DNA of 64,000 bases from an uncultured Oscillospiraceae bacterium (GTDB lineage: Bacteria > Bacillota > Clostridia > Oscillospirales > Oscillospiraceae), in contig CAMVRT010000004.1 of NCBI GenBank assembly GCA_947169975.1, positions 1-64,000 of the forward strand, written 5' to 3'. Each line of letters begins with the position of its first letter. Within the stretch, counting starts at the first letter, position 1. The position numbers and the translations under genes were made by a program. Below the pieces are notes generated by a model, which saw nothing but the letters and a program-made list of their open reading frames with translations, made no database searches and was not told the DNA's origin. Positions 1 to 64,000 of the stretch are shown piece after piece.

Positions 1-3000
1 TGTGATCCGGATCGTTCTTGCAGATGATCACAGCCGTCACGGTGCTGTTGTCCTCGGCCCAGGTGTACACGGCAGCGCCCCAGCTGTGGCCGGAGGCGGG
101 AACAGTCACGGTCTCGCGGCTGATTTCCTCACCGCACTCGGAGCAGTACACGACCAGATCGTAGCTGCCGGGCTCGGTACAGGTAGGAGCAACCTCGTTC
201 TCCTTCACAGCCTCGCCGGGAGTGTGCTCGTGGGCAGGTTCTCCGATGACGGTGGTGTAGTAAGGCGTGCCGGCAGCGGTCTCCTTCCAGATGTACATAT
301 TGGCAACACTGGAGTCGGTGGAGCGGACCATAGCGAAGCGTCCGCTGCCGTTGAGGCCGATGGTATTCCAGGTCGTACCGCCGTTGGGATTGTTCAGCAC
401 GGCGTTGCCGCTGGCGTTGATGCTGGGATTCCATTTCGCGGTGCTTGAGTAGGCAGCACTGGAATAGAGGGAAGAGCTGATGTAATCCAGATAGGATCCG
501 GTGGAGGCATTCTTAAAGGAGTAAACGCTTCCCTGTGCCTCAACCTCAAAGATGTACAGCTCACTGACGTCGGTAAGCTTGGTGCCGTCCTGACTGATCC
601 CGGTTTCAGTGAACTTGGTTGCGCCGCCCTGGCCAGCGGAGCTCTCGTAGTTGATGCCTGCGTTCAGACCGGTGAGCACGTAATAGGTGTTGGAGGTTTC
701 CTTCTTGTGGGTCACCACGTAGCGGCCGGTCCAGTCGTCGGGGGTGGAGGTGACCAATTCAAAGGCCGTGGCGCCGCTGCCGCCCACGGAGTAGGTGTAC
801 AGGGCGCGGAGGGTAATGTTCTCGGCGGGGGCGTATTCTCCCTTGAGGATCTCGGCGGGCTTTTCCTCCACGTTGTCATATTCGTCCACGACCCATCCCA
901 GGAAGGTGTAGCCCTCGGGAGCCTCGGCGGTGGGAAGGGTGATGCTGCCGCCGTTCTGGCAGGTCATGGGCGCCACAGCGGCCACGCCGGCAGGCACCAG
1001 GAAGGTGACGGTAAGGGTCTGGCCGATGGGAGCGGTGTAGCTGTCCACAAAGCTGTAGCCGCAGTAGATGCAGGTATGTACGGTGTAGCCTTGGGCCGTC
1101 TCGGTGGGCTCGATCACCGTATCCTCATAATTGCAGTCCTCGGTCTCCACGGTACCGCAAACCGTGCAGGTATGGGTGTGGGTGCCGTCGTTGTTGGAGG
1201 TGCAGGCGCCGAAGGTGTGATTGCCGGTGGCGGGGATCACAGTATCGGCCAGGGTGATCTCGTTCTCACCGGCGGCGTCGGAGAAGTATTTGCCGCACAG
1301 CTCACAGTGGTAATAGGCACTGTGGCCCTCGGCGCCGCAGGTGGGCTCCACAGCGGGAACGAAGGTCATCTCATGGTCGTGATCGTCGCTAACGGGATTG
1401 GTGGTGAAGTAATCCAGGCCGGCAGGCTGCTCTCTCCAGAGATTGACGCCCGTGCTGCTGCTGGTGCGCTGGGTGCCAAAATAGGGATCGGAGTAGTAGG
1501 GCTTGATCAGAGCCAGGTTCATGTAGTCGTAGGAATCCGAGGAGATATAGAATCTGCCATCGGTGCAGGAGAAGCGCCACTGGGTGCTGTCGTTGTCGTA
1601 GGTGTTGACGCCGAGGCCGGTGGACTTATCCGCCAGATAGGTGCCGTTGATGGTGTAGGGCAGGATGTTGTACTTGCCGGGATCGGCGTTGCTGGCCTGA
1701 ACGGTAAAGACCGCGTCGCTCTGAACGTTGGTCAGGGTCGTGCCGGTCAGCGTCGCGCCGGAGGAGGAGAGCAGAACCATGGCGCTGGAATTGTAGTTAT
1801 AGCCGCCGTTGTAGTTCAGCATCATGTAGCCGCTGGTGTCCGCTGCGGAGGTGATGACGTAGTTGCCGATCAGCTCCTCGGGCAGAGCGGTGCAAAGCTC
1901 ATAGGTCACGCCCTCGGCGCCCTCGTGGCGGGTGTAGAGCGCGTACAGCGTCACATCGCCGGGAACGGTGTAGGCGGCGCCGGGCGCGTAATAGGAGGGA
2001 GTCTCGGTGGTCTCACCGAAGGTGGAGCTCACCCAGCCGGCGAAGGTGTAGCCGGCGGCGGTGTTGGCGATGGAATCCTTCAGTGTGATGGTATCCTGGA
2101 TGTAGCAGGTGACGGTCTCTTCCTCCACGCCGTTTGCCACATAGCGCACGGTCACAATCGGCTTGGGGCTGAAGGTGACCCGGATGGTGCAGTCGCTGGT
2201 GGGATTGACGGAGATGACGTTGCCGTTGATCTCACAGGTGGCCGTGCCGGAGATGACCTCCGCGCCGGAGACGTAATAGCCCTCGATGGGCTGGGCCAGT
2301 ACGGTGTAACCGCTGACGGAAACCGTACCCAGGCTCTCGTCGGAGGAAACTGCGGTGACGGTATGCTGCAGCGTGGTGGGCTGGACCAGGGTCTGATTGC
2401 AGGCGTAGTCGCCGGCGAAGACGTAGAAGTCACCGGTCACGCTGCTGACGTCGAAGGTGTAAACGATGGCCTGACCCTCTTCCGTCTGCTCGGGAATGAT
2501 CTGCTGATAGAAGGTCTTGCCCGTGGAGTTGGACAGGCCCAGGCAGGCAATGTAGTGGTCGTCCCGGACGGTGACGGTGACCTGGTTGCCGTTGCGATAG
2601 GCGCCGACGATCTCGGGCGCCTGGTCGTCCACGGTGAGATCATAGCCGATCATGGCACCCTTGCCCAGGGTGTTCTGGAGCAGCAGATTCTTGAAGGTGC
2701 CGGCGGTGAGCTGACCTGCCCCGGAGGCGGTAATGTCGCTGTTCACCTGCATGGCGTTGTACTCGGGGATGGCGTAGAAGCCGATCCGGAAGCGGTCGCC
2801 TGCAGCCAGGCCGCAGGAGGCAAGGGTCTGGTTCAGCGTATAGGTGCTGGTGGCGGTGTTCTGCCAGGCGGAGCTGCTTTGGTAGTACCACATACCCAGC
2901 ACGTTGGTGCCGGTGACGTTGGCCTTCAGGACGCTGGAGACCCGGCCGTTGGTGTCCAGCTTGGACACGGCAAAGCCGGTGGCGCCGGCAGAGCGGATCA

Positions 3001-5869
3001 GGTTATAGGTGAAGCTGTTGACGTAGTCCGCGGAATTCATGGCCAGACGGTCGGTGGGGAAGGGCGTCTCCACCATGTAGGGGTTGCCCTGGAACTTCCT
3101 GGTGGTGCCGTGGGTCTGGTAGGTCATGTAGTTGGTGTCGGACTTGCCGGAATAGGGGGTGCGGTTCTCGCCGTACAGGCCGTCCACGTAGGACATGTTG
3201 TCGAACATGGAGGGATCCGTCCAGGAACCGTAGAAGCCCAGGATGGGGATGGAGTGGCGGACGTCCAGCCTGGCGCCGTCCGTTGTGGTGGCTGTGCTCT
3301 CCACGAAGGTATATCCCTCCACGTAAGCGCCGTTGGGATACAGGACGTCGAAGGCCGTCATATCAGCGGGGATGGAGATGGTCACGGTAACGGTCTGGGA
3401 GCCGCCGGCAGGGACCGTCACGGAGCTGCCGGTGGAATAGCTCACGTTCCAGTTCAGCGCCGTGGTGGAGGGGGACATGAAGGCGTGACCGTCCTCCTCG
3501 TAGCGATCCTGGGTGAACAGGTCGGTGGTGAGGTTGTAGGTCTGGGCCTGGGCGGCCATGTTCCGGATCTCGAAGCTGTAGGTATAGTCGCCGGAGCGGG
3601 CGGGCTTGTCGCCCAGCTCGGCCTTGACCTTGCCGTCAGCATAAGCGCCGGTGGCGTCGGGACCCATGAAGATAGCGGACGTGGCGTGAATGGCCTGGTG
3701 GACGTTCACAAGGCCGGCGCCCTGCCGCAGGATGGGATAATAGGGGCCGTCCGCGCTGCCCTCGTGCATGGGAACAGCGGTGGACATCAGCAGGCTCTGG
3801 ACCAACTGACGGGTGGTGTGGCCGGAGACGGAGACGTTGTTCTCACGCATGTACTGTGCCAGCGTGCCGGTTAGGCCTGCCACGTGGGGGGCGGCCATGG
3901 AGGTGCCGGACATCAGCTCATACTGGTCCGAGCCGCCGGCGGTTCCGCCGGAGGTGGTCTTGTTGGTGCCGAAGATGGAGTAGATGTTGCCGCCGGGAGC
4001 GGTGATCTCGGGCTTCATGATCAGCGCGCCGGGAACACCCCAGGAGGAGAAGCTGCTCATCTCGGCGTTGTCGGTCTCCTTCTCGGAGATCATGGTCGCG
4101 GTGACCTGCACGGTGCCGGTGTAATACGTGATGGAACCGGCGGTGTGGGCGGTGGAGCCCGCCTTGATGGTGTTGGCGTCCGCCTGGGTGATGGCCACCA
4201 TGGGGAAGGTGCCGGTGTAGTCGTCCAGGGCCATATTCACCGTGCCGGTATCGTTATTGGCCACCACCAGCGCCTTGGGGTTATAGGACTTCAGGTTGTT
4301 GCCCTTGTCCGCAAAGCTGATGGAGCCGCGATTCACGATCACGACCTTGCCGCTCAAAGAGGCAGCGGAATTGACAGCGCTGTAATCATCGGCATTGCCC
4401 ACAGCGTCGATATAGACGTAGCTGTAGGAGCCGGCAACGGTGATCAGCTTGGCGCCGGTGGAATCGGTCTCGGTGTAGAAGACCCGCTGCCCTGCGTTGA
4501 ACACCATGGGCGTGCCGGTGACGCCCACGTTGTCGGCGGAGGCCACGCACAGGCTGTTGATAAAGGAACCGGGATTGCCGCCGGTGTGCATGCTCACGTC
4601 CTCAATGTAGAGGTCGGTGGTCAGCTCATCGGTAAAAGCGCCGGCATTGCCTGCGGAGATGGACACCACCAGCTTGGTGTTGGCAGAGGCGTTGGCCAGC
4701 TTGTTCATAATGGCCTGATAGGTGTCGGAGTAGACGAATCCGGGCGAGGCAGAGCCGAGAGACAGGTTCACCACGTCGCAGCCCAGAAGGATGGCGTCCT
4801 CGATGGCGACCATGTAGTCGGAGTCGTAAGCGCCGCCTGCTGCGCCAAACACCTTCATGATGAAGAGCTGGGCGTCGGGAGCCATGCCCACGGCATGGAC
4901 CGCGGAGGCGGCGTCCACGTAGGAGCTGCCGCTCTTGATGTAGCGGTTGGCGGCGGCGATACCGGCCACGTGGGAGCCGTGCTCGCCCTGGGTGTCGTTC
5001 GTGTGGTCGATCTGAGTGTAGTAAGCGCTGTCAATGTAGTTGAAGCCGTAGGGGATCTTGACGGAGCGGTAGAGCTGTGCTGCTGTGGGCTTGGTGGACT
5101 GCTCGGTGTAGGCGTTGAGCTGAGTCAGCACGGCGGAAAGATCGCTCTGCTGAAAGAGGGACACGGTTTTCCCGGTCTGAGAGATGGCGTAGTTGAAGGC
5201 GTCCTCATTCACAGACTGGTGGGTGGTATCCAGACCGGTGTCGATGATGGCGATCCGGGAGCCTGCGCCAGTATAGCCCTCAGCCCAGCTCTCGGCAGCG
5301 CCTACCATGTAGACGGAGGAATTGGAGGTGTTGGGCTCCGCAGCTTCGTTCTTTTCCACAACGGGCGCGTCATAGTGGTTCTCAAGGAACACGCTCTTGA
5401 CGCCGGGCACGCTGCGAATGGCGTCCAGATCGCCGTAGCGCACCTCGGCGGAAATGATATTGGCTGCCAGGGTGATGTTCCACTTGACGTTCAGCTTGCC
5501 GCTGACAGCGGAACTGATGCGGGAGGCAACGGCCTGCTGATTTGCCATGAGATTCTCACGGTATGTAACGGCGGTGCCGTTTTTGGCAATACCGTCCATG
5601 GCGAAGCCCGCGTCAAGCGTGCCGGGATCTTCCAGTTCGATGGAAACACGAACATTGTCCGTCAATGCATGATCAACGGGCTCAAAATCCACTGGATCCG
5701 ATTCCGGTGTAATAACCGTACCGGAAGGAGCGGATTCCTCATACAGAACCTGTGTTTCCCGGTTGGAGGACAGGTTGACTGCGTAGGCAGGAGGGGCGAT
5801 CAAAGAGCAGATCAGCGCAACAATCAGTGCGATGCTGAACGCTCTTCGGCAGGATGACACTTTTCGCAT
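1..5869 (-). CDS. Giant secreted subtilisin-like (S8) serine protease, C-terminus beyond window
   Basis: The reading frame is open on the minus strand for about 1,956 codons and runs off the left edge. An AAAGGAG site precedes the ATG. Residues 1-30 form a signal peptide ending in AYA, followed by an inhibitor_I9-like propeptide (~60-170). The catalytic domain shows the S8 triad: D210 (IIDTGLD), H297 (HGSHVAG) and S657 (GTSMAAPH). A protease-associated (PA) insert lies between H and S (~445-555, KVVIVNRGS). Beyond it are Fn3-like regions, two InlB/Listeria-Bacteroides-type repeats (GYTFAGW ~1277, GYTFLGW ~1655) and several spaced CxxC pairs (~1522, 1568, 1600, 1908). This resembles lactocepin/C5a-peptidase-type cell-envelope proteases. 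Substrate is unknown. The anchor, if any, is outside the window. Confidence 0.93.
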   Translation of the reverse strand, partial: MRKVSSCRRAFSIALIVALICSLIAPPAYAVNLSSNRETQVLYEESAPSGTVITPESDPVDFEPVDHALTDNVRVSIELEDPGTLDAGFAMDGIAKNGTAVTYRENLMANQQAVASRISSAVSGKLNVKWNITLAANIISAEVRYGDLDAIRSVPGVKSVFLENHYDAPVVEKNEAAEPNTSNSSVYMVGAAESWAEGYTGAGSRIAIIDTGLDTTHQSVNEDAFNYAISQTGKTVSLFQQSDLSAVLTQLNAYTEQSTKPTAAQLYRSVKIPYGFNYIDSAYYTQIDHTNDTQGEHGSHVAGIAAANRYIKSGSSYVDAASAVHAVGMAPDAQLFIMKVFGAAGGAYDSDYMVAIEDAILLGCDVVNLSLGSASPGFVYSDTYQAIMNKLANASANTKLVVSISAGNAGAFTDELTTDLYIEDVSMHTGGNPGSFINSLCVASADNVGVTGTPMVFNAGQRVFYTETDSTGAKLITVAGSYSYVYIDAVGNADDYSAVNSAASLSGKVVIVNRGSISFADKGNNLKSYNPKALVVANNDTGTVNMALDDYTGTFPMVAITQADANTIKAGSTAHTAGSITYYTGTVQVTATMISEKETDNAEMSSFSSWGVPGALIMKPEITAPGGNIYSIFGTNKTTSGGTAGGSDQYELMSGTSMAAPHVAGLTGTLAQYMRENNVSVSGHTTRQLVQSLLMSTAVPMHEGSADGPYYPILRQGAGLVNVHQAIHATSAIFMGPDATGAYADGKVKAELGDKPARSGDYTYSFEIRNMAAQAQTYNLTTDLFTQDRYEEDGHAFMSPSTTALNWNVSYSTGSSVTVPAGGSQTVTVTISIPADMTAFDVLYPNGAYVEGYTFVESTATTTDGARLDVRHSIPILGFYGSWTDPSMFDNMSYVDGLYGENRTPYSGKSDTNYMTYQTHGTTRKFQGNPYMVETPFPTDRLAMNSADYVNSFTYNLIRSAGATGFAVSKLDTNGRVSSVLKANVTGTNVLGMWYYQSSSAWQNTATSTYTLNQTLASCGLAAGDRFRIGFYAIPEYNAMQVNSDITASGAGQLTAGTFKNLLLQNTLGKGAMIGYDLTVDDQAPEIVGAYRNGNQVTVTVRDDHYIACLGLSNSTGKTFYQQIIPEQTEEGQAIVYTFDVSSVTGDFYVFAGDYACNQTLVQPTTLQHTVTAVSSDESLGTVSVSGYTVLAQPIEGYYVSGAEVISGTATCEINGNVISVNPTSDCTIRVTFSPKPIVTVRYVANGVEEETVTCYIQDTITLKDSIANTAAGYTFAGWVSSTFGETTETPSYYAPGAAYTVPGDVTLYALYTRHEGAEGVTYELCTALPEELIGNYVITSAADTSGYMMLNYNGGYNYNSSAMVLLSSSGATLTGTTLTNVQSDAVFTVQASNADPGKYNILPYTINGTYLADKSTGLGVNTYDNDSTQWRFSCTDGRFYISSDSYDYMNLALIKPYYSDPYFGTQRTSSSTGVNLWREQPAGLDYFTTNPVSDDHDHEMTFVPAVEPTCGAEGHSAYYHCELCGKYFSDAAGENEITLADTVIPATGNHTFGACTSNNDGTHTHTCTVCGTVETEDCNYEDTVIEPTETAQGYTVHTCIYCGYSFVDSYTAPIGQTLTVTFLVPAGVAAVAPMTCQNGGSITLPTAEAPEGYTFLGWVVDEYDNVEEKPAEILKGEYAPAENITLRALYTYSVGGSGATAFELVTSTPDDWTGRYVVTHKKETSNTYYVLTGLNAGINYESSAGQGGATKFTETGISQDGTKLTDVSELYIFEVEAQGSVYSFKNASTGSYLDYISSSLYSSAAYSSTAKWNPSINASGNAVLNNPNGGTTWNTIGLNGSGRFAMVRSTDSSVANMYIWKETAAGTPYYTTVIGEPAHEHTPGEAVKENEVAPTCTEPGSYDLVVYCSECGEEISRETVTVPASGHSWGAAVYTWAEDNSTVTAVIICKNDPDH

Positions 5870-5996
5870 TCTGAATATCTCCTTTTGTCATTGTTTTGCG
5901 GGGGACAATCTACTTTATTAAAGCACAAAATTGGACGGAAATCAATCTGTAACTCACACTGTTCCAGCACGGTGAAGAAATTAACAATGTAGCGGA

Positions 5997-6024
5997 TTGA
6001 TACTTGCAAAGCTGGGAATATAAT
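5997..6024 (+). promoter_or_regulatory. Putative sigma-A promoter of the CnaB surface-protein locus
   Basis: TTGATA and a perfect TATAAT are separated by 16 nt. The -10 box ends about 70 nt before the ATG at 6095. The site lies in the 225-nt gap between the divergent protease and the CnaB gene. By eye only. Confidence 0.5.
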
Positions 6025-6094
6025 ACTTTAATTAGATAGCTTGATACAGTAAATGCGGTCGGGTTATGAGAAGAGAGATTAGGAGGGACGAATT

Positions 6095-6520
6095 ATGAAA
6101 AAGCTGATCAGTATTCTGTGTGTGCTTGCATTGCTGTTTTCCCTATCCGTCACGGCGATGGCCGAGGAAGGAGCTCCTGCCGCACCTGAGATCGAGAAAC
6201 CGATTCAGATTTCTGTGGTCGACGAGTCCGGCGCTCCGGTGAACAGTGCTGTTGTGCAGCTCTCTGACGCAGAGAACGGCGTTCTGGATACATGGAACAC
6301 CGACTCGTCAGATCACACGGTTTTCTTAAAGGAAGGCTCCTATTTTGTTGAGAACATCCAACTGCCCGAGGGCTACACGGCCGACAGAAATGAGATCGGC
6401 ATCAGAGTCATTCCCAATGAGGCGGAACAGGCAACCGATTACGTCGGAACGGTCACCTACGATCACGATCATACCAATATCTGCAGCAACCCCCAACCAC
6501 GTCGGTTTGTAGCTTTATAA
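6095..6520 (+). CDS. 5' fragment of a broken CnaB-type surface protein (signal peptide plus SpaA-like domain)
   Basis: AGGAGG lies 9-10 nt upstream of the ATG. Residues 1-23 are a signal peptide ending in AMA. Residues ~36-110 look like a SpaA/prealbumin-like fold (VDESGAPVNSAVVQLSD; GSYFVENIQLPEGYTA). The frame then slips. After CSNP the reading becomes QPRRFVAL-stop. Removing one C from the CCCCC run at 6490-6494 gives CSNPNHVGL, then an in-frame TAG (6510-6512), then LYNLSDGTVAYCF, which continues directly into the next ORF. The product as sequenced would be a secreted 141-residue fragment with no anchor. I treat it as the front of one interrupted gene ending at 8855. A sequencing error could explain the frameshift but not also the TAG. 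Confidence 0.75.
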   Translation: MKKLISILCVLALLFSLSVTAMAEEGAPAAPEIEKPIQISVVDESGAPVNSAVVQLSDAENGVLDTWNTDSSDHTVFLKEGSYFVENIQLPEGYTADRNEIGIRVIPNEAEQATDYVGTVTYDHDHTNICSNPQPRRFVAL

Positions 6521-6536
6521 CCTCAGCGACGGCACG

Positions 6537-8855
6537 GTGGCCTACTGCTTCAACCACGGCCTGAAGAACCCCACGGCGGACAGCCGGTATAAGATGCTGG
6601 TGACCACGCCCGAGCTGCTCTACACTTATGCGCTGAACAAGAGCGATGATATTAGCGAACAGGATCTGTACGATCATGTGCTGGCTGCCATTTATCACAG
6701 CGAAGAGTGCGGAGCCCTGTTTGGCCTGGATGAGGTTGAGACGCGTTATATCACATACATTGCGATCAAGAGCTACACGGATCCCATGTGTTTTCGATCG
6801 TTTGATGATGATGGCAATGCGGCATATCCCAACGGTACTGTTTGGGGTTCCGTCATTAATCATGCGAAAAGATCGCACGAAAAAAATAACCTCAATACCG
6901 AATACCCCGCTTACAGAGAGGCGTACTACAAACTGATCGGTAAAACCGAATGTGAAAGTCACCCGGCTGATTATTATCTGTATATTTACTACCCCGAGAA
7001 CTGGGCACCCAACAATACAGATGTAGACCAGTGCCTGCTTTCTGCATTTACCGCGCCTCCCGTTCGTGCAACTGTATCTGTGCGTCAGACAACCGAGATT
7101 GAGATCCATAAGACTTGGGACGATGCCGACAATAAGGACAGACTGCGTCCCGAAAGTATTACGGTTCATCTGTTTGCCGACGGAACAGAAATCGACAGTG
7201 CGACTGTCGAGCCTGATGTAAACGGTAACTGGAGTTATACGTTCAACCACCATCCCAAGTTCAACGACGATGGACAGGAGATCGTATATACCGTTACTGA
7301 GGATCCTGTAACAAAGTATGATACAGAAATCAATGGCTACAGCATTATCAACCATCAATTGATCGATATTCCTGTCACTAAGACTTGGGATGATGATAAT
7401 GACCGCGATGGCGTCCGTCCCGACCAGATTGTCATCCACCTGTTTGCCGACGGTAAGGAGATCGACACCGCAACGGTAACGCCCGACGAAAACGGTGACT
7501 GGAGCTACACCTTCGCGAATCTGCAAAAGTATCGTGACGGCGGCGTCGAAATCGTCTACACTGTCACCGAGGACGCAGTGGACGAATACGGCACCGAGAT
7601 CGAGGGATACGGCATCACCAACACCCACGAGCCGGAAACCACGGAAATAGAGATCCGCAAGGTTTGGGATGGCGCCGACAATCAGGACGGTCTGCGTCCC
7701 GAGAGCATCACCGTGAATCTGCTGGCTGACGGCGAAACCGTGCAGACCGTCAGCGTGACGCCGGATGAGAACGGCGACTGGAGCTACACTTTTACCGATC
7801 TGCCCAAATACCGCGACGGAGGCATTGAGATCGTCTATACCGTCACCGAGGAGACGGTCGCCTCCTACAGAACGGAGATCAACGGCTTCACTATTACAAA
7901 CCGGCATGTACCCGGCACGGTGGACATTCCGGTTGCCAAGACCTGGGACGATGATGATAACCGCGATGGGCTGCGCCCCGACAGGATCACGGTGAACCTG
8001 CTGGCTGACGGTGTGATTGCTCGGTCGGTTGAGATCACGCCGGATGAGGGCGGCAACTGGGCGTATACCTTTACCGATCTGCCGATCTATCAGGACGGCA
8101 TAAAGATTGTCTACTCCATTGCGGAAGAGCCGGTAGCGGAATACGAAACGGATGTCACGGCATTTGACATTCTCAACACCCATGAGCCGGAGACCACGGA
8201 AATAGAGATCCGCAAGGTTTGGGACGACGCCGACAATCAGGACGGTCTGCGTCCCGAGAGCATCACCGTGAATCTGCTGGCTGACGGTGAAACCGTGCAG
8301 ACCGTCAGCGTCAGACCCGATGAGAACGGCGAATGGAGCTACACCTTCACCGGCCTGCCCAAATATCGTGACGGCGGCATTGAGATCGTCTATACCGTCA
8401 CCGAGGATGCGGTGGAGGCATACATGACCGAGATCGATGGTTATTCACTGACCAACCGTCATGTTCCCGGTGCTGTCGACATCAAGGTTGAAAAAATCTG
8501 GGTTGACTCCGACAACAAGTACAACAGCAGGCCGGACAGCATCACCGTGAATCTGCTGGCAGACGGCGAGATCATCCGCACAGTTATAATCACCCCGGAC
8601 AAAGACGGCAATTGGACACATGTGTTCAAGGATTTACCAAAGTATAAGGGTGGCGCCGAGATCAGTTATACCGTTACGGAGGAGCCGGTGAGCGGCTACA
8701 GCTCTTCCGTTGACGGGTATTGCATCACAAACATCTATACGCCTCCTACGGGCGACAGCTTTAACCCCACGCTTTTGTTCGTGCTGGCGGGAGCATCTCT
8801 GGCTGCTCTGGCCGCAGTAATCATTATCATGCGCAGACGCAAACCCACAAAATGA
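6537..8855 (+). CDS. 3' fragment of the broken surface protein: thioester-like domain, six CnaB repeats, sortase-type anchor
   Basis: This is the open part downstream of the frameshift and TAG. The GTG at 6537 is only the first possible start and has no good ribosome site, so it is probably not a real start. Residues 1-~170 resemble a thioester-type adhesin head, with a Cys in AYCFN. Then come six CnaB repeats of ~92 residues (TWDDADNxDxxRP...WSYTF...YTVTE...YxITN), alternating between a TTEIEI-type and a VDIPV-type unit. The end has PPTGDS (LPXTG-like), a hydrophobic span and RRRKPTK, the usual layout for sortase anchoring. A hairpin terminator follows. The complete gene would encode a wall-anchored adhesin; as sequenced it is likely a pseudogene. 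Confidence 0.8.
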   Translation: MAYCFNHGLKNPTADSRYKMLVTTPELLYTYALNKSDDISEQDLYDHVLAAIYHSEECGALFGLDEVETRYITYIAIKSYTDPMCFRSFDDDGNAAYPNGTVWGSVINHAKRSHEKNNLNTEYPAYREAYYKLIGKTECESHPADYYLYIYYPENWAPNNTDVDQCLLSAFTAPPVRATVSVRQTTEIEIHKTWDDADNKDRLRPESITVHLFADGTEIDSATVEPDVNGNWSYTFNHHPKFNDDGQEIVYTVTEDPVTKYDTEINGYSIINHQLIDIPVTKTWDDDNDRDGVRPDQIVIHLFADGKEIDTATVTPDENGDWSYTFANLQKYRDGGVEIVYTVTEDAVDEYGTEIEGYGITNTHEPETTEIEIRKVWDGADNQDGLRPESITVNLLADGETVQTVSVTPDENGDWSYTFTDLPKYRDGGIEIVYTVTEETVASYRTEINGFTITNRHVPGTVDIPVAKTWDDDDNRDGLRPDRITVNLLADGVIARSVEITPDEGGNWAYTFTDLPIYQDGIKIVYSIAEEPVAEYETDVTAFDILNTHEPETTEIEIRKVWDDADNQDGLRPESITVNLLADGETVQTVSVRPDENGEWSYTFTGLPKYRDGGIEIVYTVTEDAVEAYMTEIDGYSLTNRHVPGAVDIKVEKIWVDSDNKYNSRPDSITVNLLADGEIIRTVIITPDKDGNWTHVFKDLPKYKGGAEISYTVTEEPVSGYSSSVDGYCITNIYTPPTGDSFNPTLLFVLAGASLAALAAVIIIMRRRKPTK

Positions 8856-8896
8856 CCGCCGCTGAGATAATTGAATAGGATCGCAAAATGATTGAG

Positions 8897-8930
8897 GATC
8901 CGCGGAGGATTACTTCCGCGGATCTTCTTT
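8897..8930 (+). terminator. Intrinsic terminator after the CnaB surface gene
   Basis: GATCCGCGGA and TCCGCGGATC form a perfect 10-bp stem with an 8-nt loop, followed by TTCTTTT. Confidence 0.75.
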
Positions 8931-9033
8931 TGCAGGCGGGAATCAGCTGGATCAAAAGAGGACGAAATCGAGAGAGACTCTTTATTTTTTTCACATCTTG
9001 TAGTACAATCTGAACAAAAGAAGAGGCGATGTG

Positions 9034-9251
9034 ATGGAACAGAGAATTTGGATCCGTGAAAGTTCACGTCGCCGGACGGCCGCTTTGAGATGGATCATAT
9101 CCCTGCGCCGGATCGCTGCGCCAAGCTGCCGGTATCCGATCAGCACCGGGTCTTCGGCAGAATGTGCGGTAAGGCCGTTCCGGACGACGGCGCACAGCCT
9201 GCCGTCAGGGACGTCATGTGCCTTGCGGAGAAAGTACAAAACCGGTATTGA
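9034..9251 (+). pseudogene. Small frameshifted ORF upstream of tgt
   Basis: An ATG with a purine-rich upstream site (AAGAAGAGGCG) opens MEQRIWIRE. The protein-like reading then moves to another frame, starting KFTSPDGRFEMDHI and continuing for ~60 residues (CAKLP, VFGRMCGKAVPDDG, VRDVMCLAEKVQNRY) to TGA just before tgt. One extra A in the AAA at 9059-9061 would join them into a ~73-residue protein. A TACAAT box (9004-9009) lies upstream. I do not recognise the family. It could be a decayed gene, a sequencing indel, or coincidence. An unshifted alternative would be a 53-residue ORF from ATG 9090, which lacks a ribosome site. Confidence 0.4.
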
Positions 9252-9278
9252 TAATTATTACAGGAAAAGGAGCAGTCC

Positions 9279-10412
9279 ATGTTTCGAGTGATCAAAAAGC
9301 AGGGAAGGGCACGCAGAGGCGTTTTCCGCTGCGCACACGGCGGGGAAGTGCAGACCCCTGTCTTTATGAATGTCGGCACCCAGGGCGCCATCAAAGGCGC
9401 TGTAAGCGCCTTTGATCTGAAGGAGCTGGGATGTCAGATCGAATTGAGCAACACCTATCATCTCCACCTGCGGCCCGGCGACGATGTGATCCGCGCGCTG
9501 GGCGGACTGCACCGCTTTATGCGCTGGGATGGCCCGATCCTCACGGACAGCGGAGGATTTCAGGTGTTTTCTCTGGCCGGACTTCGCAAGATCAAGGAGG
9601 AGGGCGTCACCTTTGCCTCTCATCTCGACGGACGCCGGATCTTCATGGGACCGGAGGAGAGCATGCGCATCCAGTCCAATTTGGGATCGGATATTGCCAT
9701 GGCCTTTGATGAGTGCGTGGAGAACCCTGCACCCTATGAATACGCTAAGGCCTCCTGCGAGCGCACATTGCGATGGCTGGAGCGGTGCAAGGCGGAGCAT
9801 GACCGGCTCAACGCGCTGCCGGATACGGTGAATCCCGGACAGATGCTGTTCGGTATCAACCAGGGCGCCACATATGCGGATCTGCGTGTCTGGCACATGC
9901 AGGAGATTGCCAGGCTGGACTGCGACGGCTATGCTATCGGCGGCCTGGCGGTCGGCGAGCCCACAGAGGTGATGTATGAGATCATCGACGCCGTGGAGCC
10001 CTATATGCCGGAGGACAAACCCCGGTATCTTATGGGAGTGGGAACGCCGTCCAATATTATTGAGGCGGTGGCAAGAGGCGTTGACTTCTTTGACTGCGTC
10101 ATGCCTGCCCGCAACGCAAGGCATGGAAAGCTCTTTACCTGGCAGGGAACACTGAACATCAAAAACGCAAAATATAAGCTGGACGACGGCCCCATCGATC
10201 CGTCGTGCGACTGCCCGGTATGCCACAGCTTCAGCAGGGCTTATGTCCGCCATCTGTTCGCGGCGGAGGAAATGCTGGGCATGCGCCTTGCCGTAATGCA
10301 CAACCTGTATTTCTACAACGAGCTGGCCCGCCGGATCCGCGAGAGTCTGGACAACGACGCGTTTGACAAATTCCGCGAGATGTACAGCGAGCGACTGTCC
10401 CGGAAGATTTGA
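9279..10412 (+). CDS. tgt: Queuine tRNA-ribosyltransferase (tRNA-guanine transglycosylase)
   Basis: Exchanges guanine-34 in GUN anticodons for a queuine precursor in tRNA modification. The protein is 377 residues, the usual length. The base-binding Asp is D90 in DSGGFQVFSL and the nucleophile is D272 in DFFDCVMPARNARHG. The zinc site is C310, C312, C315 and H341 (CDCPVCHSFSR...MHN). GINQG and GGLAVGEP are also conserved. The start is supported by AAAAGGAG 8 nt upstream. yajC follows 77 nt downstream, a common Firmicutes order, but has its own promoter. Confidence 0.98.
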   Translation: MFRVIKKQGRARRGVFRCAHGGEVQTPVFMNVGTQGAIKGAVSAFDLKELGCQIELSNTYHLHLRPGDDVIRALGGLHRFMRWDGPILTDSGGFQVFSLAGLRKIKEEGVTFASHLDGRRIFMGPEESMRIQSNLGSDIAMAFDECVENPAPYEYAKASCERTLRWLERCKAEHDRLNALPDTVNPGQMLFGINQGATYADLRVWHMQEIARLDCDGYAIGGLAVGEPTEVMYEIIDAVEPYMPEDKPRYLMGVGTPSNIIEAVARGVDFFDCVMPARNARHGKLFTWQGTLNIKNAKYKLDDGPIDPSCDCPVCHSFSRAYVRHLFAAEEMLGMRLAVMHNLYFYNELARRIRESLDNDAFDKFREMYSERLSRKI

Positions 10413-10429
10413 CGCCAATGTAAAAAACC

Positions 10430-10458
10430 TTGCCAAACCGTACAAGTGCGTGTATAAT
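10430..10458 (+). promoter_or_regulatory. Sigma-A promoter of yajC
   Basis: TTGCCA and TATAAT are separated by exactly 17 nt, and the -10 box ends 31 nt before the yajC ATG. It overlaps a longer ORF start at 10430, which argues for the ATG at 10490 instead. Confidence 0.75.
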
Positions 10459-10489
10459 AACACCATCAATTTACAAAAGGAGTTTTCTT

Positions 10490-10891
10490 ATGCTGCAGAA
10501 CTTCACTCAAATTTATCTGGCTGCTGGCGGAAACATGCTGACCATGCTGCTGCCGTTTGCCTTCATCATCCTCATCATGTATTTCCTGGTGATGCGCCCT
10601 GAAAGCAAGCGCAGAAAACAGGCGGAGGAGATGCGCAATAACCTGAAGAAGGGCGACTGGATCACCACCATCGGCGGTGTGTACGGCCGCGTCGTCGCCA
10701 TCACCGACCGTACCGTTGTCATTGAAACCAGCGAGGATCGCGTCCGCGTGGAATTCGTGAAGTCCGCCATCGGCAACGTAGGCACGCTGGATGATCAGGC
10801 GGCAGCCGCCCAGCGTTCCGGCCGGAAGAACGCGGCAAAGGAGCCCTCTGAAGACGATCTGCCCGAGAGCGGCGAAAACATTGTGGAGTAA
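10490..10891 (+). CDS. yajC: Preprotein translocase accessory subunit YajC
   Basis: YajC is the small membrane partner of SecDF at the Sec translocon. The 133-residue protein has one transmembrane helix (~16-36, LLPFAFIILIMYFLVMRP). The family motif RPESKRRKQAEEM...LKKGDWITTIGGVYGRVV follows, then an acidic, low-complexity tail. AAAAGGAG lies 8 nt before the ATG, and the promoter fits this start. Confidence 0.95.
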   Translation: MLQNFTQIYLAAGGNMLTMLLPFAFIILIMYFLVMRPESKRRKQAEEMRNNLKKGDWITTIGGVYGRVVAITDRTVVIETSEDRVRVEFVKSAIGNVGTLDDQAAAAQRSGRKNAAKEPSEDDLPESGENIVE

Positions 10892-10908
10892 AAGAGAATA
10901 GAGACAAG

Positions 10909-10953
10909 CCTCTCCGAATATGCTCTGATGAGCAAATTCGGGGAGGTTTCTTT
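10909..10953 (+). promoter_or_regulatory. Hairpin that is both a likely yajC terminator and an occluder of the next gene's Shine-Dalgarno
   Basis: CCTCTCCGAAT (10909-10919) pairs with ATTCGGGGAGG (10936-10946), an 11-bp stem with one G-U, followed by TTTCTTT. The 3' arm contains GGGGAGG, the only ribosome site for the ATG at 10954. The hairpin could terminate yajC mRNA and block translation of the next gene on read-through RNA. Confidence 0.65.
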
Positions 10954-11364
10954 ATGTCTGTTGTTGACATACTTCGGAAAAGGAAGTTTTGGATTTCGAT
11001 GGCCGTATCAATGGTAATTCTGCTGATTCTATGGGTGATCGGAGCGTGGCTGCTGGTGAAGGGAACGATGACGCAGGAATCGATGACGGGATGGGTCTGC
11101 GGCACCTACCTGGTCTCGGGATTAACAGGAGGAATCCTGGCCGGCAGAAAAGAGAACGGCGGAATGAAAATTGCCCTGATTTTAGCGGCAATCATGGTCT
11201 GCCTTTCAATCCTTGCGGCGTGGATCATGTACGGAGGTGTAAGCTTGGCTGACGGAGGATGGAAAACCATGCTGTTTACGTTGCTGGGCGCGTCGGTTGC
11301 AGGCATGATCACAGCGCGGAAAAAGACGGCAGGCGTAAAGAGAAGGCCGATGAAGCGTCGGTGA
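10954..11364 (+). CDS. TIGR04086-type small membrane protein
   Basis: The 136-residue protein has four predicted transmembrane helices (~14-36, 46-63, 70-92, 103-120) and a basic C-terminus (KKTAGVKRRPMKRR). Length, position after yajC and the GG-rich second helix (SGLTGGILAGRK) match the clostridial family TIGR04086, whose function is unknown. Its Shine-Dalgarno lies in the 3' arm of the preceding hairpin. Confidence 0.75.
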   Translation: MSVVDILRKRKFWISMAVSMVILLILWVIGAWLLVKGTMTQESMTGWVCGTYLVSGLTGGILAGRKENGGMKIALILAAIMVCLSILAAWIMYGGVSLADGGWKTMLFTLLGASVAGMITARKKTAGVKRRPMKRR

Positions 11365-11432
11365 CATAAAAATGATATGGTTAAAATAACGAAATTTGTA
11401 TTTTTGCACAAATAAGTATTTTTGAAACAGAA

Positions 11433-11482
11433 AGGCAGAGCCTTTCCGGCATTTATTCCGGAAACAGCTCTGCCTATTCTAT
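11433..11482 (+). terminator. Intrinsic terminator after the TIGR04086 gene
   Basis: AGGCAGAGC pairs with GCTCTGCCT, with an inner TTTCCGG/CCGGAAA stem. A weak T-rich tail follows. It lies in the 362-nt stretch before 11727, which otherwise holds only the repeats and promoter listed next. Confidence 0.65.
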
Positions 11483-11557
11483 ATCTTGTTGCCGTCATTT
11501 TTTGCGCGGCCTATATCTTGGCAGGGAAGAAGCGGTAATGCACATCGGTTAGCGCAG

Positions 11558-11602
11558 TTGACATAACATAATTAACATAACGTTTTGACATAATTGACAA
11601 AA
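11558..11602 (+). repeat. Four iterated TTRACAWAA motifs upstream of the SpoIIM-like/xerD pair
   Basis: TTGACATAA (11558), TTAACATAA (11572), TTGACATAA (11585) and TTGACAAAA (11594) occur in one orientation, 9-14 nt apart, just upstream of a good promoter. They may be protein-binding half-sites or stacked -35-like boxes. Their function is unknown. Confidence 0.4.
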
Positions 11603-11625
11603 ATGTGGTTTTTTTTAGAAAAAAC

Positions 11626-11654
11626 TTGCGATTTGGGGTAGTTTGGCCTATATT
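11626..11654 (+). promoter_or_regulatory. Sigma-A-type promoter for the SpoIIM-like/xerD pair
   Basis: TTGCGA and TATATT are separated by 17 nt, and the -10 box ends 72 nt before the TTG start at 11727. Confidence 0.5.
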
Positions 11655-11726
11655 ATTTGATACCGACCTTTGGATATCACGTCTATTCGCCTTGTAATAA
11701 TCATATGGTTTTACGAGGTGAGTGTA

Positions 11727-12338
11727 TTGAAAAGTCCACGGCGCTTGATGTTCATGATGCATCCGTTGAAAAGAATACGGGCGGATAACCTGTTTTTCGG
11801 TGCTGTATTCTTATTCGGCGCGGTACTTGGTTATATTGCCGGAGCGCTTGTTTCGGATAATCAGCATGTTGAGCTCTCTGATTATCTTCTTTCTTATTCC
11901 CGGGTGGCTTCTGCCGGGTATCCTGCTTCTGCCACTGGTGTTGCTTTTGCGTATTTTCGTCTTCCGGTAGCTGTTTGTCTTGTAAGCTTTGCTGCTTTTG
12001 GCATTTGGTTGATCCCGGTTCTTGTCGCCGGTCAGGGCTTTCTTCTTGCTTTCAGCATTCGCTGCTTTACAGAAGCGCTTGGCCGGGGCGGTGCGCTGCT
12101 TTCCCTGGTTTCGATGGGGATCCGCTGCCTGTTTGTCCTGCCCTGCGTGTTCTATCTCTCCGGCCGTGGTCTCAAAGAGATCATGTATCGCCGCAAAGAC
12201 CTGCATGTCCGCGAGAGGGCAGAACGCCCGCCTGTTTATCCGCTGCTCATCTGCTTTGTTGTTTTGCTGATCGGGTGCATTCTTGACGCCACGTTTTCGC
12301 CCCGTTTATTTACGCTGATTCTGAATCATCACTTTTAG
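11727..12338 (+). CDS. SpoIIM-like integral membrane protein
   Basis: The protein is about 203 residues from a TTG with GAGGTGAG upstream. It has 4-5 hydrophobic spans (~21-44, 72-90, 94-112, 120-140, 175-193). The core (LVAGQGFLLAFSIRCF...GGALLSLVSMGIRCLFVLPCVFYLS) has the spacing of SpoIIM, the membrane component of the SpoIID-IIM-IIP engulfment machine. In many Clostridia spoIIM directly precedes xerD, as here. Sequence similarity is weak by eye, so the call rests partly on context. An upstream in-frame start exists at 11670 but lacks a ribosome site. Confidence 0.5.
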   Translation: MKSPRRLMFMMHPLKRIRADNLFFGAVFLFGAVLGYIAGALVSDNQHVELSDYLLSYSRVASAGYPASATGVAFAYFRLPVAVCLVSFAAFGIWLIPVLVAGQGFLLAFSIRCFTEALGRGGALLSLVSMGIRCLFVLPCVFYLSGRGLKEIMYRRKDLHVRERAERPPVYPLLICFVVLLIGCILDATFSPRLFTLILNHHF

Positions 12339-12357
12339 AAAGGAGTGTTTGCCGGTT

Positions 12358-13242
12358 ATGACAGATTATGTCGAGGCCTACCGTTTGTATCTGGAAAATG
12401 AAAAGCATGCGTCTGCCAATACCAGCAGCTCCTATCTGCGGGATATTCACCAGTTCCGCGACTGGCTGCTGGAGCGCGGCGTCGCAGATCTGCGCAAGGT
12501 GAAAAAGGATCACATTACCACGTACCAGATTCACCTGAACGGCCTCGGAAAATCCCCCGCCACCATCACCCGCGCTACGGCGTCCATCAAGTCCTTCTAC
12601 GGTTATCTTGTGAGCAGCGGCGCAATGAAAACAAACCCTGCCAAGACCGTCGCTTCTGTGAAGGTGGAGCGGAAATACCCCGAGATTCTCACCAACAGGG
12701 AAGTGGAGCTGTTCCTGGATCAGCCCAAGTGTGTGGATGAGAAGGGCTACCGGGATCACGCCATGCTGGAGATTCTGTACGCTACCGGCATCCGCGTTTC
12801 GGAGCTGATCGGCCTGGATCTCCATGACGTCAACCTGGACGCCGGCTTTATTCGCTGCACCAGCAAGGGCAAAGAGCGGATCATTCCGCTTTATCCCACT
12901 GCGGTGCGCGCCCTGCAGGATTACATCCGTGATATCCGTCCGAGGATCATTGCCGATCCCGATGAGCAGGCACTGTTCGTCAATATGAACGGCGAACGGA
13001 TGAGCCGCCAGGGCTTCTGGAAAATCATCAAGTATTATCAGGAGCAGGCGGAGATCAAAAAGGATATCACGCCTCACATGCTTCGGCACTCCTTTGCGGT
13101 TCATCTGCTGGAAAACGGTGCCGATTTGCGTTCCATCCAGGAGATGCTGGGCCATGCGGATATTTCCTCTACCCAGATTTACGCGCATGTTGTGAAGAAG
13201 CAGCTTAAGGACGTCTATATCAAAGCGCATCCCCGCGCATAA
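12358..13242 (+). CDS. xerD: Site-specific tyrosine recombinase XerD
   Basis: The 294-residue protein has a SAM-like DNA-binding N-terminus (~4-88) and a C-terminal catalytic domain with the full set R146 (GIRVSEL), K172, H240/R243 (HMLRHSFA), H266 (LGHADISST) and Y275 (QIYAHV). With XerC it resolves chromosome dimers at dif. AAAGGAGT precedes both a TTG (12349) and the ATG chosen; the ATG has better spacing. The gene ends 12 nt before a terminator bordering an interspersed repeat. Confidence 0.92.
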   Translation: MTDYVEAYRLYLENEKHASANTSSSYLRDIHQFRDWLLERGVADLRKVKKDHITTYQIHLNGLGKSPATITRATASIKSFYGYLVSSGAMKTNPAKTVASVKVERKYPEILTNREVELFLDQPKCVDEKGYRDHAMLEILYATGIRVSELIGLDLHDVNLDAGFIRCTSKGKERIIPLYPTAVRALQDYIRDIRPRIIADPDEQALFVNMNGERMSRQGFWKIIKYYQEQAEIKKDITPHMLRHSFAVHLLENGADLRSIQEMLGHADISSTQIYAHVVKKQLKDVYIKAHPRA

Positions 13243-13253
13243 GCAAAAAAGAA

Positions 13254-13283
13254 AGGCCCGTCGGTTGATAAACCGACGGGCCT
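13254..13283 (+). terminator. xerD terminator, left copy of a duplicated hairpin
   Basis: AGGCCCGTCGGT and ACCGACGGGCCT form a perfect 12-bp stem with loop TGATAA. The identical stem with a different loop recurs at 13458-13487, on the other side of the repeat element. Confidence 0.75.
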
Positions 13284-13457
13284 GAGACTATCAAAAAAGT
13301 CCGTAAAGCGTTGGATCTCGGAAAGGAAGATAGTCTGAAAGAAACCCATCAGGGGTGTCTTTCAGCTTTTTAATCCCCGTTTTCCGAACTTTTTTGAAAG
13401 TTCGGAAAACGCTGCAGCTTGTCCAAAAAGCGGCAGAGCCGCTTTTTTGACAAGCTG
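13284..13457. repeat. 174-nt interspersed structured repeat (MITE-like), copy A
   Basis: By hand alignment it is about 90% identical and equal in length to 21963-22136. The ends are imperfect inverted repeats: GAGACTATCAAAAAAG at the left, and CAGCTTGTCAAAAAAG as the complement of the right. Internal hairpins include AGACTATC/GATAGTCT, CTGAAAGA/TCTTTCAG around CCCATCAGGGG, CGTTTTCCGAACTTT/AAAGTTCGGAAAACG, and AAAAAGCGGC/GCCGCTTTTT inside CAGCTTGTC/GACAAGCTG. No ORF of note. It is flanked by two copies of the local terminator hairpin. Confidence 0.85.
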
Positions 13458-13487
13458 AGGCCCGTCGGTGAATGAACCGACGGGCCT
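13458..13487 (-). terminator. Terminator of the DUF975 gene, right copy of the duplicated hairpin
   Basis: It has the same 12-bp stem as 13254-13283 but loop GAATGA. It faces the minus-strand gene ending at 13508; the stem could work in both directions. Confidence 0.7.
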
Positions 13488-13507
13488 TATCTATTATTGC
13501 GTTCGGA

Positions 13508-14314
13508 TTATTCCTGGATGCTGTGCTTCAGCGTCTGATAGAGCTCTGCGTCTGTGCAGCTCTTGTAGGGCGCTACGTAGAAGATACCCAGAATCCCCAG
13601 TGTAAGCGCGGAGAGGAGATACCATCCGATGAAGGAGAGATCCAGCACAAAGGTGCGCCACTTGCTGCCGTTCATCATCTGACGGGACATGGTGATGACC
13701 TCGGTGCCGCTCATTTCCGGGTGATCGGCAAGAATGTAGGGAACCATCCGGTAGGAGTAGCCTTTAATAATGGCCGGAATGAAAAACAGCAAGCCCCAGA
13801 GGAACAGGAACAGATCCTTCAGGAACATGGTTTTGACGTTTCCGCGCCAGTTGGGCTTGAAAGCCCGGCCGAGATCGCCCATGGCACCCTGTCCCTCGCT
13901 GTTTCGCACAAAGAAGGACTGACAACCCACCTGAATGGGATTGAGCAGAAGGATCTGAAGCACCAGGGATGCTGCCGCGGCAACGGCCACCACGCCGACA
14001 ACGACGGCGATAATGGCAGCAAGTGCGCCCCCATCGATTTCCGATTTTGCCGATTCTTTGATTTCGTTGAAAACGGCGGTGGGATCCTCGGTGATGTCAG
14101 AGATGGACTCGCCAAGCTGGATGGCGTCCTTCTCGTCAGCGTCGTTCTGGCCGAAATTGTAATTGACATTGAATCCGGCAGATCCGGCCGATCCTGCCAA
14201 TCCTGTTCCGCCGCCTGCAACCGCCATAAGGATAACGGCCATCAGCACAGCCAGCCAGTAGTTGGCCTTGAAAGCGGATTTGCCGCGGGCTTTCAGTTCC
14301 TTACGATTCCACAT
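13508..14314 (-). CDS. DUF975 family membrane protein
   Basis: The protein has 268 residues from the ATG after AGGAGG; an in-frame ATG 24 nt upstream is less likely. Hydrophobic spans lie at ~19-45, 100-130, 165-190 and 225-250. The C-terminal half carries the DUF975 signature (RMVPYILADHPEMS, then ITMSRQMMNGSKW, then LGILGIFYVAPYKSCTDAELY). The function of this common clostridial family is unknown. It is monocistronic and converges on xerD. Confidence 0.85.
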   Translation of the reverse strand: MWNRKELKARGKSAFKANYWLAVLMAVILMAVAGGGTGLAGSAGSAGFNVNYNFGQNDADEKDAIQLGESISDITEDPTAVFNEIKESAKSEIDGGALAAIIAVVVGVVAVAAAASLVLQILLLNPIQVGCQSFFVRNSEGQGAMGDLGRAFKPNWRGNVKTMFLKDLFLFLWGLLFFIPAIIKGYSYRMVPYILADHPEMSGTEVITMSRQMMNGSKWRTFVLDLSFIGWYLLSALTLGILGIFYVAPYKSCTDAELYQTLKHSIQE

Positions 14315-14439
14315 AACGAATTCCTCCTGATTCCCCAAATTGGATTTTCACTGATGAGATTATATAGTCTGTTTGTCAATCCGTCAATCCACTTGTTTTG
14401 ATCTGCAGGGAGGGGGGAGATGACCGTGACAGTTTTGTG

Positions 14440-14468
14440 TTGCTATTTTACCCTGCATTTGGTATACT
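14440..14468 (+). promoter_or_regulatory. Promoter of the ruvCAB-glmM cluster
   Basis: TTGCTA and TATACT are separated by 17 nt, about 32 nt before the ruvC ATG. Confidence 0.6.
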
Positions 14469-14500
14469 GTGAACAAGTATTAGGTGGAGGATGCCCATTC

Positions 14501-15013
14501 ATGCGGATTTTAGGGATTGACCCCGGTGTGGCCATTGTGGGCTTCGGCGTCATCGACGTGGAGGCAGGCCGTCAGCAGCTTGTCCAGTACGGCGCTATCA
14601 ACACGGAGGCGGGATTGCCGCTGGCTACCCGGCTGGTGCAGATCGGCAAAGATTTGGAACAGCTCATTGAGTTGTTCCGACCGGATGAGATGGCCATTGA
14701 GGAGCTGTTTTTCAGCAAAAACATCACCACCGGCATCGCTGTCGCCCACGGCCGCGGCGTGATCCTCTACACAGCAGAGCGGCTGCATATCCCCATCTAT
14801 GAGTACACACCCATGCAGGTCAAGCAAGCTGTTGTCGGGTATGGTTTGGCCGAGAAGAAACAGGTCATGGACATGGTACGCCGCCTGCTGAAGCTAAAGT
14901 CGGTGCCCCGTCCGGACGACGCCGCCGACGCCCTGGCCATTGCCATTTGTCACGCCCGCAGCGCCACAAGCCTGCTGCGGCATCACGATCCCAACGTAAA
15001 GGAGACCGTCTGA
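14501..15013 (+). CDS. ruvC: Holliday junction endonuclease RuvC
   Basis: Resolves Holliday junctions bound by RuvAB. The 170-residue protein starts at the ATG after GGTGGAGG. The acidic active-site residues are visible: D7 (GIDPG), E67 (AIEELFF), D140 and D143 (RPDDAADALAIAICH). The longer frame upstream crosses the promoter and is not coding. ruvA starts 2 nt after the stop. Confidence 0.97.
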   Translation: MRILGIDPGVAIVGFGVIDVEAGRQQLVQYGAINTEAGLPLATRLVQIGKDLEQLIELFRPDEMAIEELFFSKNITTGIAVAHGRGVILYTAERLHIPIYEYTPMQVKQAVVGYGLAEKKQVMDMVRRLLKLKSVPRPDDAADALAIAICHARSATSLLRHHDPNVKETV

Positions 15014-15014
15014 T

Positions 15015-15632
15015 ATGTTCTACTATCTGTCCGGCACGGTGGCCGAGATCGACGCCAATCTTGCCGTTATCGACTGCGGCGGCGTGGGCTATGCCTGCGC
15101 CACCACCAACTATACCCTTTCCCAGCTGAAAAAGGGGGAGAAGGCCAGGCTCTATACATACATGAACATCAACACCAACGCCAAGGACGATGTGGTGGAG
15201 CTGTTCGGCTTTGCCAGCCAGAGTGAGCTGAAGAGCTTTAAGATGTTGCTGGGCGTCAACGGCGTGGGCCCGCGTGCCGCGCTGTCCATCCTGTCATCTA
15301 CAACACCCTCCGGCCTGGCTGCCAGCATCATCACGGAGGATGAGAAGGCATTGACGGCGGCGCCCGGCATCGGCAAGAAGATCGCCCAGCGCATTATTCT
15401 CGAACTGAAGGATAAGCTGGCCAAGGAGCAGAGCATCGGCGGCATCACTGTCGTTCCGGGCATGGACACGACCGTACCGCGCACTGGCACCAAGGCGTCG
15501 GAGGCTGCTGCGGCATTGCAGGTGCTGGGATACGGCAGTCAGGAGATTACCGCGGCGCTGCGGGGCATTGACATGGAGAAGCTGTCCTTGGAGGAGATCA
15601 TCCGCCAGGCGCTCAAACAGATGGTGAGATAA
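15015..15632 (+). CDS. ruvA: Holliday junction DNA helicase subunit RuvA
   Basis: The tetrameric junction-binding subunit of the RuvAB branch-migration motor. The 205-residue protein has an OB-fold (1-~62), two helix-hairpin-helix motifs (LLGVNGVGPRAAL ~79-91; AAPGIGKKIAQRI ~115-127), and a C-terminal RuvB-binding three-helix domain (~158-205). It is translationally close to ruvC, and ruvB follows after 12 nt. Confidence 0.97.
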   Translation: MFYYLSGTVAEIDANLAVIDCGGVGYACATTNYTLSQLKKGEKARLYTYMNINTNAKDDVVELFGFASQSELKSFKMLLGVNGVGPRAALSILSSTTPSGLAASIITEDEKALTAAPGIGKKIAQRIILELKDKLAKEQSIGGITVVPGMDTTVPRTGTKASEAAAALQVLGYGSQEITAALRGIDMEKLSLEEIIRQALKQMVR

Positions 15633-15644
15633 GGAGGGATCGGC

Positions 15645-16685
15645 TTGAGCATCGACTTCGGCAACGACATCTACGAAGAACCCATTGTAGCCAAGACCTT
15701 CCTGTCCGAGGACGCCAACGAAGGCTCCCTGCGCCCTCATACGCTGAAGGAATACATCGGCCAGGAGAAGGCCAAGGAGAACCTCTCTGTCTTCATAGAA
15801 GCCGCCAGAAGGCGCACAGAGAGCCTTGACCACGTGCTGCTCCATGGACCCCCGGGTCTGGGAAAAACCACGCTGGCGGGCATTATCGCCCAGGAAATGG
15901 GTGTCAACATCCGCATCACCTCCGGCCCTGCCATTGAGAAGCCGGGCGACCTGGCTGCTCTGCTGACCAACCTGAATGAAAACGACATTCTGTTTGTTGA
16001 TGAGATCCACCGGCTCAATCGCGCGGTGGAGGAGATCCTCTATCCCGCCATGGAGGATTATGCCATCGACATCATCATCGGCAAGGGACCGTCCGCCAAC
16101 TCTATCCGGCTGGATCTGCCCAAATTCACGCTGATCGGCGCCACTACCCGTGCCGGCTCGCTTTCCGCGCCGCTGCGGGATCGCTTTGGCGTCACGCTGC
16201 GGCTGGAGCTGTACACACCGCAGGAGCTTGCACAGATCGTGCGGCGCAGCGCCGGGATTCTCCGTGTGGATATCGAGGACGACGGCGCCATGGAGATCGC
16301 ACGCCGCTCCCGGGGAACACCCCGTATTGCCAACCGCATGCTTCGCCGCGTGCGCGATTTTGCTCAGGTCAAAGCGGACGGCGTCATTACCCGCGACGTG
16401 GCAGACGCCGCGCTGAAGGCGCTGGAGATCGACTACCTCGGTCTGGACCCCGTTGACAGGCGTATGCTGCGCGCTATTATCGAAAACTACGGCGGCGGCC
16501 CTGTCGGTCTCGATACGCTGGCCGCTACCATCGGCGAGGAGTCCGTGACACTGGAGGACGTGTACGAGCCGTATCTGATGCAGATCGGTTTTCTGACCCG
16601 CACGCCCCGTGGCCGCTGTGTGACGCGCAAAGCCTATGAGCATCTGCACATGGACTATCTCGGACAGGAACAACTGGAACTGTAA
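15645..16685 (+). CDS. ruvB: Holliday junction DNA helicase motor RuvB
   Basis: The hexameric AAA+ ATPase of the RuvAB complex. The 346-residue protein has Walker A GPPGLGKT (68-75), Walker B DEIH (119-122), sensor 1 [11 protein letters not shown], an arginine finger region (RDRFG) and a C-terminal winged helix (FLTRTPRGR). The start is a TTG after AAGGAGGG with good spacing; no nearer ATG fits. Confidence 0.98.
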
Positions 16686-16707
16686 GCAGGGAAGAGGAGA
16701 AATACTT

Positions 16708-18063
16708 ATGGGTAAACTATTTGGAACCGACGGCATCCGCGGTGTGGTCGGCGAGACACTGACAGCTGAGCTTGCCTATCACGTAGGACGTGCCGTTACC
16801 GCTGTATTGACTGATAAACTGGGGCACAAGCCTGTGATCACGCTGGGCAAGGACACCCGCATCTCCTCCGATATGCTGGAATCGGCGCTGATGGCCGGCA
16901 TCTGCTCCGCCGGCGGCGACGTGATGCCCTTTGGCACCATTCCCACGCCTGCCGTGGCGTTTCTCACCGTGCAGGAGCATGCCGACGCCGGTATCGTGAT
17001 CTCCGCCTCCCACAATCCCTATGAGCACAACGGCATCAAGGTGTTCAACGGCCAGGGCTATAAGCTCTCCGACGAGATGGAGGCGGCAGTGGAGGATCTG
17101 ATCCTTTTCCACGCCAACCTACCCGTCAAGACGAGAGGGGAGATCGGTACGCGCTTTCACGGCATGCGCCAGATGAAAAAGGACTATATCCACCACCTTT
17201 ACTCCACTGTGGACTGCGACCTCAGCGGCCTGCGTGTGGTGGTGGACTGCGCCAACGGCGCTGCCTCCGCCACGGCACCTCAGCTTTTCGGCATGCTGCC
17301 GCTGCAGGCAGACTTTATCCACGCCGAGCCTGACGGCATCAATATCAACACCAACTGCGGCTCCACACATTTGAGCTCGCTGGCCGAGCATGTGGTCTCC
17401 GGCGGATATGATCTGGGCATCGCCTTTGACGGTGACGCCGACCGCTGCCTTCTGGTGGATGAAAAGGGCGGAACCATCGACGGCGACAAGATTATGGCGG
17501 TCTGTGCCACGGAGCTGCGCCGTCAGGGCAAGCTCACCGGCAGCACCATGGTGGGTACCGTCATGTCCAACCTGGGCCTTCACGAGTTCTGCCAGAAGAA
17601 CGGCATGGTGCTGATCTGCACCGACGTGGGTGACCGCCATGTGCTGGAGGAGATGGTAGAGCACAACTACGCCATCGGCGGCGAGCAATCCGGCCACATG
17701 ATCTTCCGCCAGTTTGCCACCACAGGCGACGGCGAGCTGACGGCGCTGCAGTTCCTGCAGGCGCTGAAAAAGTCCGGGCAGAAGGCATCCGAGCTTGCCT
17801 CCTGCTGCCTGCAGTACCCGCAGATTCTGGTGAATGTTGCCGTTCCGACTGACGCAAAACAGCGGATCATGGCGGATGAATCCATGTGGGAGCAGGTGCA
17901 TAACAGGGAAGAGGAGCTTGGTGACAACGGCCGGATTTTGATTCGCCCTTCCGGCACGGAGTCTCTGATCCGGGTCATGGTGGAGGCCAAAACCACGGAA
18001 ACGGCGTCCCAGGTGGCAAATGATCTGGCTGATTTCATAAAAGGCCTTACAAATCCGCAATAA
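16708..18063 (+). CDS. glmM: Phosphoglucosamine mutase
   Basis: Converts glucosamine-6-phosphate to glucosamine-1-phosphate for UDP-GlcNAc and peptidoglycan synthesis. The 451-residue protein has the phosphoserine loop ISASHNP (S101), metal loop DGDADR (241-246), sugar loop GGEQSGH and phosphate loop RPSGTESLIRVM. GAAGAGGAGA lies upstream of the ATG. In many Firmicutes glmM lies after cdaA-cdaR; here those genes are about 38 kb away and glmM follows ruvB by 22 nt. Confidence 0.98.
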   Translation: MGKLFGTDGIRGVVGETLTAELAYHVGRAVTAVLTDKLGHKPVITLGKDTRISSDMLESALMAGICSAGGDVMPFGTIPTPAVAFLTVQEHADAGIVISASHNPYEHNGIKVFNGQGYKLSDEMEAAVEDLILFHANLPVKTRGEIGTRFHGMRQMKKDYIHHLYSTVDCDLSGLRVVVDCANGAASATAPQLFGMLPLQADFIHAEPDGININTNCGSTHLSSLAEHVVSGGYDLGIAFDGDADRCLLVDEKGGTIDGDKIMAVCATELRRQGKLTGSTMVGTVMSNLGLHEFCQKNGMVLICTDVGDRHVLEEMVEHNYAIGGEQSGHMIFRQFATTGDGELTALQFLQALKKSGQKASELASCCLQYPQILVNVAVPTDAKQRIMADESMWEQVHNREEELGDNGRILIRPSGTESLIRVMVEAKTTETASQVANDLADFIKGLTNPQ

Positions 18064-18099
18064 TTTCCAGAAAAATGCATTATTTTATTTGATAAATGC

Positions 18100-18129
18100 T
18101 TGACAAATTATTTTTTGTGTAGGTATAAT
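18100..18129 (+). promoter_or_regulatory. Strong sigma-A-like promoter at the SigH-like gene, overlapping its first ATG
   Basis: TTGACA and TATAAT are separated by 18 nt. The predicted transcription start (~18136) lies downstream of the ATG codons at 18128 and 18134. So either translation begins at a downstream TTG, or the mRNA is made from another promoter. Confidence 0.6.
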
Positions 18130-18133
18130 GATA

Positions 18134-18748
18134 ATGTTGAACGCAGAATGTTTTGATGGCACCGGATTGGAGAGTTTGGCCGATGAGGAGCTCTGCCGGC
18201 TTGCCCGCGAAGGGAGCAGTCAGGCTGAGCATTTTCTGGTGATCCGATATCTCCGCCTTGTTCGCTCCTGCACGCGGCCGTTTTTTCTGGCCGGGGGCGA
18301 CAACGATGACCTTATTCAGGAGGGTATGCTTGGCCTTCTGAAAGCCATCCGGGAGTATGATTCCGACAGGTACGCATCCTTTCTCACCTTTGCGGATCTT
18401 TGTATCCATCGCTGGATTTATACTGCGTTGAAAACAGCCAACAGCGAAAAACACTCACCCTTGAATGAATCGGTCCCCTTGAATCCCTCTCTCTTTGACG
18501 CAAATGCCTCTTTCGCACAGGTTGACCCGGAAGAGCTGATGATCGAACGGGAAAAAGCCGCCGCTATGCTGGAAGAAGTCCGAAAGCAGTTGTCCGACTT
18601 TGAGGTTAAGATTTTGGGGTATTATTTGGACGGACTTACCTGCCGTGAAATCTCGGAAACTGTGAACAAGCCGCCGAAATCGGTGGATAACGCCATTCAG
18701 AGGATTCGCCGAAAAGTGGCAATGCAATTAGGCGACATCAGCAAGTAG
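18134..18748 (+). CDS. SigH-like RNA polymerase sigma-70 family factor
   Basis: About 204 residues. Region 2 contains DDLIQEGMLGLLKAIREYDSD and FADLCIHRWIYTALKTANSEKHSPLNESVPL, which match SigH, the transition-state and early-sporulation sigma factor. Region 4 is LSDFEVKILGYYLDGLTCREISETVNKPPKSVDNAIQRIRRK. A DPEELMIERE linker is also typical. The N-terminus is uncertain. ATG 18134 (or 18128) overlaps the promoter, while SigH proteins usually begin just before the LADEEL segment, where only TTG codons (18167, 18176) are available. It could be a SigH paralogue rather than SigH itself. Confidence 0.8.
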   Translation: MLNAECFDGTGLESLADEELCRLAREGSSQAEHFLVIRYLRLVRSCTRPFFLAGGDNDDLIQEGMLGLLKAIREYDSDRYASFLTFADLCIHRWIYTALKTANSEKHSPLNESVPLNPSLFDANASFAQVDPEELMIEREKAAAMLEEVRKQLSDFEVKILGYYLDGLTCREISETVNKPPKSVDNAIQRIRRKVAMQLGDISK

Positions 18749-18786
18749 CTGACGCAATATATTTATCTCAAAGAGAGGGTAACATC

Positions 18787-19065
18787 ATGTACGAAGACAA
18801 GACTTTAGTTTGCAAGGAGTGCGGCAAGGAGTTCGTGTTTACCGCCGGTGAGCAGGAGTTCTACGCTGAGCGCGGCTTCCAGAATGAGCCCCAGCGCTGC
18901 AAGGCCTGCCGCGACGCTCGCAAGAACGCTGCCCGCGGTCCCCGGGAGTATTTCACCGCTGTTTGCGCCAACTGCGGCGGCGAGGCCAAGGTTCCCTTCG
19001 AGCCCAAGACCGATCGTCCCGTGTACTGCAGCGACTGCTTCGCCAAGATGCGCGAGAACGGCTGA
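18787..19065 (+). CDS. Small zinc-ribbon protein with two CxxC pairs
   Basis: The 92-residue protein has an N-terminal zf-trcl-type unit: CKECG near residue 9, CKAC near 38, and the signature EFVFTAGEQEFYAERGF. A second CxxC ribbon follows (CANCGG...YCSDCF). AGAGAGGGTAA precedes the ATG. Such proteins are common and uncharacterised in Clostridia and probably bind zinc. It is co-oriented with the sigma factor 38 nt upstream. Confidence 0.85.
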   Translation: MYEDKTLVCKECGKEFVFTAGEQEFYAERGFQNEPQRCKACRDARKNAARGPREYFTAVCANCGGEAKVPFEPKTDRPVYCSDCFAKMRENG

Positions 19066-19097
19066 TCTCCTGCAATCCGGTAATATGTGACTGATGA

Positions 19098-19128
19098 GGC
19101 GGCGCGTTCAAACAATGCGCCGCCTTTT
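19098..19128 (+). terminator. Intrinsic terminator after the zinc-ribbon gene
   Basis: GGCGGCGC and GCGCCGCC form a stem, extended by a G-U and A-T pairs, followed by TTTTC. Confidence 0.75.
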
Positions 19129-19152
19129 CAATGACGAACTGGGGGAGGTTTC

Positions 19153-19335
19153 GTGGAAAAGAAGGTTTATCGAAGCAAACAGAACAGAATGATCGCAGGC
19201 GTCTGCGGCGGAATTGCCGCGTATTTGGATACGGATCCTACACTGGTCCGAATTGCTTGGGCCATCCTTTGCGCAAGCTTAACGGGGATCGTCGCCTATG
19301 TGATTTGTGCGCTTCTCATCCCCAGTGAGCCTTAA
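19153..19335 (+). CDS. PspC-domain small membrane protein
   Basis: The 60-residue protein starts at a GTG after GGGGGAGG. KKVYRSKQNRMIAGVCGGIAAYLDTDPTLVRIAWAI is the PspC fold: a phage-shock-protein-C-type amphipathic segment, then one transmembrane span (~38-56). Members usually respond to or sense envelope stress, but a one-domain protein like this has no assigned role. Confidence 0.85.
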   Translation: MEKKVYRSKQNRMIAGVCGGIAAYLDTDPTLVRIAWAILCASLTGIVAYVICALLIPSEP

Positions 19336-19411
19336 TATGTTTTTTCTGTTGAAATAGCTGATATTACAGGTTAAACTGTTATAGATAATCAAAATATGGA
19401 GGTAATTTCCC

Positions 19412-19621
19412 ATGATTGAAATCAAGAAGGATACCATTATCGGCGATATTCTGGATGTCGCTCCTCAGACTGCTCCCATCTTCCTGTCCATCGGCATGCA
19501 CTGCCTGGGCTGCCCCTCTTCCCGCGGCGAGACTGTGGAAGAGGCCTGCGCGGTCCACGGTGTGGACTGCGAGAAGCTGCTGGAGATCGTCAACGAGGAA
19601 GCCAACAAAGCCGCAAAGTAA
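19412..19621 (+). CDS. DUF1858 domain protein
   Basis: The 69-residue protein matches DUF1858 over its whole length (TIIGDILDVAPQTAPIFLSIGMHCLGCPSSRGETVEEAC). The CLGC pair suggests redox or metal chemistry. The domain also occurs fused to or beside hybrid-cluster and nitroreductase proteins. GGAGG precedes the ATG. It is monocistronic, with its own terminator. Confidence 0.85.
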   Translation: MIEIKKDTIIGDILDVAPQTAPIFLSIGMHCLGCPSSRGETVEEACAVHGVDCEKLLEIVNEEANKAAK

Positions 19622-19630
19622 CCACACAGG

Positions 19631-19666
19631 AACGCATACGGCTTTTGCCGTATGCGTTCTCTTTTG
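19631..19666 (+). terminator. Intrinsic terminator after the DUF1858 gene
   Basis: AACGCATACGGC and GCCGTATGCGTT form a perfect 12-bp stem with a TTTT loop, followed by CTCTTTT. Confidence 0.85.
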
Positions 19667-19689
19667 CCCCGTTAGTGGAGGTATAACCC

Positions 19690-20403
19690 ATGGAGCACAG
19701 AGAATTGACGCTGCAGCCGAGACTCCGGATGCTGGCAGATCTTGTCCCACCGGGGGCGGTTGTTGCCGATGTTGGCACCGATCACGGATATCTGCCTGTC
19801 TGGCTGCTGCAACATGGCAAAATCCCGCGTGCTATTGCATCGGACATCAATGCAAAGCCGTTGGAACATGCACGTCGTACTGCTGCTGAATGCGGTATGT
19901 CTAATCGAATGGAGTTTCGGCTTTGCGCCGGCCTGGACGGTTTTTGCCCCGGTGAGGCAGATGTGATCGTGATTGCCGGCATGGGCGGTGAGACCATCGC
20001 CGCCATATTGGAAGCCGCACCCTGGACGGCCAGTGGTAATACTGCACTGCTGCTTCAGCCGATGACAAAGGCAGAATATCTGCGTATATGGCTGACTGAC
20101 AAGGGATATAGCTTTACAGGAGAACATCTTGTTTTCGACAAGGATTTTCTTTACCCGATCTTTATTGTAACGGGCGGCAATACCGTAAAGCTGACGGATG
20201 AGGAGGCATATGCCGGCGTGATGCTGGAGGGGGATCCTCTATACGGAATGTATTTGTCGCAGCAGATGAGCAGGCTTCGCACCCGCATCGATGGTTTGAC
20301 TCGATCGGGAAATGAATCGGCCATAGAGGAGATCCGGCGTCTGGAGACTTTATACGGTGCGCTCGCCGCGCGAAAGGAGAAACTGCATGATCACAGCTCG
20401 TGA
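19690..20403 (+). CDS. trmK: tRNA (adenine(22)-N1)-methyltransferase TrmK
   Basis: SAM-dependent methyltransferase that makes m1A22 in tRNA. The 237-residue protein has the SAM motif VVADVGTDHGYLPVWLL (~24-40), acidic motif II ASDINAKPLEHAR, the VIAGMGGETI motif (~93-102), and the family's C-terminal helical extension. GTGGAGG precedes the ATG. Its last 17 nt overlap the next gene, the usual trmK-nif3 pairing. Confidence 0.93.
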   Translation: MEHRELTLQPRLRMLADLVPPGAVVADVGTDHGYLPVWLLQHGKIPRAIASDINAKPLEHARRTAAECGMSNRMEFRLCAGLDGFCPGEADVIVIAGMGGETIAAILEAAPWTASGNTALLLQPMTKAEYLRIWLTDKGYSFTGEHLVFDKDFLYPIFIVTGGNTVKLTDEEAYAGVMLEGDPLYGMYLSQQMSRLRTRIDGLTRSGNESAIEEIRRLETLYGALAARKEKLHDHSS

Positions 20404-21172
20404 GATTGAGAAGGTGCTCTTTGACTGGGCACCTCGTGAATTGGCTATGGAATATGACAATGTGGGGCTTCTTGTGGGCGATCCCGATGCCGTTATCACG
20501 CGCGCCTTGGTGACGCTGGACATTACGGAGCCGGTGGTGGAGGAGGCAATCCGCCTCGGCGCGCAGCTGATCGTGTCACACCATCCGGTGATGAACTGTG
20601 CATGGCATCCGGTGCAGTCCCTGCGGACAGATGACAGACAGGGCCGTATTCTCACCGGACTCATTCGTAACAACATCGCTGCCATCTGTATGCACACCAA
20701 CCTTGACGCGGCAGAGGGCGGCGTCAACGATGTTTTGGCCGATAAACTGGGCCTTTCCGTTGTTTTGCCTCTCTCACCGGAAAAAATTGGTCGATATGGG
20801 GTATTAAAATGTGAAATACCTCTTGTGGATTTCGTTGGTTCTGTGGTAAAATCACTTGGATGCAGCGGCGCGCGCTATACGGACCGGGGAAAGCCCGTTC
20901 ACCGCGTTGCCGTCGGCGGCGGTGCGTGTGCCGAGTATATCGGTCACGCGATCGCACTGGGGTGTGATACGTTTGTCACATCGGATCTGAAATACCATGA
21001 GTTCCTGGATACCACGGAGATCAACTTGATTGACGCGGGACATTTCCCCACGGAGGATGTGGTGTGTCAGGCCGTGATTGAACGTCTCTCCGCTGCGTTT
21101 CCCGGGGTTGAGTTTGTTAAAACGACCTCCCATTGTCACGAGGTCATTCAATACTGCATGAAGGAGAACTGA
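20387..21172 (+). CDS. Nif3-like dinuclear metal center hexameric protein
   Basis: The 261-residue protein belongs to the Nif3/YqfO family, with metal-ligand motifs VSHHPV and MHTNLDAA, and a C-terminal HFPTEDVV motif. Here it lacks the PII-like insert found in longer Firmicutes members. The ATG after GAAAGGAG is chosen over an upstream in-frame start at 20357 that would run deep into trmK. Biochemical function of the family is unsettled (GTP cyclohydrolase-like fold). Confidence 0.9.
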   Translation: MITAREIEKVLFDWAPRELAMEYDNVGLLVGDPDAVITRALVTLDITEPVVEEAIRLGAQLIVSHHPVMNCAWHPVQSLRTDDRQGRILTGLIRNNIAAICMHTNLDAAEGGVNDVLADKLGLSVVLPLSPEKIGRYGVLKCEIPLVDFVGSVVKSLGCSGARYTDRGKPVHRVAVGGGACAEYIGHAIALGCDTFVTSDLKYHEFLDTTEINLIDAGHFPTEDVVCQAVIERLSAAFPGVEFVKTTSHCHEVIQYCMKEN

Positions 21173-21176
21173 TACT

Positions 21177-21911
21177 ATGTCCGGACATTCCAAATGGCAC
21201 AATATTCAAAAGACTAAGGGAGCGGCTGACGCCAAGCGTTCCGCGACCTTTACCAAGATCGCCAAGGAGATCATCGTTGCTGTCAAGCAGGGCGGCAGCG
21301 GCGATCCCGCCAACAACTCCCGTCTGGCTACCGTCGTCGCCAAGGCGAAGGCCGCCAACATGCCCAACGACAACATCAAGCGCACCATCGACAAGGCGCT
21401 GGGTGCCGGCAACACCGATAACTATGAGTCCGTCACCTACGAGGGCTACGGTCCCTGCGGCGTGGCTGTCATCGTGGAGGCGCTGACCGACAACCGCCAG
21501 CGCACCGCTCCCGAAGTTCGCCATTATTTCGATAAGTTCGGCAAAGGTATGGGCGCTCAGGGCTGCGTCAGCTGGTCCTTTGACCGCAAGGGCGTTATCG
21601 TCATCAGCAACGAGGACGAGGAACTGGATGAGGACGCTGTGATGATGGACGCTTTGGAGGCCGGCGCCGCCGACTTCGAGGCAGACGGTCCTGTATTTGA
21701 GGTCACCACCGATCCCGACAGCTTCAACGAGGTTGTTGCTGCGCTGGAAGGGAAGGGCTATACCTTTGTCAGCGCCGATATTGAGATGGTTCCCCAGAAC
21801 TATGTTACCATGACCGATCCCGACGATGTGAAGAACATGGAAAAGCTTCTGGATATGCTGGAGGAAAACGAGGACGTGCAGAACGTCTGGCATAACTGGG
21901 ACAACGAGTAA
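21177..21911 (+). CDS. yebC: YebC/PmpR-family regulator or translation factor
   Basis: The 244-residue protein has the family start MSGHSKWHNIQKTKGAADAKR. It also has the MPNDNIKRTIDKALG and YEGYGPCGVAVIVEALTDNRQRT motifs and an acidic C-terminus. YebC proteins were described as DNA-binding regulators, and some members help ribosomes through proline-rich stretches. It starts 4 nt after the Nif3 stop. Confidence 0.95.
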   Translation: MSGHSKWHNIQKTKGAADAKRSATFTKIAKEIIVAVKQGGSGDPANNSRLATVVAKAKAANMPNDNIKRTIDKALGAGNTDNYESVTYEGYGPCGVAVIVEALTDNRQRTAPEVRHYFDKFGKGMGAQGCVSWSFDRKGVIVISNEDEELDEDAVMMDALEAGAADFEADGPVFEVTTDPDSFNEVVAALEGKGYTFVSADIEMVPQNYVTMTDPDDVKNMEKLLDMLEENEDVQNVWHNWDNE

Positions 21912-21926
21912 TCATGCATGAAAAGG

Positions 21927-21962
21927 AAAAGGATGGCAGGCCGCGTGGCCTGCCATCCTTTT
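21927..21962 (+). terminator. yebC terminator, left copy of a duplicated hairpin
   Basis: AAAAGGATGGCAGGCC and GGCCTGCCATCCTTTT form a perfect 16-bp stem with loop GCGT. The same hairpin recurs at 22137-22172, on the far side of the repeat element. Confidence 0.85.
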
Positions 21963-22136
21963 CAGACTGTCAAAAAAGTCCCAAAGGCGTTGTGCGACGG
22001 AAAGGAAGATAGTCTGAAAGAAACCCATCAGGGGTGTCTTTCAGCTTTTTAATCCCCGTTTTCCGAACTTTTTAGAAAGTTCGGAAAACGCCTCAGCTTG
22101 TCAAAAAAGCGGCAAAGCCGCTTTTTTGACAAGCTG
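21963..22136. repeat. 174-nt interspersed structured repeat (MITE-like), copy B
   Basis: This is the second copy of 13284-13457, at ~90% identity with most differences clustered in one 20-nt stretch (about 21980-22000). The terminal inverted repeats are clearer here: CAGACTGTCAAAAAAG at the left against CAGCTTGTCAAAAAAG (complement of the right). A change in the left hairpin (AGACTGTC/GATAGTCT) keeps pairing through G-U. It is bracketed by two copies of the yebC terminator hairpin. Confidence 0.85.
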
Positions 22137-22172
22137 AAAGGATGGCAGGCCGCGTGGCCTGCCATCCTTTTT
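22137..22172 (+). terminator. Right copy of the duplicated yebC terminator hairpin
   Basis: AAAGGATGGCAGGCC and GGCCTGCCATCCTTT with loop GCGT, identical to the left copy, then TT. It sits 80 nt upstream of the cotJ operon. Confidence 0.85.
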
Positions 22173-22251
22173 GCCTGTGACCGTTTCAGGTGCATTCTCA
22201 TAGAATGGGATGACCGCGAGAGCGGCGAGCAATTCGAAGGAGGAACGCACA

Positions 22252-22818
22252 TTGTACTCAGAAAACACACGGATGATGAGGGGCAATTCCATGGCTTCGC
22301 TTGCCGCGGATATGAACGATGCCATGCTGGATCTGAATGACAACGATTCCCGGCGGATGAACGGTATGAACGGCAATGATAACGGCCAGAACGGCTGTGA
22401 CAACGGCAATGGTTGTCTGCCCGGCCGCTGCGCCGCCATGGTCTTTCCCTTTATCGCCATGCAGCCGGAAAACACACGGCGCTACGGGCAGCAGGAGGCT
22501 CTGCGGGAGGGCACGCTGTTCCCGGGACTGAATCTTCCGTTCCACCGGGATCTGGAGACCCGTTTCCCGTCCACCAGTACCGCCCTGTCTGAGCTGATGG
22601 CTCTGGATTTTGCCATCAAGGAGCTGGGCCTCTATCTGGATACCCACAGGGACGACGAGGATGCGCTGCAGCTGTTCCGGTCCTACGTGAAGCTGGCCAG
22701 GGAAGGCCGGCAGAAATATGTGGAGAACTACGGTCCGCTGAAGATGACGGATTGCACCGAGGGCGGATTCCGTTGGCTGGATGATCCGTGGCCCTGGGAA
22801 AGAGGAGGCAATGACTGA
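22252..22818 (+). CDS. Fused spore coat protein CotJA-CotJB
   Basis: The 188-residue protein starts at a TTG with AAGGAGG 8 nt upstream. Residues ~1-60 are Asn/Asp/Met-rich. Residues ~65-95 match CotJA (Q...ALREGTLFPGLNLPFH). Residues ~107-185 match CotJB (LMALDFAIKELGLYLDTHRDDEDAL, then YVENYGPLKMTD, then WLDDPWPWE). The two are usually separate genes in cotJA-cotJB-cotJC operons. The gene overlaps cotJC by one base (TGATG), so the operon order is kept. Confidence 0.85.
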   Translation: MYSENTRMMRGNSMASLAADMNDAMLDLNDNDSRRMNGMNGNDNGQNGCDNGNGCLPGRCAAMVFPFIAMQPENTRRYGQQEALREGTLFPGLNLPFHRDLETRFPSTSTALSELMALDFAIKELGLYLDTHRDDEDALQLFRSYVKLAREGRQKYVENYGPLKMTDCTEGGFRWLDDPWPWERGGND

Positions 22819-23414
22819 TGTTTATTTATGAGAAAAAGCTGCAGTACCCGGTCAACATTGCCACCCCCAACCCCAAGCTGGCGGCTGTGATCATCAGTCA
22901 GTACGGCGGGCCTGACGGGGAGCTTGGCGCGTCGCTGCGCTATCTGAGCCAGCGTTATTCCATGCCCTATCCGGAGCTGAAAGGCCTGCTTACCGACATC
23001 GGCACCGAGGAGCTGGGTCATCTGGAGATGATCGGCGCCATCGTGCATCAGTTGACGCGGAATCTTTCCGAGGACGACATCCGCACCGCCGGTTTTGACG
23101 CCTACTTCGTAGATCATACCGCAGGCGTCTATCCCACTGCCGCCTCCGGCTTCCCCTGGAGCGCAGCGTCCATGCAGGTCAAGGGTGACTTGATCGCGGA
23201 TCTGACGGAGGACCTGGCAGCTGAGCAGAAGGCCCGTGTTACCTACGACAACATTCTGCGGCTCAGTGATGATCCGGACGTAAATGACGCCATTAAGTTC
23301 CTACGTGCCCGTGAGATCGTCCATTTCCAGCGATTTGGAGAAGGCCTGCGCCTTGCCAAGGAACGGATGGATCAAAAGAACATCTATTTCATCAACCCGT
23401 CCTTCGACCGGTAA
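22818..23414 (+). CDS. cotJC: Spore coat protein CotJC, manganese-catalase family
   Basis: The 198-residue ferritin-like di-manganese catalase fold is intact. Helices carry the metal ligands in LGASLRYLSQRY, GTEELGHLEMIG, EDLAAEQKARVTYDNI and AREIVHFQRFGEGL. CotJC is part of the spore inner coat and may detoxify peroxide. Its ATG overlaps the cotJAB stop, and a strong terminator follows. Confidence 0.95.
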   Translation: MFIYEKKLQYPVNIATPNPKLAAVIISQYGGPDGELGASLRYLSQRYSMPYPELKGLLTDIGTEELGHLEMIGAIVHQLTRNLSEDDIRTAGFDAYFVDHTAGVYPTAASGFPWSAASMQVKGDLIADLTEDLAAEQKARVTYDNILRLSDDPDVNDAIKFLRAREIVHFQRFGEGLRLAKERMDQKNIYFINPSFDR

Positions 23415-23421
23415 AGTGTCA

Positions 23422-23457
23422 AAAAGACCTCCGAATTTCCTCGGAGGTCTTTTTTTT
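23422..23457 (+). terminator. Intrinsic terminator of the cotJ operon
   Basis: AAGACCTCCGA and TCGGAGGTCTT with loop ATTTCC, followed by a run of T. Confidence 0.9.
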
Positions 23458-23528
23458 GCCTGTTCGATATGCTATAATCATAGTGGATATAAAGGCAGCA
23501 TAGGCTGACCCGAGGAGGGGAGTGTCCT

Positions 23529-24227
23529 ATGCGTATTCGATCGAAACTGATGCTGGTTCTGTGCGTATTCCTGGCGGTTTCCAGCTGCCCTGTATCTGCA
23601 GAGGCAATGCAACATGACCCGACGGTGATCATTGACGCCGGGCACGGCGGAGAGGACGGCGGAGCCGTATCGGCGGACGGTGTCCCCGAGAGCGGAATCA
23701 ATCTGCAGATCACGAGGAAGCTGGACGACCTGATGGTATTCCTGGGGTATGACGTATTATTGACGAGGGAAGGGGAGGACGCCGTCTACTCACCGGATGC
23801 TGCGACGCTCCGGGAAAAGAAGGTGTCCGATCTCAAAAACCGGGTCGCACTGATCAATGAGCAGGAGAATGCCTTTGTGATCAGCATACACCAGAACAGC
23901 TTGCCCAATCATCCGCGCGTCCACGGTGCAAAGGTGTTTTACAACACCGTTCTTCCGTCACGTCAGGCAGCAGAATCGGTGCAGAAGACCATGAATCTGG
24001 CTGTAAATGGCGGTGAGGAACGTCCGGTTACCCCCATTGACAGCACCATCTACCTGATGAAAGAATCAAAACACCCGGCCATTCTGGTGGAGTGCGGTTT
24101 TATGAGCAATCCGGAGGAGAGCCGACAGCTGCAGCAGAGCGCCTATCAAACGCGCCTGGCGGTGGCCATTGCTGCCGGTATCGGTCAATTCTCAAAAGAT
24201 GAAAGAGGAACGGTACATGAAGGCTAA
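23529..24227 (+). CDS. cwlD: N-acetylmuramoyl-L-alanine amidase, CwlD-like
   Basis: The 232-residue protein has a signal peptide (1-~25, ending SAEA) and an Amidase_3 zinc domain: H39 (DAGHGGEDGG), E54 (PESGINLQI), a second His in SIHQNS, and the catalytic Glu in VECGFMSNPEE. CwlD removes stem peptides to start muramic-delta-lactam formation in the spore cortex. GAGGAGGGGAG lies upstream. A TATAAT at 23473 may be its -10 box. It overlaps radA by 11 nt. Confidence 0.9.
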   Translation: MRIRSKLMLVLCVFLAVSSCPVSAEAMQHDPTVIIDAGHGGEDGGAVSADGVPESGINLQITRKLDDLMVFLGYDVLLTREGEDAVYSPDAATLREKKVSDLKNRVALINEQENAFVISIHQNSLPNHPRVHGAKVFYNTVLPSRQAAESVQKTMNLAVNGGEERPVTPIDSTIYLMKESKHPAILVECGFMSNPEESRQLQQSAYQTRLAVAIAAGIGQFSKDERGTVHEG

Positions 24228-25578
24228 AACTGTTTTCTTCTGCACAGAGTGCGGAAATGAAACACCCCGTTGGGCGGGACGCTGTCCCAGCTGCGGCGCC
24301 TGGAACTCCATAGTGGAGCAGGCGGCGGAGCGTCCTGCAAAGGGAGGCAGCCGTCCGGCTCGGATAAAGACTGTAAAGGCTAACAGCATTACAGAACTTG
24401 ATACATCAGATGAAATCCGCTTTTCTACCGGCATGGGAGAGCTGGATCGCGTGCTGGGCGGCGGTGCGGTAAAGGGATCGCTGGTGCTGGTGGGCGGCGC
24501 CCCCGGTATCGGCAAATCCACCTTGATGCTGCAAATCTGCAAGCAGCTGGGAGAATTTGCCAAGGTGCTGTATGTATCCGGCGAGGAGTCTGCCCATCAG
24601 CTGAAAATGCGCGCACAGCGACTTCACGTGGAGAACAACAATCTATATGTGCTGTCCGAAACATGTCTGGGTGATATTCTGGCCTGCGTGGAAGAGGAAA
24701 AGCCCGACGTGCTGATTATTGACTCCATACAAACGCTTTATAACGAGGAACTCGATTCGCCTGCAGGCGGCGTGGGACAGGTAAAGGACTGCACCATGGC
24801 ACTGATGCATCTGGCAAAAGGGCAGGGGATCACTGTTTTTGTCATCGGCCATGTGAATAAGGAAGGTTCCATTGCCGGTCCCAAGGTTCTGGAGCACATG
24901 GTGGACTGCGTGCTTTACTTTGAGGGCGACCAGCACATGTCGTACCGTATCCTGCGCGCCGCCAAAAACAGGTTTGGCGCCACCAATGAGATCGGCGTAT
25001 TTGAGATGCTGGATCAGGGTCTCAAGGAGGTGGAAAACCCCTCGGAGATGCTGCTCTCCGGCCGTCCCAAGGACGCGCCCGGCACCTGTGTGACCTGTGT
25101 GATGGAAGGCGCCCGGCCAATTCTGGCAGAGGTGCAGGCGCTGATTGCTCCCGCCAGTGGGGTAAGACCTCTGCGCAGCAGCAATGGCTTTGACTACAAC
25201 AGAGCCGCCATGCTGCTGGCCGTGCTGGAGAAACGGGGGAGTCTGAAGGTCTCCCAGTGTGACGCCTACTTGAATATCATTGGCGGACTGACGTTGGAGG
25301 AGCCTGCCGCCGATCTGGCGGCAGTGGTAGCCATTGCCTCCAGCTATCTGGACAAGCCCGTACCCGGTGATATGGCGGCGATAGGGGAGGTGGGCCTCTC
25401 CGGAGAGGTGCGAAGCATCAGCCATCTGGAGCAGCGTCTGTCGGAGATCGAGCGGCTTGGCTTCACCAAGTGCATCGTCCCGGCCAATCGCGCCCGTGAG
25501 ATCAAGGAGATGTCCCATCTGGCGTTGCTGCCGGTGCACAATATCGCGCAAGCTCTGCAGCTCCTGGCGAAGAGCTGA
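24217..25578 (+). CDS. radA: DNA repair protein RadA (Sms)
   Basis: RecA-like hexameric ATPase/helicase that drives branch migration during recombinational repair. The 453-residue protein has an N-terminal C4 zinc finger (C9, C12, C23, C26) and Walker A GAPGIGKS (94-101). The family motif KNRFG (AAKNRFGATNEIG, ~247) and a C-terminal Lon-like domain (~285-453) follow. The ATG inside the cwlD end is preceded by AAAGAGG. An upstream in-frame start at 24169 is not needed. Confidence 0.97.
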   Translation: MKAKTVFFCTECGNETPRWAGRCPSCGAWNSIVEQAAERPAKGGSRPARIKTVKANSITELDTSDEIRFSTGMGELDRVLGGGAVKGSLVLVGGAPGIGKSTLMLQICKQLGEFAKVLYVSGEESAHQLKMRAQRLHVENNNLYVLSETCLGDILACVEEEKPDVLIIDSIQTLYNEELDSPAGGVGQVKDCTMALMHLAKGQGITVFVIGHVNKEGSIAGPKVLEHMVDCVLYFEGDQHMSYRILRAAKNRFGATNEIGVFEMLDQGLKEVENPSEMLLSGRPKDAPGTCVTCVMEGARPILAEVQALIAPASGVRPLRSSNGFDYNRAAMLLAVLEKRGSLKVSQCDAYLNIIGGLTLEEPAADLAAVVAIASSYLDKPVPGDMAAIGEVGLSGEVRSISHLEQRLSEIERLGFTKCIVPANRAREIKEMSHLALLPVHNIAQALQLLAKS

Positions 25579-25708
25579 CGGGCTGATAATGGACGCAGGG
25601 ATGCGCCTGACTGGGTTGACCCGGCGCGGCGCAGTGATCCAACGTACACATGCCGTCCACCTGAAATTGACAGTTGTCCGTACAGGGGATATAATTCACG
25701 ATTCTCAC
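25502..25708 (-). CDS. Small cysteine-rich protein, antisense to the radA end
   Basis: The 68-residue protein starts at a GTG with AAGGAG correctly spaced. MRIVNYIPCTDNCQFQVDGMCTLDHC...CVHYQ resembles short clostridial Cys-rich proteins (CxxNCxxQxxGxCxLxxV...C). These are often mis-annotated as hydroxymyristoyl-ACP dehydratase and are likely metal-binding. The last 77 nt overlap radA on the opposite strand, so the C-terminal residues are unusual. The Cys pattern and ribosome site support it, but coding is not certain. Confidence 0.6.
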   Translation of the reverse strand: MRIVNYIPCTDNCQFQVDGMCTLDHCAAPGQPSQAHPCVHYQPVSSSPGAAELARYCAPAATPDGTSP

Positions 25709-25796
25709 GCTCCTTGCCGTTTATTATGCGCAGTTCATCGGTATTCATGAAATAGAATATATAAGAGGTAGTAAGTATTCGAAGGAGATGTGTCAA

Positions 25797-25976
25797 ATGA
25801 ACACATACATTGAAATACAGATCAGAAACATGATTCTATATCTGAATACGTTTCAAAGATCATGTGAGTTGGCTGCGCAGAAGGATGACGGCAAAATTGA
25901 TAAAACAGAACAAAAACAGCTCGCAAAAATCAAGGCTGCTGTGGAGCGATTTCAAAAAGACTTGGAGAAAATCTGA
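25797..25976 (+). CDS. Small helical protein of unknown function
   Basis: The 59-residue protein starts at the ATG 9 nt after AAGGAG. It is Gln/Lys-rich and predicted all-helical (NTYIEIQIRNMILYLNTF; KTEQKQLAKIKAAVERFQKDLEKI). No family recognised. It begins 88 nt from the divergent Cys-rich gene. No terminator was seen downstream. Confidence 0.6.
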   Translation: MNTYIEIQIRNMILYLNTFQRSCELAAQKDDGKIDKTEQKQLAKIKAAVERFQKDLEKI

Positions 25977-26087
25977 GATCAGTTTTGACCAGATCGTTCT
26001 AAATAGGTTCCCAAATTGTGTACTGCGAGATTATATTAATTCTCTATCTTCTTCATGAGAGAGGAGGTTTTCCGGAGATATACAAAA

Positions 26088-26113
26088 TTCAACAAAATAA
26101 AAATTTTGTTGAA
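26088..26113. repeat. Perfect AT-rich inverted repeat in a gene-free stretch
   Basis: TTCAACAAAAT and ATTTTGTTGAA flank AAAA, giving an 11-bp perfect stem. It lies in the 333-nt stretch 25977-26309, which otherwise shows no convincing gene, promoter or RNA. There is no T-tail, so an operator or a non-terminating hairpin is more likely than a terminator. Confidence 0.5.
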
Positions 26114-26309
26114 ATAGGAGCAGGGGGAAACGGTATATTTGGGCTTGAAAACCCCTTTTGTGCTAATTTCAGCAAACGCAAAAGATCCGTCCGGCTCGGT
26201 GAATTGATCATACCCGGCGGGTCCTTTGCTGAAGCGCTGCAGCTGTTACTGATTGTGTCATTTGATCTTTTCACAAATCTCTCTCCAGTGTATTTCCTGA
26301 TACAGTACT

Positions 26310-27341
26310 ATGGCTACAAATTATCGTACAGAGTCACCCCAACTTCTGCTGGACTTTCTTTCTTATCATGAGACCATCAAGGCACACTCCAGCCGTACCG
26401 TGGATGAGTATTTTCTGGATTTGCGCAATTTCTTTCGCTATATCAAATGGATCCGGGATCCGTCGCTGGCGGACAAGCCACTGAACGAGATTTCTATTCT
26501 GGACGTTGATCTGCCGCTGATCTCTTCCATCACCATGACTGATATCTACAGTTATATGACCTATCTCAGCCGGGATCGTATCACTCATCATAATAGTGAA
26601 AATATTAACAAGGGTCTGAATTCTGCGTCCAGAGCGCGTAAACTTGCCACTATACGCTCTTTTTTTAACTATATTTGCAACAAACGGCACTTATTGGAGG
26701 AAAATCCCTGTAAAGATATCGATACACCGAAGACAAGGAAGTCACTTCCCCGCTATCTGACGCTGGATGAGTCCCTTTCCCTTCTGGAGTCCGTGGATGG
26801 GCCTCATCGAGAACGGGATTACTGCATTCTAACACTGTTTTTGAACTGCGGCCTGCGTATCTCGGAGCTGATCGGCCTCAATAAAGGAGATATTCACGGC
26901 GATGCAGTGCGTGTGCTGGGCAAAGGAAATAAAGAGCGCACTGTATATCTTAACCAGGCCTGCCAGGAGGCGCTGACAGCGTATCTGGCCGTCCGGCGTC
27001 CCATTTCCGGCCGCGATCAGGAGGCACTGTTCCTGTCCGGTCAGAACAGGCGAATCAGCCGCGCTACTGTCCACTCCCTTGTCAAGAAGTATCTCTCTGC
27101 CGCCGGTCTGGACAGCAGCCAGTATTCTGCCCATAAGCTGCGGCACACCGCCGCAACGCTGATGCTGCAAAACGGCGTAGACGTCAAAGCCGTACAGGAG
27201 GTATTGGGACACGAGCATTTAAACACCACGGAGATCTACACACACATTGACAATGAGGCGCTGCGGGTCGCCGCAAGAGCCAATCCCCTCTCCCATGTCC
27301 GGCAGAAGAACCAGCCGAAGGATCCGGAGCGCCATGATTGA
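26310..27341 (+). CDS. XerC-like tyrosine recombinase
   Basis: The 343-residue protein has a SAM-like N-terminal domain (~10-125) and a complete catalytic set: R183 (CGLRISELIGL), K208, H275/R278 (HKLRHTAA), H301 (LGHEHLNTT) and Y310 (EIYTHI). It is longer at the N-terminus than XerD at 12358. With that gene it could form the XerCD pair. Nothing around it (no att-like repeats, no phage genes) suggests an integrase. It is followed by transketolase after 57 nt. Confidence 0.85.
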   Translation: MATNYRTESPQLLLDFLSYHETIKAHSSRTVDEYFLDLRNFFRYIKWIRDPSLADKPLNEISILDVDLPLISSITMTDIYSYMTYLSRDRITHHNSENINKGLNSASRARKLATIRSFFNYICNKRHLLEENPCKDIDTPKTRKSLPRYLTLDESLSLLESVDGPHRERDYCILTLFLNCGLRISELIGLNKGDIHGDAVRVLGKGNKERTVYLNQACQEALTAYLAVRRPISGRDQEALFLSGQNRRISRATVHSLVKKYLSAAGLDSSQYSAHKLRHTAATLMLQNGVDVKAVQEVLGHEHLNTTEIYTHIDNEALRVAARANPLSHVRQKNQPKDPERHD

Positions 27342-27398
27342 CATTCCACATTAGTTGCTTTATCTTTATATATAGAATACAAAGGAGCGGAGGACAAT

Positions 27399-28205
27399 AT
27401 GAACACCATTGAGCTTACCAAGATTTGCAGGCAGGTGCGCCGTGACATCATCGAGATGACGGCCAATGCCGGCAGCGGTCACCCCGGCGGATCTCTGTCC
27501 GCGGTGGAGCTTCTCACCAGCGTTTTCTTCAACCACATGCGGGTGGATCCCAGGAATCCGGATGATCCGAACCGCGATCGCTTCGTACTGAGCAAGGGTC
27601 ATGCTGCACCCTGCTATTACGGCGTGCTGGCGGAGATGGGCTTTATCAGCCGGGATGAATTCACCAATTTCCGGCAGCTCCACTCCATCCTGCAGGGCCA
27701 TCCCGACTGCAAGAAGGTGCCCGGTGTGGACGCCTCTACCGGCTCCCTGGGCCAGGGTTGCTCCATCGCCGTGGGCATGGCGCTGGGCGCCAGAATCCAG
27801 GGCAAGGACACCAAGGTCTACGCTTTGCTGGGCGACGGCGAGTGCCAGGAGGGTCAGATCTGGGAGGCCTTTATGGCGGCCGCTCACCATAAGCTGGACA
27901 ACCTGACGGTCATCATCGACAACAACGGTCTGCAGATCGACGGCACCAACGACGAGGTCATGTCTCTGGGCGACCTGCCCGCTAAGCTGCGCGCCTTCGG
28001 CTTCGAGGTCTTTGAGATCGACGGCCACGATCTGGACGCCATCGAGGAGGCTTTGAGCACACCGGTGTCCGGCAAGCCCAAGTGCATTTTGGCCCACACG
28101 GTCAAGGGCAAGGGCGTATCGTTTATGGAGAATCAGGTGGGCTGGCATGGCAAGGCGCCAAACGCCGAGCAGCGTGAGCAGGCCCTGAAGGAATTGGAGG
28201 ACTGA
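27399..28205 (+). CDS. Transketolase, N-terminal (thiamine diphosphate-binding) subunit
   Basis: The 268-residue protein carries the TPP motif GDGECQEGQIWEAFMAAAHHKLDNLTVIIDNN (~148-179) and the conserved SGHPGGSLS near the start. Split transketolases work as heterotetramers with the C-terminal subunit next door. They move two-carbon units in the non-oxidative pentose phosphate pathway. AAAGGAGCGGAGG precedes the ATG. Confidence 0.96.
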   Translation: MNTIELTKICRQVRRDIIEMTANAGSGHPGGSLSAVELLTSVFFNHMRVDPRNPDDPNRDRFVLSKGHAAPCYYGVLAEMGFISRDEFTNFRQLHSILQGHPDCKKVPGVDASTGSLGQGCSIAVGMALGARIQGKDTKVYALLGDGECQEGQIWEAFMAAAHHKLDNLTVIIDNNGLQIDGTNDEVMSLGDLPAKLRAFGFEVFEIDGHDLDAIEEALSTPVSGKPKCILAHTVKGKGVSFMENQVGWHGKAPNAEQREQALKELED

Positions 28206-28208
28206 GCC

Positions 28209-29135
28209 ATGAGTGAGAAGATTGCAACCCGTGAAGCCTACGGCAAGGCTCTGGTAGAGCTGGGCGCCGCTAACGAGAAGGTCGTCGTGCTGGACGCCGA
28301 TCTGGCCGGTGCCACCATGACCAAGCATTTCAAGGCGGCCTATCCCGACCGCTTCTTCGACTGCGGCATTGCCGAGGCCAACATGATGAATATCGGCGCA
28401 GGTCTGTCCACTATGGGCCTTGTTCCCTTCTGCTCCACTTTCGCCCTGTTTGGCGCAGGCCGTGCCTATGAGCAGATCCGCAATTCCATCGCCTACCCCA
28501 AATTCAACGTAAAGATCTGCTGTTCCCACGCCGGCGTTTCCGTTGGCGAGGACGGCGGCAGCCACCAGGCGATCGAGGATATCGGCCTGATGCGTCTGAT
28601 TCCCGGCATGACCGTCATCGTCCCCGCCGACGCCAAGGAGGCCCGGAAGGCCACGCTGGCGCTGGCGGAGTTCAAGGGTCCCGCCTATATGCGTCTGGCC
28701 CGTCTGGCTACCCCGGTGTTTGAGGAGGACTACCCCTTCGAGATCGGCAAGGCCAACGTGCTGCGCCAGGGCAAGGACGCCGCCGTGTTTGCCTGCGGTC
28801 TGATGGTCAACGAGACGCTGGAGGCGGCAAAGCTGCTTGCCGCAGAAGGCATTGAAATCAGCGTCATCAACGTCCACACCATCAAGCCCATTGACGCGGC
28901 CTGTGTGACCGAATTTGCCACCAAGTGCGGCAATGTCATTACCGTGGAAGAGCACAGCGTCATCGGCGGCCTGGGAGACGCCGTGGCCGACGTGCTCATG
29001 GGCAAGGTCAGCTGCAAGTTCCGCAAGATCGGCGTCAACGATCAGTTCGGCCAGTCCGGCAAGGCGGCTGACGTCCTGCGGGAGTACGGCCTCACAGCGG
29101 ATCAGATCGCCGCGAAGATCAAGGAAACGCTTTGA
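28209..29135 (+). CDS. Transketolase, C-terminal (pyrimidine-binding) subunit
   Basis: The 308-residue protein has the central Pyr domain (RFFDCGIAEANMMNIGAGLS, with the catalytic Glu of IAEANM) and the C-terminal domain (VITVEEHSVIGGLGDAVADVL). It starts 3 nt after the N-terminal subunit ends, giving a two-gene operon. Length and motifs exclude DXS, which would be one longer chain. Confidence 0.96.
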   Translation: MSEKIATREAYGKALVELGAANEKVVVLDADLAGATMTKHFKAAYPDRFFDCGIAEANMMNIGAGLSTMGLVPFCSTFALFGAGRAYEQIRNSIAYPKFNVKICCSHAGVSVGEDGGSHQAIEDIGLMRLIPGMTVIVPADAKEARKATLALAEFKGPAYMRLARLATPVFEEDYPFEIGKANVLRQGKDAAVFACGLMVNETLEAAKLLAAEGIEISVINVHTIKPIDAACVTEFATKCGNVITVEEHSVIGGLGDAVADVLMGKVSCKFRKIGVNDQFGQSGKAADVLREYGLTADQIAAKIKETL

Positions 29136-29170
29136 TATACCCCTTCCCTGTCTTGATTTGTTGCAAAATG

Positions 29171-29204
29171 AAGGAGCCTGAAATCATCGATTTCAGGCTC
29201 CTTT
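29171..29204. terminator. Bidirectional terminator between transketolase and the convergent membrane gene
   Basis: AAGGAGCCTGAAATC and GATTTCAGGCTCCTT form a 15-bp perfect stem with a 3-nt loop, followed by TTTG. Confidence 0.85.
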
Positions 29205-29221
29205 GATGCTAAATTCACTTG

Positions 29222-30028
29222 TTATGCTGCGGGATCCACGTCTGTGTCAGAGTTTTGCTCGGTCGGAGTCTCATTTTCCACCACATTTTCACCGACATCT
29301 CTATCATCGGTTACAACGCCGGTGATATCGTCGCGCTTGGCGCAGAAGGAGCAAAGACGGGTGCGGCCGGCGGCAATGGCCTGCTCAACACTGCCCTCAG
29401 TCAGGGTATCGGTGTGGTTCAGCGCACCGCAATCCTCGTGGGTGTGATAGACCTTGCCGAAGGGAGCCCAATACACGTTGCCGTCAATGGCCTGGATGGC
29501 GGCCTGCTGCTGTTCCTCAGACACGGGATTCCAGTCATAGCTGGCCAGTCCGCCGATCAGGAGAGCGATGACCGCTACCACGGTGGCAATTGCCTTCGTC
29601 TTCTTGTCAAGATCCTTATTGGTCAGCAGGATGATAATAATGGGCAGGAAAGCAACAACGCACACGATGACGCCCATGTTGTTCCAGAGCCAGAAGGTCA
29701 GCGGATTCTTCTCCGATGCCGGCTTGATGTGATTGGCTTTTTTCCAGAGCTGCGCGCCGATGATGACGCAGGCCAGATCCAGAACAAGCAGAATGATGAG
29801 CTGCCAGATGCTGGGGATAAAGCTGAAGTTTACCTTACCAAGTACAACCAGAATCGCCAGCACCTCAAAGGCGATAGCCAGTACCCAGAGAACGATGGCA
29901 CCGATCCGCAGGCCGGTGGCATTGCCAACGGGAGCCGCCTGCTGTACAGTGGGCTTCTTTCCGGCGGCGGGCTTGGCAGCCTGACCGGAGCTGGCGGAGA
30001 CGATATTGTGTTTCTTCTTTTCTGCCAT
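29222..30028 (-). CDS. Membrane protein with C-terminal His/Cys metal-binding-like motif
   Basis: The 268-residue protein has a basic N-terminus, four hydrophobic spans (~42-63, 71-92, 116-137, 146-163), and a soluble tail. The tail contains VYWAPFGKVYHTHEDCGALNH and RLCSFCAKRD, a pattern (H-x3-C...CxxC) seen in many clostridial hypothetical proteins and Ada-like metal sites. The last ~35 residues are acidic. Function unknown. It has GGGAGGT upstream and is divergent from the DUF937 gene. Confidence 0.75.
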   Translation of the reverse strand: MAEKKKHNIVSASSGQAAKPAAGKKPTVQQAAPVGNATGLRIGAIVLWVLAIAFEVLAILVVLGKVNFSFIPSIWQLIILLVLDLACVIIGAQLWKKANHIKPASEKNPLTFWLWNNMGVIVCVVAFLPIIIILLTNKDLDKKTKAIATVVAVIALLIGGLASYDWNPVSEEQQQAAIQAIDGNVYWAPFGKVYHTHEDCGALNHTDTLTEGSVEQAIAAGRTRLCSFCAKRDDITGVVTDDRDVGENVVENETPTEQNSDTDVDPAA

Positions 30029-30122
30029 GTGAATACCTCCCTATTAACACACGATTTTGTGGGTTCCTTGGCTTCATTATACAACATTTTCGCCTATATA
30101 CAATACTTTTTTCTGCACCGCA

Positions 30123-30152
30123 TTGACATTTTTCACCAAAGTGTCCTATAAT
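30123..30152 (+). promoter_or_regulatory. Promoter of the DUF937 gene
   Basis: TTGACA and TATAAT, both consensus, are separated by 18 nt, ~46 nt before the ATG at 30199. Confidence 0.75.
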
Positions 30153-30198
30153 CAATGTGGTACGAGCGCCACCGTTTCAGGAAATGGAGTGAATGTAT

Positions 30199-30825
30199 AT
30201 GGATATGAATTCTCTCGTCAGTACGCTGCTGAGCAGCGCCACAGTCAGCGGTATCAGTCAGAGCACCAACACCAGCCAGAAGGAAGCCTCCAGCGTTCTC
30301 AACGCCGCCCTTCCCCTCCTGCTCAACGGCGCCAAAGAGCAGAGCCAGAACAGCGCTACCTCCGCCGGTTTTGCCAACGCATTGCTGAACCACGGCAAGG
30401 CAGACGCCAGTAACATCGGTATCTTTCTGCAGGGTGTGGATCTGACCGATGGCGGCAAAATAGTGAGCCACCTTCTGGGCACCAATGCTGTAGCCGGTAT
30501 TGCCAAGGAAGCCGGCGTCAGCAAGAAGAAAACGAACAACATCCTCTCCGCTGTCGCTCCCCTGTTGATGACTCTGCTGGGCCAGCAGCTGGGGTCCGGA
30601 AATGGGGGTACGAACGCGGCACTGATCGGAACCATGGCAGCGTCGCTTCTGGGCAATATGGATGTAGGCAGTCTGCTGGGCGGCCTGCTGGGAGCCGAGA
30701 CGAACCAGACTGCGACCACTACGGCCAGCGGCAAAAAGAAAAAGAAGAAAAAGCCTGCAAACGGACAGAACAGCAACAGCGGCGGCGGTATTCTGAATGC
30801 GCTGCTGAATCTGTTGAGAGGCTGA
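30199..30825 (+). CDS. DUF937 domain protein
   Basis: The protein is about 208 residues. DUF937 covers ~1-150 (SSVLNAALPLLLNGAKEQSQN; ILSAVAPLLMTLLGQQL), followed by a Gly-rich region, a K-rich linker (GKKKKKKKPANGQ) and a short hydrophobic end. GGAG is 9 nt from the second ATG (30199) but only 3 nt from the first (30193), so 30199 is preferred. Function of the family is unknown. Confidence 0.8.
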   Translation: MDMNSLVSTLLSSATVSGISQSTNTSQKEASSVLNAALPLLLNGAKEQSQNSATSAGFANALLNHGKADASNIGIFLQGVDLTDGGKIVSHLLGTNAVAGIAKEAGVSKKKTNNILSAVAPLLMTLLGQQLGSGNGGTNAALIGTMAASLLGNMDVGSLLGGLLGAETNQTATTTASGKKKKKKKPANGQNSNSGGGILNALLNLLRG

Positions 30826-30832
30826 ATTGAAT

Positions 30833-30996
30833 AAAAGGAGCTGTTGCAAAACGGCCATTCTTGTCATTGCGAGGCCCCAACTGGGCCGTGGCAATCCGCA
30901 ATTTCCTGCTGAAAAGGACGGATTCCGAAGAAAATGCCGCCTGACAGGCGGCATTTTCTTCGGAATGACGGGGGGCATTTTGCAACAGCCCCTTTT
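30833..30996. repeat. Second type of interspersed element with 19-bp terminal inverted repeats
   Basis: AAAAGGAGCTGTTGCAAAA (30833-30851) matches the complement of 30978-30996 with one mismatch. Inside, TTGTCATTGCGAGGCCC...GTGGCAATCCGC resembles the GTCATTGCGAGG...GGCAATC repeat found in many bacterial genomes. A perfect 20-bp stem follows (30922-30941 with 30947-30966, loop TGACA). No ORF. It fills the gap between convergent genes and may terminate both. Confidence 0.8.
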
Positions 30997-31011
30997 GCTG
31001 TTTATATCTTT

Positions 31012-31980
31012 TTAGAAAGCCTTGCCGTCGCAGCCCAGCACGTCCACGATCTTATGGGCCACCATGGCCTTGATGGCGGCGCGTGCGGGCTTGAGATACT
31101 GACGGGGATCAAAGTGATCCGGATGCTCCACAAAGTACTTGCGAATGGTGGCGGTCATAGCCAGGCGCAGATCGGAGTCGATGTTGATCTTGCAGACGGA
31201 CATGGAGGCCGCCTTGCGCAGCTGCTCTTCGGGGATGCCCACGGCGTCAGGCATGTTGCCGCCGTTCTCGTTGATCATCTTCACGAACTCCTGGGGCACG
31301 GAGGAAGAGCCGTGCAGCACGATGGGGAAGCCGGGCAGGCGCTTGGAGACCTCCTCCAGCACGTCAAAACGCAGGGGAGGCGGCACCAGGATGCCCTTTT
31401 CATTGCGGGTGCACTGGGCGGCGGTGAACTTATAAGCGCCGTGGCTGGTGCCGATGGCAATGGCCAGAGAGTCGCAGCCCGTGCGGGAGACAAACTCCTC
31501 CACCTCTTCCGGGCGGGTGTAGGAGGAATCCGCAGCGGAGACCTTCACCTCGTCCTCCACGCCGGCCAGCGTGCCCAGCTCTGCCTCGACGACGACGCCG
31601 CGGTCGTGGGCGTACTCCACCACTTGACGGGTGATGGCAATGTTCTCCTCGAAAGGCTTGGAGGAGGCGTCGATCATAACGGAGGTAAAACCGCCGTCGA
31701 TGCAGCTCTTGCAGGTCTCAAAGCTGTCGCCGTGATCCAGATGCAGCACGATGGGCAGACCGGTCTCGATGACGGCAGCCTCCACCAGCTTCATAAGATA
31801 GGTGTGGTTGGCATAGGCCCGTGCGCCCTTGGATACCTGCAGGATCAGCGGCGCCTTCAAATCGGCGGCGGCCTCGGTGATGCCCTGCACGATCTCCATG
31901 TTGTTGACATTGAAGGCACCAATGGCGTAACCGCCGTTGTAGGCCTTCTCGAACATTTCCTTGGATGTTACCAGTGGCAT
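31012..31980 (-). CDS. fba: Class II fructose-bisphosphate aldolase
   Basis: Cleaves fructose-1,6-bisphosphate in glycolysis. It is zinc-dependent. The 322-residue protein has HLDHGDSFETC (D82 catalytic, H83 metal), AELGTLAGVED, GTSHGAYKF (metal His), VLHGSSSVP and KINIDSDLRLA. The start at 31980 has GAAGGAG 7 nt upstream; an in-frame ATG two codons earlier is too close to it. It is divergent from the PPi-phosphofructokinase, so two adjacent glycolytic steps share a 190-nt promoter region. Confidence 0.97.
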   Translation of the reverse strand: MPLVTSKEMFEKAYNGGYAIGAFNVNNMEIVQGITEAAADLKAPLILQVSKGARAYANHTYLMKLVEAAVIETGLPIVLHLDHGDSFETCKSCIDGGFTSVMIDASSKPFEENIAITRQVVEYAHDRGVVVEAELGTLAGVEDEVKVSAADSSYTRPEEVEEFVSRTGCDSLAIAIGTSHGAYKFTAAQCTRNEKGILVPPPLRFDVLEEVSKRLPGFPIVLHGSSSVPQEFVKMINENGGNMPDAVGIPEEQLRKAASMSVCKINIDSDLRLAMTATIRKYFVEHPDHFDPRQYLKPARAAIKAMVAHKIVDVLGCDGKAF

Positions 31981-32042
31981 AGTCATTCTCCTTCACAATA
32001 TATTTTGTACGGAATGATTGGTACAAGTTTTTTCTATCCTCT

Positions 32043-32070
32043 ATTGTATCATATTTTTCCCGCTTTGCAA
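32043..32070 (-). promoter_or_regulatory. Promoter of fba
   Basis: On the minus strand, TTGCAA and TACAAT are separated by 16 nt, about 60 nt before the fba start. Confidence 0.6.
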
Positions 32071-32081
32071 GTAGAAAGCGG

Positions 32082-32110
32082 TTTACAGAGGAAAAAACTC
32101 ATGGTAAAAT
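32082..32110 (+). promoter_or_regulatory. Promoter of the PPi-phosphofructokinase gene
   Basis: TTTACA and TAAAAT are separated by 17 nt, about 60 nt before the ATG at 32171, back-to-back with the fba promoter. Confidence 0.55.
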
Positions 32111-32170
32111 ATCGGGTAGAGCATATCGGCGCCATCGGCGCGTCACCAAATCCGTTGGGAGGTAAAACCT

Positions 32171-33409
32171 ATGAGAGAACTGAGAGGCGCTTGCATCATT
32201 GGCCAGTCCGGCGGCCCCACTTCCGTCATCAACGCCAGCGCGTACGGCGTCATCGACACGGCACTGAAATCCGGCGTCATCACCCAGGTGCTGGGTGCCG
32301 AGCACGGCATCAAGGGCGTGCTCAACGACCGTTTGTTTGACATGGGTCTGGAGGATCCCGAGGAGCTGCGGCTGATGAAGTACACCCCCTCCTCTGCCCT
32401 GGGCTCCTGCCGCTACAAGATCGCAGATCCTGCCAAGGACGACACCGATTATAAGCGGATTCTGGAGGTCTTCAAGAAACACAACGTCCGTTATTTCTTC
32501 TACAACGGCGGTAACGACTCCATGGATACCTGCAACAAGATCAACACCTACATGCAGTCCGTGGGCTATGAGTGCCGCGTTATGGGTGTGCCCAAGACCA
32601 TCGACAATGATCTGTTCGGCACCGATCACTGCCCCGGCTTCGGCTCTGCCGCCAAGTATATCGCCACCTCCATGATGGAGGTCTATCAGGACGCCCGGGT
32701 CTATGATACCGGCATGATCGTTGTCATGGAAATCATGGGCCGCCACGCCGGCTGGCTGGCCGCCTCCGCCGCTCTGGCCAGCGAGTACGGCGCCGGACCC
32801 GACCTCATCTATCTGCCGGAAACCAACTTCAGCATGCCCGCCTTCATTGAAGACGTGAAGCGGATCTACGCCGAGAAGGGAAACTGCCTGGTGGCCGTGT
32901 CCGAGGGTATCCACTACGAGGACGGCGACTTCGTCTCCGAAGCCAAGGTGGCCGCTACGGATGGCTTCGGCCATGCCCAGCTGGGCGGTCTGGCTGCCAT
33001 TCTGGCCCAGGTTCTCAAGGAGGAGACCGGCGCCAAGGTACGCGGCATTGAGCTCAACCTGCTGCAGCGCTGCGGCGCACATCTGGCCTCTCTGACCGAC
33101 ATTGAGGAGTCCTTCATGGCGGGCAAGGCCGCTGTGGAGAACGCCATCAACGGCATCAACGGCCGCATGATCGGCTTTGAGCGCGTCATGCAGGACGGCA
33201 AATACCGCTGCAAGACCAAGCTGATCCCCCTGATGGAGGTTGCCAACGTGGAGAAGAAGATCCCCCGCGAGTGGATCAACGAGGCCGGCAACGGGGTGAA
33301 CCATCAGTTTATCGAATACGCTCTGCCCCTGATCCAGGGAGAGCCCGATCTGCCGAAGGTGGACTCCCTCCCCCGCTTCTGCCATCTGAAGAAGATCCTG
33401 GCAAAGTAA
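32171..33409 (+). CDS. pfp: Pyrophosphate-dependent 6-phosphofructokinase
   Basis: Phosphorylates fructose-6-phosphate, probably using PPi. The 412-residue protein has GQSGGPTSVIN at the N-terminus, YNGGNDSMDT (113-120) and PKTIDND (141-147). D116 replaces the Gly that ATP-dependent enzymes need, and K142 is the PPi-type residue. Family rules therefore predict PPi use, and reversibility between glycolysis and gluconeogenesis. TTGGGAGGT lies 8 nt before the ATG. Confidence 0.95.
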   Translation: MRELRGACIIGQSGGPTSVINASAYGVIDTALKSGVITQVLGAEHGIKGVLNDRLFDMGLEDPEELRLMKYTPSSALGSCRYKIADPAKDDTDYKRILEVFKKHNVRYFFYNGGNDSMDTCNKINTYMQSVGYECRVMGVPKTIDNDLFGTDHCPGFGSAAKYIATSMMEVYQDARVYDTGMIVVMEIMGRHAGWLAASAALASEYGAGPDLIYLPETNFSMPAFIEDVKRIYAEKGNCLVAVSEGIHYEDGDFVSEAKVAATDGFGHAQLGGLAAILAQVLKEETGAKVRGIELNLLQRCGAHLASLTDIEESFMAGKAAVENAINGINGRMIGFERVMQDGKYRCKTKLIPLMEVANVEKKIPREWINEAGNGVNHQFIEYALPLIQGEPDLPKVDSLPRFCHLKKILAK

Positions 33410-33423
33410 GCTCAATGAACAAT

Positions 33424-33457
33424 AAAACCGCCGCAGGAGTTGCCCTGCGGCGGTTTT
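33424..33457. terminator. Bidirectional terminator between pfp and coaX
   Basis: AAAACCGCCGCAGG and CCTGCGGCGGTTTT form a 14-bp perfect stem with loop AGTTGC. T-runs lie on both strands, suiting two converging genes. Confidence 0.9.
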
Positions 33458-33459
33458 CA

Positions 33460-34233
33460 TCATTTGTTGCGCTGATAGATTTCCCAGAGCCCCTCCATCA
33501 GCAGGAATTTGTCGTAGATGATCTCATTGCGGCAATAGCGGACGATGACAGGCGCCGGTGTGCCGGTGGCCACAACTGTGGGCGATTCATCGGGCGGCAG
33601 TGTGTCGCGAATGCGGTCGATGATCCCATCCAGCATGCCGGCCATACCGTACACGATACCGTTTTTCATGCAGTCCTCGGTGTTCTTTCCGATGAGGTTC
33701 TTGGGGTGCTGCAGTGAGACGTGGGGAAGCTGCGCAGCGTTGGCGGAAAGAGCATCCAGCGAGAGATAGACGCCAGGAAACATCAAGCCGCCCTCGTAGG
33801 TCTTTTTGGATGAGATATAAGAGACGGTGGTGGCGGTGCCCATGTCGATGAGAACAATAGGAGCAGGATACTTCACCAGAGCGGACACGGCATCCGCCAC
33901 CAGATCGGCTCCCAAACGGTTGTGGGTCTCCATGCGAATGTTCAAGCCTGTGCGAATGCCGGGACCTACCTCCATGGGTGTCTTTCCCAGCAGACGGGTC
34001 AGCGCCTTGGACATCATAAAATTCATGGCGGGAACCACGCTGGAAAAGATTGCTCCGGTAACGTCGGAGAGGTCGTAGTGATAGAGCGAAAAGATATTCA
34101 TCAGATCGATGCTGATCTGATCCGCCGTCTTTCGGCCGTCCGTGTCAATGGATGAAAGAAACTTCAGTTCCCGATTTTCTCCGAACAGGCCGACAGAAAT
34201 ATTGGAGTTACCCACATCGATAGCCAGCAGCAC
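33460..34233 (-). CDS. coaX: Type III pantothenate kinase
   Basis: The first step of coenzyme A synthesis. The 257-residue ASKHA-fold protein has LLAIDVGNSNISVGLF at the start (ATP/Mg loop), GADLVADAVSA, IVLIDMGTATTVSYI and GLMFPGV. The start is a GTG after AGGGGA. It is the last gene of a minus-strand run after ligA, 64 nt apart. Confidence 0.96.
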   Translation of the reverse strand: MLLAIDVGNSNISVGLFGENRELKFLSSIDTDGRKTADQISIDLMNIFSLYHYDLSDVTGAIFSSVVPAMNFMMSKALTRLLGKTPMEVGPGIRTGLNIRMETHNRLGADLVADAVSALVKYPAPIVLIDMGTATTVSYISSKKTYEGGLMFPGVYLSLDALSANAAQLPHVSLQHPKNLIGKNTEDCMKNGIVYGMAGMLDGIIDRIRDTLPPDESPTVVATGTPAPVIVRYCRNEIIYDKFLLMEGLWEIYQRNK

Positions 34234-34297
34234 AGGTGATCCCCTCCCCTTTCCGTTTCAAAAATTGTATCAAAGGCAGGCGCGGTTGGCAAGAGTA

Positions 34298-36271
34298 TTA
34301 TTTCAGCAGCTCCAGGAATTCCTCCTCCGTCAGCACAGGAATTCCCAACTCCTTCGCCTTGCGCAGCTTGCTGCCGGCATTTTCACCGGCCACCACGTAG
34401 GTGGTCTTTTTAGAGACAGAACCGGAGATTTTGCCGCCTCTCTTCTCGATCATCTCCCCTGCCTCGTCGCGGGTGAATCGTTCCAGCGCGCCGGTCAGAA
34501 CAAAAGTCATTCCGGCAAGACGGCTGTCAAGGACTTCCTCTTTACACGTCATATTGACCCCGACCGCGCGCAGACGTTCGATCAGATCCTTCGACTGGGG
34601 ATCGTCCATCCACTGCCGGATATAGTCAGCCGTGATTGGCCCAACATCGTCAATGGCGGTCAGTTCGTCAATAGATGCTTGAGAGAGCGCATCAAAGGTC
34701 CTGAAATGACTGGCCAGTACCTTGGCGGCCTTATCGCCTACCTGCCGGATGCCAAGAGCGTTGATAAGACGCCAGAGGTCGCTCTCCCTGGACGCTGCGA
34801 TGGCGTCCACCGCGTTTTGGGCGGATTTTTCACCCATACGATCCAGTTGGGCGATGTCCTGTGCCTGGAGCGTATAGAGATCTGCGGCAGTTTTGACCAG
34901 TCCGGCCTCAATCAATTGATTCAGCACAGCCGGACCGAGGCCATCGATATCCATAGCGTTGCGGGAGGCAAAGTGGGTCAGATTCCGCAGACGCTGGGCG
35001 GGACACTCGGCGCCGGTGCACCGGATCGCCGCACCGTCCGGGTCGCGGGAAACCGGCGCGCCGCACACGGGACAGTGATCCGGCAGCCGGAACGGTACGG
35101 TGCCATCAGGACGTTTGTCCGCAACGACCTCCACGATCTCCGGGATGATCTCTCCGGCCTTCTGGACGATGACAGTGTCGCCGATGCGAATATCCTTCTC
35201 TGATATGAAATCCTGATTGTGAAGTGTCGCATAGGTGACGGTAGTGCCTGCCAGACGGACAGGCTCCAGAACAGCCTTGGGCGTCAAAACACCCGTGCGG
35301 CCCACCTGAACGACGATATCCTTCAGCACGGAAGCCTTTTGCTCCGGCGGATATTTGTAGGCTATGGCCCACTTGGGACATTTGGCCGTGCTGCCCAGTA
35401 CGGTGCGGTCCTGAAGATTGTTTACCTTGATGACTGCGCCGTCGATATCGAAGGGAAATGCCATCCGCTCGTCTCCAAGGCGGTCGATCTCGCGCTGAAT
35501 CTCATCCGGCGCGGAGAGACGGGCACAGGGAATGACTTTGAAATTCTGGGAGGCCAGATAGTCTATGGTCTCGGTGTGTGTGGTGAATGCCCTGCCCTCG
35601 GCCAGTTGGAGGTTAAACACGGCAATGTCCAGCCGCCGCTGCGAGGCGATCTTCGGGTCCAGCTGCCGCAGGGAACCGGCGGCAGCGTTGCGGGGATTGG
35701 CCATCAGTGGTTTTCCCTCGATCTCCCGTTGGGCGTTGATCTCCTCAAACACCTTGCGTGACATATAAACCTCACCCCGGACGATAAGGCGAGGCAGCTT
35801 TTCCGGCAGCACCATAGGGATGGAGCGGATAGTGCGCAGATTTTCCGTGACGTCCTCCCCTACCCTGCCGTCGCCCCGGGTGGCGCCGCGGACGAATACG
35901 CCGTCCCGGTACTCCAGCGCCACGGAGAGACCGTCCACCTTGGGCTCTACACTGTACTCCGCGCGGGGCAGCGTATCGTGGAGCCGATCCAGAAATTCCC
36001 GCACCTCGTCGGCGTTGAACACGTCCTGCAGGCTCTCCAGCGGAACAGGGTGCTCCACCGGCTCAAACTGGCTTAAAGCCGGGCCGCCTACCCGCTGGGT
36101 GGGAGAATCGGTTGTGATCTCCTCGGGATGCTCCCGCTCCAGATCCTCCAACCGGCGCAACATATGATCATATTCGTAATCCGAAATGGTAGGCGCGTCC
36201 TGCACGTAGTAGCGGTAGCCGTGTTCGTTGAGCTCGTCGCGCAAACGCTTCATTTCCTCTTGATAAGTCAT
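34298..36271 (-). CDS. ligA: NAD-dependent DNA ligase
   Basis: Joins nicks in replication and repair. The 657-residue protein has the Ia domain (1-~70), adenylation domain with nucleophile K111 (EPKVDGLSVALEY), an OB-fold, a C4 zinc finger (CPVCG ... CTGAECP), helix-hairpin-helix repeats (~430-560), and a C-terminal BRCT domain (LAGMTFVLTGALERFTRDEA, to the end). yunB lies 4 nt upstream on the same strand. Confidence 0.98.
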   Translation of the reverse strand: MTYQEEMKRLRDELNEHGYRYYVQDAPTISDYEYDHMLRRLEDLEREHPEEITTDSPTQRVGGPALSQFEPVEHPVPLESLQDVFNADEVREFLDRLHDTLPRAEYSVEPKVDGLSVALEYRDGVFVRGATRGDGRVGEDVTENLRTIRSIPMVLPEKLPRLIVRGEVYMSRKVFEEINAQREIEGKPLMANPRNAAAGSLRQLDPKIASQRRLDIAVFNLQLAEGRAFTTHTETIDYLASQNFKVIPCARLSAPDEIQREIDRLGDERMAFPFDIDGAVIKVNNLQDRTVLGSTAKCPKWAIAYKYPPEQKASVLKDIVVQVGRTGVLTPKAVLEPVRLAGTTVTYATLHNQDFISEKDIRIGDTVIVQKAGEIIPEIVEVVADKRPDGTVPFRLPDHCPVCGAPVSRDPDGAAIRCTGAECPAQRLRNLTHFASRNAMDIDGLGPAVLNQLIEAGLVKTAADLYTLQAQDIAQLDRMGEKSAQNAVDAIAASRESDLWRLINALGIRQVGDKAAKVLASHFRTFDALSQASIDELTAIDDVGPITADYIRQWMDDPQSKDLIERLRAVGVNMTCKEEVLDSRLAGMTFVLTGALERFTRDEAGEMIEKRGGKISGSVSKKTTYVVAGENAGSKLRKAKELGIPVLTEEEFLELLK

Positions 36272-36275
36272 GTTA

Positions 36276-36971
36276 TCACCCGTTATTCATGATGTAATCC
36301 TGTGCGTATTTTTCCAAATCGGAAGGAAGTGTGCTGAAACTGGTGTAATTCTGGGGAACGCTGCCTACGATCACCGTTTCCGCAACAGAAATCTCGTTGG
36401 AGACCCGGGTGGACGTGGTAAAACCCGGCAGCAGGACGCCCATATAGACGTCAATTCGAAGTACGATAAGGTGCTTTGTTTGATTGATGCCGGCGGCGCT
36501 GAAATCGTTGCGAAAGGCAGCGGAAGTGGAACCTGCGGCCTGCATCCGGATGCCGATACCGGGGCCGCGTCCGGCCAGCAGCGCAGAGCCCGTCAGCGAG
36601 CCGATGGGAATGGACAGCTCCGATGTGGAAACCTCCCCCAGACGGCGCAGGATGTCATCCGTGATGATGGACTGGAGACGGTTGACTTCACTCATGTTGC
36701 TGCGCAGCGCCGTTACGCGGCCATCCGAATCCTTTTCCAGCGTCACAAGGGCGTCGTAGTTGATCAGCCCGCTGTTGACGGCGTCGGTCACAGCGGCCAC
36801 GACGATGCGGTTGACGATGTTGTTGACACGCGCTACAGCCAGGCTTGTGAGAATCGGCTTCATATGAACCACGGCGATCAGACAAAACACAATAATGATA
36901 GCTGTGACCGCAATGAGCCAGGCGAGGATCCGTTTTCGCAGTGAAAGGCGCATATAGCGCAGTCTGCTCAT
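36276..36971 (-). CDS. yunB: Sporulation protein YunB
   Basis: The protein is about 231 residues, with one N-terminal transmembrane helix (~13-35). The YunB core follows (ILTSLAVARVNNIVNRIVVAAV; YDALVTLEKDSDGRVTALRSNMSEVNRL; SIPIGSLTGSALLAGRGP). YunB is a SigE-controlled protein needed for efficient sporulation in Bacillus. The ATG after GGGGGTGT is preferred over an ATG 15 nt upstream. It ends 4 nt before ligA. Confidence 0.9.
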   Translation of the reverse strand: MSRLRYMRLSLRKRILAWLIAVTAIIIVFCLIAVVHMKPILTSLAVARVNNIVNRIVVAAVTDAVNSGLINYDALVTLEKDSDGRVTALRSNMSEVNRLQSIITDDILRRLGEVSTSELSIPIGSLTGSALLAGRGPGIGIRMQAAGSTSAAFRNDFSAAGINQTKHLIVLRIDVYMGVLLPGFTTSTRVSNEISVAETVIVGSVPQNYTSFSTLPSDLEKYAQDYIMNNG

Positions 36972-37010
36972 GGCATACACCCCCATGGAGCATATGCCGG
37001 AACGGTTGAT

Positions 37011-38396
37011 TTATTCCTCCCAGCTGTTGACGATGGCCTTGAAGGTCTTGCCGCGCTCCATGAAGTTCTTGAACTGATCGAAGGCGGCGCAGGCGGGTGA
37101 CAGCGTGACCACATCGCCAGGCAAAGCCTTGCCGCGGGCGGCCAGTACAGCCGTCTCAAAGGGCGCTGCATGGATGATCTCCGGACAGCCGTCGGTGTAA
37201 CCGGGAGCGGCTTTGACAGCGGCTTCGATCTTGTCCTCTGTGGCGCCGCAGAGCACCAGCAGCTTCACGTGCTCCACGATCTCCGGGCCGAGCACATCAA
37301 AGGGGATGTGCTTATCGTAGCCGCCGGCGATGAGGATCACCTTCTCCGGGAAGGAACGAAGACCGGCAATGGTGCGGCTGGGACTGGAAGCGATGGAATC
37401 GTTGTAGAACCGGACGCCGTGCCAGGTGCGTACCAGCTCGATCCGGTGCTCCACGCCGCCGAAATTGCGGGCGAAGTCCACGATCACCTCGTCGGGCACC
37501 AGACCGTCCACCGCAGCGATGGCAGCCATATAGTTTTCCACGTTGTGTACGCCGGGGAGCTTGATATCAGCAGTGGACATGATGCGGCGTTCCTGCCCGT
37601 CATGGCGGCTGATAATATCCTCACCGCGCAGGAACACGCCGTCAGACAGTTCCTCCCTGCGGCTGAAATAGCGGGCGCGGCCGTTGGCGCGCTGCGCCTG
37701 CTCGCGGGTAATGGCATTATCGCGGTTGAATACGGCGATATCCTCCTCGTTTTGGTAGCGGAAAATATTTTCCTTGGCGGCGACATACTCCGACATATCG
37801 CGGTGAACGTCCAGATGATTGGGCGCAAGATTGGTAATGACAGCGATGTGGGGGCTGCAGGTCATGGTCATCAGCTGGAAGGAGCTGAGCTCCAGCACTG
37901 CGTAGTCCGTAGAACGCATGTCTCCTGCCTCGCAGAGCAGCGGGTGGCCGATGTTGCCGCCCACATGAACGATATTGCCGGCGGCCTTCAACAGCTCGGC
38001 AATAATGGTAGTGGTTGTGGTCTTACCGTCAGAACCGGTCACGGCGATAATGGGACAGGGACAGACACGGAAGAATATCTCCATCTCCGAGGTCAGCTCA
38101 CTTCCCTGCTCCACGGCGCGCAGCAGCTGCGGTACGTCGGGACGAAGGCCCGGCGTACGGAAAATCACATCGTGGTGCAGGTGATCGAGATAGTCATTTC
38201 CCAACTGCAGCTTGACGCCCATGGCCTCCAGGGCGGCGGCCTGATCGCCCAATGCGGCACGGTCTCTGCGGTCGCAGGCCGTCACGTCGATGCCGCTTCG
38301 CGCCAGCAGCTCAATAAGCGGTGTGTTGCTGACGCCGATGCCGATGACGGCTACGGTGCGGTTTTTGATCGTATCCAAGTATTCACGCAATGTCAC
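37011..38396 (-). CDS. murD: UDP-N-acetylmuramoyl-L-alanine:D-glutamate ligase
   Basis: Adds D-Glu to UDP-MurNAc-L-Ala in the cytoplasmic steps of peptidoglycan synthesis. The 461-residue protein has a Rossmann-like N-terminal domain (VAVIGIGVSN), ATP loop GSDGKTTT (121-128), ELSSFQL, NLAPNHLDVH and the Mur ligase C-terminal domain (LIAGGYDKHIPF; LSPACAAFDQFKNFMERG). The start is a GTG with GGAGGGA 7 nt upstream. The long in-frame extension to 38507 has no support. Confidence 0.97.
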   Translation of the reverse strand: MTLREYLDTIKNRTVAVIGIGVSNTPLIELLARSGIDVTACDRRDRAALGDQAAALEAMGVKLQLGNDYLDHLHHDVIFRTPGLRPDVPQLLRAVEQGSELTSEMEIFFRVCPCPIIAVTGSDGKTTTTTIIAELLKAAGNIVHVGGNIGHPLLCEAGDMRSTDYAVLELSSFQLMTMTCSPHIAVITNLAPNHLDVHRDMSEYVAAKENIFRYQNEEDIAVFNRDNAITREQAQRANGRARYFSRREELSDGVFLRGEDIISRHDGQERRIMSTADIKLPGVHNVENYMAAIAAVDGLVPDEVIVDFARNFGGVEHRIELVRTWHGVRFYNDSIASSPSRTIAGLRSFPEKVILIAGGYDKHIPFDVLGPEIVEHVKLLVLCGATEDKIEAAVKAAPGYTDGCPEIIHAAPFETAVLAARGKALPGDVVTLSPACAAFDQFKNFMERGKTFKAIVNSWEE

Positions 38397-38490
38397 GAGG
38401 AATCCCTCCGAATCATATTTTTGCCTATATATTATACCGCAATCTGCCGCGCAGTTCAATGATTTCCGGCGAAAACTCCGCCCATTCCCA

Positions 38491-38519
38491 TTGACTTTCC
38501 CTCCCAAATTGGATAGAAT
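38491..38519 (+). promoter_or_regulatory. Promoter of rnpB
   Basis: TTGACT and TAGAAT are separated by 17 nt. The -10 box ends 8 nt before the RNA's P1 helix, a good fit for a direct transcription start. Confidence 0.75.
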
Positions 38520-38526
38520 AAACGCT

Positions 38527-38867
38527 GCAAGTGGATCAGACAGTCGCGGGGGTAAGGCGAAAGCCTGCCCATGAGGAAAGTCCGGGCTCCACAGGGCAAG
38601 GATAACGGGTAACGCCCGCCGAAGGCGACTTCAGGACAAGTGCAACAGAGAGATACCGCCGGCTTTGGACCGGTAAGGGTGGAAAGGTGAGGTAAGAGCT
38701 CACCCGTCGACTGGAGACAGTCCGACGCTGTAAACTCTATCCGGAGCAACACCGCAATGGGAGCAACAGGCTGGCCCGGCCGCTCCCGAGGTGGCTTGAT
38801 CGCATCGGCAACGGTGCGGCTAGATAGATGACTGTCAAGACAGAACCCGGCTTACAGATCCGCTTGC
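38527..38867 (+). ncRNA. rnpB: RNase P RNA, bacterial class A
   Basis: The catalytic RNA of RNase P, which trims tRNA 5' ends. The diagnostic GAGGAAAGTCCGGGCTCCAC lies near 38571 and ACAGAACCCGGCTTACAG near the 3' end; together they form the P4 core. P1 pairs CAAGTGGAT (38528-38536) with ATCCGCTTG (38858-38866). The length of about 340 nt is typical. It is transcribed divergently from murD and followed by a terminator. Confidence 0.96.
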
Positions 38868-38878
38868 GTAAATATGAC

Positions 38879-38914
38879 AGCACCGGCGTACAAACGCCGG
38901 TGCTGTGTTTTTTT
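38879..38914. terminator. Terminator of rnpB and, on the other strand, near the end of the SipL-like gene
   Basis: AGCACCGGCG and CGCCGGTGCT with loop TACAAA, followed by TGTGTTTTTTT on the plus strand. Confidence 0.9.
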
Positions 38915-38916
38915 GA

Positions 38917-40410
38917 TTATCGGATCTTCGGGATCAACAGCATCTGGTCAGAGATGTCGCTCTCCTGCTCCAATCCATTGGCAGCCAGAATGGCCTGCTC
39001 CTCTGTGCGGCACTGTTTCGCCAGATCCCACAGGGTCTCCCCCTCCCCCATTCGACGCAGAATCAACGAGGGCGTTGCCGATCTGTCGATTTCCCCAAGT
39101 AGCTGTGCCGAAGTGACAGCTGTCATGTTTTCTGTGCTTTCCTGATGCAGCCGGAAGGAGACCGGGATGCGCACCTCGTAGCCGCTTCCCATGCGCTGCA
39201 TCGTTTCAGGCTCAACGCTCACGCGGTATGAGGTGGGGATCTGCCCCAGCTCTGCGCTGACTTCGGCGCTGCGCTCGGCGATCACAGGAGTGCCGGATTC
39301 GTCCAGATAGAGGATCTTCATATGTACTGTGGTGTGCAATGCGGGACGATCTCCCTCTGCAGTGCCCAGTTCAGCCTGTGTGCAGTCCGCATCAGTCAGA
39401 TAAACAAAGGCTCCTGCGCCTTCCAGCCGCTGCGTCACATCACGGCGCAATTCCTCCGGCTGCCTGGCCACAGTTATGACTGCTTCTTCCTGGCACGTCT
39501 GCATTTCACAGCGGGTGCTGTAGAGATCGGTAACAAAGTCCGCCGGAAATTGCGTATAGGTCTGGAAAAACAGCATCATGCGCACTGTGACGCCGAATCC
39601 GTTTCCCGCCTCCGTTCGCACCGGATGGATCTCATGCTCCATGATCTGGGCTGTGCAGCAGAATTCCGCACCGTCGGGCAGTTCCTCGCCATCGATGATC
39701 TGTGAAAACGGCAGTGTCATCTGGCGGCACTCCAACGTATCTGAACGACAAAGCAGCGACAAAATGGCATCTCCTTTGACCACCAGCTTGTTGCCGAACT
39801 GCTGACAGCTGTTTATCCGAAGAAATGTGCGATCCAGCAGCAGGTCGCATGATTCACTTTGCCCGTTTTCCGGCGGGATCTCCTGAGCAAAGCTGCATTC
39901 ACGTTCCCAAACATCCGTCATCAGCGGGAGGGTAATCTGACGGCGGCGGACCTGCAGGCCCTCACACTCCCCTGCTCCCACACAAATGCGATGTGATACC
40001 TTGCGCCAGCCGCGTACCCGGAATTCCGGCAGCGCACGGGCATACAGCTTACGGGAGCCCAGCATTTTCACCTCCAGCAGCAATAATCTGCTGTCCACTG
40101 CAATCATTTGGCAGCCGCGCTTGTCATCCACCTTGCAGGAAAACGGCAGCGTCAGAGACAACGTGCGAAGGCCCGCGCTCTCCTCGGAGGTATAGAGCAC
40201 ACTTACGCGGATGCTGCCGCTGACGGTCAGCTTCCCGTCGTTGACCGACTTATCCCGGATCCGGATCTGGCCTGCCGTGTCTACAATACGGGCCAGATCC
40301 GGACAGTATTCCGGAATGGCTGTTTCCGTGGATTCCTCGTGGGTTACCACCAGGTCTTCCGCTGCTTCGCAGCTGCTGATATCCCGAAACTTCAAATCAA
40401 GCTCATCCAT
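38917..40410 (-). CDS. SipL-like spore protein: DUF3794 (SPOCS) domains plus C-terminal LysM
   Basis: The 497-residue protein has repeated DUF3794/SPOCS-type segments. One lies at ~30-150 (EYCPDLARIVDTAGQIRI; SGSIRVSVLYTSE) and others at ~190-290 and ~310-430. A LysM domain closes it (~452-497: EGETLWDLAKQCRTEEQAILAANGLEQ...DQMLLIPKIR). This is the layout of C. difficile SipL, which binds SpoIVA and is needed for coat formation around the forespore. The adjacent spoVM-like gene 58 nt upstream fits that role. Assignment rests on architecture and context. Confidence 0.85.
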   Translation of the reverse strand: MDELDLKFRDISSCEAAEDLVVTHEESTETAIPEYCPDLARIVDTAGQIRIRDKSVNDGKLTVSGSIRVSVLYTSEESAGLRTLSLTLPFSCKVDDKRGCQMIAVDSRLLLLEVKMLGSRKLYARALPEFRVRGWRKVSHRICVGAGECEGLQVRRRQITLPLMTDVWERECSFAQEIPPENGQSESCDLLLDRTFLRINSCQQFGNKLVVKGDAILSLLCRSDTLECRQMTLPFSQIIDGEELPDGAEFCCTAQIMEHEIHPVRTEAGNGFGVTVRMMLFFQTYTQFPADFVTDLYSTRCEMQTCQEEAVITVARQPEELRRDVTQRLEGAGAFVYLTDADCTQAELGTAEGDRPALHTTVHMKILYLDESGTPVIAERSAEVSAELGQIPTSYRVSVEPETMQRMGSGYEVRIPVSFRLHQESTENMTAVTSAQLLGEIDRSATPSLILRRMGEGETLWDLAKQCRTEEQAILAANGLEQESDISDQMLLIPKIR

Positions 40411-40468
40411 TGTTTTGCCCTCTCATTCTTCCAGTACTTGCTGGGAGCATATGAGAGAGAAAGGGTAA

Positions 40469-40543
40469 TTATTCCTTTATTCCAAAGAGTCTGCGCAGCA
40501 ATCCGCGCAAAAATTTCGGCGCCTTATATACGACGATCTTCAT
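40469..40543 (-). CDS. spoVM: Stage V sporulation protein M (24 residues)
   Basis: A very short gene with AGGAGGT 4-5 nt before the ATG. The peptide begins MKIVVYKAPKFLRGLLR and ends RLFGIKE. It shares the SpoVM pattern MK....K.PKFL.G..R...G, including the helix-bending Pro, and forms an amphipathic basic helix. SpoVM senses the convex forespore membrane and anchors SpoIVA for coat assembly. It sits between a small membrane protein and the SipL-like gene on the same strand. Genes this short are commonly missed by gene callers. Confidence 0.88.
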   Translation of the reverse strand: MKIVVYKAPKFLRGLLRRLFGIKE

Positions 40544-40545
40544 GG

Positions 40546-40704
40546 TTACCTCCTGTCACACAGGCAGATCAGCCCGCAGCCGATCAGCAGAAATGATACA
40601 AGAAACAGCAGAAATCCCGTCGGGAAAATGGCCGCGATCAGGATCCCAAGCCCCAACCCCAGCGCGCAGATCCCGAGAGTTTTCCCAAAGCCTCCCCTAC
40701 GCAT
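40546..40704 (-). CDS. 52-residue membrane protein upstream of spoVM
   Basis: It opens MRRGGFGKTLGICALGLGLG and has two hydrophobic spans (~9-27 and 29-47), ending CLCDRR. GGAGGG lies upstream of the ATG. Its stop codon sits inside the spoVM ribosome site (AGGAGGTAACC), so the two genes are probably translated together. Small proteins of this kind recur beside sporulation genes in Clostridia. Function unknown. Confidence 0.7.
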   Translation of the reverse strand: MRRGGFGKTLGICALGLGLGILIAAIFPTGFLLFLVSFLLIGCGLICLCDRR

Positions 40705-40736
40705 TTAAGACCCTCCTCTGCTCCCATTATATGAAA

Positions 40737-40770
40737 AACCAGCGGGAGCGTCACCTTGCTCCCACTGGTT
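40737..40770 (-). terminator. Terminator of the prkC-rsgA transcription unit
   Basis: On the minus strand, AACCAGTGGGAGC and GCTCCCGCTGGTT with an 8-nt loop, then TTTC. The stem includes the last codons and stop of rsgA. It separates that unit from the small-protein/spoVM/SipL group. Confidence 0.8.
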
Positions 40771-41647
40771 TCGTATTCCATTCCTTCAGATCTTTCAGTT
40801 CCTCGCTGAGCCTGACATAGCTTTCATGTCGGCGACGTGGGATCTTACCCTCCGCTACAGCCGCCAGAACTGCGCAGCCCTTCTCCTTCACGTGTCGGCA
40901 GCCCTGGAACCGGCATTGCCCCAGATATGGCGCAAATTCCGGGAAGGTCTCCGGCAGCCGTTCCTTCAGCTCCAGGTTCAGTTCTGCCGTGTCAAAAGAG
41001 GAAAAGCCGGGCGTGTCGATGACGTAGGTGTCATTCCCCAGCGGGTACAGCTCCACATGTCTTGTGGTATGTCTGCCGCGCCCCAGCGCCTTGCTGACCT
41101 CTCCCACCGGAAGAGCCAGCTCCGGCAGCAGCGCATTGAGAATACTGGACTTGCCAACGCCGGAATTGCCTGTAAAGGCATTCAACTTGCCATCTATTGC
41201 AGCGCGAAGAGTATCGATCCCCTCCCCTGTCTCTGCGCTGACGCGCAGCACGGGGATGGCAGAGGCGCTGTAGATCCCGTAAAGGTCATCCGCCCGATCC
41301 AGATCGGACTTGTTCAGTACCAGCAGTACACGGCAGCCTTTCAGCGCGGCAATGGCAGAGATCCGGTCGATCAGGTAGGGATCCGTTACCGGGATGGCGC
41401 CGGAGGCAATGATAACCAACTGATCCACGTTGGCAACGGCAGGCCTTGTAAATTCATTGCGCCGTTCCTCCAGAAGCTCGATCACTCCCTCCCCGGGGCT
41501 GCTGGAAGTGATCTGCGCCCAGTCACCCACCAGCGGAGTGATTCCCCGGTGGCGGAATTTACCTCTTGCACGGCACTGCAGCATCTCGTCGCCGTTTCGG
41601 ACGTAGTAGAAGCCGCTGAGCGCCTTTTCAATACGGCCGCGGATCAA
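40751..41647 (-). CDS. rsgA: Ribosome small-subunit GTPase RsgA
   Basis: Circularly permuted GTPase for late 30S maturation. The 298-residue protein has an OB-fold (~1-70), NKSD (G4), the P-loop GNSGVGKSS, G3 DTPGFSSF and a zinc-binding C-terminal region (CRFQGCRHVKEKGC). The start is a TTG preceded by GGAGGAAGG. It overlaps the prkC stop as TTGA, so translation is probably coupled. The longer frame upstream is only the end of prkC in another frame. Confidence 0.95.
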   Translation of the reverse strand: MIRGRIEKALSGFYYVRNGDEMLQCRARGKFRHRGITPLVGDWAQITSSSPGEGVIELLEERRNEFTRPAVANVDQLVIIASGAIPVTDPYLIDRISAIAALKGCRVLLVLNKSDLDRADDLYGIYSASAIPVLRVSAETGEGIDTLRAAIDGKLNAFTGNSGVGKSSILNALLPELALPVGEVSKALGRGRHTTRHVELYPLGNDTYVIDTPGFSSFDTAELNLELKERLPETFPEFAPYLGQCRFQGCRHVKEKGCAVLAAVAEGKIPRRRHESYVRLSEELKDLKEWNTKPVGAR

Positions 41648-43824
41648 TTGCCTTCCTCCCCGCCGGGTTCCGGCTCCGGTTCGGGTTCCGGCTCGGAATT
41701 CGCCTCCCACTGGGCCGTATAGATATCATTTCCGTTTACCGTGGGCGTGACGTCGGGTGACCAGCCGACAAATGTGTACCCATCTTTTGGTGGTGGCTGA
41801 TACCCCGGAGTCTTTTCACCGATATGCAAGTTATCAATAACTGTGTAGATCGTGCCGTCCCCGTCCATATATGTAACGGAATATGTCTTTTCCACGGCCT
41901 TGCTGATGGTAAAGACGATGATCGTCCCCTCGGCAACCTGCGAATCGACCTCCAGGCTTTGCTGAATGACCGTGTTGGGTTCCTCTTCGCTCTCCTCGAA
42001 CACAAAGCCTGTGACAAGGCCGGCATCCTTGGCGGCAGACGCTGCAGCATTCATCTCCATGCCGGTATAATCCGTTACAGTGACAACGCGGCTGACGGTG
42101 AAATAGATCGTCGTGCCCTCTTCAACCTCTTCGCTGACATTGATGCTCTGGCCGATGACGGTGCCGTCCGGTTTGTCGCTGAATTCATAGATGGGATCGC
42201 CTACCTCAAGACCGAGCTGCTCCGCCTGACTGACAGCGTCGGTCAGAGGCTGATCCAGGAAGGAGATGACCTGTACCATTTTCTTTTCAGGGCCCTTGCT
42301 GGTGATCAGCAGCACATAGGCGCCGCGCTGGAGCTCCTCGCCCTCGCCTGGCGTGGTGCGGATGACCTGTCCGGCGGGGACGGTATCGGAAAACTCCTTT
42401 TCCTCGTTGATGTCCAGATCCCAGTTCATATTCAGAAGCCTTGCTTTGGCCTCCTGATATCCCGTGCCTGTCAGATTTGGCATGATCTGGCGATCCTCAT
42501 CCATGCATACGATGACCTGTATGACAAGATCGCCTTTTGCGCTGCGCTTAAGCCCCTTCGCGGGATCCTGCTCAAGAATTTGGCCGGGCGTATAGTTGGG
42601 ATCGGGCTTTGAGCCGCTGATGCGTACCTCGAAGATGCCCTTTACCTCCGAAAGCTCGTTTGCCTGCTCTACCGTGAGACCGATGAGATTGGGGACGGTA
42701 TAATACTCAGGCGTTTTTTCCGAATTATTCCCGCTCTTTGTAATGCCCAAAATGCCATTTGGGTTCTTTAGCCCCTTGCTGATACCAAAGAAGAGAAATA
42801 CGATGCCAAGAATTGCGAGCAATACGGCGACCGCAATCAGCGCAATCCTTTTCCAGTTGGGCCCGTCCTCCTGCTCTTCTTCGGCAAGACGGCTCCGACG
42901 TGTTGAAAACGAACCGTCCTCATCCACGGAAATAGGCATGGTGGGTTCATCCACAGGCCCGGGATCGTTGAGCTGGGAACGGATATACTCCATATCCACG
43001 TTGGGATCCTTGCGGAAGCGCTCCAGATCCTCCAGCATGGCGTCTGCAGAGGGATAACGCTTATCCAGGCTGGGGTTCATGGCCTTCATGGTAATCAGTT
43101 CCAGCGCTTCAGGCACATCTGGGTTAAGATCGCGGGGGGAGAGCGGAACAGAGCTGAGGTGCTGGATGGCAATAGAGACGGCGCTGTCTCCCTCAAAGGG
43201 CAGACGTCCGGTGAGCATTTCATAGAGTACCACGCCGGCGGAATAGATGTCGGAACGCGCGTCTGTCCGGTCGCCGCGTGCCTGCTCGGGCGAGATATAA
43301 TGTACGCTGCCCAGCGCCTCCTGAGTAAGCGTTTGGCTGTTGGCAAGACAGGCAATGCCAAAATCAGCCACCTTCACACTGCCGTCGCGCAGCACCATGA
43401 TGTTCTGGGGCTTGATGTCGCGGTGGATGATGCCTCTGCTGTGGGCATGGCTGAGACCGCGCATGATCTGGATGATGAAATGCAGGGCCTCGCGCCAGTC
43501 CATCTTGCCGCGGCGCTCCATGTACTGTTTGAGGGTGATGCCGTCAATAAGCTCCATGACGATATAGTCCAGATCCTCGCTGCGGGATACATCGTATACA
43601 GACACGATATTGACATGAGACAGCTGCGCGACGGCCAGAGACTCATCGTGGAACCGACGGCGGAACTCGGCGCTGTCCGCCAGGTCGCTTTTGAGGATCT
43701 TAATGGCAACAAGACGGTTCAGGCGATGACATTTCGCCTTATATACGTTCGCCATGCCGCCCCGGCCGATGAGCTCCAGAAGCTCATACCGATTATCCAG
43801 CATTTTTCCAATGTATTGATCCAT
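41644..43824 (-). CDS. prkC: PASTA-domain Ser/Thr protein kinase with a C-terminal InlB-type repeat
   Basis: The 726-residue protein has a Hanks kinase domain (~13-270: GRGGMANVY, K42, E61, HRD at 134-136, DFG at 154-156, GSVHYISPEQ). A transmembrane helix follows (~326-347), then about four PASTA repeats (~374-645). An extra extracellular unit closes it (~650-705, TYSVTYMDGDGTIYTV...GYTFVGWSPDV...DIYTAQW), of InlB/Listeria-Bacteroides type, with a Glu-Pro-rich tail. PrkC senses muropeptides and controls wall, dormancy and germination. AAAGGA precedes the ATG. stp is upstream and rsgA overlaps downstream. Confidence 0.96.
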   Translation of the reverse strand: MDQYIGKMLDNRYELLELIGRGGMANVYKAKCHRLNRLVAIKILKSDLADSAEFRRRFHDESLAVAQLSHVNIVSVYDVSRSEDLDYIVMELIDGITLKQYMERRGKMDWREALHFIIQIMRGLSHAHSRGIIHRDIKPQNIMVLRDGSVKVADFGIACLANSQTLTQEALGSVHYISPEQARGDRTDARSDIYSAGVVLYEMLTGRLPFEGDSAVSIAIQHLSSVPLSPRDLNPDVPEALELITMKAMNPSLDKRYPSADAMLEDLERFRKDPNVDMEYIRSQLNDPGPVDEPTMPISVDEDGSFSTRRSRLAEEEQEDGPNWKRIALIAVAVLLAILGIVFLFFGISKGLKNPNGILGITKSGNNSEKTPEYYTVPNLIGLTVEQANELSEVKGIFEVRISGSKPDPNYTPGQILEQDPAKGLKRSAKGDLVIQVIVCMDEDRQIMPNLTGTGYQEAKARLLNMNWDLDINEEKEFSDTVPAGQVIRTTPGEGEELQRGAYVLLITSKGPEKKMVQVISFLDQPLTDAVSQAEQLGLEVGDPIYEFSDKPDGTVIGQSINVSEEVEEGTTIYFTVSRVVTVTDYTGMEMNAAASAAKDAGLVTGFVFEESEEEPNTVIQQSLEVDSQVAEGTIIVFTISKAVEKTYSVTYMDGDGTIYTVIDNLHIGEKTPGYQPPPKDGYTFVGWSPDVTPTVNGNDIYTAQWEANSEPEPEPEPEPGGEEGN

Positions 43825-43859
43825 AGTATTCGATCCTTTCACATGCTTCCGGGGTTCTG

Positions 43860-44591
43860 TCAGATGTTCATCAGCAGAACAACCGTGACATTGTCCGGCG
43901 CTCCGCGCTGATGCGACAGTTCCAGAAGGCGGTTCAAACAATCGCCGGGTTCCCCGTTGTGGATCACCTCAAAGAGAATTTCCTGATCGGAAACCGTGTT
44001 GACAAGGCCGTCGGAACAGAGCAGCAGAAAATCTCCCTGCTTCCATTCCACCGGGAACGTATCGGCCTGAGCAATATGTTCCGGGCCAAGGGCACGGGTG
44101 ATGAGATTGCGCTTTGGATGATGACGGGCGGCCTCCGGCGTGATCTCGCCGTTGTCGATCATGTTTTCCACCACGGAGTGATCTTTGGAGATCCGCGTGA
44201 TGCCCCCGCGGGTAATGAGATAAGCCCGACTGTCACCGATATTGGTGACGAGCGCCTCCTCATCCCAGGCAACGGCAGATACCAACGTGGTGCCCATACG
44301 CTCATACCCGGGCAGCTCTGCGCCCTTCTGACGGATCGCGTCATTTGCCAGTGAGACACAGTAAGCGGAAGCCTGTGCAATCTGTTGTGCGGTCATGCTG
44401 TCGCTCAGCGCATGCGCCAGCTGATCCTGATAGGTTTGCACGGCAATGCTGCTGGCCAGCCGTCCGCCATTGGTGCCGCCCATTCCGTCACAGACAATAG
44501 CGACAGTAAACTTACCAACTTCATTCACCGAATAGGCGTCCTGGTTTTCTTCGCGCACCAGTCCGGTGTCAGTGATTCCCCAGAATCTCAT
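43860..44591 (-). CDS. stp: PP2C-family Ser/Thr phosphatase (partner of PrkC)
   Basis: Removes phosphate from PrkC and its substrates. The 243-residue protein has the metal-site motifs ENQDAYS, CDGMGGTNGG, NIGDSRAYLI, LLCSDGLVNTV and GAPDNVTVVLL. It sits directly before prkC and overlaps the end of rlmN by 23 nt, the standard Firmicutes order. Confidence 0.96.
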   Translation of the reverse strand: MRFWGITDTGLVREENQDAYSVNEVGKFTVAIVCDGMGGTNGGRLASSIAVQTYQDQLAHALSDSMTAQQIAQASAYCVSLANDAIRQKGAELPGYERMGTTLVSAVAWDEEALVTNIGDSRAYLITRGGITRISKDHSVVENMIDNGEITPEAARHHPKRNLITRALGPEHIAQADTFPVEWKQGDFLLLCSDGLVNTVSDQEILFEVIHNGEPGDCLNRLLELSHQRGAPDNVTVVLLMNI

Positions 44592-45621
44592 GCGCTCCCC
44601 CCTTTTCTTCCATGGCCTTGCGGCGCAGCTGGCCGCAGGATGCGTCTATATCTCCGCCCAGGCTTCGCCGCACTGTGGCGGTGATGCCGTGGGACTCCAG
44701 TCTTTTTTGGAATGCTGCGATACGCTTGCTGGGCTTGAACGGACTCTCGACAACATCGTTCAGCGGGATCAAATTGACGTGTCCGGGCATCCCACGGATG
44801 CGTTTTGCAATCAGATCGGCCTGCCAGTCGTGGTCGTTGACCCCATCGATCATGGCGTATTCGAAGGATATCCGCCTGCCCGTGGCCGCAAAATAACGGT
44901 GACAGGCGTCAAATAGCTGCTCCACATCATAGGCTCGGTTTACCGGCATGATCCGGCTGCGCGTCTCGCTGTCCGGCGCGTGGAGCGACACCGAAAGGGT
45001 CAGCTGCAGCCGAAGCTCCGCCAGACGGTGGATCCCGGGGATCACACCGCAGGTGGACAGGCTGATATGGCGCATGCCGATATTCAGTCCGTCCGGGTGG
45101 TTGACAAGTTCCAGAAATTTCAGAACGTTGTCAAAATTATCCAGCGGCTCACCGATGCCCATGAGAACGATGTTGGAAATCTGCTCCGAGGCATCGAGGC
45201 TGGTGAACAGAACCTGATCCAGCATTTCAGAAGGCGTCAGATCCCGCACCTTCCCGGCAATCGTGGATGCACAGAAGGCACACCCCATCCGGCAGCCCAC
45301 CTGGGAGGAGATGCACACGGTGTTCCCGTGGTGATAGCGCATCAGGACGGTCTCAATGCAGTTGCCGTCCCGCAGCTGCCAGAGGTATTTGACGGTGCCG
45401 TCCAAAGCGGATACCTGCTTGCGGGCAATCGTCGGCGCCGTGATATAGCAGTTTTCGTTCAGCTTGCGACGCAGATCCTTTGACAGATTGCTCATATCAT
45501 CAAAGGACGTTGCGCCGCGATGGAGCCAGGAGAATACCTGCTTGGCACGAAAGGCCGGCTCACCCAGTTCGAGAAAATAGGCGGCAAGCTCCTCCCGGTT
45601 CATGGATTTCAAATCTATCAT
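44569..45621 (-). CDS. rlmN: 23S rRNA (adenine2503-C2)/tRNA methyltransferase RlmN
   Basis: Radical-SAM enzyme methylating A2503 of 23S rRNA and A37 of some tRNAs. The 350-residue protein has the cluster motif C110-x3-C114-x2-C117 (CRMGCAFC), GIGEPLDNFDNV, and the catalytic Cys pair (LSTCGVIP; DASCGQLR). Its ATG overlaps the rsmB stop (ATGA). The upstream in-frame extension is not needed. Confidence 0.97.
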   Translation of the reverse strand: MIDLKSMNREELAAYFLELGEPAFRAKQVFSWLHRGATSFDDMSNLSKDLRRKLNENCYITAPTIARKQVSALDGTVKYLWQLRDGNCIETVLMRYHHGNTVCISSQVGCRMGCAFCASTIAGKVRDLTPSEMLDQVLFTSLDASEQISNIVLMGIGEPLDNFDNVLKFLELVNHPDGLNIGMRHISLSTCGVIPGIHRLAELRLQLTLSVSLHAPDSETRSRIMPVNRAYDVEQLFDACHRYFAATGRRISFEYAMIDGVNDHDWQADLIAKRIRGMPGHVNLIPLNDVVESPFKPSKRIAAFQKRLESHGITATVRRSLGGDIDASCGQLRRKAMEEKGGAHEILGNH

Positions 45622-46970
45622 GCTGTTTCCTCGGTTTTTCGCCGCATGCGGCAAATATAGAAACCGTCCGTACCGTGTCGCTGCGGCCAGAGGGTGATCT
45701 GGCCGTCCACATGGCCGATGGGCTTGGGCAGCTCAAAGCTTTCCCGTTCAAAATCAGGATGTTGTGCCAGAAATGCGTCGGTGACTGCCTCGTTCTCCTC
45801 CGGCAGCACCGTACAGGTAGAGTAGATCAGCACGCCGCCGGGACGGACATAGCGCGAGGCGTTGGATAGGATCTGACGCTGTATCTCCGGCAGACCGGTC
45901 AACTCATCGGCCTTTTTGTACCGCATATCCGGCTTCTTCCGGATAATACCCAACCCGCTGCACGGCACATCGGCCACGACCAGATCGGCCTGTTTCTCCC
46001 ACGACGCATGGAACTCCCGTCCGTCGGCAAGGGCCGTGCGGACAGAGGCAATGCCCAGGCGCTGTGCGCTGCGATCCATAAGCTTCAGCTTGTGGGGATA
46101 GACATCACAAGACAGAATATCACCGCGATCGCCCATATCAACGGCGAGACCGAAGGATTTGCCGCCGGGAGCGGCGCACATATCCAGCACACGCCAATCG
46201 GCAGATGGCGCAGCCGCCAGAGAAACCAGTCGGGCCGCGGCGTCCTGAACGAAAAAGTGCCCGCGGGAGAAAGACGAGAGCTGCTCCATATCGCCTGTGC
46301 CGGATACCAGAAAGCACCCGGCCAGCCAGGGATGACGCTCTGCTGTAACGCCTTCCTGATGCAACTCCTTTTCAAGCTCATCCGTCGAGAGCTTCAAAAA
46401 ATTGGTTTGGATCGTAGTCGGTGCGATCTCATTGTCCATTTGGAGAAATTGCTCGGCCTCGTCCTCACTCAACAGGCCCAGCAGCCTCTGCACAAGCCAT
46501 TTCGGGTGGCTGTAACGAATAGAAAGAGAATCGGCGGCTGTAGCGTTAGGCAGAGCAGGCATGTCCGCCTGGTTGGTGACAATCTTCCGCAGCACGGCGT
46601 TTACCATACCGGCAGCCTTTGGCCTGCCGTGGCGCTTGACCATTTCCACGGCCTCATTCACCGCGGCGCGGTGGGGAATCTTGTCCATAAAGAGGATCTG
46701 ATAAGCGCCGATGCGCAGGATATTCAAAATAACCGGCTCCAGATGACCGGGACGCTGGGTACAGTAGCAGCCAATATAATAATCCAGCAGCATCCGGTTC
46801 TGGATCACGCCGTAGGCGATGCGTGAGGCCAGGGCGGCATCGCGGCTTGTCAACTCATTCTTCGCAATGGTACGCTTCAAGCTGCCGTCCGACCATGCGT
46901 TAGCCCCGGAAACCTGCATTAGCACTTCCAGCGCGGTATCCCGCGCGGATCCTTTCTGCAGCGCACTCAT
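45618..46970 (-). CDS. rsmB: 16S rRNA (cytosine967-C5)-methyltransferase RsmB
   Basis: The 450-residue protein has an N-terminal NusB-like RNA-binding domain (~8-135). The SAM domain follows: LDMCAAPGGKS, the DVPCSGLG catalytic loop and the second Cys in YSTCTVLPEENE. ATGA overlaps join it to fmt upstream and rlmN downstream. Confidence 0.96.
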   Translation of the reverse strand: MSALQKGSARDTALEVLMQVSGANAWSDGSLKRTIAKNELTSRDAALASRIAYGVIQNRMLLDYYIGCYCTQRPGHLEPVILNILRIGAYQILFMDKIPHRAAVNEAVEMVKRHGRPKAAGMVNAVLRKIVTNQADMPALPNATAADSLSIRYSHPKWLVQRLLGLLSEDEAEQFLQMDNEIAPTTIQTNFLKLSTDELEKELHQEGVTAERHPWLAGCFLVSGTGDMEQLSSFSRGHFFVQDAAARLVSLAAAPSADWRVLDMCAAPGGKSFGLAVDMGDRGDILSCDVYPHKLKLMDRSAQRLGIASVRTALADGREFHASWEKQADLVVADVPCSGLGIIRKKPDMRYKKADELTGLPEIQRQILSNASRYVRPGGVLIYSTCTVLPEENEAVTDAFLAQHPDFERESFELPKPIGHVDGQITLWPQRHGTDGFYICRMRRKTEETA

Positions 46971-47887
46971 GACCGCTTCCCCACAGGATGACCGGCGAGA
47001 AATGCCTCGGCGGACATTCGCTTTCCGCCGTCCGGCTGCAATTCATGGATCATAATGCTGCGTTGATCTCCGCAGGCAAGCTCAATTCCCTGCTTCCCTG
47101 CCGAGAGGATCGTTCCGGGCTCGGCATGAGTGACACCCCCCACGGATGTGCGGTAAAGCTTTACAGAGCAGCCGCAAAGAGTCGTTTTGGCGCAGGGCCA
47201 GGGAATCAGGCCGCGCACCTGATCGTGGATCTGCTGCGCGGTGCGAGTCCAGTCGATCTCGGACAGTTCACGCTTCAGCATGGGGGCGTAGGTGGCCTTT
47301 TCACCGTCCTGCGGGGTACGGACAGCGGTGCCTTCCGAAATGCGCTCTATGGCCTCGTGGAGGGCGTCTGCGCCTAGCTCGGCAAGGCGGACAGTCAGAG
47401 TCAGAGCATCTTCATTCGGGTCAATGGGCGTCTCTTTGCAGAGGATCACGTCTCCCGCGTCAAGCTCTCTGGCCATATACATAATTGAGACGCCGGTCAC
47501 GGTGTCGCCGTTGAGGATCGCCCAGTTGATGGGCGCGGCGCCCCGGTATTTCGGCAAAATAGAGGAATGAACGTTGATTGCGCCAAGACGCGGTGTGTTC
47601 AAAATCTCATCCGGCAGAATCCTGCCGTAGGCCGCCACAACGATGAGCTCCGGATCCAACGTGCGGATCAGCGCAAGAGCCGTGCCGTCACGCATTTTCG
47701 TGGGCTGATATACGTTCAGCCCTTGCGACAAGGCATATTCCTTTACAGGTGTTGGCAGCAGCTTGTGGCCTCTGTTCTTCGGCTTGTCCGGCTGGGTGAA
47801 AACACCGCAGATCTCATGCCTGTCCTCCACCAGACGCTTCAGGGAGGCAACGGCGAAATCCGGCGTGCCCATGAATAGGATCCTCAT
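46967..47887 (-). CDS. fmt: Methionyl-tRNA formyltransferase
   Basis: Formylates initiator Met-tRNA. The 306-residue protein has MRILFMGTPDFAV at the start, the active-site INVHSSILPKYRGAAPINWAI (Asn and His), ELDAGD (Asp), and a C-terminal tRNA-binding domain (~205-306). It overlaps def upstream and rsmB downstream by ATGA. Confidence 0.97.
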   Translation of the reverse strand: MRILFMGTPDFAVASLKRLVEDRHEICGVFTQPDKPKNRGHKLLPTPVKEYALSQGLNVYQPTKMRDGTALALIRTLDPELIVVAAYGRILPDEILNTPRLGAINVHSSILPKYRGAAPINWAILNGDTVTGVSIMYMARELDAGDVILCKETPIDPNEDALTLTVRLAELGADALHEAIERISEGTAVRTPQDGEKATYAPMLKRELSEIDWTRTAQQIHDQVRGLIPWPCAKTTLCGCSVKLYRTSVGGVTHAEPGTILSAGKQGIELACGDQRSIMIHELQPDGGKRMSAEAFLAGHPVGKRS

Positions 47888-48393
47888 TCGTCCTCGCCCT
47901 CTTCTTCCTCCTGCCGGCGGATATACTCCTGAAGCTCCTCGTCGGTAAGAAGGTGATCGGTATGCTCCACGAACAGGTGGCCGTCCAGATGTTCGATCTC
48001 ATGGCAGAAGCAGCGGGCGGTAAGGCCTTCGTCCTCTACCTCAAAGTAATCACCGTTCCGATCCTGGGCACGGACACGAACGATATAGGGACGCGTGACA
48101 ACGCCGTATTTCCCGGGGACGCTCAGGCAGCCTTCCAGGCCGGTCTGCTCGCCTTCGGTGGCAATGATCTCGGGGTTGATCAGCTCAATGATCTCGTCGT
48201 CCTCGTTCATCACAACACACACGCGCCGCAATATGCCGACCTGGGGTGCGGCAAGGCCCACGCCGCCGCTGTCCTCCAGTGTTTCGGCCATATCATCCAG
48301 CAGTGTGTGGAGCCGTGTGTTGAAATCTGTTACCGCACGGCATCTTTTTTTCAGGCATTCGTCGCCCTGAATTGCGATCTTTCTCAAAGCCAT
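47884..48393 (-). CDS. def: Peptide deformylase
   Basis: Removes the formyl group from new proteins; metal-dependent. The 169-residue protein has motif 1 GVGLAAPQVG, motif 2 EGCLSVPG (metal Cys) and motif 3 HEIEHLDGHLF (two metal His and the catalytic Glu). The C-terminus is acidic (RQEEEEGEDE). It forms the formylation pair with fmt. Confidence 0.97.
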   Translation of the reverse strand: MALRKIAIQGDECLKKRCRAVTDFNTRLHTLLDDMAETLEDSGGVGLAAPQVGILRRVCVVMNEDDEIIELINPEIIATEGEQTGLEGCLSVPGKYGVVTRPYIVRVRAQDRNGDYFEVEDEGLTARCFCHEIEHLDGHLFVEHTDHLLTDEELQEYIRRQEEEEGEDE

Positions 48394-48402
48394 AGTTACC
48401 CC

Positions 48403-50829
48403 TCAATCCATTCGATTGCAATCTGTATATATTGTCAGACCCTTGTTTTCTTTACGCCTGGCAAATTCCTTCATATACGCCGCGATCAGCTCGCGCAGTG
48501 ATTTATCGTTTCGACCGATCACAGTGATACGGTAACGATACCGGTCGTTGACCTTCACCACAGGCGCCGGCGCCGGGCCGAGAATTTCCAGTTCCAGCGC
48601 ATCATATGGCGTCCTGGATGCCGCCTGCCGGAGACTCTCCTGCAGTCCGGCGCAGGCCGAGCGCACTTGCTGCTCCTCCCTGCCCACCACGGTGATCATA
48701 AACTGATCGGCGAAGGGCGGATCCCGCCGGATGCGGCGCATCCGGATCTCCCGCTCATAAAACCGCTCATAATCCTGGTCGGCAGCTGCCTGGATCACGT
48801 CATTCTCCGGAGTCAAGGTCTGGATCACGGCTCGTCCTGTTTTTGTTCCGCGACCGGCTCGTCCAACTACTTGAGTCAACAGGCTGAATGTGCGTTCCGA
48901 AGCGCGAAAATGATCCACATACAGGCTCAAATCCGCCGCCAGGACGCCCACCAGCGTCACATTTTCAAAATCCAGTCCCTTGGCAACCATCTGTGTTCCC
49001 AGCAGGATCGGTATTTTCTTTTCTTCAAATTCCTTCAGCAGCTTCTCGTGGCCTTCCCCAACGGTATCTGCATCCATTCGCATGACCTCGACGCCGGGAA
49101 AAAGACGGTGCAGCTCCTCCTCCACCTTCTGTGTGCCAATGCCCACATGCTTCAAGGCGCCGCCGCAGTCGGGACACTCATGGGGGGCCTTGACAGAGTA
49201 GCCGCAGTAGTGACACATCATCCTTCCGTTGGCAGAGTGATATGTAAGATAGACGCTGCAGCGGGGACATTGCGGTACAAATCCGCAGGTGGGACAAATC
49301 AACTGTCTGCTGTTGCCGCGGCGGTTGAGGAACAGGATGCTCTGCTCACCGGCCGCAATATTCTTTTCAAGCTCCTCAGCCAACACGCGGCTGATGTCGC
49401 CTGTGTACCCATCCCGGATCTCGCGGCGCATATCCGCCAGGATCACCTGTGGCAGCTTCTGCTCATTGTAGCGCCGGCGCAGTCGGGCCAGCTGATAGAT
49501 ACCCTGCCGGGCGTAGTACGCCGTTTCTACCGTAGGTGTGGCAGAGCCGAGAACCAGCCTTGCACCTTCCTGTACGCAGCGGTATTTGGCGATGTCACGG
49601 GCGTGATAACATGGGGCGTTTTCCGACTCGTAGGAGCTCTCCTGCTCCTCATCCAGCACAATAAGCCCAATATTGTCCAACGGAGCAAATACAGCGGAGC
49701 GGGTGCCAAGAACGATGCGGGCCTCTCCCCTGCGGATGCGCTTATACTGATCGTAGCGCTCTGCCAGACGGAGACCGCTGTGCAAAAGAGCCACGTCGTC
49801 TCCAAAGTACGCGGAGAAACGGGCCATCATCTGCGGCGTCAGAGCAATTTCCGGCACAAGGATCATTACCGTCTTGCCCTGCTGCAAAAGCTCCTGGGCC
49901 AGACGGATATAAATCAGCGTTTTTCCGCTTCCCGTGATGCCCTCCAGCGCTGTGACACCGGGCTTACCGGAGAGTGCCTGTGTCAGAATCGTGTCATACA
50001 CCTGCTGCTGTTCATCATTCAGTGTGATGGGTATAGCCTTTACATTGTAGTCACCAGAAGAGATCCTGTACTCCTCCTGCTCCCGAAGGGCAATGATGCC
50101 GCGCTTTGCCAGCCGATCCACCGCAACACGGGAAATCCCGGTAAAATACATGAGATCGTGAAGTGAGACCTCCCCCGACTGTGAAAGCATATGGAGAGCA
50201 TCCACCTGCCGCGGCGCATGCCGGATGGTGTCACGCATCCATTCCATCGCCGTTTCAAGGGATACGGCAAGGGAGACAAGGGTCACTGTCTTATCATGGA
50301 TCCTCCGTGCGCTCCGGGTTTGAGCGGACACGATGCCGCGCTTTGCCAGTTGCCTGAGGAGCGGGACGACAGGCTCTCCAAACTGTTTTTTCAGTTTTTC
50401 GGTCTCAACGGGTTTGCTTCGAAGAAAAGCGATCAGCTCCTGTTCACGCGGCGTGAGCGACGCACAGTCATCCATATCTGCCATCACGCTCCACAGCTCC
50501 TTGTGGCTGTACCAGACGGTTGCCGGCAGGATGGTGTGGATAGCGTCATAGAAGGTGCAGAAATACCGCTGACGCATCCAGAGCGCCAGGCGGATCTCCC
50601 GCTCTGATGCCACGGTTTCCGTGTCCAGAACCTCGCGAACGGCTTTCAGCGGAGCCGTTGGTACCTCTTGACGCACGGAGAGGATCATGCCCTCACAGGT
50701 GCGGTTGCCGTTTCCGAACGGAACAAGCACCCGCTGGCCGGGACAGACGTCATCTGGCGCAATATAGTCATAGGGCTTGTCAATGGCGTAGGTCGCTGCC
50801 GATACAGCTATTTTGGCGATCTGCGGCAT
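48403..50829 (-). CDS. priA: Primosomal replication-restart helicase PriA
   Basis: Reloads the replicative helicase at stalled forks. The 808-residue protein has an N-terminal DNA-binding domain, a winged helix (~200-255), Walker A GITGSGKT (297-304), motif II DEEQ (393-396), an eight-Cys zinc region (CPTCGFVPQCPRC...CHYCG...CPDCG, ~510-565), and helicase motifs VAKGLDF and QVVGRAGRG. Motif II is DEEQ rather than the more usual DEEH. Confidence 0.97.
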   Translation of the reverse strand: MPQIAKIAVSAATYAIDKPYDYIAPDDVCPGQRVLVPFGNGNRTCEGMILSVRQEVPTAPLKAVREVLDTETVASEREIRLALWMRQRYFCTFYDAIHTILPATVWYSHKELWSVMADMDDCASLTPREQELIAFLRSKPVETEKLKKQFGEPVVPLLRQLAKRGIVSAQTRSARRIHDKTVTLVSLAVSLETAMEWMRDTIRHAPRQVDALHMLSQSGEVSLHDLMYFTGISRVAVDRLAKRGIIALREQEEYRISSGDYNVKAIPITLNDEQQQVYDTILTQALSGKPGVTALEGITGSGKTLIYIRLAQELLQQGKTVMILVPEIALTPQMMARFSAYFGDDVALLHSGLRLAERYDQYKRIRRGEARIVLGTRSAVFAPLDNIGLIVLDEEQESSYESENAPCYHARDIAKYRCVQEGARLVLGSATPTVETAYYARQGIYQLARLRRRYNEQKLPQVILADMRREIRDGYTGDISRVLAEELEKNIAAGEQSILFLNRRGNSRQLICPTCGFVPQCPRCSVYLTYHSANGRMMCHYCGYSVKAPHECPDCGGALKHVGIGTQKVEEELHRLFPGVEVMRMDADTVGEGHEKLLKEFEEKKIPILLGTQMVAKGLDFENVTLVGVLAADLSLYVDHFRASERTFSLLTQVVGRAGRGTKTGRAVIQTLTPENDVIQAAADQDYERFYEREIRMRRIRRDPPFADQFMITVVGREEQQVRSACAGLQESLRQAASRTPYDALELEILGPAPAPVVKVNDRYRYRITVIGRNDKSLRELIAAYMKEFARRKENKGLTIYTDCNRMD

Positions 50830-50853
50830 TGACTGGCTCCTCCTTCTCTGTGA

Positions 50854-51051
50854 TTACTCCTGCTCTGCTTTGTCGAATTTACCCTCTGCGATCTCGTGGA
50901 TCGCCATGGTCACCGGCTTCTCGGTCAGATGTTCGTCGTTTTTCTCCGCCTCCTCGGCAATCTGCCGGGCTCGGCGAGCCACCACGTTGACCATCATATA
51001 ACGGTTGGGAACATGCTCTGTCAGTTTGTTGATCGCGGGATACAGCATCAT
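50854..51051 (-). CDS. rpoZ: RNA polymerase omega subunit
   Basis: Small assembly subunit of RNA polymerase that binds beta-prime. The 65-residue protein has MLYPAINKLTEHVPNRYMMVNVVARRARQIAEEAE and ends KPVTMAIHEIAEGKF, typical of clostridial omega. GGAAGG precedes the ATG. It lies between gmk and priA, its usual place. Confidence 0.93.
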   Translation of the reverse strand: MMLYPAINKLTEHVPNRYMMVNVVARRARQIAEEAEKNDEHLTEKPVTMAIHEIAEGKFDKAEQE

Positions 51052-51095
51052 AATGATTACCTTCCAATCTGCCTTTCGGCGAATAGTATTACAAA

Positions 51096-51692
51096 TTAGT
51101 CCATGAGCTGGCTGACTCTTTCCGCAGGACGGCAGTGCTCGGCGCGCAAAATGGCGCGCAGCTCCTCCACAGCCTCGTCCACGGTGTCATTGATAACCAA
51201 ATAGTCGTAGCAGCGGGCGGAGTCCAGCTCCACCTTGGCGCGAAGCAAACGCTGCTGGATCTTTTCGGGAGAATCGGTGCCGCGGGCAGTGAGCCGGCGC
51301 TCCAATTCCTCCCAACTGGGAGGAGCGATGAAGATGCGCACCGTCTCCGGCCGCTTGGCACAGACCTGCGCAGCGCCCTGAATTTCTATATCCAGAATGG
51401 CGTCCAGGCCGTTTGCCATGGCTTCATCCACGTATTTCTTAGGCGTACCGTAGAAGTTGCCCACATACTCGGCGTACTCCAGGAAGGCGTCCTCGCCGAT
51501 CATTTTGCGAAACTCACCTGCGTCGATGAAGTGATAATCCTTTCCGTCGATTTCCCCCTCCCGCGGCGCCCGGGTGGTGGCGGAAACGGAAAAATACAGA
51601 TCCTCACGATCCTTGAACAGGGCGGCGAGCACCGTGCTCTTGCCTACGCCGGACGGACCGGAGATAATAAACGTCTTGCCGATCTTCTTCAA
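51096..51692 (-). CDS. gmk: Guanylate kinase
   Basis: Phosphorylates GMP to GDP. The 198-residue protein has the P-loop GPSGVGKS (12-19), the GMP-binding segment [20 protein letters not shown] and the lid region ([17 protein letters not shown]). The start is a TTG after GGAGGAAG, overlapping the remA stop as TTGA. A GTG 15 nt earlier lies inside remA and is less likely. Confidence 0.96.
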
Positions 51693-51949
51693 ATCTCTTC
51701 CTCCCACTCCTCCATATTTACACCCATGCGGGGCGCCAGCCGCTCTGTAGAGAGCGCTGACAGCACCACATGGTCACTGTCCATAATCAAAACGGAAGCT
51801 GTCTTTCGCCCGTACGTGGCGTCTATCAGCATTCCACGGTCCCTCGCCTCCTGGATCAGGCGCTTGATCGGCGCGCTCTCCGGGCTGACGACGGCAAGGA
51901 GCCTCTGGGCGGAAACCAGGTTGCCGAATCCGATGTTGATAAGCTGCAT
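51689..51949 (-). CDS. remA: RemA-family extracellular matrix regulator (DUF370)
   Basis: The protein is 86 residues from the ATG after [37 protein letters not shown]...[21 protein letters not shown] is the DUF370/RemA signature. In Bacillus, RemA is a ring-forming DNA-binding activator of biofilm-matrix and osmoprotection genes. It lies between yicC and gmk, as in many Firmicutes. Confidence 0.93.
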
Positions 51950-51960
51950 GTCCGCCTCCG

Positions 51961-52839
51961 TCACTCAATATTCTGGATCTGTTCGCGGATCTTCTCCACC
52001 TCAGCCTTCATGGTCACCACATCCTGGGCAATGGAGAGATCGTTGCACTTGGAGCCGATGGTGTTGCACTCCCGGTTGACCTCCTGGATAAGGAAGTCCA
52101 GCTTCCGCCCGACGCTCTCATCGCTGTCGAGCATGTCCCGAAGCTGGGCGATATGGCTGCGCAGCCGCACCGTCTCCTCGTCCACGGCAACCTTGTCGGC
52201 GAAAATGGCGGCTTCCGTCAAAATCCGGCTCTCGTCAATGGTGGTGGACTGCAAAACCTCACGCATTTTATTTTCCAGCCGCTCACGGTATGCACTTACG
52301 GTCTGGGGTGACTTCTCCTCAACCTTCCCCACAACAGTTTCAATGGTGGTGACACGTCCGGCAATATCCTCTGCCAGCTTCTGCCCTTCCACGGCGCGCA
52401 TGGTATCGTAGGCATTCAGCGCGCCCTCCAGCACGCGACAGATGTCGGCGGAGACGGTCTCCAGATCCTCCTCCGCCTTTGTCACGGTGAGAACATCGGG
52501 GAACTTGGCCAGCGTGGCAGCGCTGATGTCGCCCTCCAAAGCAAAGGTCTCCTTCAACTGCGTCAATGCCTGATAGTAGCTCCGAGCCAGAGGCTCATTG
52601 ACAGCCACCACAGAGACATCGGCTGCGCTGGTGTCGATGGTGACAAACACATCCACCTTACCGCGGGAAATGCGTCTTTGCACCATGGCCTTGATGGCGT
52701 CCTCGGCAAAAATGTAGGCGCGGGGCATCTTCACCGTGCAGTCCAGATACCGGTTGTTGACGCTGCGGATCTCTACGGTGATATCCCGCATGTGCAGCAT
52801 CTCTCTTGCCCGGCCGTAGCCGGTCATACTCTTAACCAC
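51961..52839 (-). CDS. yicC: YicC-family endoribonuclease-like protein
   Basis: The 292-residue protein has [12 protein letters not shown] at the start and the C-terminal DUF1732 segment ([43 protein letters not shown]). YicC proteins are reported RNases that can act on small RNAs. It is the first gene of the yicC-remA-gmk-rpoZ-priA run, with AAAGGAAG upstream. Confidence 0.95.
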
Positions 52840-52864
52840 GAATCATTCTTCCTTTCGTAATTCA

Positions 52865-53494
52865 TCAGCAGAAGCAAATTCCTCCGCCGGTGAGACAATT
52901 GATGCACAGAATGGTACCGCAGATGCGGCTGAAGCTATCGCTCCCGCAGCCTGCCGTTGTCATGGCGCGGTAGCCGTCCGGCTGATAGGGGTTGGACTGT
53001 CGGCCATCCAATATGTCCAGCGCATGCTGGTACTCCGTGTTGCCGGGATCCATCTGGACAGCCGTCTCGTAGTACCGTTGCGCCTCGTCCATCCAGCCGC
53101 GCCGGTGGGAAATGACCCCCTTGAGAAAGAACCACTCCCCATTGTGATCGGCCTGCGCGTTCAAAAGCTCGTCCGCCAGGTTCAGATCCCCCTGCATGAT
53201 GGCCGCACGCACACGCTGATTGGCATACGCACCGGCGGCTCCGGTATAGGAGCTGTAGGTTCCGCCGTAGCTGTATGTGCCGGATGAGGAGCCGGCTGTA
53301 TGGGCCTTTCTCTGGGACTGGATAGCCTCATAGGCCTCGTTGATCTCTTTCATCCGTTCCTGGGCCAGATCGGCCAGCGGGTTGTCGTGATAATTGTCCG
53401 GATGGTATTTCCGGGCAAGATTCCGATATGCTTTTTTGACCTCTTCGTCTGTTGCACTGCTTGAAACGCCCAGAACCTGGTAGGGATCGCGCAT
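52865..53494 (-). CDS. DnaJ-domain protein with TPR-like middle and Cys-rich tail
   Basis: The protein is about 209 residues. The J-domain (~1-65) has the HPD motif ([13 protein letters not shown]). A Gly/Ser/Tyr linker follows, then TPR-like helices (~110-160). The last 30 residues are Cys-rich ([18 protein letters not shown], then GGGICFC). It lacks the DnaJ zinc and substrate domains, so it is a J-protein with a special partner. The Cys tail could bind metal or lipid. The second ATG has better spacing from GGCAGG. Confidence 0.85.
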
Positions 53495-53514
53495 GGGCAT
53501 ATCCTGCCTTTCCT

Positions 53515-54393
53515 TTACGGAATATCTCCTTGGCCTCGTTTCTGACGAATGTGGAACGTGCCGTTCAGCACTGCGGCACCCACCAGGTAGAGGCCTTCAT
53601 ATACAACGCTTCGGATGACGGGCTCATATTCGCCGAAGTCTGTCAGTTCAAAAGCCGCGGCCATCTGCCGGATGGAGGCGTCCATCGTCAGGCCAAGTTT
53701 CCGGCGGCTCTCCTCCGTCAGTTTTCCACTCTCATGGCTATAGCGCATCGCAATGGGGTTATAGCTTCCGGTGCGCAGATCTTTTTTCAGATCATCGGCT
53801 GCATCCGCCAGATAGATCCAGCGGCCCAGATGGTACAAAAACTGCTCCAGGATCCGGCGCTGAATCGGATCCTCCTCGGCTGCAGCTGCGCCGGACAGGA
53901 GAGATGCAAAACAGTCGGCGCTGCGATCCACAGATGCACAGTTTTCCTGTTCCAGTTTGTTCAGCCGTTCCAGTTGCTGCCGGGCATTGCGGTCGAAGTC
54001 CGACTGATATATGCAAGCTCTGGAATAAGCACGCCGGAGCAGCAGCGAAGCAGCTCTGAATTTCAAGCCGCGCCAAAAACCGTGATCTGTGATGCCGTCG
54101 CGCAGCTGCCACCAGACCAGGATCACGCTCATGTCGGCGGCAATATCCAACGCCCGGCTTTGACAGGCGCATGGTCGCTTCCGAATGGGATGAACCACGC
54201 AGCGATGCTTGGATGCGCTGCATTTTCGGCCCAGAAGCATGGCAAGAAATGTGAGATCGTAATTCAGAAAAAGCCTTGCCGCCAGCCCATAACGCTTGCC
54301 GAGCGTGTGGCACAGCCCGCAATATGCCGCTTGATATAATTCTCTGTTTTCCGTATCCAGCTTGTCCAGCGCAGGGCGAACATAACCGAACAT
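53515..54393 (-). CDS. DUF5685 family protein
   Basis: The 292-residue protein opens [20 protein letters not shown] and [15 protein letters not shown], the signature of DUF5685, and has Cys clusters ([16 protein letters not shown]). Otherwise mostly helical, with [23 protein letters not shown] reminiscent of a polyprenyl-transferase-like Asp-rich helix. It is commonly found before a J-domain protein in Clostridia, as here (20 nt). Function unknown. Confidence 0.75.
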
Positions 54394-54397
54394 CTTT

Positions 54398-54802
54398 TTA
54401 CAGGAGCCGCAGGATCGTATATGTCAGCGTCTCATGACGCCTTGCATAACGATCATAGAGAATACACGGGATAAACGACAGGGCAAAAGCCCCGATGGAA
54501 ATCAGATACCGCACAGCCTCCCCCATTCCCTCGGAGAGGAAGTATCCCAGAAGGAAGAAGACCACGGGAAGCAGATATACCAGGGCAACAACGCCCAGCA
54601 GCTTCTTTGTGCTGCTTTCCACCACGACCTTCTGTCCGGCCTGCGCGCCCACGTCATTTTTCGCCCTTGCATGCACAGCCGCGCCGGTGACGCCGCATCC
54701 GGCGCATTCCTCGCAGTCGTGGCCGCAGGCAGACTTGCGGGGCACAGAGATCCGGGCATACCCGTGATCCAGGATCTTCTCAACAGTTGCGATTTGTGTC
54801 AT
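54398..54802 (-). CDS. RseC/SoxR-reducing-system family membrane protein
   Basis: The 134-residue protein has an N-terminal Cys-rich patch (SACGHDCEECAGCGV, ~24-38), a beta-rich region, and two transmembrane helices (~69-90 and 96-115). This is the RseC layout. RseC proteins are linked to Rnf/SoxR redox systems, but no rnf genes lie nearby, so its role here is open. GGAGAATC precedes the ATG. Confidence 0.85.
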   Translation of the reverse strand: MTQIATVEKILDHGYARISVPRKSACGHDCEECAGCGVTGAAVHARAKNDVGAQAGQKVVVESSTKKLLGVVALVYLLPVVFFLLGYFLSEGMGEAVRYLISIGAFALSFIPCILYDRYARRHETLTYTILRLL

Positions 54803-54839
54803 TTATGCGATTCTCCTTTCGGGAGAGACTGAAATGATG

Positions 54840-56144
54840 TTATGGATTCTCGGCAGATCCTTCATCCGGCTCCGGTGCGGGTTCAGGCTCCGGCTCCGGT
54901 GTTTCAGACAGGTTGATGATGATCTGATACTTGCCTTTCACTCCGACATTGGTGCCGCCGTTCAGTTCCACTTCAACGGGCACTGTGTAGTCACCCGCAG
55001 TCAGCAGGTTTTCCAGATTTGCCGTGACGACAAGATCAGTGGGCTCAACCGCATCTACACTTCGGATCAGGCCTCTGACGACTATGTTGAGACCGCCGGT
55101 CAACGCCTTTGGCGTGAAGCCCTCCGGGATGTTTGTGAAGTTAAATTCAGAGACCGTAATCGTTCGCTCTCCGACGCCGTTGACGACCAGAGTAGCAGTG
55201 GCTGTCTCCACGTCGTTCATAATTGTTGTTCCCTCGGGAGCGGAGAGGTCGTAATCGAAAGACTGGTACTGCGTAAGATCCTGAAGATAAATCGTATCGA
55301 GCAAAATAGAATCAATGTCGTTCAGTATATCTTTTTCGCCATACAGTGTCACTTCCTGCGGAACAATCGTGTATTTCATGGTGTCCATCGTGGAGCCGGG
55401 GGCTTCTTCAAAATGGAGCTTCAAAGGAACGTTCTTTACTGTTTTTACCGGCAGTGTAGCCTGAACCATCGTGATATCCGTGCGAATGTTCTCATCCACA
55501 ATGACGTTATCATTATAGTCATAGAGCTGATATTCGAGGCCCTTGACTACTGTTCTCTGGGCCTCGTCTGATGAGAGCACGACCTTGGCATAGGCCACAT
55601 TGAGCAGATTATTACGCTGGCCGCGAAGCGTCAGTGTTGCCGGGTCAAGGACAACAGTTTCCGCGAAAAAGCCATCCGCAACGTTGCCGGTAACATCACA
55701 GTAGATGGGGATTTCCTTGGTGGAGAGCTCACCCACCGTCACGGTGATTGTGTACACGCTTGCCTTGTCCACCTTGATATTGTTGCGGGAAACATTGTCC
55801 GGGTAGATCACATCATAGGCCAGGGATTGTCTGCCGGTTTCTGTGATGCTGGCCGTATTTGCAACGATGCGGATCTTGCTCTTGTCCAGCTTCCACAGGG
55901 TGGTGCGAGGGCCTTCCAGCCAGAGATCGATTGTGGTGTCATATCCGCTGAGGAGCATCAGATTCCGGTCGGCCAGAATGCTGTTCTCTCCGGAGAACTC
56001 GACCGGGATATTGCGCACCACTGTGCGCACTGTCGTCGCTTCGCCGATATCCACATACAGCCAGATGGCAATGGCAACAAGAACGGACAGAACGATGCGC
56101 AGGATAAAACCGCCCTTACTCTTCTTCTCCGTCTTCTTTTCCAT
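54840..56144 (-). CDS. cdaR: YbbR-domain protein CdaR, regulator of the diadenylate cyclase
   Basis: The 434-residue protein has a basic N-terminus, one transmembrane helix (~13-31) and about four extracellular YbbR beta domains (~40-410). A Pro-Glu repeat tail ends it. CdaR binds and tunes CdaA. Its start overlaps the cdaA end by 29 nt. Confidence 0.93.
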   Translation of the reverse strand: MEKKTEKKSKGGFILRIVLSVLVAIAIWLYVDIGEATTVRTVVRNIPVEFSGENSILADRNLMLLSGYDTTIDLWLEGPRTTLWKLDKSKIRIVANTASITETGRQSLAYDVIYPDNVSRNNIKVDKASVYTITVTVGELSTKEIPIYCDVTGNVADGFFAETVVLDPATLTLRGQRNNLLNVAYAKVVLSSDEAQRTVVKGLEYQLYDYNDNVIVDENIRTDITMVQATLPVKTVKNVPLKLHFEEAPGSTMDTMKYTIVPQEVTLYGEKDILNDIDSILLDTIYLQDLTQYQSFDYDLSAPEGTTIMNDVETATATLVVNGVGERTITVSEFNFTNIPEGFTPKALTGGLNIVVRGLIRSVDAVEPTDLVVTANLENLLTAGDYTVPVEVELNGGTNVGVKGKYQIIINLSETPEPEPEPAPEPDEGSAENP

Positions 56145-57018
56145 TTCGATCCTCCTTTCCGAGTCCCTGCAGAAGCGCCAGGAAGCCGGCCTTCGGCTTG
56201 ACAGCCTCCTCTTCCGGCGAAGGCGTCAGTTCGTTGCGAAGCAGCTTGCTCAATGTCTCCGGCATCAGATGCCGCTTCAGCATCCCGCCGGCCGCCACGG
56301 AGATAGAGCCGGTTTCTTCCGAGACGATCACAACCACCGCATCCGAGTTCTCACTCATTCCGATACCGGCGCGATGCCGCATACCCAGGTCGCGGCTGAG
56401 ATTTGTATTCTTGGACAGCGGAAGCATACAGCCCGCGCCGAGGATCCGGCCGTTGCGAATGATGACGGCGCCGTCATGCATGGGAGCCTTTACAAAAAAG
56501 ATGTTTTTCAGCAGCTCACTGGAGACGGCGGCGTCCAGCGTGGTCCCGCTGCGCACCATATCGTCCAGTAGCAGCTTGCGTTCAAAAACGATCAGCGCAC
56601 CGGTACGGCTTTTGGACATCTCCGTACAGGCAATGACCGTCTGATCGATGGCATGATCCAGCTCCGATGCCCGTTCCTGAGGAGCCAAAATGCGCAGCAG
56701 GCGGATGTTTCGGCTTCCCAGATTCTCCAGCAGCTGGCGAAGCTCAGGCTGAAACACAATGATCAGCGCCAGAACGCCCACGCTGACAATATGGGTCATC
56801 AGATAATTGATGGCATTGAGCTGCAGCAGCTGACTGAGCCACAGAGCAAACAGGAAAACCGCTACACCCTTGAGGATATTCTCCGCCCGCTTGCTCTTGA
56901 CCATCTTCAGAAGATGATAGACCAAAAAAGCGATGATGCCCATATCCACCAGATCCATGGGGCGGATGAGCAATAAGTATCTCCCAATATTTTCAATAAC
57001 AGACATCAGTTTATCCAT
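56116..57018 (-). CDS. cdaA: Diadenylate cyclase CdaA
   Basis: Makes cyclic di-AMP from ATP, controlling potassium and wall homeostasis. The 300-residue protein has three transmembrane helices (~20-95) and a DAC domain with DGA (182-184) and RHR (214-216, GMRHRAGIG). It is paired with cdaR but not with glmM, which is at 16.7 kb. The C-terminus is charged and runs into the cdaR start. Confidence 0.97.
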   Translation of the reverse strand: MDKLMSVIENIGRYLLLIRPMDLVDMGIIAFLVYHLLKMVKSKRAENILKGVAVFLFALWLSQLLQLNAINYLMTHIVSVGVLALIIVFQPELRQLLENLGSRNIRLLRILAPQERASELDHAIDQTVIACTEMSKSRTGALIVFERKLLLDDMVRSGTTLDAAVSSELLKNIFFVKAPMHDGAVIIRNGRILGAGCMLPLSKNTNLSRDLGMRHRAGIGMSENSDAVVVIVSEETGSISVAAGGMLKRHLMPETLSKLLRNELTPSPEEEAVKPKAGFLALLQGLGKEDRNGKEDGEEE

Positions 57019-57103
57019 AGGCCAATCCTCTCCGTCTGTGCATACTTATAGATATTATCTATTATATAAAAAATATTGGGATTTTGCAACAAAAAATATG
57101 TGG

Positions 57104-58243
57104 CTAAAATGTTACTTTTTCACGAAGAACCTGACGCAGTATTCCGGTGAAGGCCTCCATCTGGACCGGCGTGTTGAAAGCAGAAAAGCTTATCCGCACG
57201 GTCCCTCCTTCCAGCGTTCCCGCCGTTTTGTGCGCAAGGGGTGCGCAGTGCAGTCCCGCACGGACGGCTACAGCGCGGCGCGAGAGTGCAGCGGCCAGTT
57301 CCTCGCAGTCACGGTCTTTTACCCTAAATGAGATGACGCCGGACTGATGGGACAGATCCGCGGATGCAAATACGCGAACACCCGGGACCTGGTTAAGCAA
57401 GCGGGCGGCATACGCGGCAAGATCGCGCTCGTGACGGCCGATTCGCTCCATTCCCGTCCGCTTCACGAAACGGAGCCCTTCCAAAAGTCCTGCAATTCCC
57501 GGCATATTGTGCGTACCGCTCTCCAGACGGTCCGGCAAATCTTCCGGCATCTCCTGCAAGCGTGAGGCGCTGCCCGTTCCGCCGAAGAGGATCGGCTCTG
57601 CCGTGCTTTCGCCGCAGAGCAGCAGCCCGGTTCCCTGGGGGCCATACAGGCCTTTGTGACCGGGCATGGCAATATACGCCGCTCCCAGTTCTGCCAGGCT
57701 TACGGGAAGAACGCCAGCCGACTGGGAAGCATCTACGATCAGCGGCACACCGCTTTCGCGGCAAAACTCTGCGATTTTCTCAAGCGGCAGGATATATCCG
57801 AACACATTGGATACATGGTTGCAGATGACGGCATCTGCTCCCTGCTTTATGGCTTGCTCAAATTCTTCGATTGCCGCATCAGGGAAAAACAGCGGCGTGT
57901 CCACCACGGTCACGGAGATGTTTCCTACAGCCCGGAGCGTTCTTGTGACAGCATTGTGTTCATAGCCGGAGATGATCACATGGCTGCCCGGTTTGACAAG
58001 CGTTCGGATGGCGAGGTTCAGGCCGTGTGTCGCGTTGAACGTAAAAATCACCCGTTCCGGCGAAGGGACGCCAAACAGCTCCGCAGCCTCTGCACGGCAC
58101 TGGAAGGCAATCTCCTCTGCCCTGCGGGCTGCACTGTGACCACCGCGTCCCGGAGAAGCCAGGGATCTGATGGCAGAAGAGGCTGCCCTGCTGACAGCTT
58201 CCGGTTTTTCCAGAGTTGTTGCGGCGGCATCAAAGTAGATCAC
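57104..58243 (-). CDS. Class V aminotransferase, cysteine-desulfurase-like
   Basis: PLP-dependent enzyme of the NifS/Csd fold. The 379-residue protein has YFDAAATT at the start, the PLP lysine K197 (MPGHKGLYGPQG), D171 (VDASQSAGVLP) and a Cys in the catalytic position (C333, RAGLHCAPLAHKT). It is therefore likely a cysteine desulfurase or selenocysteine-lyase-like enzyme. It overlaps the DUF3343 gene as GTGA, a pairing that recurs in Clostridia. No iscU or nifU scaffold lies nearby. Confidence 0.88.
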   Translation of the reverse strand: MIYFDAAATTLEKPEAVSRAASSAIRSLASPGRGGHSAARRAEEIAFQCRAEAAELFGVPSPERVIFTFNATHGLNLAIRTLVKPGSHVIISGYEHNAVTRTLRAVGNISVTVVDTPLFFPDAAIEEFEQAIKQGADAVICNHVSNVFGYILPLEKIAEFCRESGVPLIVDASQSAGVLPVSLAELGAAYIAMPGHKGLYGPQGTGLLLCGESTAEPILFGGTGSASRLQEMPEDLPDRLESGTHNMPGIAGLLEGLRFVKRTGMERIGRHERDLAAYAARLLNQVPGVRVFASADLSHQSGVISFRVKDRDCEELAAALSRRAVAVRAGLHCAPLAHKTAGTLEGGTVRISFSAFNTPVQMEAFTGILRQVLREKVTF

Positions 58244-58491
58244 ATGATCACCTCTCGATAGCCCGCGGACTCATGGACAAAAATGCCAAGAGGCTGCAAA
58301 TCCGCCTTATCAAGGCAGGATCTTGCGGAGAGCAGCTGCTCCGCGCGGATCCTGACCGCATAGCTGCAGCCGCGTGTGGTAAGCCCGGCCGGCGCGCGGA
58401 ACAACCCTGCCCGGATCCCGCAGTTCTCCAGGATCCGGACCATACGCTGCGCGTGAGTTACGGATCGGGCAATCAGTAAATAGGTTTCCAT
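58240..58491 (-). CDS. DUF3343 protein
   Basis: The 83-residue protein has the DUF3343 pattern METYLLIARSVTHAQRMVRIL, followed by RGCSYAVRI with a single Cys. The ATG after GAGGAGGTG is preferred to an upstream ATG. DUF3343 genes commonly accompany cysteine-desulfurase-like and selenium-related genes and may act as a sulfur or selenium acceptor (inference). The desulfurase-like gene is translationally coupled downstream. Confidence 0.85.
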   Translation of the reverse strand: METYLLIARSVTHAQRMVRILENCGIRAGLFRAPAGLTTRGCSYAVRIRAEQLLSARSCLDKADLQPLGIFVHESAGYREVIM

Positions 58492-58547
58492 AGCACACCT
58501 CCTCATGGGCAGTTTATGAAATGACGCATCTCTGTGTGCAAAAGAGA

Positions 58548-58572
58548 AGATCCGGTCAGTCCGACCGGATCT
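58548..58572 (-). terminator. Terminator of the ispD-ispF operon
   Basis: On the minus strand, AGATCCGGTC and GACCGGATCT form a 10-bp stem with a 5-nt loop, then TCTCTTTT. Confidence 0.75.
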
Positions 58573-58590
58573 CTCGTCAGCGGTTTTCAG

Positions 58591-59073
58591 TTATTCTTTC
58601 TCAATCAGCGCTATTGCGTGGGCGGCCATGCCGCATCCCTCTCCTGTGAAGCCTAAATGCTCTTCAGTCGTCGCCTTAACGCTGATCTGATCGACTCCGA
58701 CGCCAAGTGCCTCGGCAATGTTCCGCCGCATCTCGGCGCGATAAGGTCCGATCTTCGGCCGTTGCGCCACCAGCGTGGCATCCACGTTTACCACGAGCCA
58801 GCCGTTATCACGGAGAACTCCCGCAACATGCCGCAGGAGCGTCAGGCTGGAAACACCCAGGTAGGCCGGATCGGAATCGGGGAATATCACGCCGATGTCA
58901 CCCAGAGCAGCTGCGCCCAGCAGCGCGTCCATTACCGCGTGAAGCAGGACGTCTGCATCGGAATGCCCGTCAAGTCCCAGTTCCCAGGGAATGGTCACAC
59001 CGCCCAGGATCAGCTCACGGTCCGGAACAAGGCGGTGAACATCATATCCATGTCCCATGCGCAGCGCCGTCAT
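58591..59073 (-). CDS. ispF: 2-C-methyl-D-erythritol 2,4-cyclodiphosphate synthase
   Basis: MEP-pathway enzyme for isoprenoid precursors. The 160-residue trimeric protein has GYDVHR (D11, H13 zinc), [18 protein letters not shown] (H45 zinc), [10 protein letters not shown] and [13 protein letters not shown]. It overlaps ispD by 4 nt. Confidence 0.97.
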
Positions 59074-59807
59074 GACTCTGCCCTCTGCGCAAGGATCGAG
59101 GCGGCTACCGCTAAATCAAGAGGCGTGGTAATTTTCAAGTTTTCCGGATCGCCGGGTGTCAGATAAACTTCCTTGCCGAGCCGCTCCACAGCAGCGCAAT
59201 CATCCGTCAACTCTACGCCGGCTTCCAAAGCGGACGTCAGAGCAGCTTTCAGAATGGACGCCTGAAAGACCTGCGGGGTCTGTACGGCAAACAGTGTCTT
59301 ACGATCCGGTGTACCGGTTACACGTCCGCTCTCGTCTGCAATTTTCACCGTGTCTGTCACCGGAACAGCCGGTGCAACGGCATTGGTTGCCTCCCCCCTG
59401 CGGATCATCGCGTCAATCATTTCGGGGCGCACAAGGGGTCTGGCTCCATCATGAACAGCAATCAGTTCTGTCTTTGGATTTACCTCTGTCGCGGCAGCCA
59501 GAACAGACGCCGTCCTCGTCTCACCGCCTTTGATCACACGGATCGGCTTGCTCAAGCCGGCCTTGCTGCACAGATCAGCTACATCCAGCAGAAGATCCTC
59601 TCTTGCGGCGACAACGATCTCATTGACCAATGCAGACTGATCCAGCGCACGAAGTGTACGAACCAGCACCGGCTCTCCGCATAGATCCATCATAAGTTTG
59701 TTTTCACCATTCATTCTCTCGGAACGTCCGGCGGCCGCAACGATAGCGGTACAGAATGGTCTGTGCTTCTCGCGGATGCCAAATAATTTGTTCCAGATCT
59801 TTCCCAT
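59070..59807 (-). CDS. ispD: 2-C-methyl-D-erythritol 4-phosphate cytidylyltransferase
   Basis: Transfers CMP in the MEP pathway. The 245-residue protein has the nucleotide motif [20 protein letters not shown] (with a ~18-residue N-terminal extension before it), [36 protein letters not shown] and [14 protein letters not shown]. It is co-oriented with carD 8 nt upstream, a common Firmicutes order (carD-ispD-ispF). Confidence 0.96.
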
Positions 59808-59814
59808 AGATTAT

Positions 59815-60303
59815 TTACTCTCCCTCATAGAGCATGATTCGGTCAAACTTCTGCTCCGTCTCCTTATAATCAGCCCCATTGACGAGCACAACCTCGGACA
59901 GGAGTATCTGCTTGGCACTGTGCAGCATTTTCCGTTCCCCGTTAGAGAGCCCTCTGTCCCTGTCGCGCCACATCAGCGCTTTGATGACCTGGGCAACCTC
60001 CAGCAGCTTACCGCTTTTCAGACGTTCCAGATTTTCGCGATAACGCTGGTTCCAGTTGACTGTCATATCGACGGACAGATTCGGGATCTTTCGGATCAGG
60101 GAATCGATGGCTTCGGATGTGGACAGATTGCGGATGCCGATTTTATCACAGCTCTCGGTCGGAATTTTCAGCACGAGCTCGCCTACAGGCAGCGAAAAAA
60201 CATAGTAGCTTTTTTTCTGCCCGGCAAGGCGCTCTTCTACAATATCGCTGATCACCCCGGCCCCATGCATAGGATGAACGACCTTGTCACCAACCAAATA
60301 CAT
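59815..60303 (-). CDS. carD: CarD-family transcription regulator
   Basis: The 162-residue protein has an N-terminal RNA-polymerase-interacting Tudor-like domain (MYLVGDKVVHPMHGAGVISDI...YYVFSLPVGELVLKIP) and a helical C-terminal DNA-binding domain (LLEVAQVIKALMWRDRDRGLSNGERKML). CarD proteins bind the RNA polymerase beta subunit and tune promoter opening. AGAGGAGG precedes the ATG. Confidence 0.94.
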   Translation of the reverse strand: MYLVGDKVVHPMHGAGVISDIVEERLAGQKKSYYVFSLPVGELVLKIPTESCDKIGIRNLSTSEAIDSLIRKIPNLSVDMTVNWNQRYRENLERLKSGKLLEVAQVIKALMWRDRDRGLSNGERKMLHSAKQILLSEVVLVNGADYKETEQKFDRIMLYEGE

Positions 60304-60358
60304 CTGTCCACCTCCTCTTAACGTAAATTCGTATACTACCTCTTATATACCATATTGA

Positions 60359-60387
60359 ATTATATACTATTTTTCGCGCTAAATCAA
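60359..60387 (-). promoter_or_regulatory. Promoter of carD-ispD-ispF
   Basis: On the minus strand, TTGATT and TATAAT are separated by 17 nt, about 55 nt before the carD ATG. Confidence 0.65.
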
Positions 60388-60434
60388 GAAAGAATTTCGT
60401 AAGAATGAGGTTTTTTTATAGTTTTTTGGGCAAA

Positions 60435-60467
60435 AAAACCGGCCAATGTATCACATTGGCCGGTTTT
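60435..60467 (-). terminator. Terminator of the cmk-plsC-ispH/rpsA operon
   Basis: AAAACCGGCCAATG and CATTGGCCGGTTTT form a 14-bp perfect stem with a 5-nt loop. On the minus strand a run of seven T follows the stem. Confidence 0.9.
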
Positions 60468-60484
60468 CATCATCAAAAGGGGAT

Positions 60485-62455
60485 TTACTCGTCAACCTCG
60501 GCTGCTTCGTCCTCGACAGGTTCATCATCTGCGGCGGGAGTGAGCAGAGCGCGGATGGACAGAGAGATCTTCTGCTTTTCTTCATCCACAGCAGTGATCT
60601 TGGCGTCCACGATCTGACCCTCGGACAAGACGTCGCCGGGCTTTTCAATGCGGCGATCCGCAATCTGGGAGATGTGGATCAGACCGTCCACACCGGGAAC
60701 GACTTCGGCAAAGGCGCCGAAGGTCATCAGCTTTACGATGCGCACGGAGGCGACGTCGCCAACCTTGTAGGTCTCCATGAACTTCTGCCAGGGATTGGTG
60801 GAGCGATCCTTCACACCCAGGGAAATCTTGCGCTTCTCGGGATCAAAGGAAATGACATAAACATCCAGAGTATCGCCCACGGAGCATACCTCGGCGGGAT
60901 TCTTGATGCGGCTCCAGCTCAGCTCGGAGATGTGGACCATGCCGTCCACGCCGCCGATATCCACGAACACACCGTAGGAGGTCATGGACTTGACAGTACC
61001 GGTGTAGTGCTTGCCGACCTCGATGTTATTCCAAACCTCAGCCTGAGCTGCCTGGCGGGCCTCATAGGCAACGGCACGGATGGAACCCACCACGCGGCGG
61101 CGGGCACGGTTGACCTCGGTGATGCGCAGGGAGACGGTCTGGCCGATCATTTCGGACAGATCGGCACCGCGGGGCTGACCGCTCTGGGAGGCGGGAACGA
61201 ATACGCGCACGCCTTTGACGTTGACCACGATACCGCCCTTGTTCTCCTCGGTGACTTTGCCTTCCAGGGTGACCTTGTTCTCACGGGCCTCTTCGATGTC
61301 ATCCCACACCTTTACAGCGTCCAGACGCTTCTTGGAAAGCATGGCGTAGCCGTCCACATCGTTGACGCGGATAATGTAAGTCTCGATTTCATCGCCGACC
61401 TTGACGATGTCCTCGGGCTTCACATTGGGATCGGCGGACAGTTCTTCCACGGCAATGTAGCCCGCCTGCTTGCAGCCCAGATCGACCTGTACCTCGGTGG
61501 GGCCGATCGCCGTGACAATACCGGTGACCTTCTCTCCTGTATTTAAAGTTTTGAAAGATTTTTCCAGCAGCTCCTCAAAGCTCTCTTCGCCAAGTTCGGT
61601 GTTCTTGATTTCTTCGCTCATCGTTGTATATACCTCCTTAATGATGCTCGCCGGAGTGGACGCGCCGGCCGTAAGGCCCGCCACAGAACATCCAATAAGA
61701 AAGTCCGGTGAGAGCTCCTCCGCTCCTTCGATCTGAAGAACACGGGGACATCTCTCGGTGCAAATCTCCGTCAGGTGTTTGGTGTTGGCACTTTTACGAT
61801 CTCCGACCACGACCATCACGTCAACCTTGGCGGCAAGGTCGGCCGCTTCCGATTGACGCTTTTGCGTAGCATTGCATATTGTATCAAATAATTTTACATT
61901 TGTACACTCTTTTTTTAAAATTTCTGCAGAACTTTCCCAAATTGACCGGATGCAGGTGGTCTGAGCCACCGCAGTCAGGGGTAAATCGCGTCTCAACGGC
62001 TCCAGCTGCAGCCATTTTTCCAATTCCTGGGGGCCGGAGAAGACCACGGTGTGCTGCGACCAGCTGGCCACGCCCACCACCTCGGGATGGTGCGGCTCGC
62101 CGATCATGACAGGTATCCTTCCCTCCTCCTCTGCCCTGGCAACTATCTGCTGCAGGCGGAGGACATTGGGGCAGGTTGCGTCAACACAGGAAGCCCCGAT
62201 GGCGCGGAGATACGCAATGACCTCCTTTTTCTCTCCGTGTGCGCGGATCAGCACTGTGTCTTCAGGGCGGATCTCACGAATGCTGTCCACCTGGCGTACT
62301 CCCAGTTCACACAGCTGGTTTACCACATTGGCGTTGTGGATGATGCTGCCAAGCATCACGCAGCCGCCGTTATCACGGGCGGTTTTCTCTGCCAGTTCCA
62401 CAGCTCGCTCAACACCGTAGCAGAAGCCGGCCGTATCGGCAAGGATCACTTTCAT
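60485..62455 (-). CDS. ispH: Fused HMBPP reductase (IspH) and ribosomal protein S1
   Basis: The 656-residue protein. Residues 1-~280 are IspH, the last MEP-pathway step, with [4Fe-4S] ligands C12, C95 and C194 and active-site H40, H73 and H123. Residues ~305-640 hold four S1 RNA-binding domains (~308-378, 390-460, 478-545, 565-630), like ribosomal protein S1. The tail is acidic. This fusion is known in Clostridia. The first two S1 units look more diverged. It overlaps plsC by ATGA. Confidence 0.96.
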   Translation of the reverse strand: MKVILADTAGFCYGVERAVELAEKTARDNGGCVMLGSIIHNANVVNQLCELGVRQVDSIREIRPEDTVLIRAHGEKKEVIAYLRAIGASCVDATCPNVLRLQQIVARAEEEGRIPVMIGEPHHPEVVGVASWSQHTVVFSGPQELEKWLQLEPLRRDLPLTAVAQTTCIRSIWESSAEILKKECTNVKLFDTICNATQKRQSEAADLAAKVDVMVVVGDRKSANTKHLTEICTERCPRVLQIEGAEELSPDFLIGCSVAGLTAGASTPASIIKEVYTTMSEEIKNTELGEESFEELLEKSFKTLNTGEKVTGIVTAIGPTEVQVDLGCKQAGYIAVEELSADPNVKPEDIVKVGDEIETYIIRVNDVDGYAMLSKKRLDAVKVWDDIEEARENKVTLEGKVTEENKGGIVVNVKGVRVFVPASQSGQPRGADLSEMIGQTVSLRITEVNRARRRVVGSIRAVAYEARQAAQAEVWNNIEVGKHYTGTVKSMTSYGVFVDIGGVDGMVHISELSWSRIKNPAEVCSVGDTLDVYVISFDPEKRKISLGVKDRSTNPWQKFMETYKVGDVASVRIVKLMTFGAFAEVVPGVDGLIHISQIADRRIEKPGDVLSEGQIVDAKITAVDEEKQKISLSIRALLTPAADDEPVEDEAAEVDE

Positions 62456-63045
62456 TGCGCACCGCCCAATTCGTAAACCTGACGCATGATCTCCTCGGCA
62501 TTTTCCCTGTACTCCTCCGCCGTGCCTCTCCGGCTGGTATAAACCGGGGTGTAGGGTTTGCCGAAGATAATGGGAACCTTACGGAAAAGGCCTTTCTTGC
62601 TGCCAATATACACAGGAACCATGCGGACTCCGGCTCGCACGGCGATCATGCCTGCGCCGCTCTTGATATGTACCTCCTTATTCTTTCGGACACGTGTGCC
62701 TTCCGGGAAGATCATCAGGCTGCAGCCCTCCCGCAGCGCCTGAATCGAGCGCTTCAGCGCAGCCACGTCGTGGTTGCCGCGATCCACCGGAAAAACGCCC
62801 AGCTTTGTCAAAAATGTCTTCAAGACAGGGATTTTGAACAGCTGCTTCTTAGCCATGACCTGCAGCGGAAAATCACGCCGCAGCGCGCTGATAAGCAGGA
62901 TCGGATCCCACCAGCTGCAGTGGTTGGGACAGAGCACCAGCGGCTCGTCCGGCAGGTTTTCCAGGCCCTTTACATCAACGGGATGGAGGAAGTCTACAAA
63001 TGGCTTGAGAAAATCATGTACCTTTGTGTAATACTCGTTAATCAT
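62452..63045 (-). CDS. plsC: 1-acyl-sn-glycerol-3-phosphate acyltransferase
   Basis: Makes phosphatidic acid for membrane lipids. The 197-residue protein has motif I NHCSWWDP (41-48, NHx4D), motif III FPEGTRVRKN, and motif IV-like VPVYIG. Overlaps by ATGA with cmk upstream and ispH-S1 downstream. Confidence 0.95.
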   Translation of the reverse strand: MINEYYTKVHDFLKPFVDFLHPVDVKGLENLPDEPLVLCPNHCSWWDPILLISALRRDFPLQVMAKKQLFKIPVLKTFLTKLGVFPVDRGNHDVAALKRSIQALREGCSLMIFPEGTRVRKNKEVHIKSGAGMIAVRAGVRMVPVYIGSKKGLFRKVPIIFGKPYTPVYTSRRGTAEEYRENAEEIMRQVYELGGAQ

Positions 63046-63728
63046 TCCTCGCCAAGCCTCCTACGGATCACGTCCAGAAGCGCAGCCTTGCTCTCCTCAA
63101 AGTTCAGATCGCTGGTGTCCACACGTATGGCATCCTCCGCTTCCCGCAGCGGGGCGATCTCTCGGTGGGTGTCGTCCCAGTCCCGCTGGATCATCTCCTG
63201 CAAGACCTCTTCATAGCGGCGTGGCGTTCCGCGCTCGATCAACTCGTTGAGGCGGCGGCGGGCTCTCTTGCCCACGTCAGCCGTGAGGTAGATCTTGACA
63301 TCCGCATCAGGAAGAACGACAGTCCCGATGTCGCGTCCGTCCATGATGACACTGCGCCGCCGGGCCAGATCGCGCTGCATGTCCAGCAGGAACGCGCGCA
63401 CCTCGGGAATGGCGGAAACAGCAGAGGCATACATGGAGATCTCCGGCAAGCGGATCACATCTGTGACATCGGATCCGTTGAGCAGCATATGCTGTAAACC
63501 ATCTTCACTGTACACCATGTCCACATGGATCTCAGGCAGGACATTGATGACCCGGAAGCTGTCATGCGGATCGATCCCGCAGCGGAATACGTAATAGCCG
63601 ATGGTCCGGTAGATGGCGCCGGTATCGACATACAGAATATTTCGCTCGGCGGCAATCGCCTTTGCCAGAGTGCTTTTGCCGGCGCCGGAAGGCCCGTCGA
63701 CGGCAATGGAATAGATACGATTACTCAT
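63042..63728 (-). CDS. cmk: Cytidylate kinase
   Basis: Phosphorylates CMP and dCMP. The 228-residue protein has the P-loop GPSGAGKS (12-19), DTGAIYRTIGYY, VIMDGRDIGTVVLPDADVKIYL, and the lid RRYEEVLQEMIQRDWDDTHRE. The ATG overlaps the upstream stop (ATGA). The frame extends upstream but only into that gene. Confidence 0.97.
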   Translation of the reverse strand: MSNRIYSIAVDGPSGAGKSTLAKAIAAERNILYVDTGAIYRTIGYYVFRCGIDPHDSFRVINVLPEIHVDMVYSEDGLQHMLLNGSDVTDVIRLPEISMYASAVSAIPEVRAFLLDMQRDLARRRSVIMDGRDIGTVVLPDADVKIYLTADVGKRARRRLNELIERGTPRRYEEVLQEMIQRDWDDTHREIAPLREAEDAIRVDTSDLNFEESKAALLDVIRRRLGEE

Positions 63729-64000
63729 GTTTCTTTGCACCCCCTGTATTTTGCCGCGGACAGGCCGGCCTGACGGCCGGTTGCCCACGCAATCTGCAAA
63801 TTAAAGCCGCCGGTATAGGCGTCCACATCCAAAAGTTCACCGGCGAAGAAAAGTCCGTCCACCAGCTTGGATGCCATGGTGGCAGGCTGTACCTCCCCCA
63901 CCTTTATACCGCCGGCGGTAACAATGGCTTCCGCCACAGGGCGCGGCCCTGTCACGGCCAGCTCAAAGTTCTTTAACAGTGCGCACAGATGGCGGCGCTG
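63725..64000 (-). CDS. BaiN/HI0933-family flavoprotein, C-terminal end only
   Basis: The last 91 residues are present; the start is beyond the right edge. AIVTAGGIKVGEVQPATMASKLVDGLFFAGELLDVDAYTGGFNLQIAWATGRQAG matches the C-terminal FAD-binding end of the HI0933/BaiN-type NAD(P)/FAD-dependent oxidoreductases. Substrate is unknown for most members. Adjacent to cmk in many Clostridia. Confidence 0.9.
   Translation of the reverse strand, partial: QRRHLCALLKNFELAVTGPRPVAEAIVTAGGIKVGEVQPATMASKLVDGLFFAGELLDVDAYTGGFNLQIAWATGRQAGLSAAKYRGCKET

Follow-up and report, generated by a model that had tools for sequence, protein, structure and literature searches.

A noncoding element with IS1182-type ends between duplicated terminator hairpins in an Oscillospiraceae genome

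Analysis of the window, the whole 64,000-nt stretch of DNA considered here, indicated that the noncoding element downstream of a yebC-type gene is probably a MITE of a hairpin-inserting IS1182 group that duplicates the whole hairpin at its target, a reading to which we assign a probability of about 0.87. IS1182-type ends and locus-specific hairpins at those ends were observed, as was an exact duplication relative to an empty site. The element is short, noncoding and multicopy, with terminal inverted repeats (TIRs) like those of the autonomous element and a target duplication, as in a MITE.

Copy B of the element, 174 bp long, lies between two hairpins that are identical at 35/35 nt, and the perfect duplication of the yebC terminator described here in the first-pass annotation was thereby confirmed (Table 1). 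The left hairpin starts 16 nt after the end of the yebC-type gene. Its 15-nt arm occurs four times in the window, corresponding to two hairpins with two arms each, and nowhere else in the window at up to two mismatches; the chance expectation obtained by shuffling was 0.28. The RNA fold of the stretch containing the duplicated hairpin and the element gave -161.6 kcal/mol versus a shuffle mean of -80.4 kcal/mol, a stability that follows from the row of perfect hairpins and has no bearing on function. Judged by sequence only, the hairpin formed by the element's right end would be terminator-like in both directions. A bare hairpin of ~45 nt resembling this right end was seen in the right flank of locus L115, between the IS-side hairpin and another hairpin, and is perhaps a minimal mobile unit.

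Table 1. Positions in the window of copies A and B of the element, their flanking hairpins and the neighbouring gene.
Feature	Position	Strand	Remarks
Copy A, left hairpin	13254..13283	+	Stem as in the right hairpin, other loop
Copy A of the element (L003)	13284..13457	+	92% identical to copy B
Copy A, right hairpin	13458..13487	+	Same stem, other loop
yebC-type gene	21177..21911	+	Pfam PF01709, PF20772; its terminator is the putative target
yebC terminator hairpin, left of the element	21928..21962	+	Putative target duplication, 35 nt, loop GCGT, identical to 22137-22171
Copy B, putative MITE, 174 bp, noncoding	21963..22136	+	Ends CAGACTGTCAAAAAAG ... CTTTTTTGACAAGCTG; one of six full genomic copies
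Perfect right-end hairpin of copy B	22093..22137	+	Facing terminal-repeat copies around GCGGC-AAA-GCCGC; A6 before, T6 after
yebC terminator hairpin, right of the element	22137..22171	+	Runs on into downstream genomic sequence; single orthologous hairpin in G005 and G015

A search of this genome (46 contigs, 2.16 Mb) returned six full copies of the element, the five others being 88-99% identical to copy B. The first-pass annotation had proposed that every genomic copy be checked for locus-specific duplicated hairpins, and the outcome was favorable: a hairpin touches both ends in 6/6 copies, and the six hairpins are mutually unrelated in sequence, so that the claimed lack of relationship between the hairpins of copies A and B extends to the whole set. 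The two sides are identical in three copies (L001, which is copy B, L005, and L006), while in the other three (L002, L003, which is copy A, and L004) the stem arms are equal but the loops differ. At copy A the loops read TGATAA and GAATGA between identical arms; the same architecture claimed for both loci therefore stands insofar as each copy has a hairpin on both sides, but a perfect duplication does not hold for copy A. Loop inversion in L002, L003, and L004 was rejected after comparison by eye with the reverse complement. Upstream of copy A, window positions 12349-13242 contain a gene resembling a tyrosine recombinase (PF00589).

The same genome also holds elements with the same kind of ends and other sizes (204, 269, and 320 nt), nine of which were found at 14 loci. 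Inspection by eye revealed identical or near-identical hairpin pairs in five of these; two more share the stem and have another tip or edge, one has half a hairpin, and one has differing hairpins. At L026 (1218-1537 plus flanks) the outer stem is common to both end hairpins and the tips differ.

To describe the element across the genus we assembled 30 MITEs, including the six full genome copies, from loci that the searches happened to return; three of them (L003, L004, and L193) were added by hand to 27 others, and seven loci with no pair of ends (L171, L173, L174, L178, L183, L184, and L185) were left out. A perfect stem of at least 8 bp adjoins the left end in 23 of the 30, the right end in 23 and both in 19, compared with 24/1800 control positions. 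Under a looser rule (stem of at least 5), hairpins were found at both ends in 26/30 MITEs, with 256/1800 control positions; 13 of these 26 carry the same hairpin on both sides, 11 carry related hairpins and two (L177 and L186) unrelated ones. The remaining four consist of L172, with an identical imperfect hairpin, L181, with a diverged one, and L046 and L170, without a hairpin on one side. In L169, the loops of the two hairpin copies are reverse complementary with one mismatch.

Larger numbers came from relatives identified by scanning species genomes with the transposase, largely Oscillospiraceae and other Clostridia, from which the best 80 of 189 were kept. Comparison by eye covered 67 of these 80, leaving 13 not entered, and disclosed a direct repeat of at least 12 nt with a hairpin or palindrome at the element ends in 42/67. 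The automatic test covered all 80, considered only the ends with 40 nt of flank and required a perfect stem of at least 6. Among these best 80 of 189 relatives, a perfect hairpin adjoins 59/69 visible left ends and 61/70 visible right ends, compared with 107/3200 random positions from the same loci, elements included. Both ends are visible in 59 loci, 48 of which have hairpins at both; these 48 comprise 35 pairs of the same hairpin (identical or contained), two loop-inverted pairs, one pair with a 1-nt difference (L143), and ten unrelated pairs. The 35 same-hairpin pairs are 18-64 nt long with a median of 27. Among the eleven remaining loci, four (L091, L121, L133, and L142) appeared duplicated by eye, yet failed the automatic rule, and in the other seven (L087, L093, L094, L100, L152, L153, and L161) no duplicated hairpin was seen.

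The ten unrelated pairs likely reflect recombination between copies, and misassembly is also proposed. AP018533 is a complete genome, and in it a single base distinguishes the left hairpin of L108 from the right one of L118, while the hairpin of L112 resembles that of L123; the flanking hairpins seem to have been swapped, a sign of recombination between IS copies. Swapped or similar partners were seen solely for L108/L118, L112/L123, and L159/L160, and for most of the ten pairs no swap partner was seen. The complete genome of Chakrabartyella piscis, where 9/9 kept loci show such a repeat by eye and seven are among the 35, shows that short-read misassembly is not the general cause.

These pairs also bear on the strongest alternative, in which the element inserts beside a hairpin with a short or blunt cut and the hairpin is copied afterwards by template switching or repair. 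Such secondary copying would accommodate pairs that differ at the tip, as at L026 with its common outer stem, and those at L097 and L107, where the loops of the two copies are exact reverse complements of each other, with L169 coming close. Against it, the 35 pairs agree with the loop included, and 32 of the 35 are not self-complementary, so that a flip would have been visible. We consider secondary copying unlikely, although it is the alternative that retains some weight beside direct duplication of the target hairpin.

Loops were more variable than stems, both between duplicated copies and between species. The loop of the yebC terminator itself differs among genomes (GCGT in G000, GCCG in G005, and GACA in G015), and fast loop change is therefore the simplest reading of the loop differences. 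These changes may represent later evolution of the tip or the trace of a hairpin intermediate.

Comparison with empty sites, likewise proposed in the first-pass annotation, was informative at two places. In the sister species G005 and G015, whose yebC stretches are both 90% identical, a single hairpin with the same stem core follows yebC where the window has two. G016 contains a different, 203-nt MITE (L193, 2275-2477) that represents an independent insertion in the orthologous yebC terminator; its flanking hairpins differ at one position, and G012 provides the empty counterpart, with one hairpin and nearly the same flanks. In total, the duplication was seen in 2/27 yebC loci, those of G000 and G016.

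The second place is the Listeria plasmid pLIS32, in which an IS1182 element lies between two copies of a 21-bp hairpin. The left flank of this insertion was found in 20 records: one is filled (pLIS32) and five have both flanks continuous, some of these five possibly being one plasmid sequenced repeatedly and three having been judged by coordinates. In the five continuous records the flanks overlap by 9 nt of the hairpin, which was included in both queries. In a L. grayi record the flanks lie close together, but no alignment covers the part from the hairpin, and 13 records have a diverged right side. Two empty plasmids were read at the sequence level, and each has the hairpin once; in one, 240 nt to the left and 300 nt to the right are identical to the filled plasmid, while the second (L. 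innocua) has one mismatch on the left. In this pair nothing is lost and one hairpin is gained, which makes the duplication exact.

An alternative explanation is that two similar terminators already stood in tandem and the element came to lie between them, with no duplication. The differing loops in 3/6 genomic copies would fit this explanation, but the single hairpin at the yebC site in G005 and G015, the change in Listeria from one hairpin without the IS to two with it, and the 35 same-hairpin pairs at unrelated loci speak against it; wherever an empty counterpart is available it is refuted, and overall it is very improbable. We regard as similarly improbable that the hairpin was replaced in the manner of IS1272 and that the flanks resemble each other by chance. 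IS1272 belongs to the same family and also targets hairpins, according to the available portions of PMC4923244 and PMC5678879, yet replacement removes the hairpin, while in the present case each hairpin is intact and no part of the empty site is missing; stem-loop loss without duplication was not found, and it is refuted for the one Listeria filled/empty pair. Finally, the flanking hairpins adjoin the element ends and might have been taken as part of a longer element, an idea that we discard almost entirely, being refuted by hairpins that vary by locus beside an element that is 88-100% identical and by the presence of the hairpin in empty sites.

Targeting of terminators with duplication of the whole hairpin, the central proposal of the first-pass annotation, was supported by the unrelated hairpins at both ends of all six full copies and by the empty sites. 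In the relatives, the 8 nt that follow the right hairpin include at least 5 T in 29/61 cases (control 70/1600), and the 8 nt that precede the left hairpin include at least 5 A in 27/59 (control 97/1600). The corresponding count of T directly after the left hairpin, where the element starts, was 0/59. Insertion targets thus often appear terminator-like. Neither tract was present at 4 of 8 in 5/35 same-hairpin pairs, which suggests that terminators are common targets but that a hairpin may be enough.

The breadth of this mode was sampled with nine chosen plasmid loci out of 1815 records with a match. Hairpin duplication was present in three of the nine, from Sutcliffiella (30 bp), Listeria (21 bp), and Sphingobium (18 bp); the alphaproteobacterial Sphingobium locus still duplicates at 38% protein identity. 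The Exiguobacterium locus has differing hairpins at its two ends, and those of Thermocaproicibacter and Enterococcus offered one usable end each. No duplication was seen at the more distant alphaproteobacterial loci of Dinoroseobacter, Novosphingobium, and Bradyrhizobium (26-27% identity), which have other ends, guessed from inverted repeats. Besides the relatives in Clostridia, the duplicating mode extends to two plasmids of Bacilli and one of an alphaproteobacterium.

The ends of the element (CAGnnTGTCAAA...) match those of IS1182-family insertion sequences, and the first 19 nt of the MITE recur unchanged at the ends of several IS1182 loci in Chakrabartyella and Acetobacterium. PF13751, the sole family sought, has one match in this genome, a transposase gene whose product scored 397 bits against the NCBI IS1182 model NF033551 (cut-off 270) and matched DDE_Tnp_1_6, DDE_Tnp_1, and DUF772 in Pfam. 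The surviving end of this IS consists of a hairpin followed by TCAGCTTGTCAAAG; directly behind the transposase gene stands a hairpin and then TCAGCTTGTCAAAGAACCCCC, and both end type and placement are as in the MITE. By eye, the other end is truncated by 8 nt on its outer side, and the hairpin of that side is missing as well; TIRs on both sides are present in the relatives, while the copy in this genome lacks those 8 nt. In 62/62 aligned transposases, after poor sequences were dropped, D148, D281, and E408 are invariant, and on the basis of motifs rather than a structure we take these to be the DDE triad; nine other D/E positions are equally conserved (at least 95%).

Between the MITE ends and the genome's own IS, agreement is confined to TCAGnnTGTCAAA. 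At E 0.01 the MITE interior matched neither this IS nor its closest relatives, and no IS locus matched beyond the ends. PF13751 had no match in four further genomes of the genus in which MITE-like matches occur, three of the four being 71-79% complete. The link between MITE and IS runs through the ends, by which IS1182 is well supported as the family of the mobilizing enzyme; an individual IS as partner is not supported. A transposase like the genome's own presumably acts in trans on the MITEs.

DDE transposases join the 3' ends of an element to the two strands of the target, and the spacing of the joints equals the duplication, which in ordinary DDE transposition is short and of a length fixed by the enzyme. 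In the mechanism we propose, a DDE transposase of the IS1182 family would mobilize the nonautonomous MITE and choose an inverted repeat, often a terminator, as target. On each strand, the hairpin's 5' foot would be the point to which a 3' end of the element is joined; with joints at the two feet, the spacing would be one hairpin length, and gap repair would leave a full hairpin on each side. The target structure, rather than a stagger fixed by the enzyme, would then determine how long the duplication is (18-64 nt seen). Since the joint spacing follows the hairpin, the joints most likely lie at the 5' feet of an extruded cruciform, and the target would be in this form when attacked. This suggests that the shape of the DNA, and not its sequence, guides the mobilizing enzyme to a target. 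On balance we also favor, with more reserve than for the assignment of the element itself, the wider proposal that in the IS1182-type branch and its MITEs secondary structure sets both cut points in a stem-loop duplication pathway, with flipped loops as traces of the intermediate.

If correct, direct duplication of the target hairpin would provide natural evidence for a pathway previously drawn as a model and a counterpart to the replacement attributed to IS1272. As the length of the duplication would follow the shape of the target, natural insertions could serve as a record of the DNA hairpins that become extruded in cells. By choosing terminators, the element would avoid disrupting genes when it inserts.

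Class C group II introns insert beside intrinsic terminators. They resemble the element in this position and, unlike it, have no DDE transposase or terminal inverted repeats; no Rfam family reached its gathering threshold in window positions 12000-24000, and a class C group II intron was rejected. Searches within the open-licence literature turned up no account of hairpin duplication. The duplication lengths that ISfinder lists for the IS1182 family span a wide range, and its curators may know single cases. In the available portions of PMC3281130, PMC2828477, PMC3852290, PMC9208149, and PMC10969869, hairpin duplication is absent. ISPse1 is of the IS1182 family like the element described here, and a table value of 4 in the portion of PMC3281130 available was read as a 4-bp duplication. 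The ISMac2 MITEs of Methanosarcina (PMC3852290) are likewise noncoding, measure 160-169 bp and have an IS1182-family partner; the values 26 and 4, or 25 and 0, were read as inverted- and direct-repeat lengths, with no hairpin duplication in the portion available.

The closest comparison is with IS1272/TnSha1, which, as far as the available portions of PMC4923244 and PMC5678879 go, share an IS1182-family transposase and target inverted repeats that have no common sequence and include several terminators. For IS1272, insertion into hairpins with deletion and no duplication is described in the part of PMC4923244 available. Duplication of the whole stem-loop was drawn in 2017 as pathway b of the Fig 13 model in PMC5678879, beside the replacement favored for IS1272, and the portion of that paper available contained no supporting data for pathway b. 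The two systems differ in outcome: by these accounts IS1272 replaces the stem-loop, whereas here the stem-loop is kept and duplicated, a testable contrast within one family.
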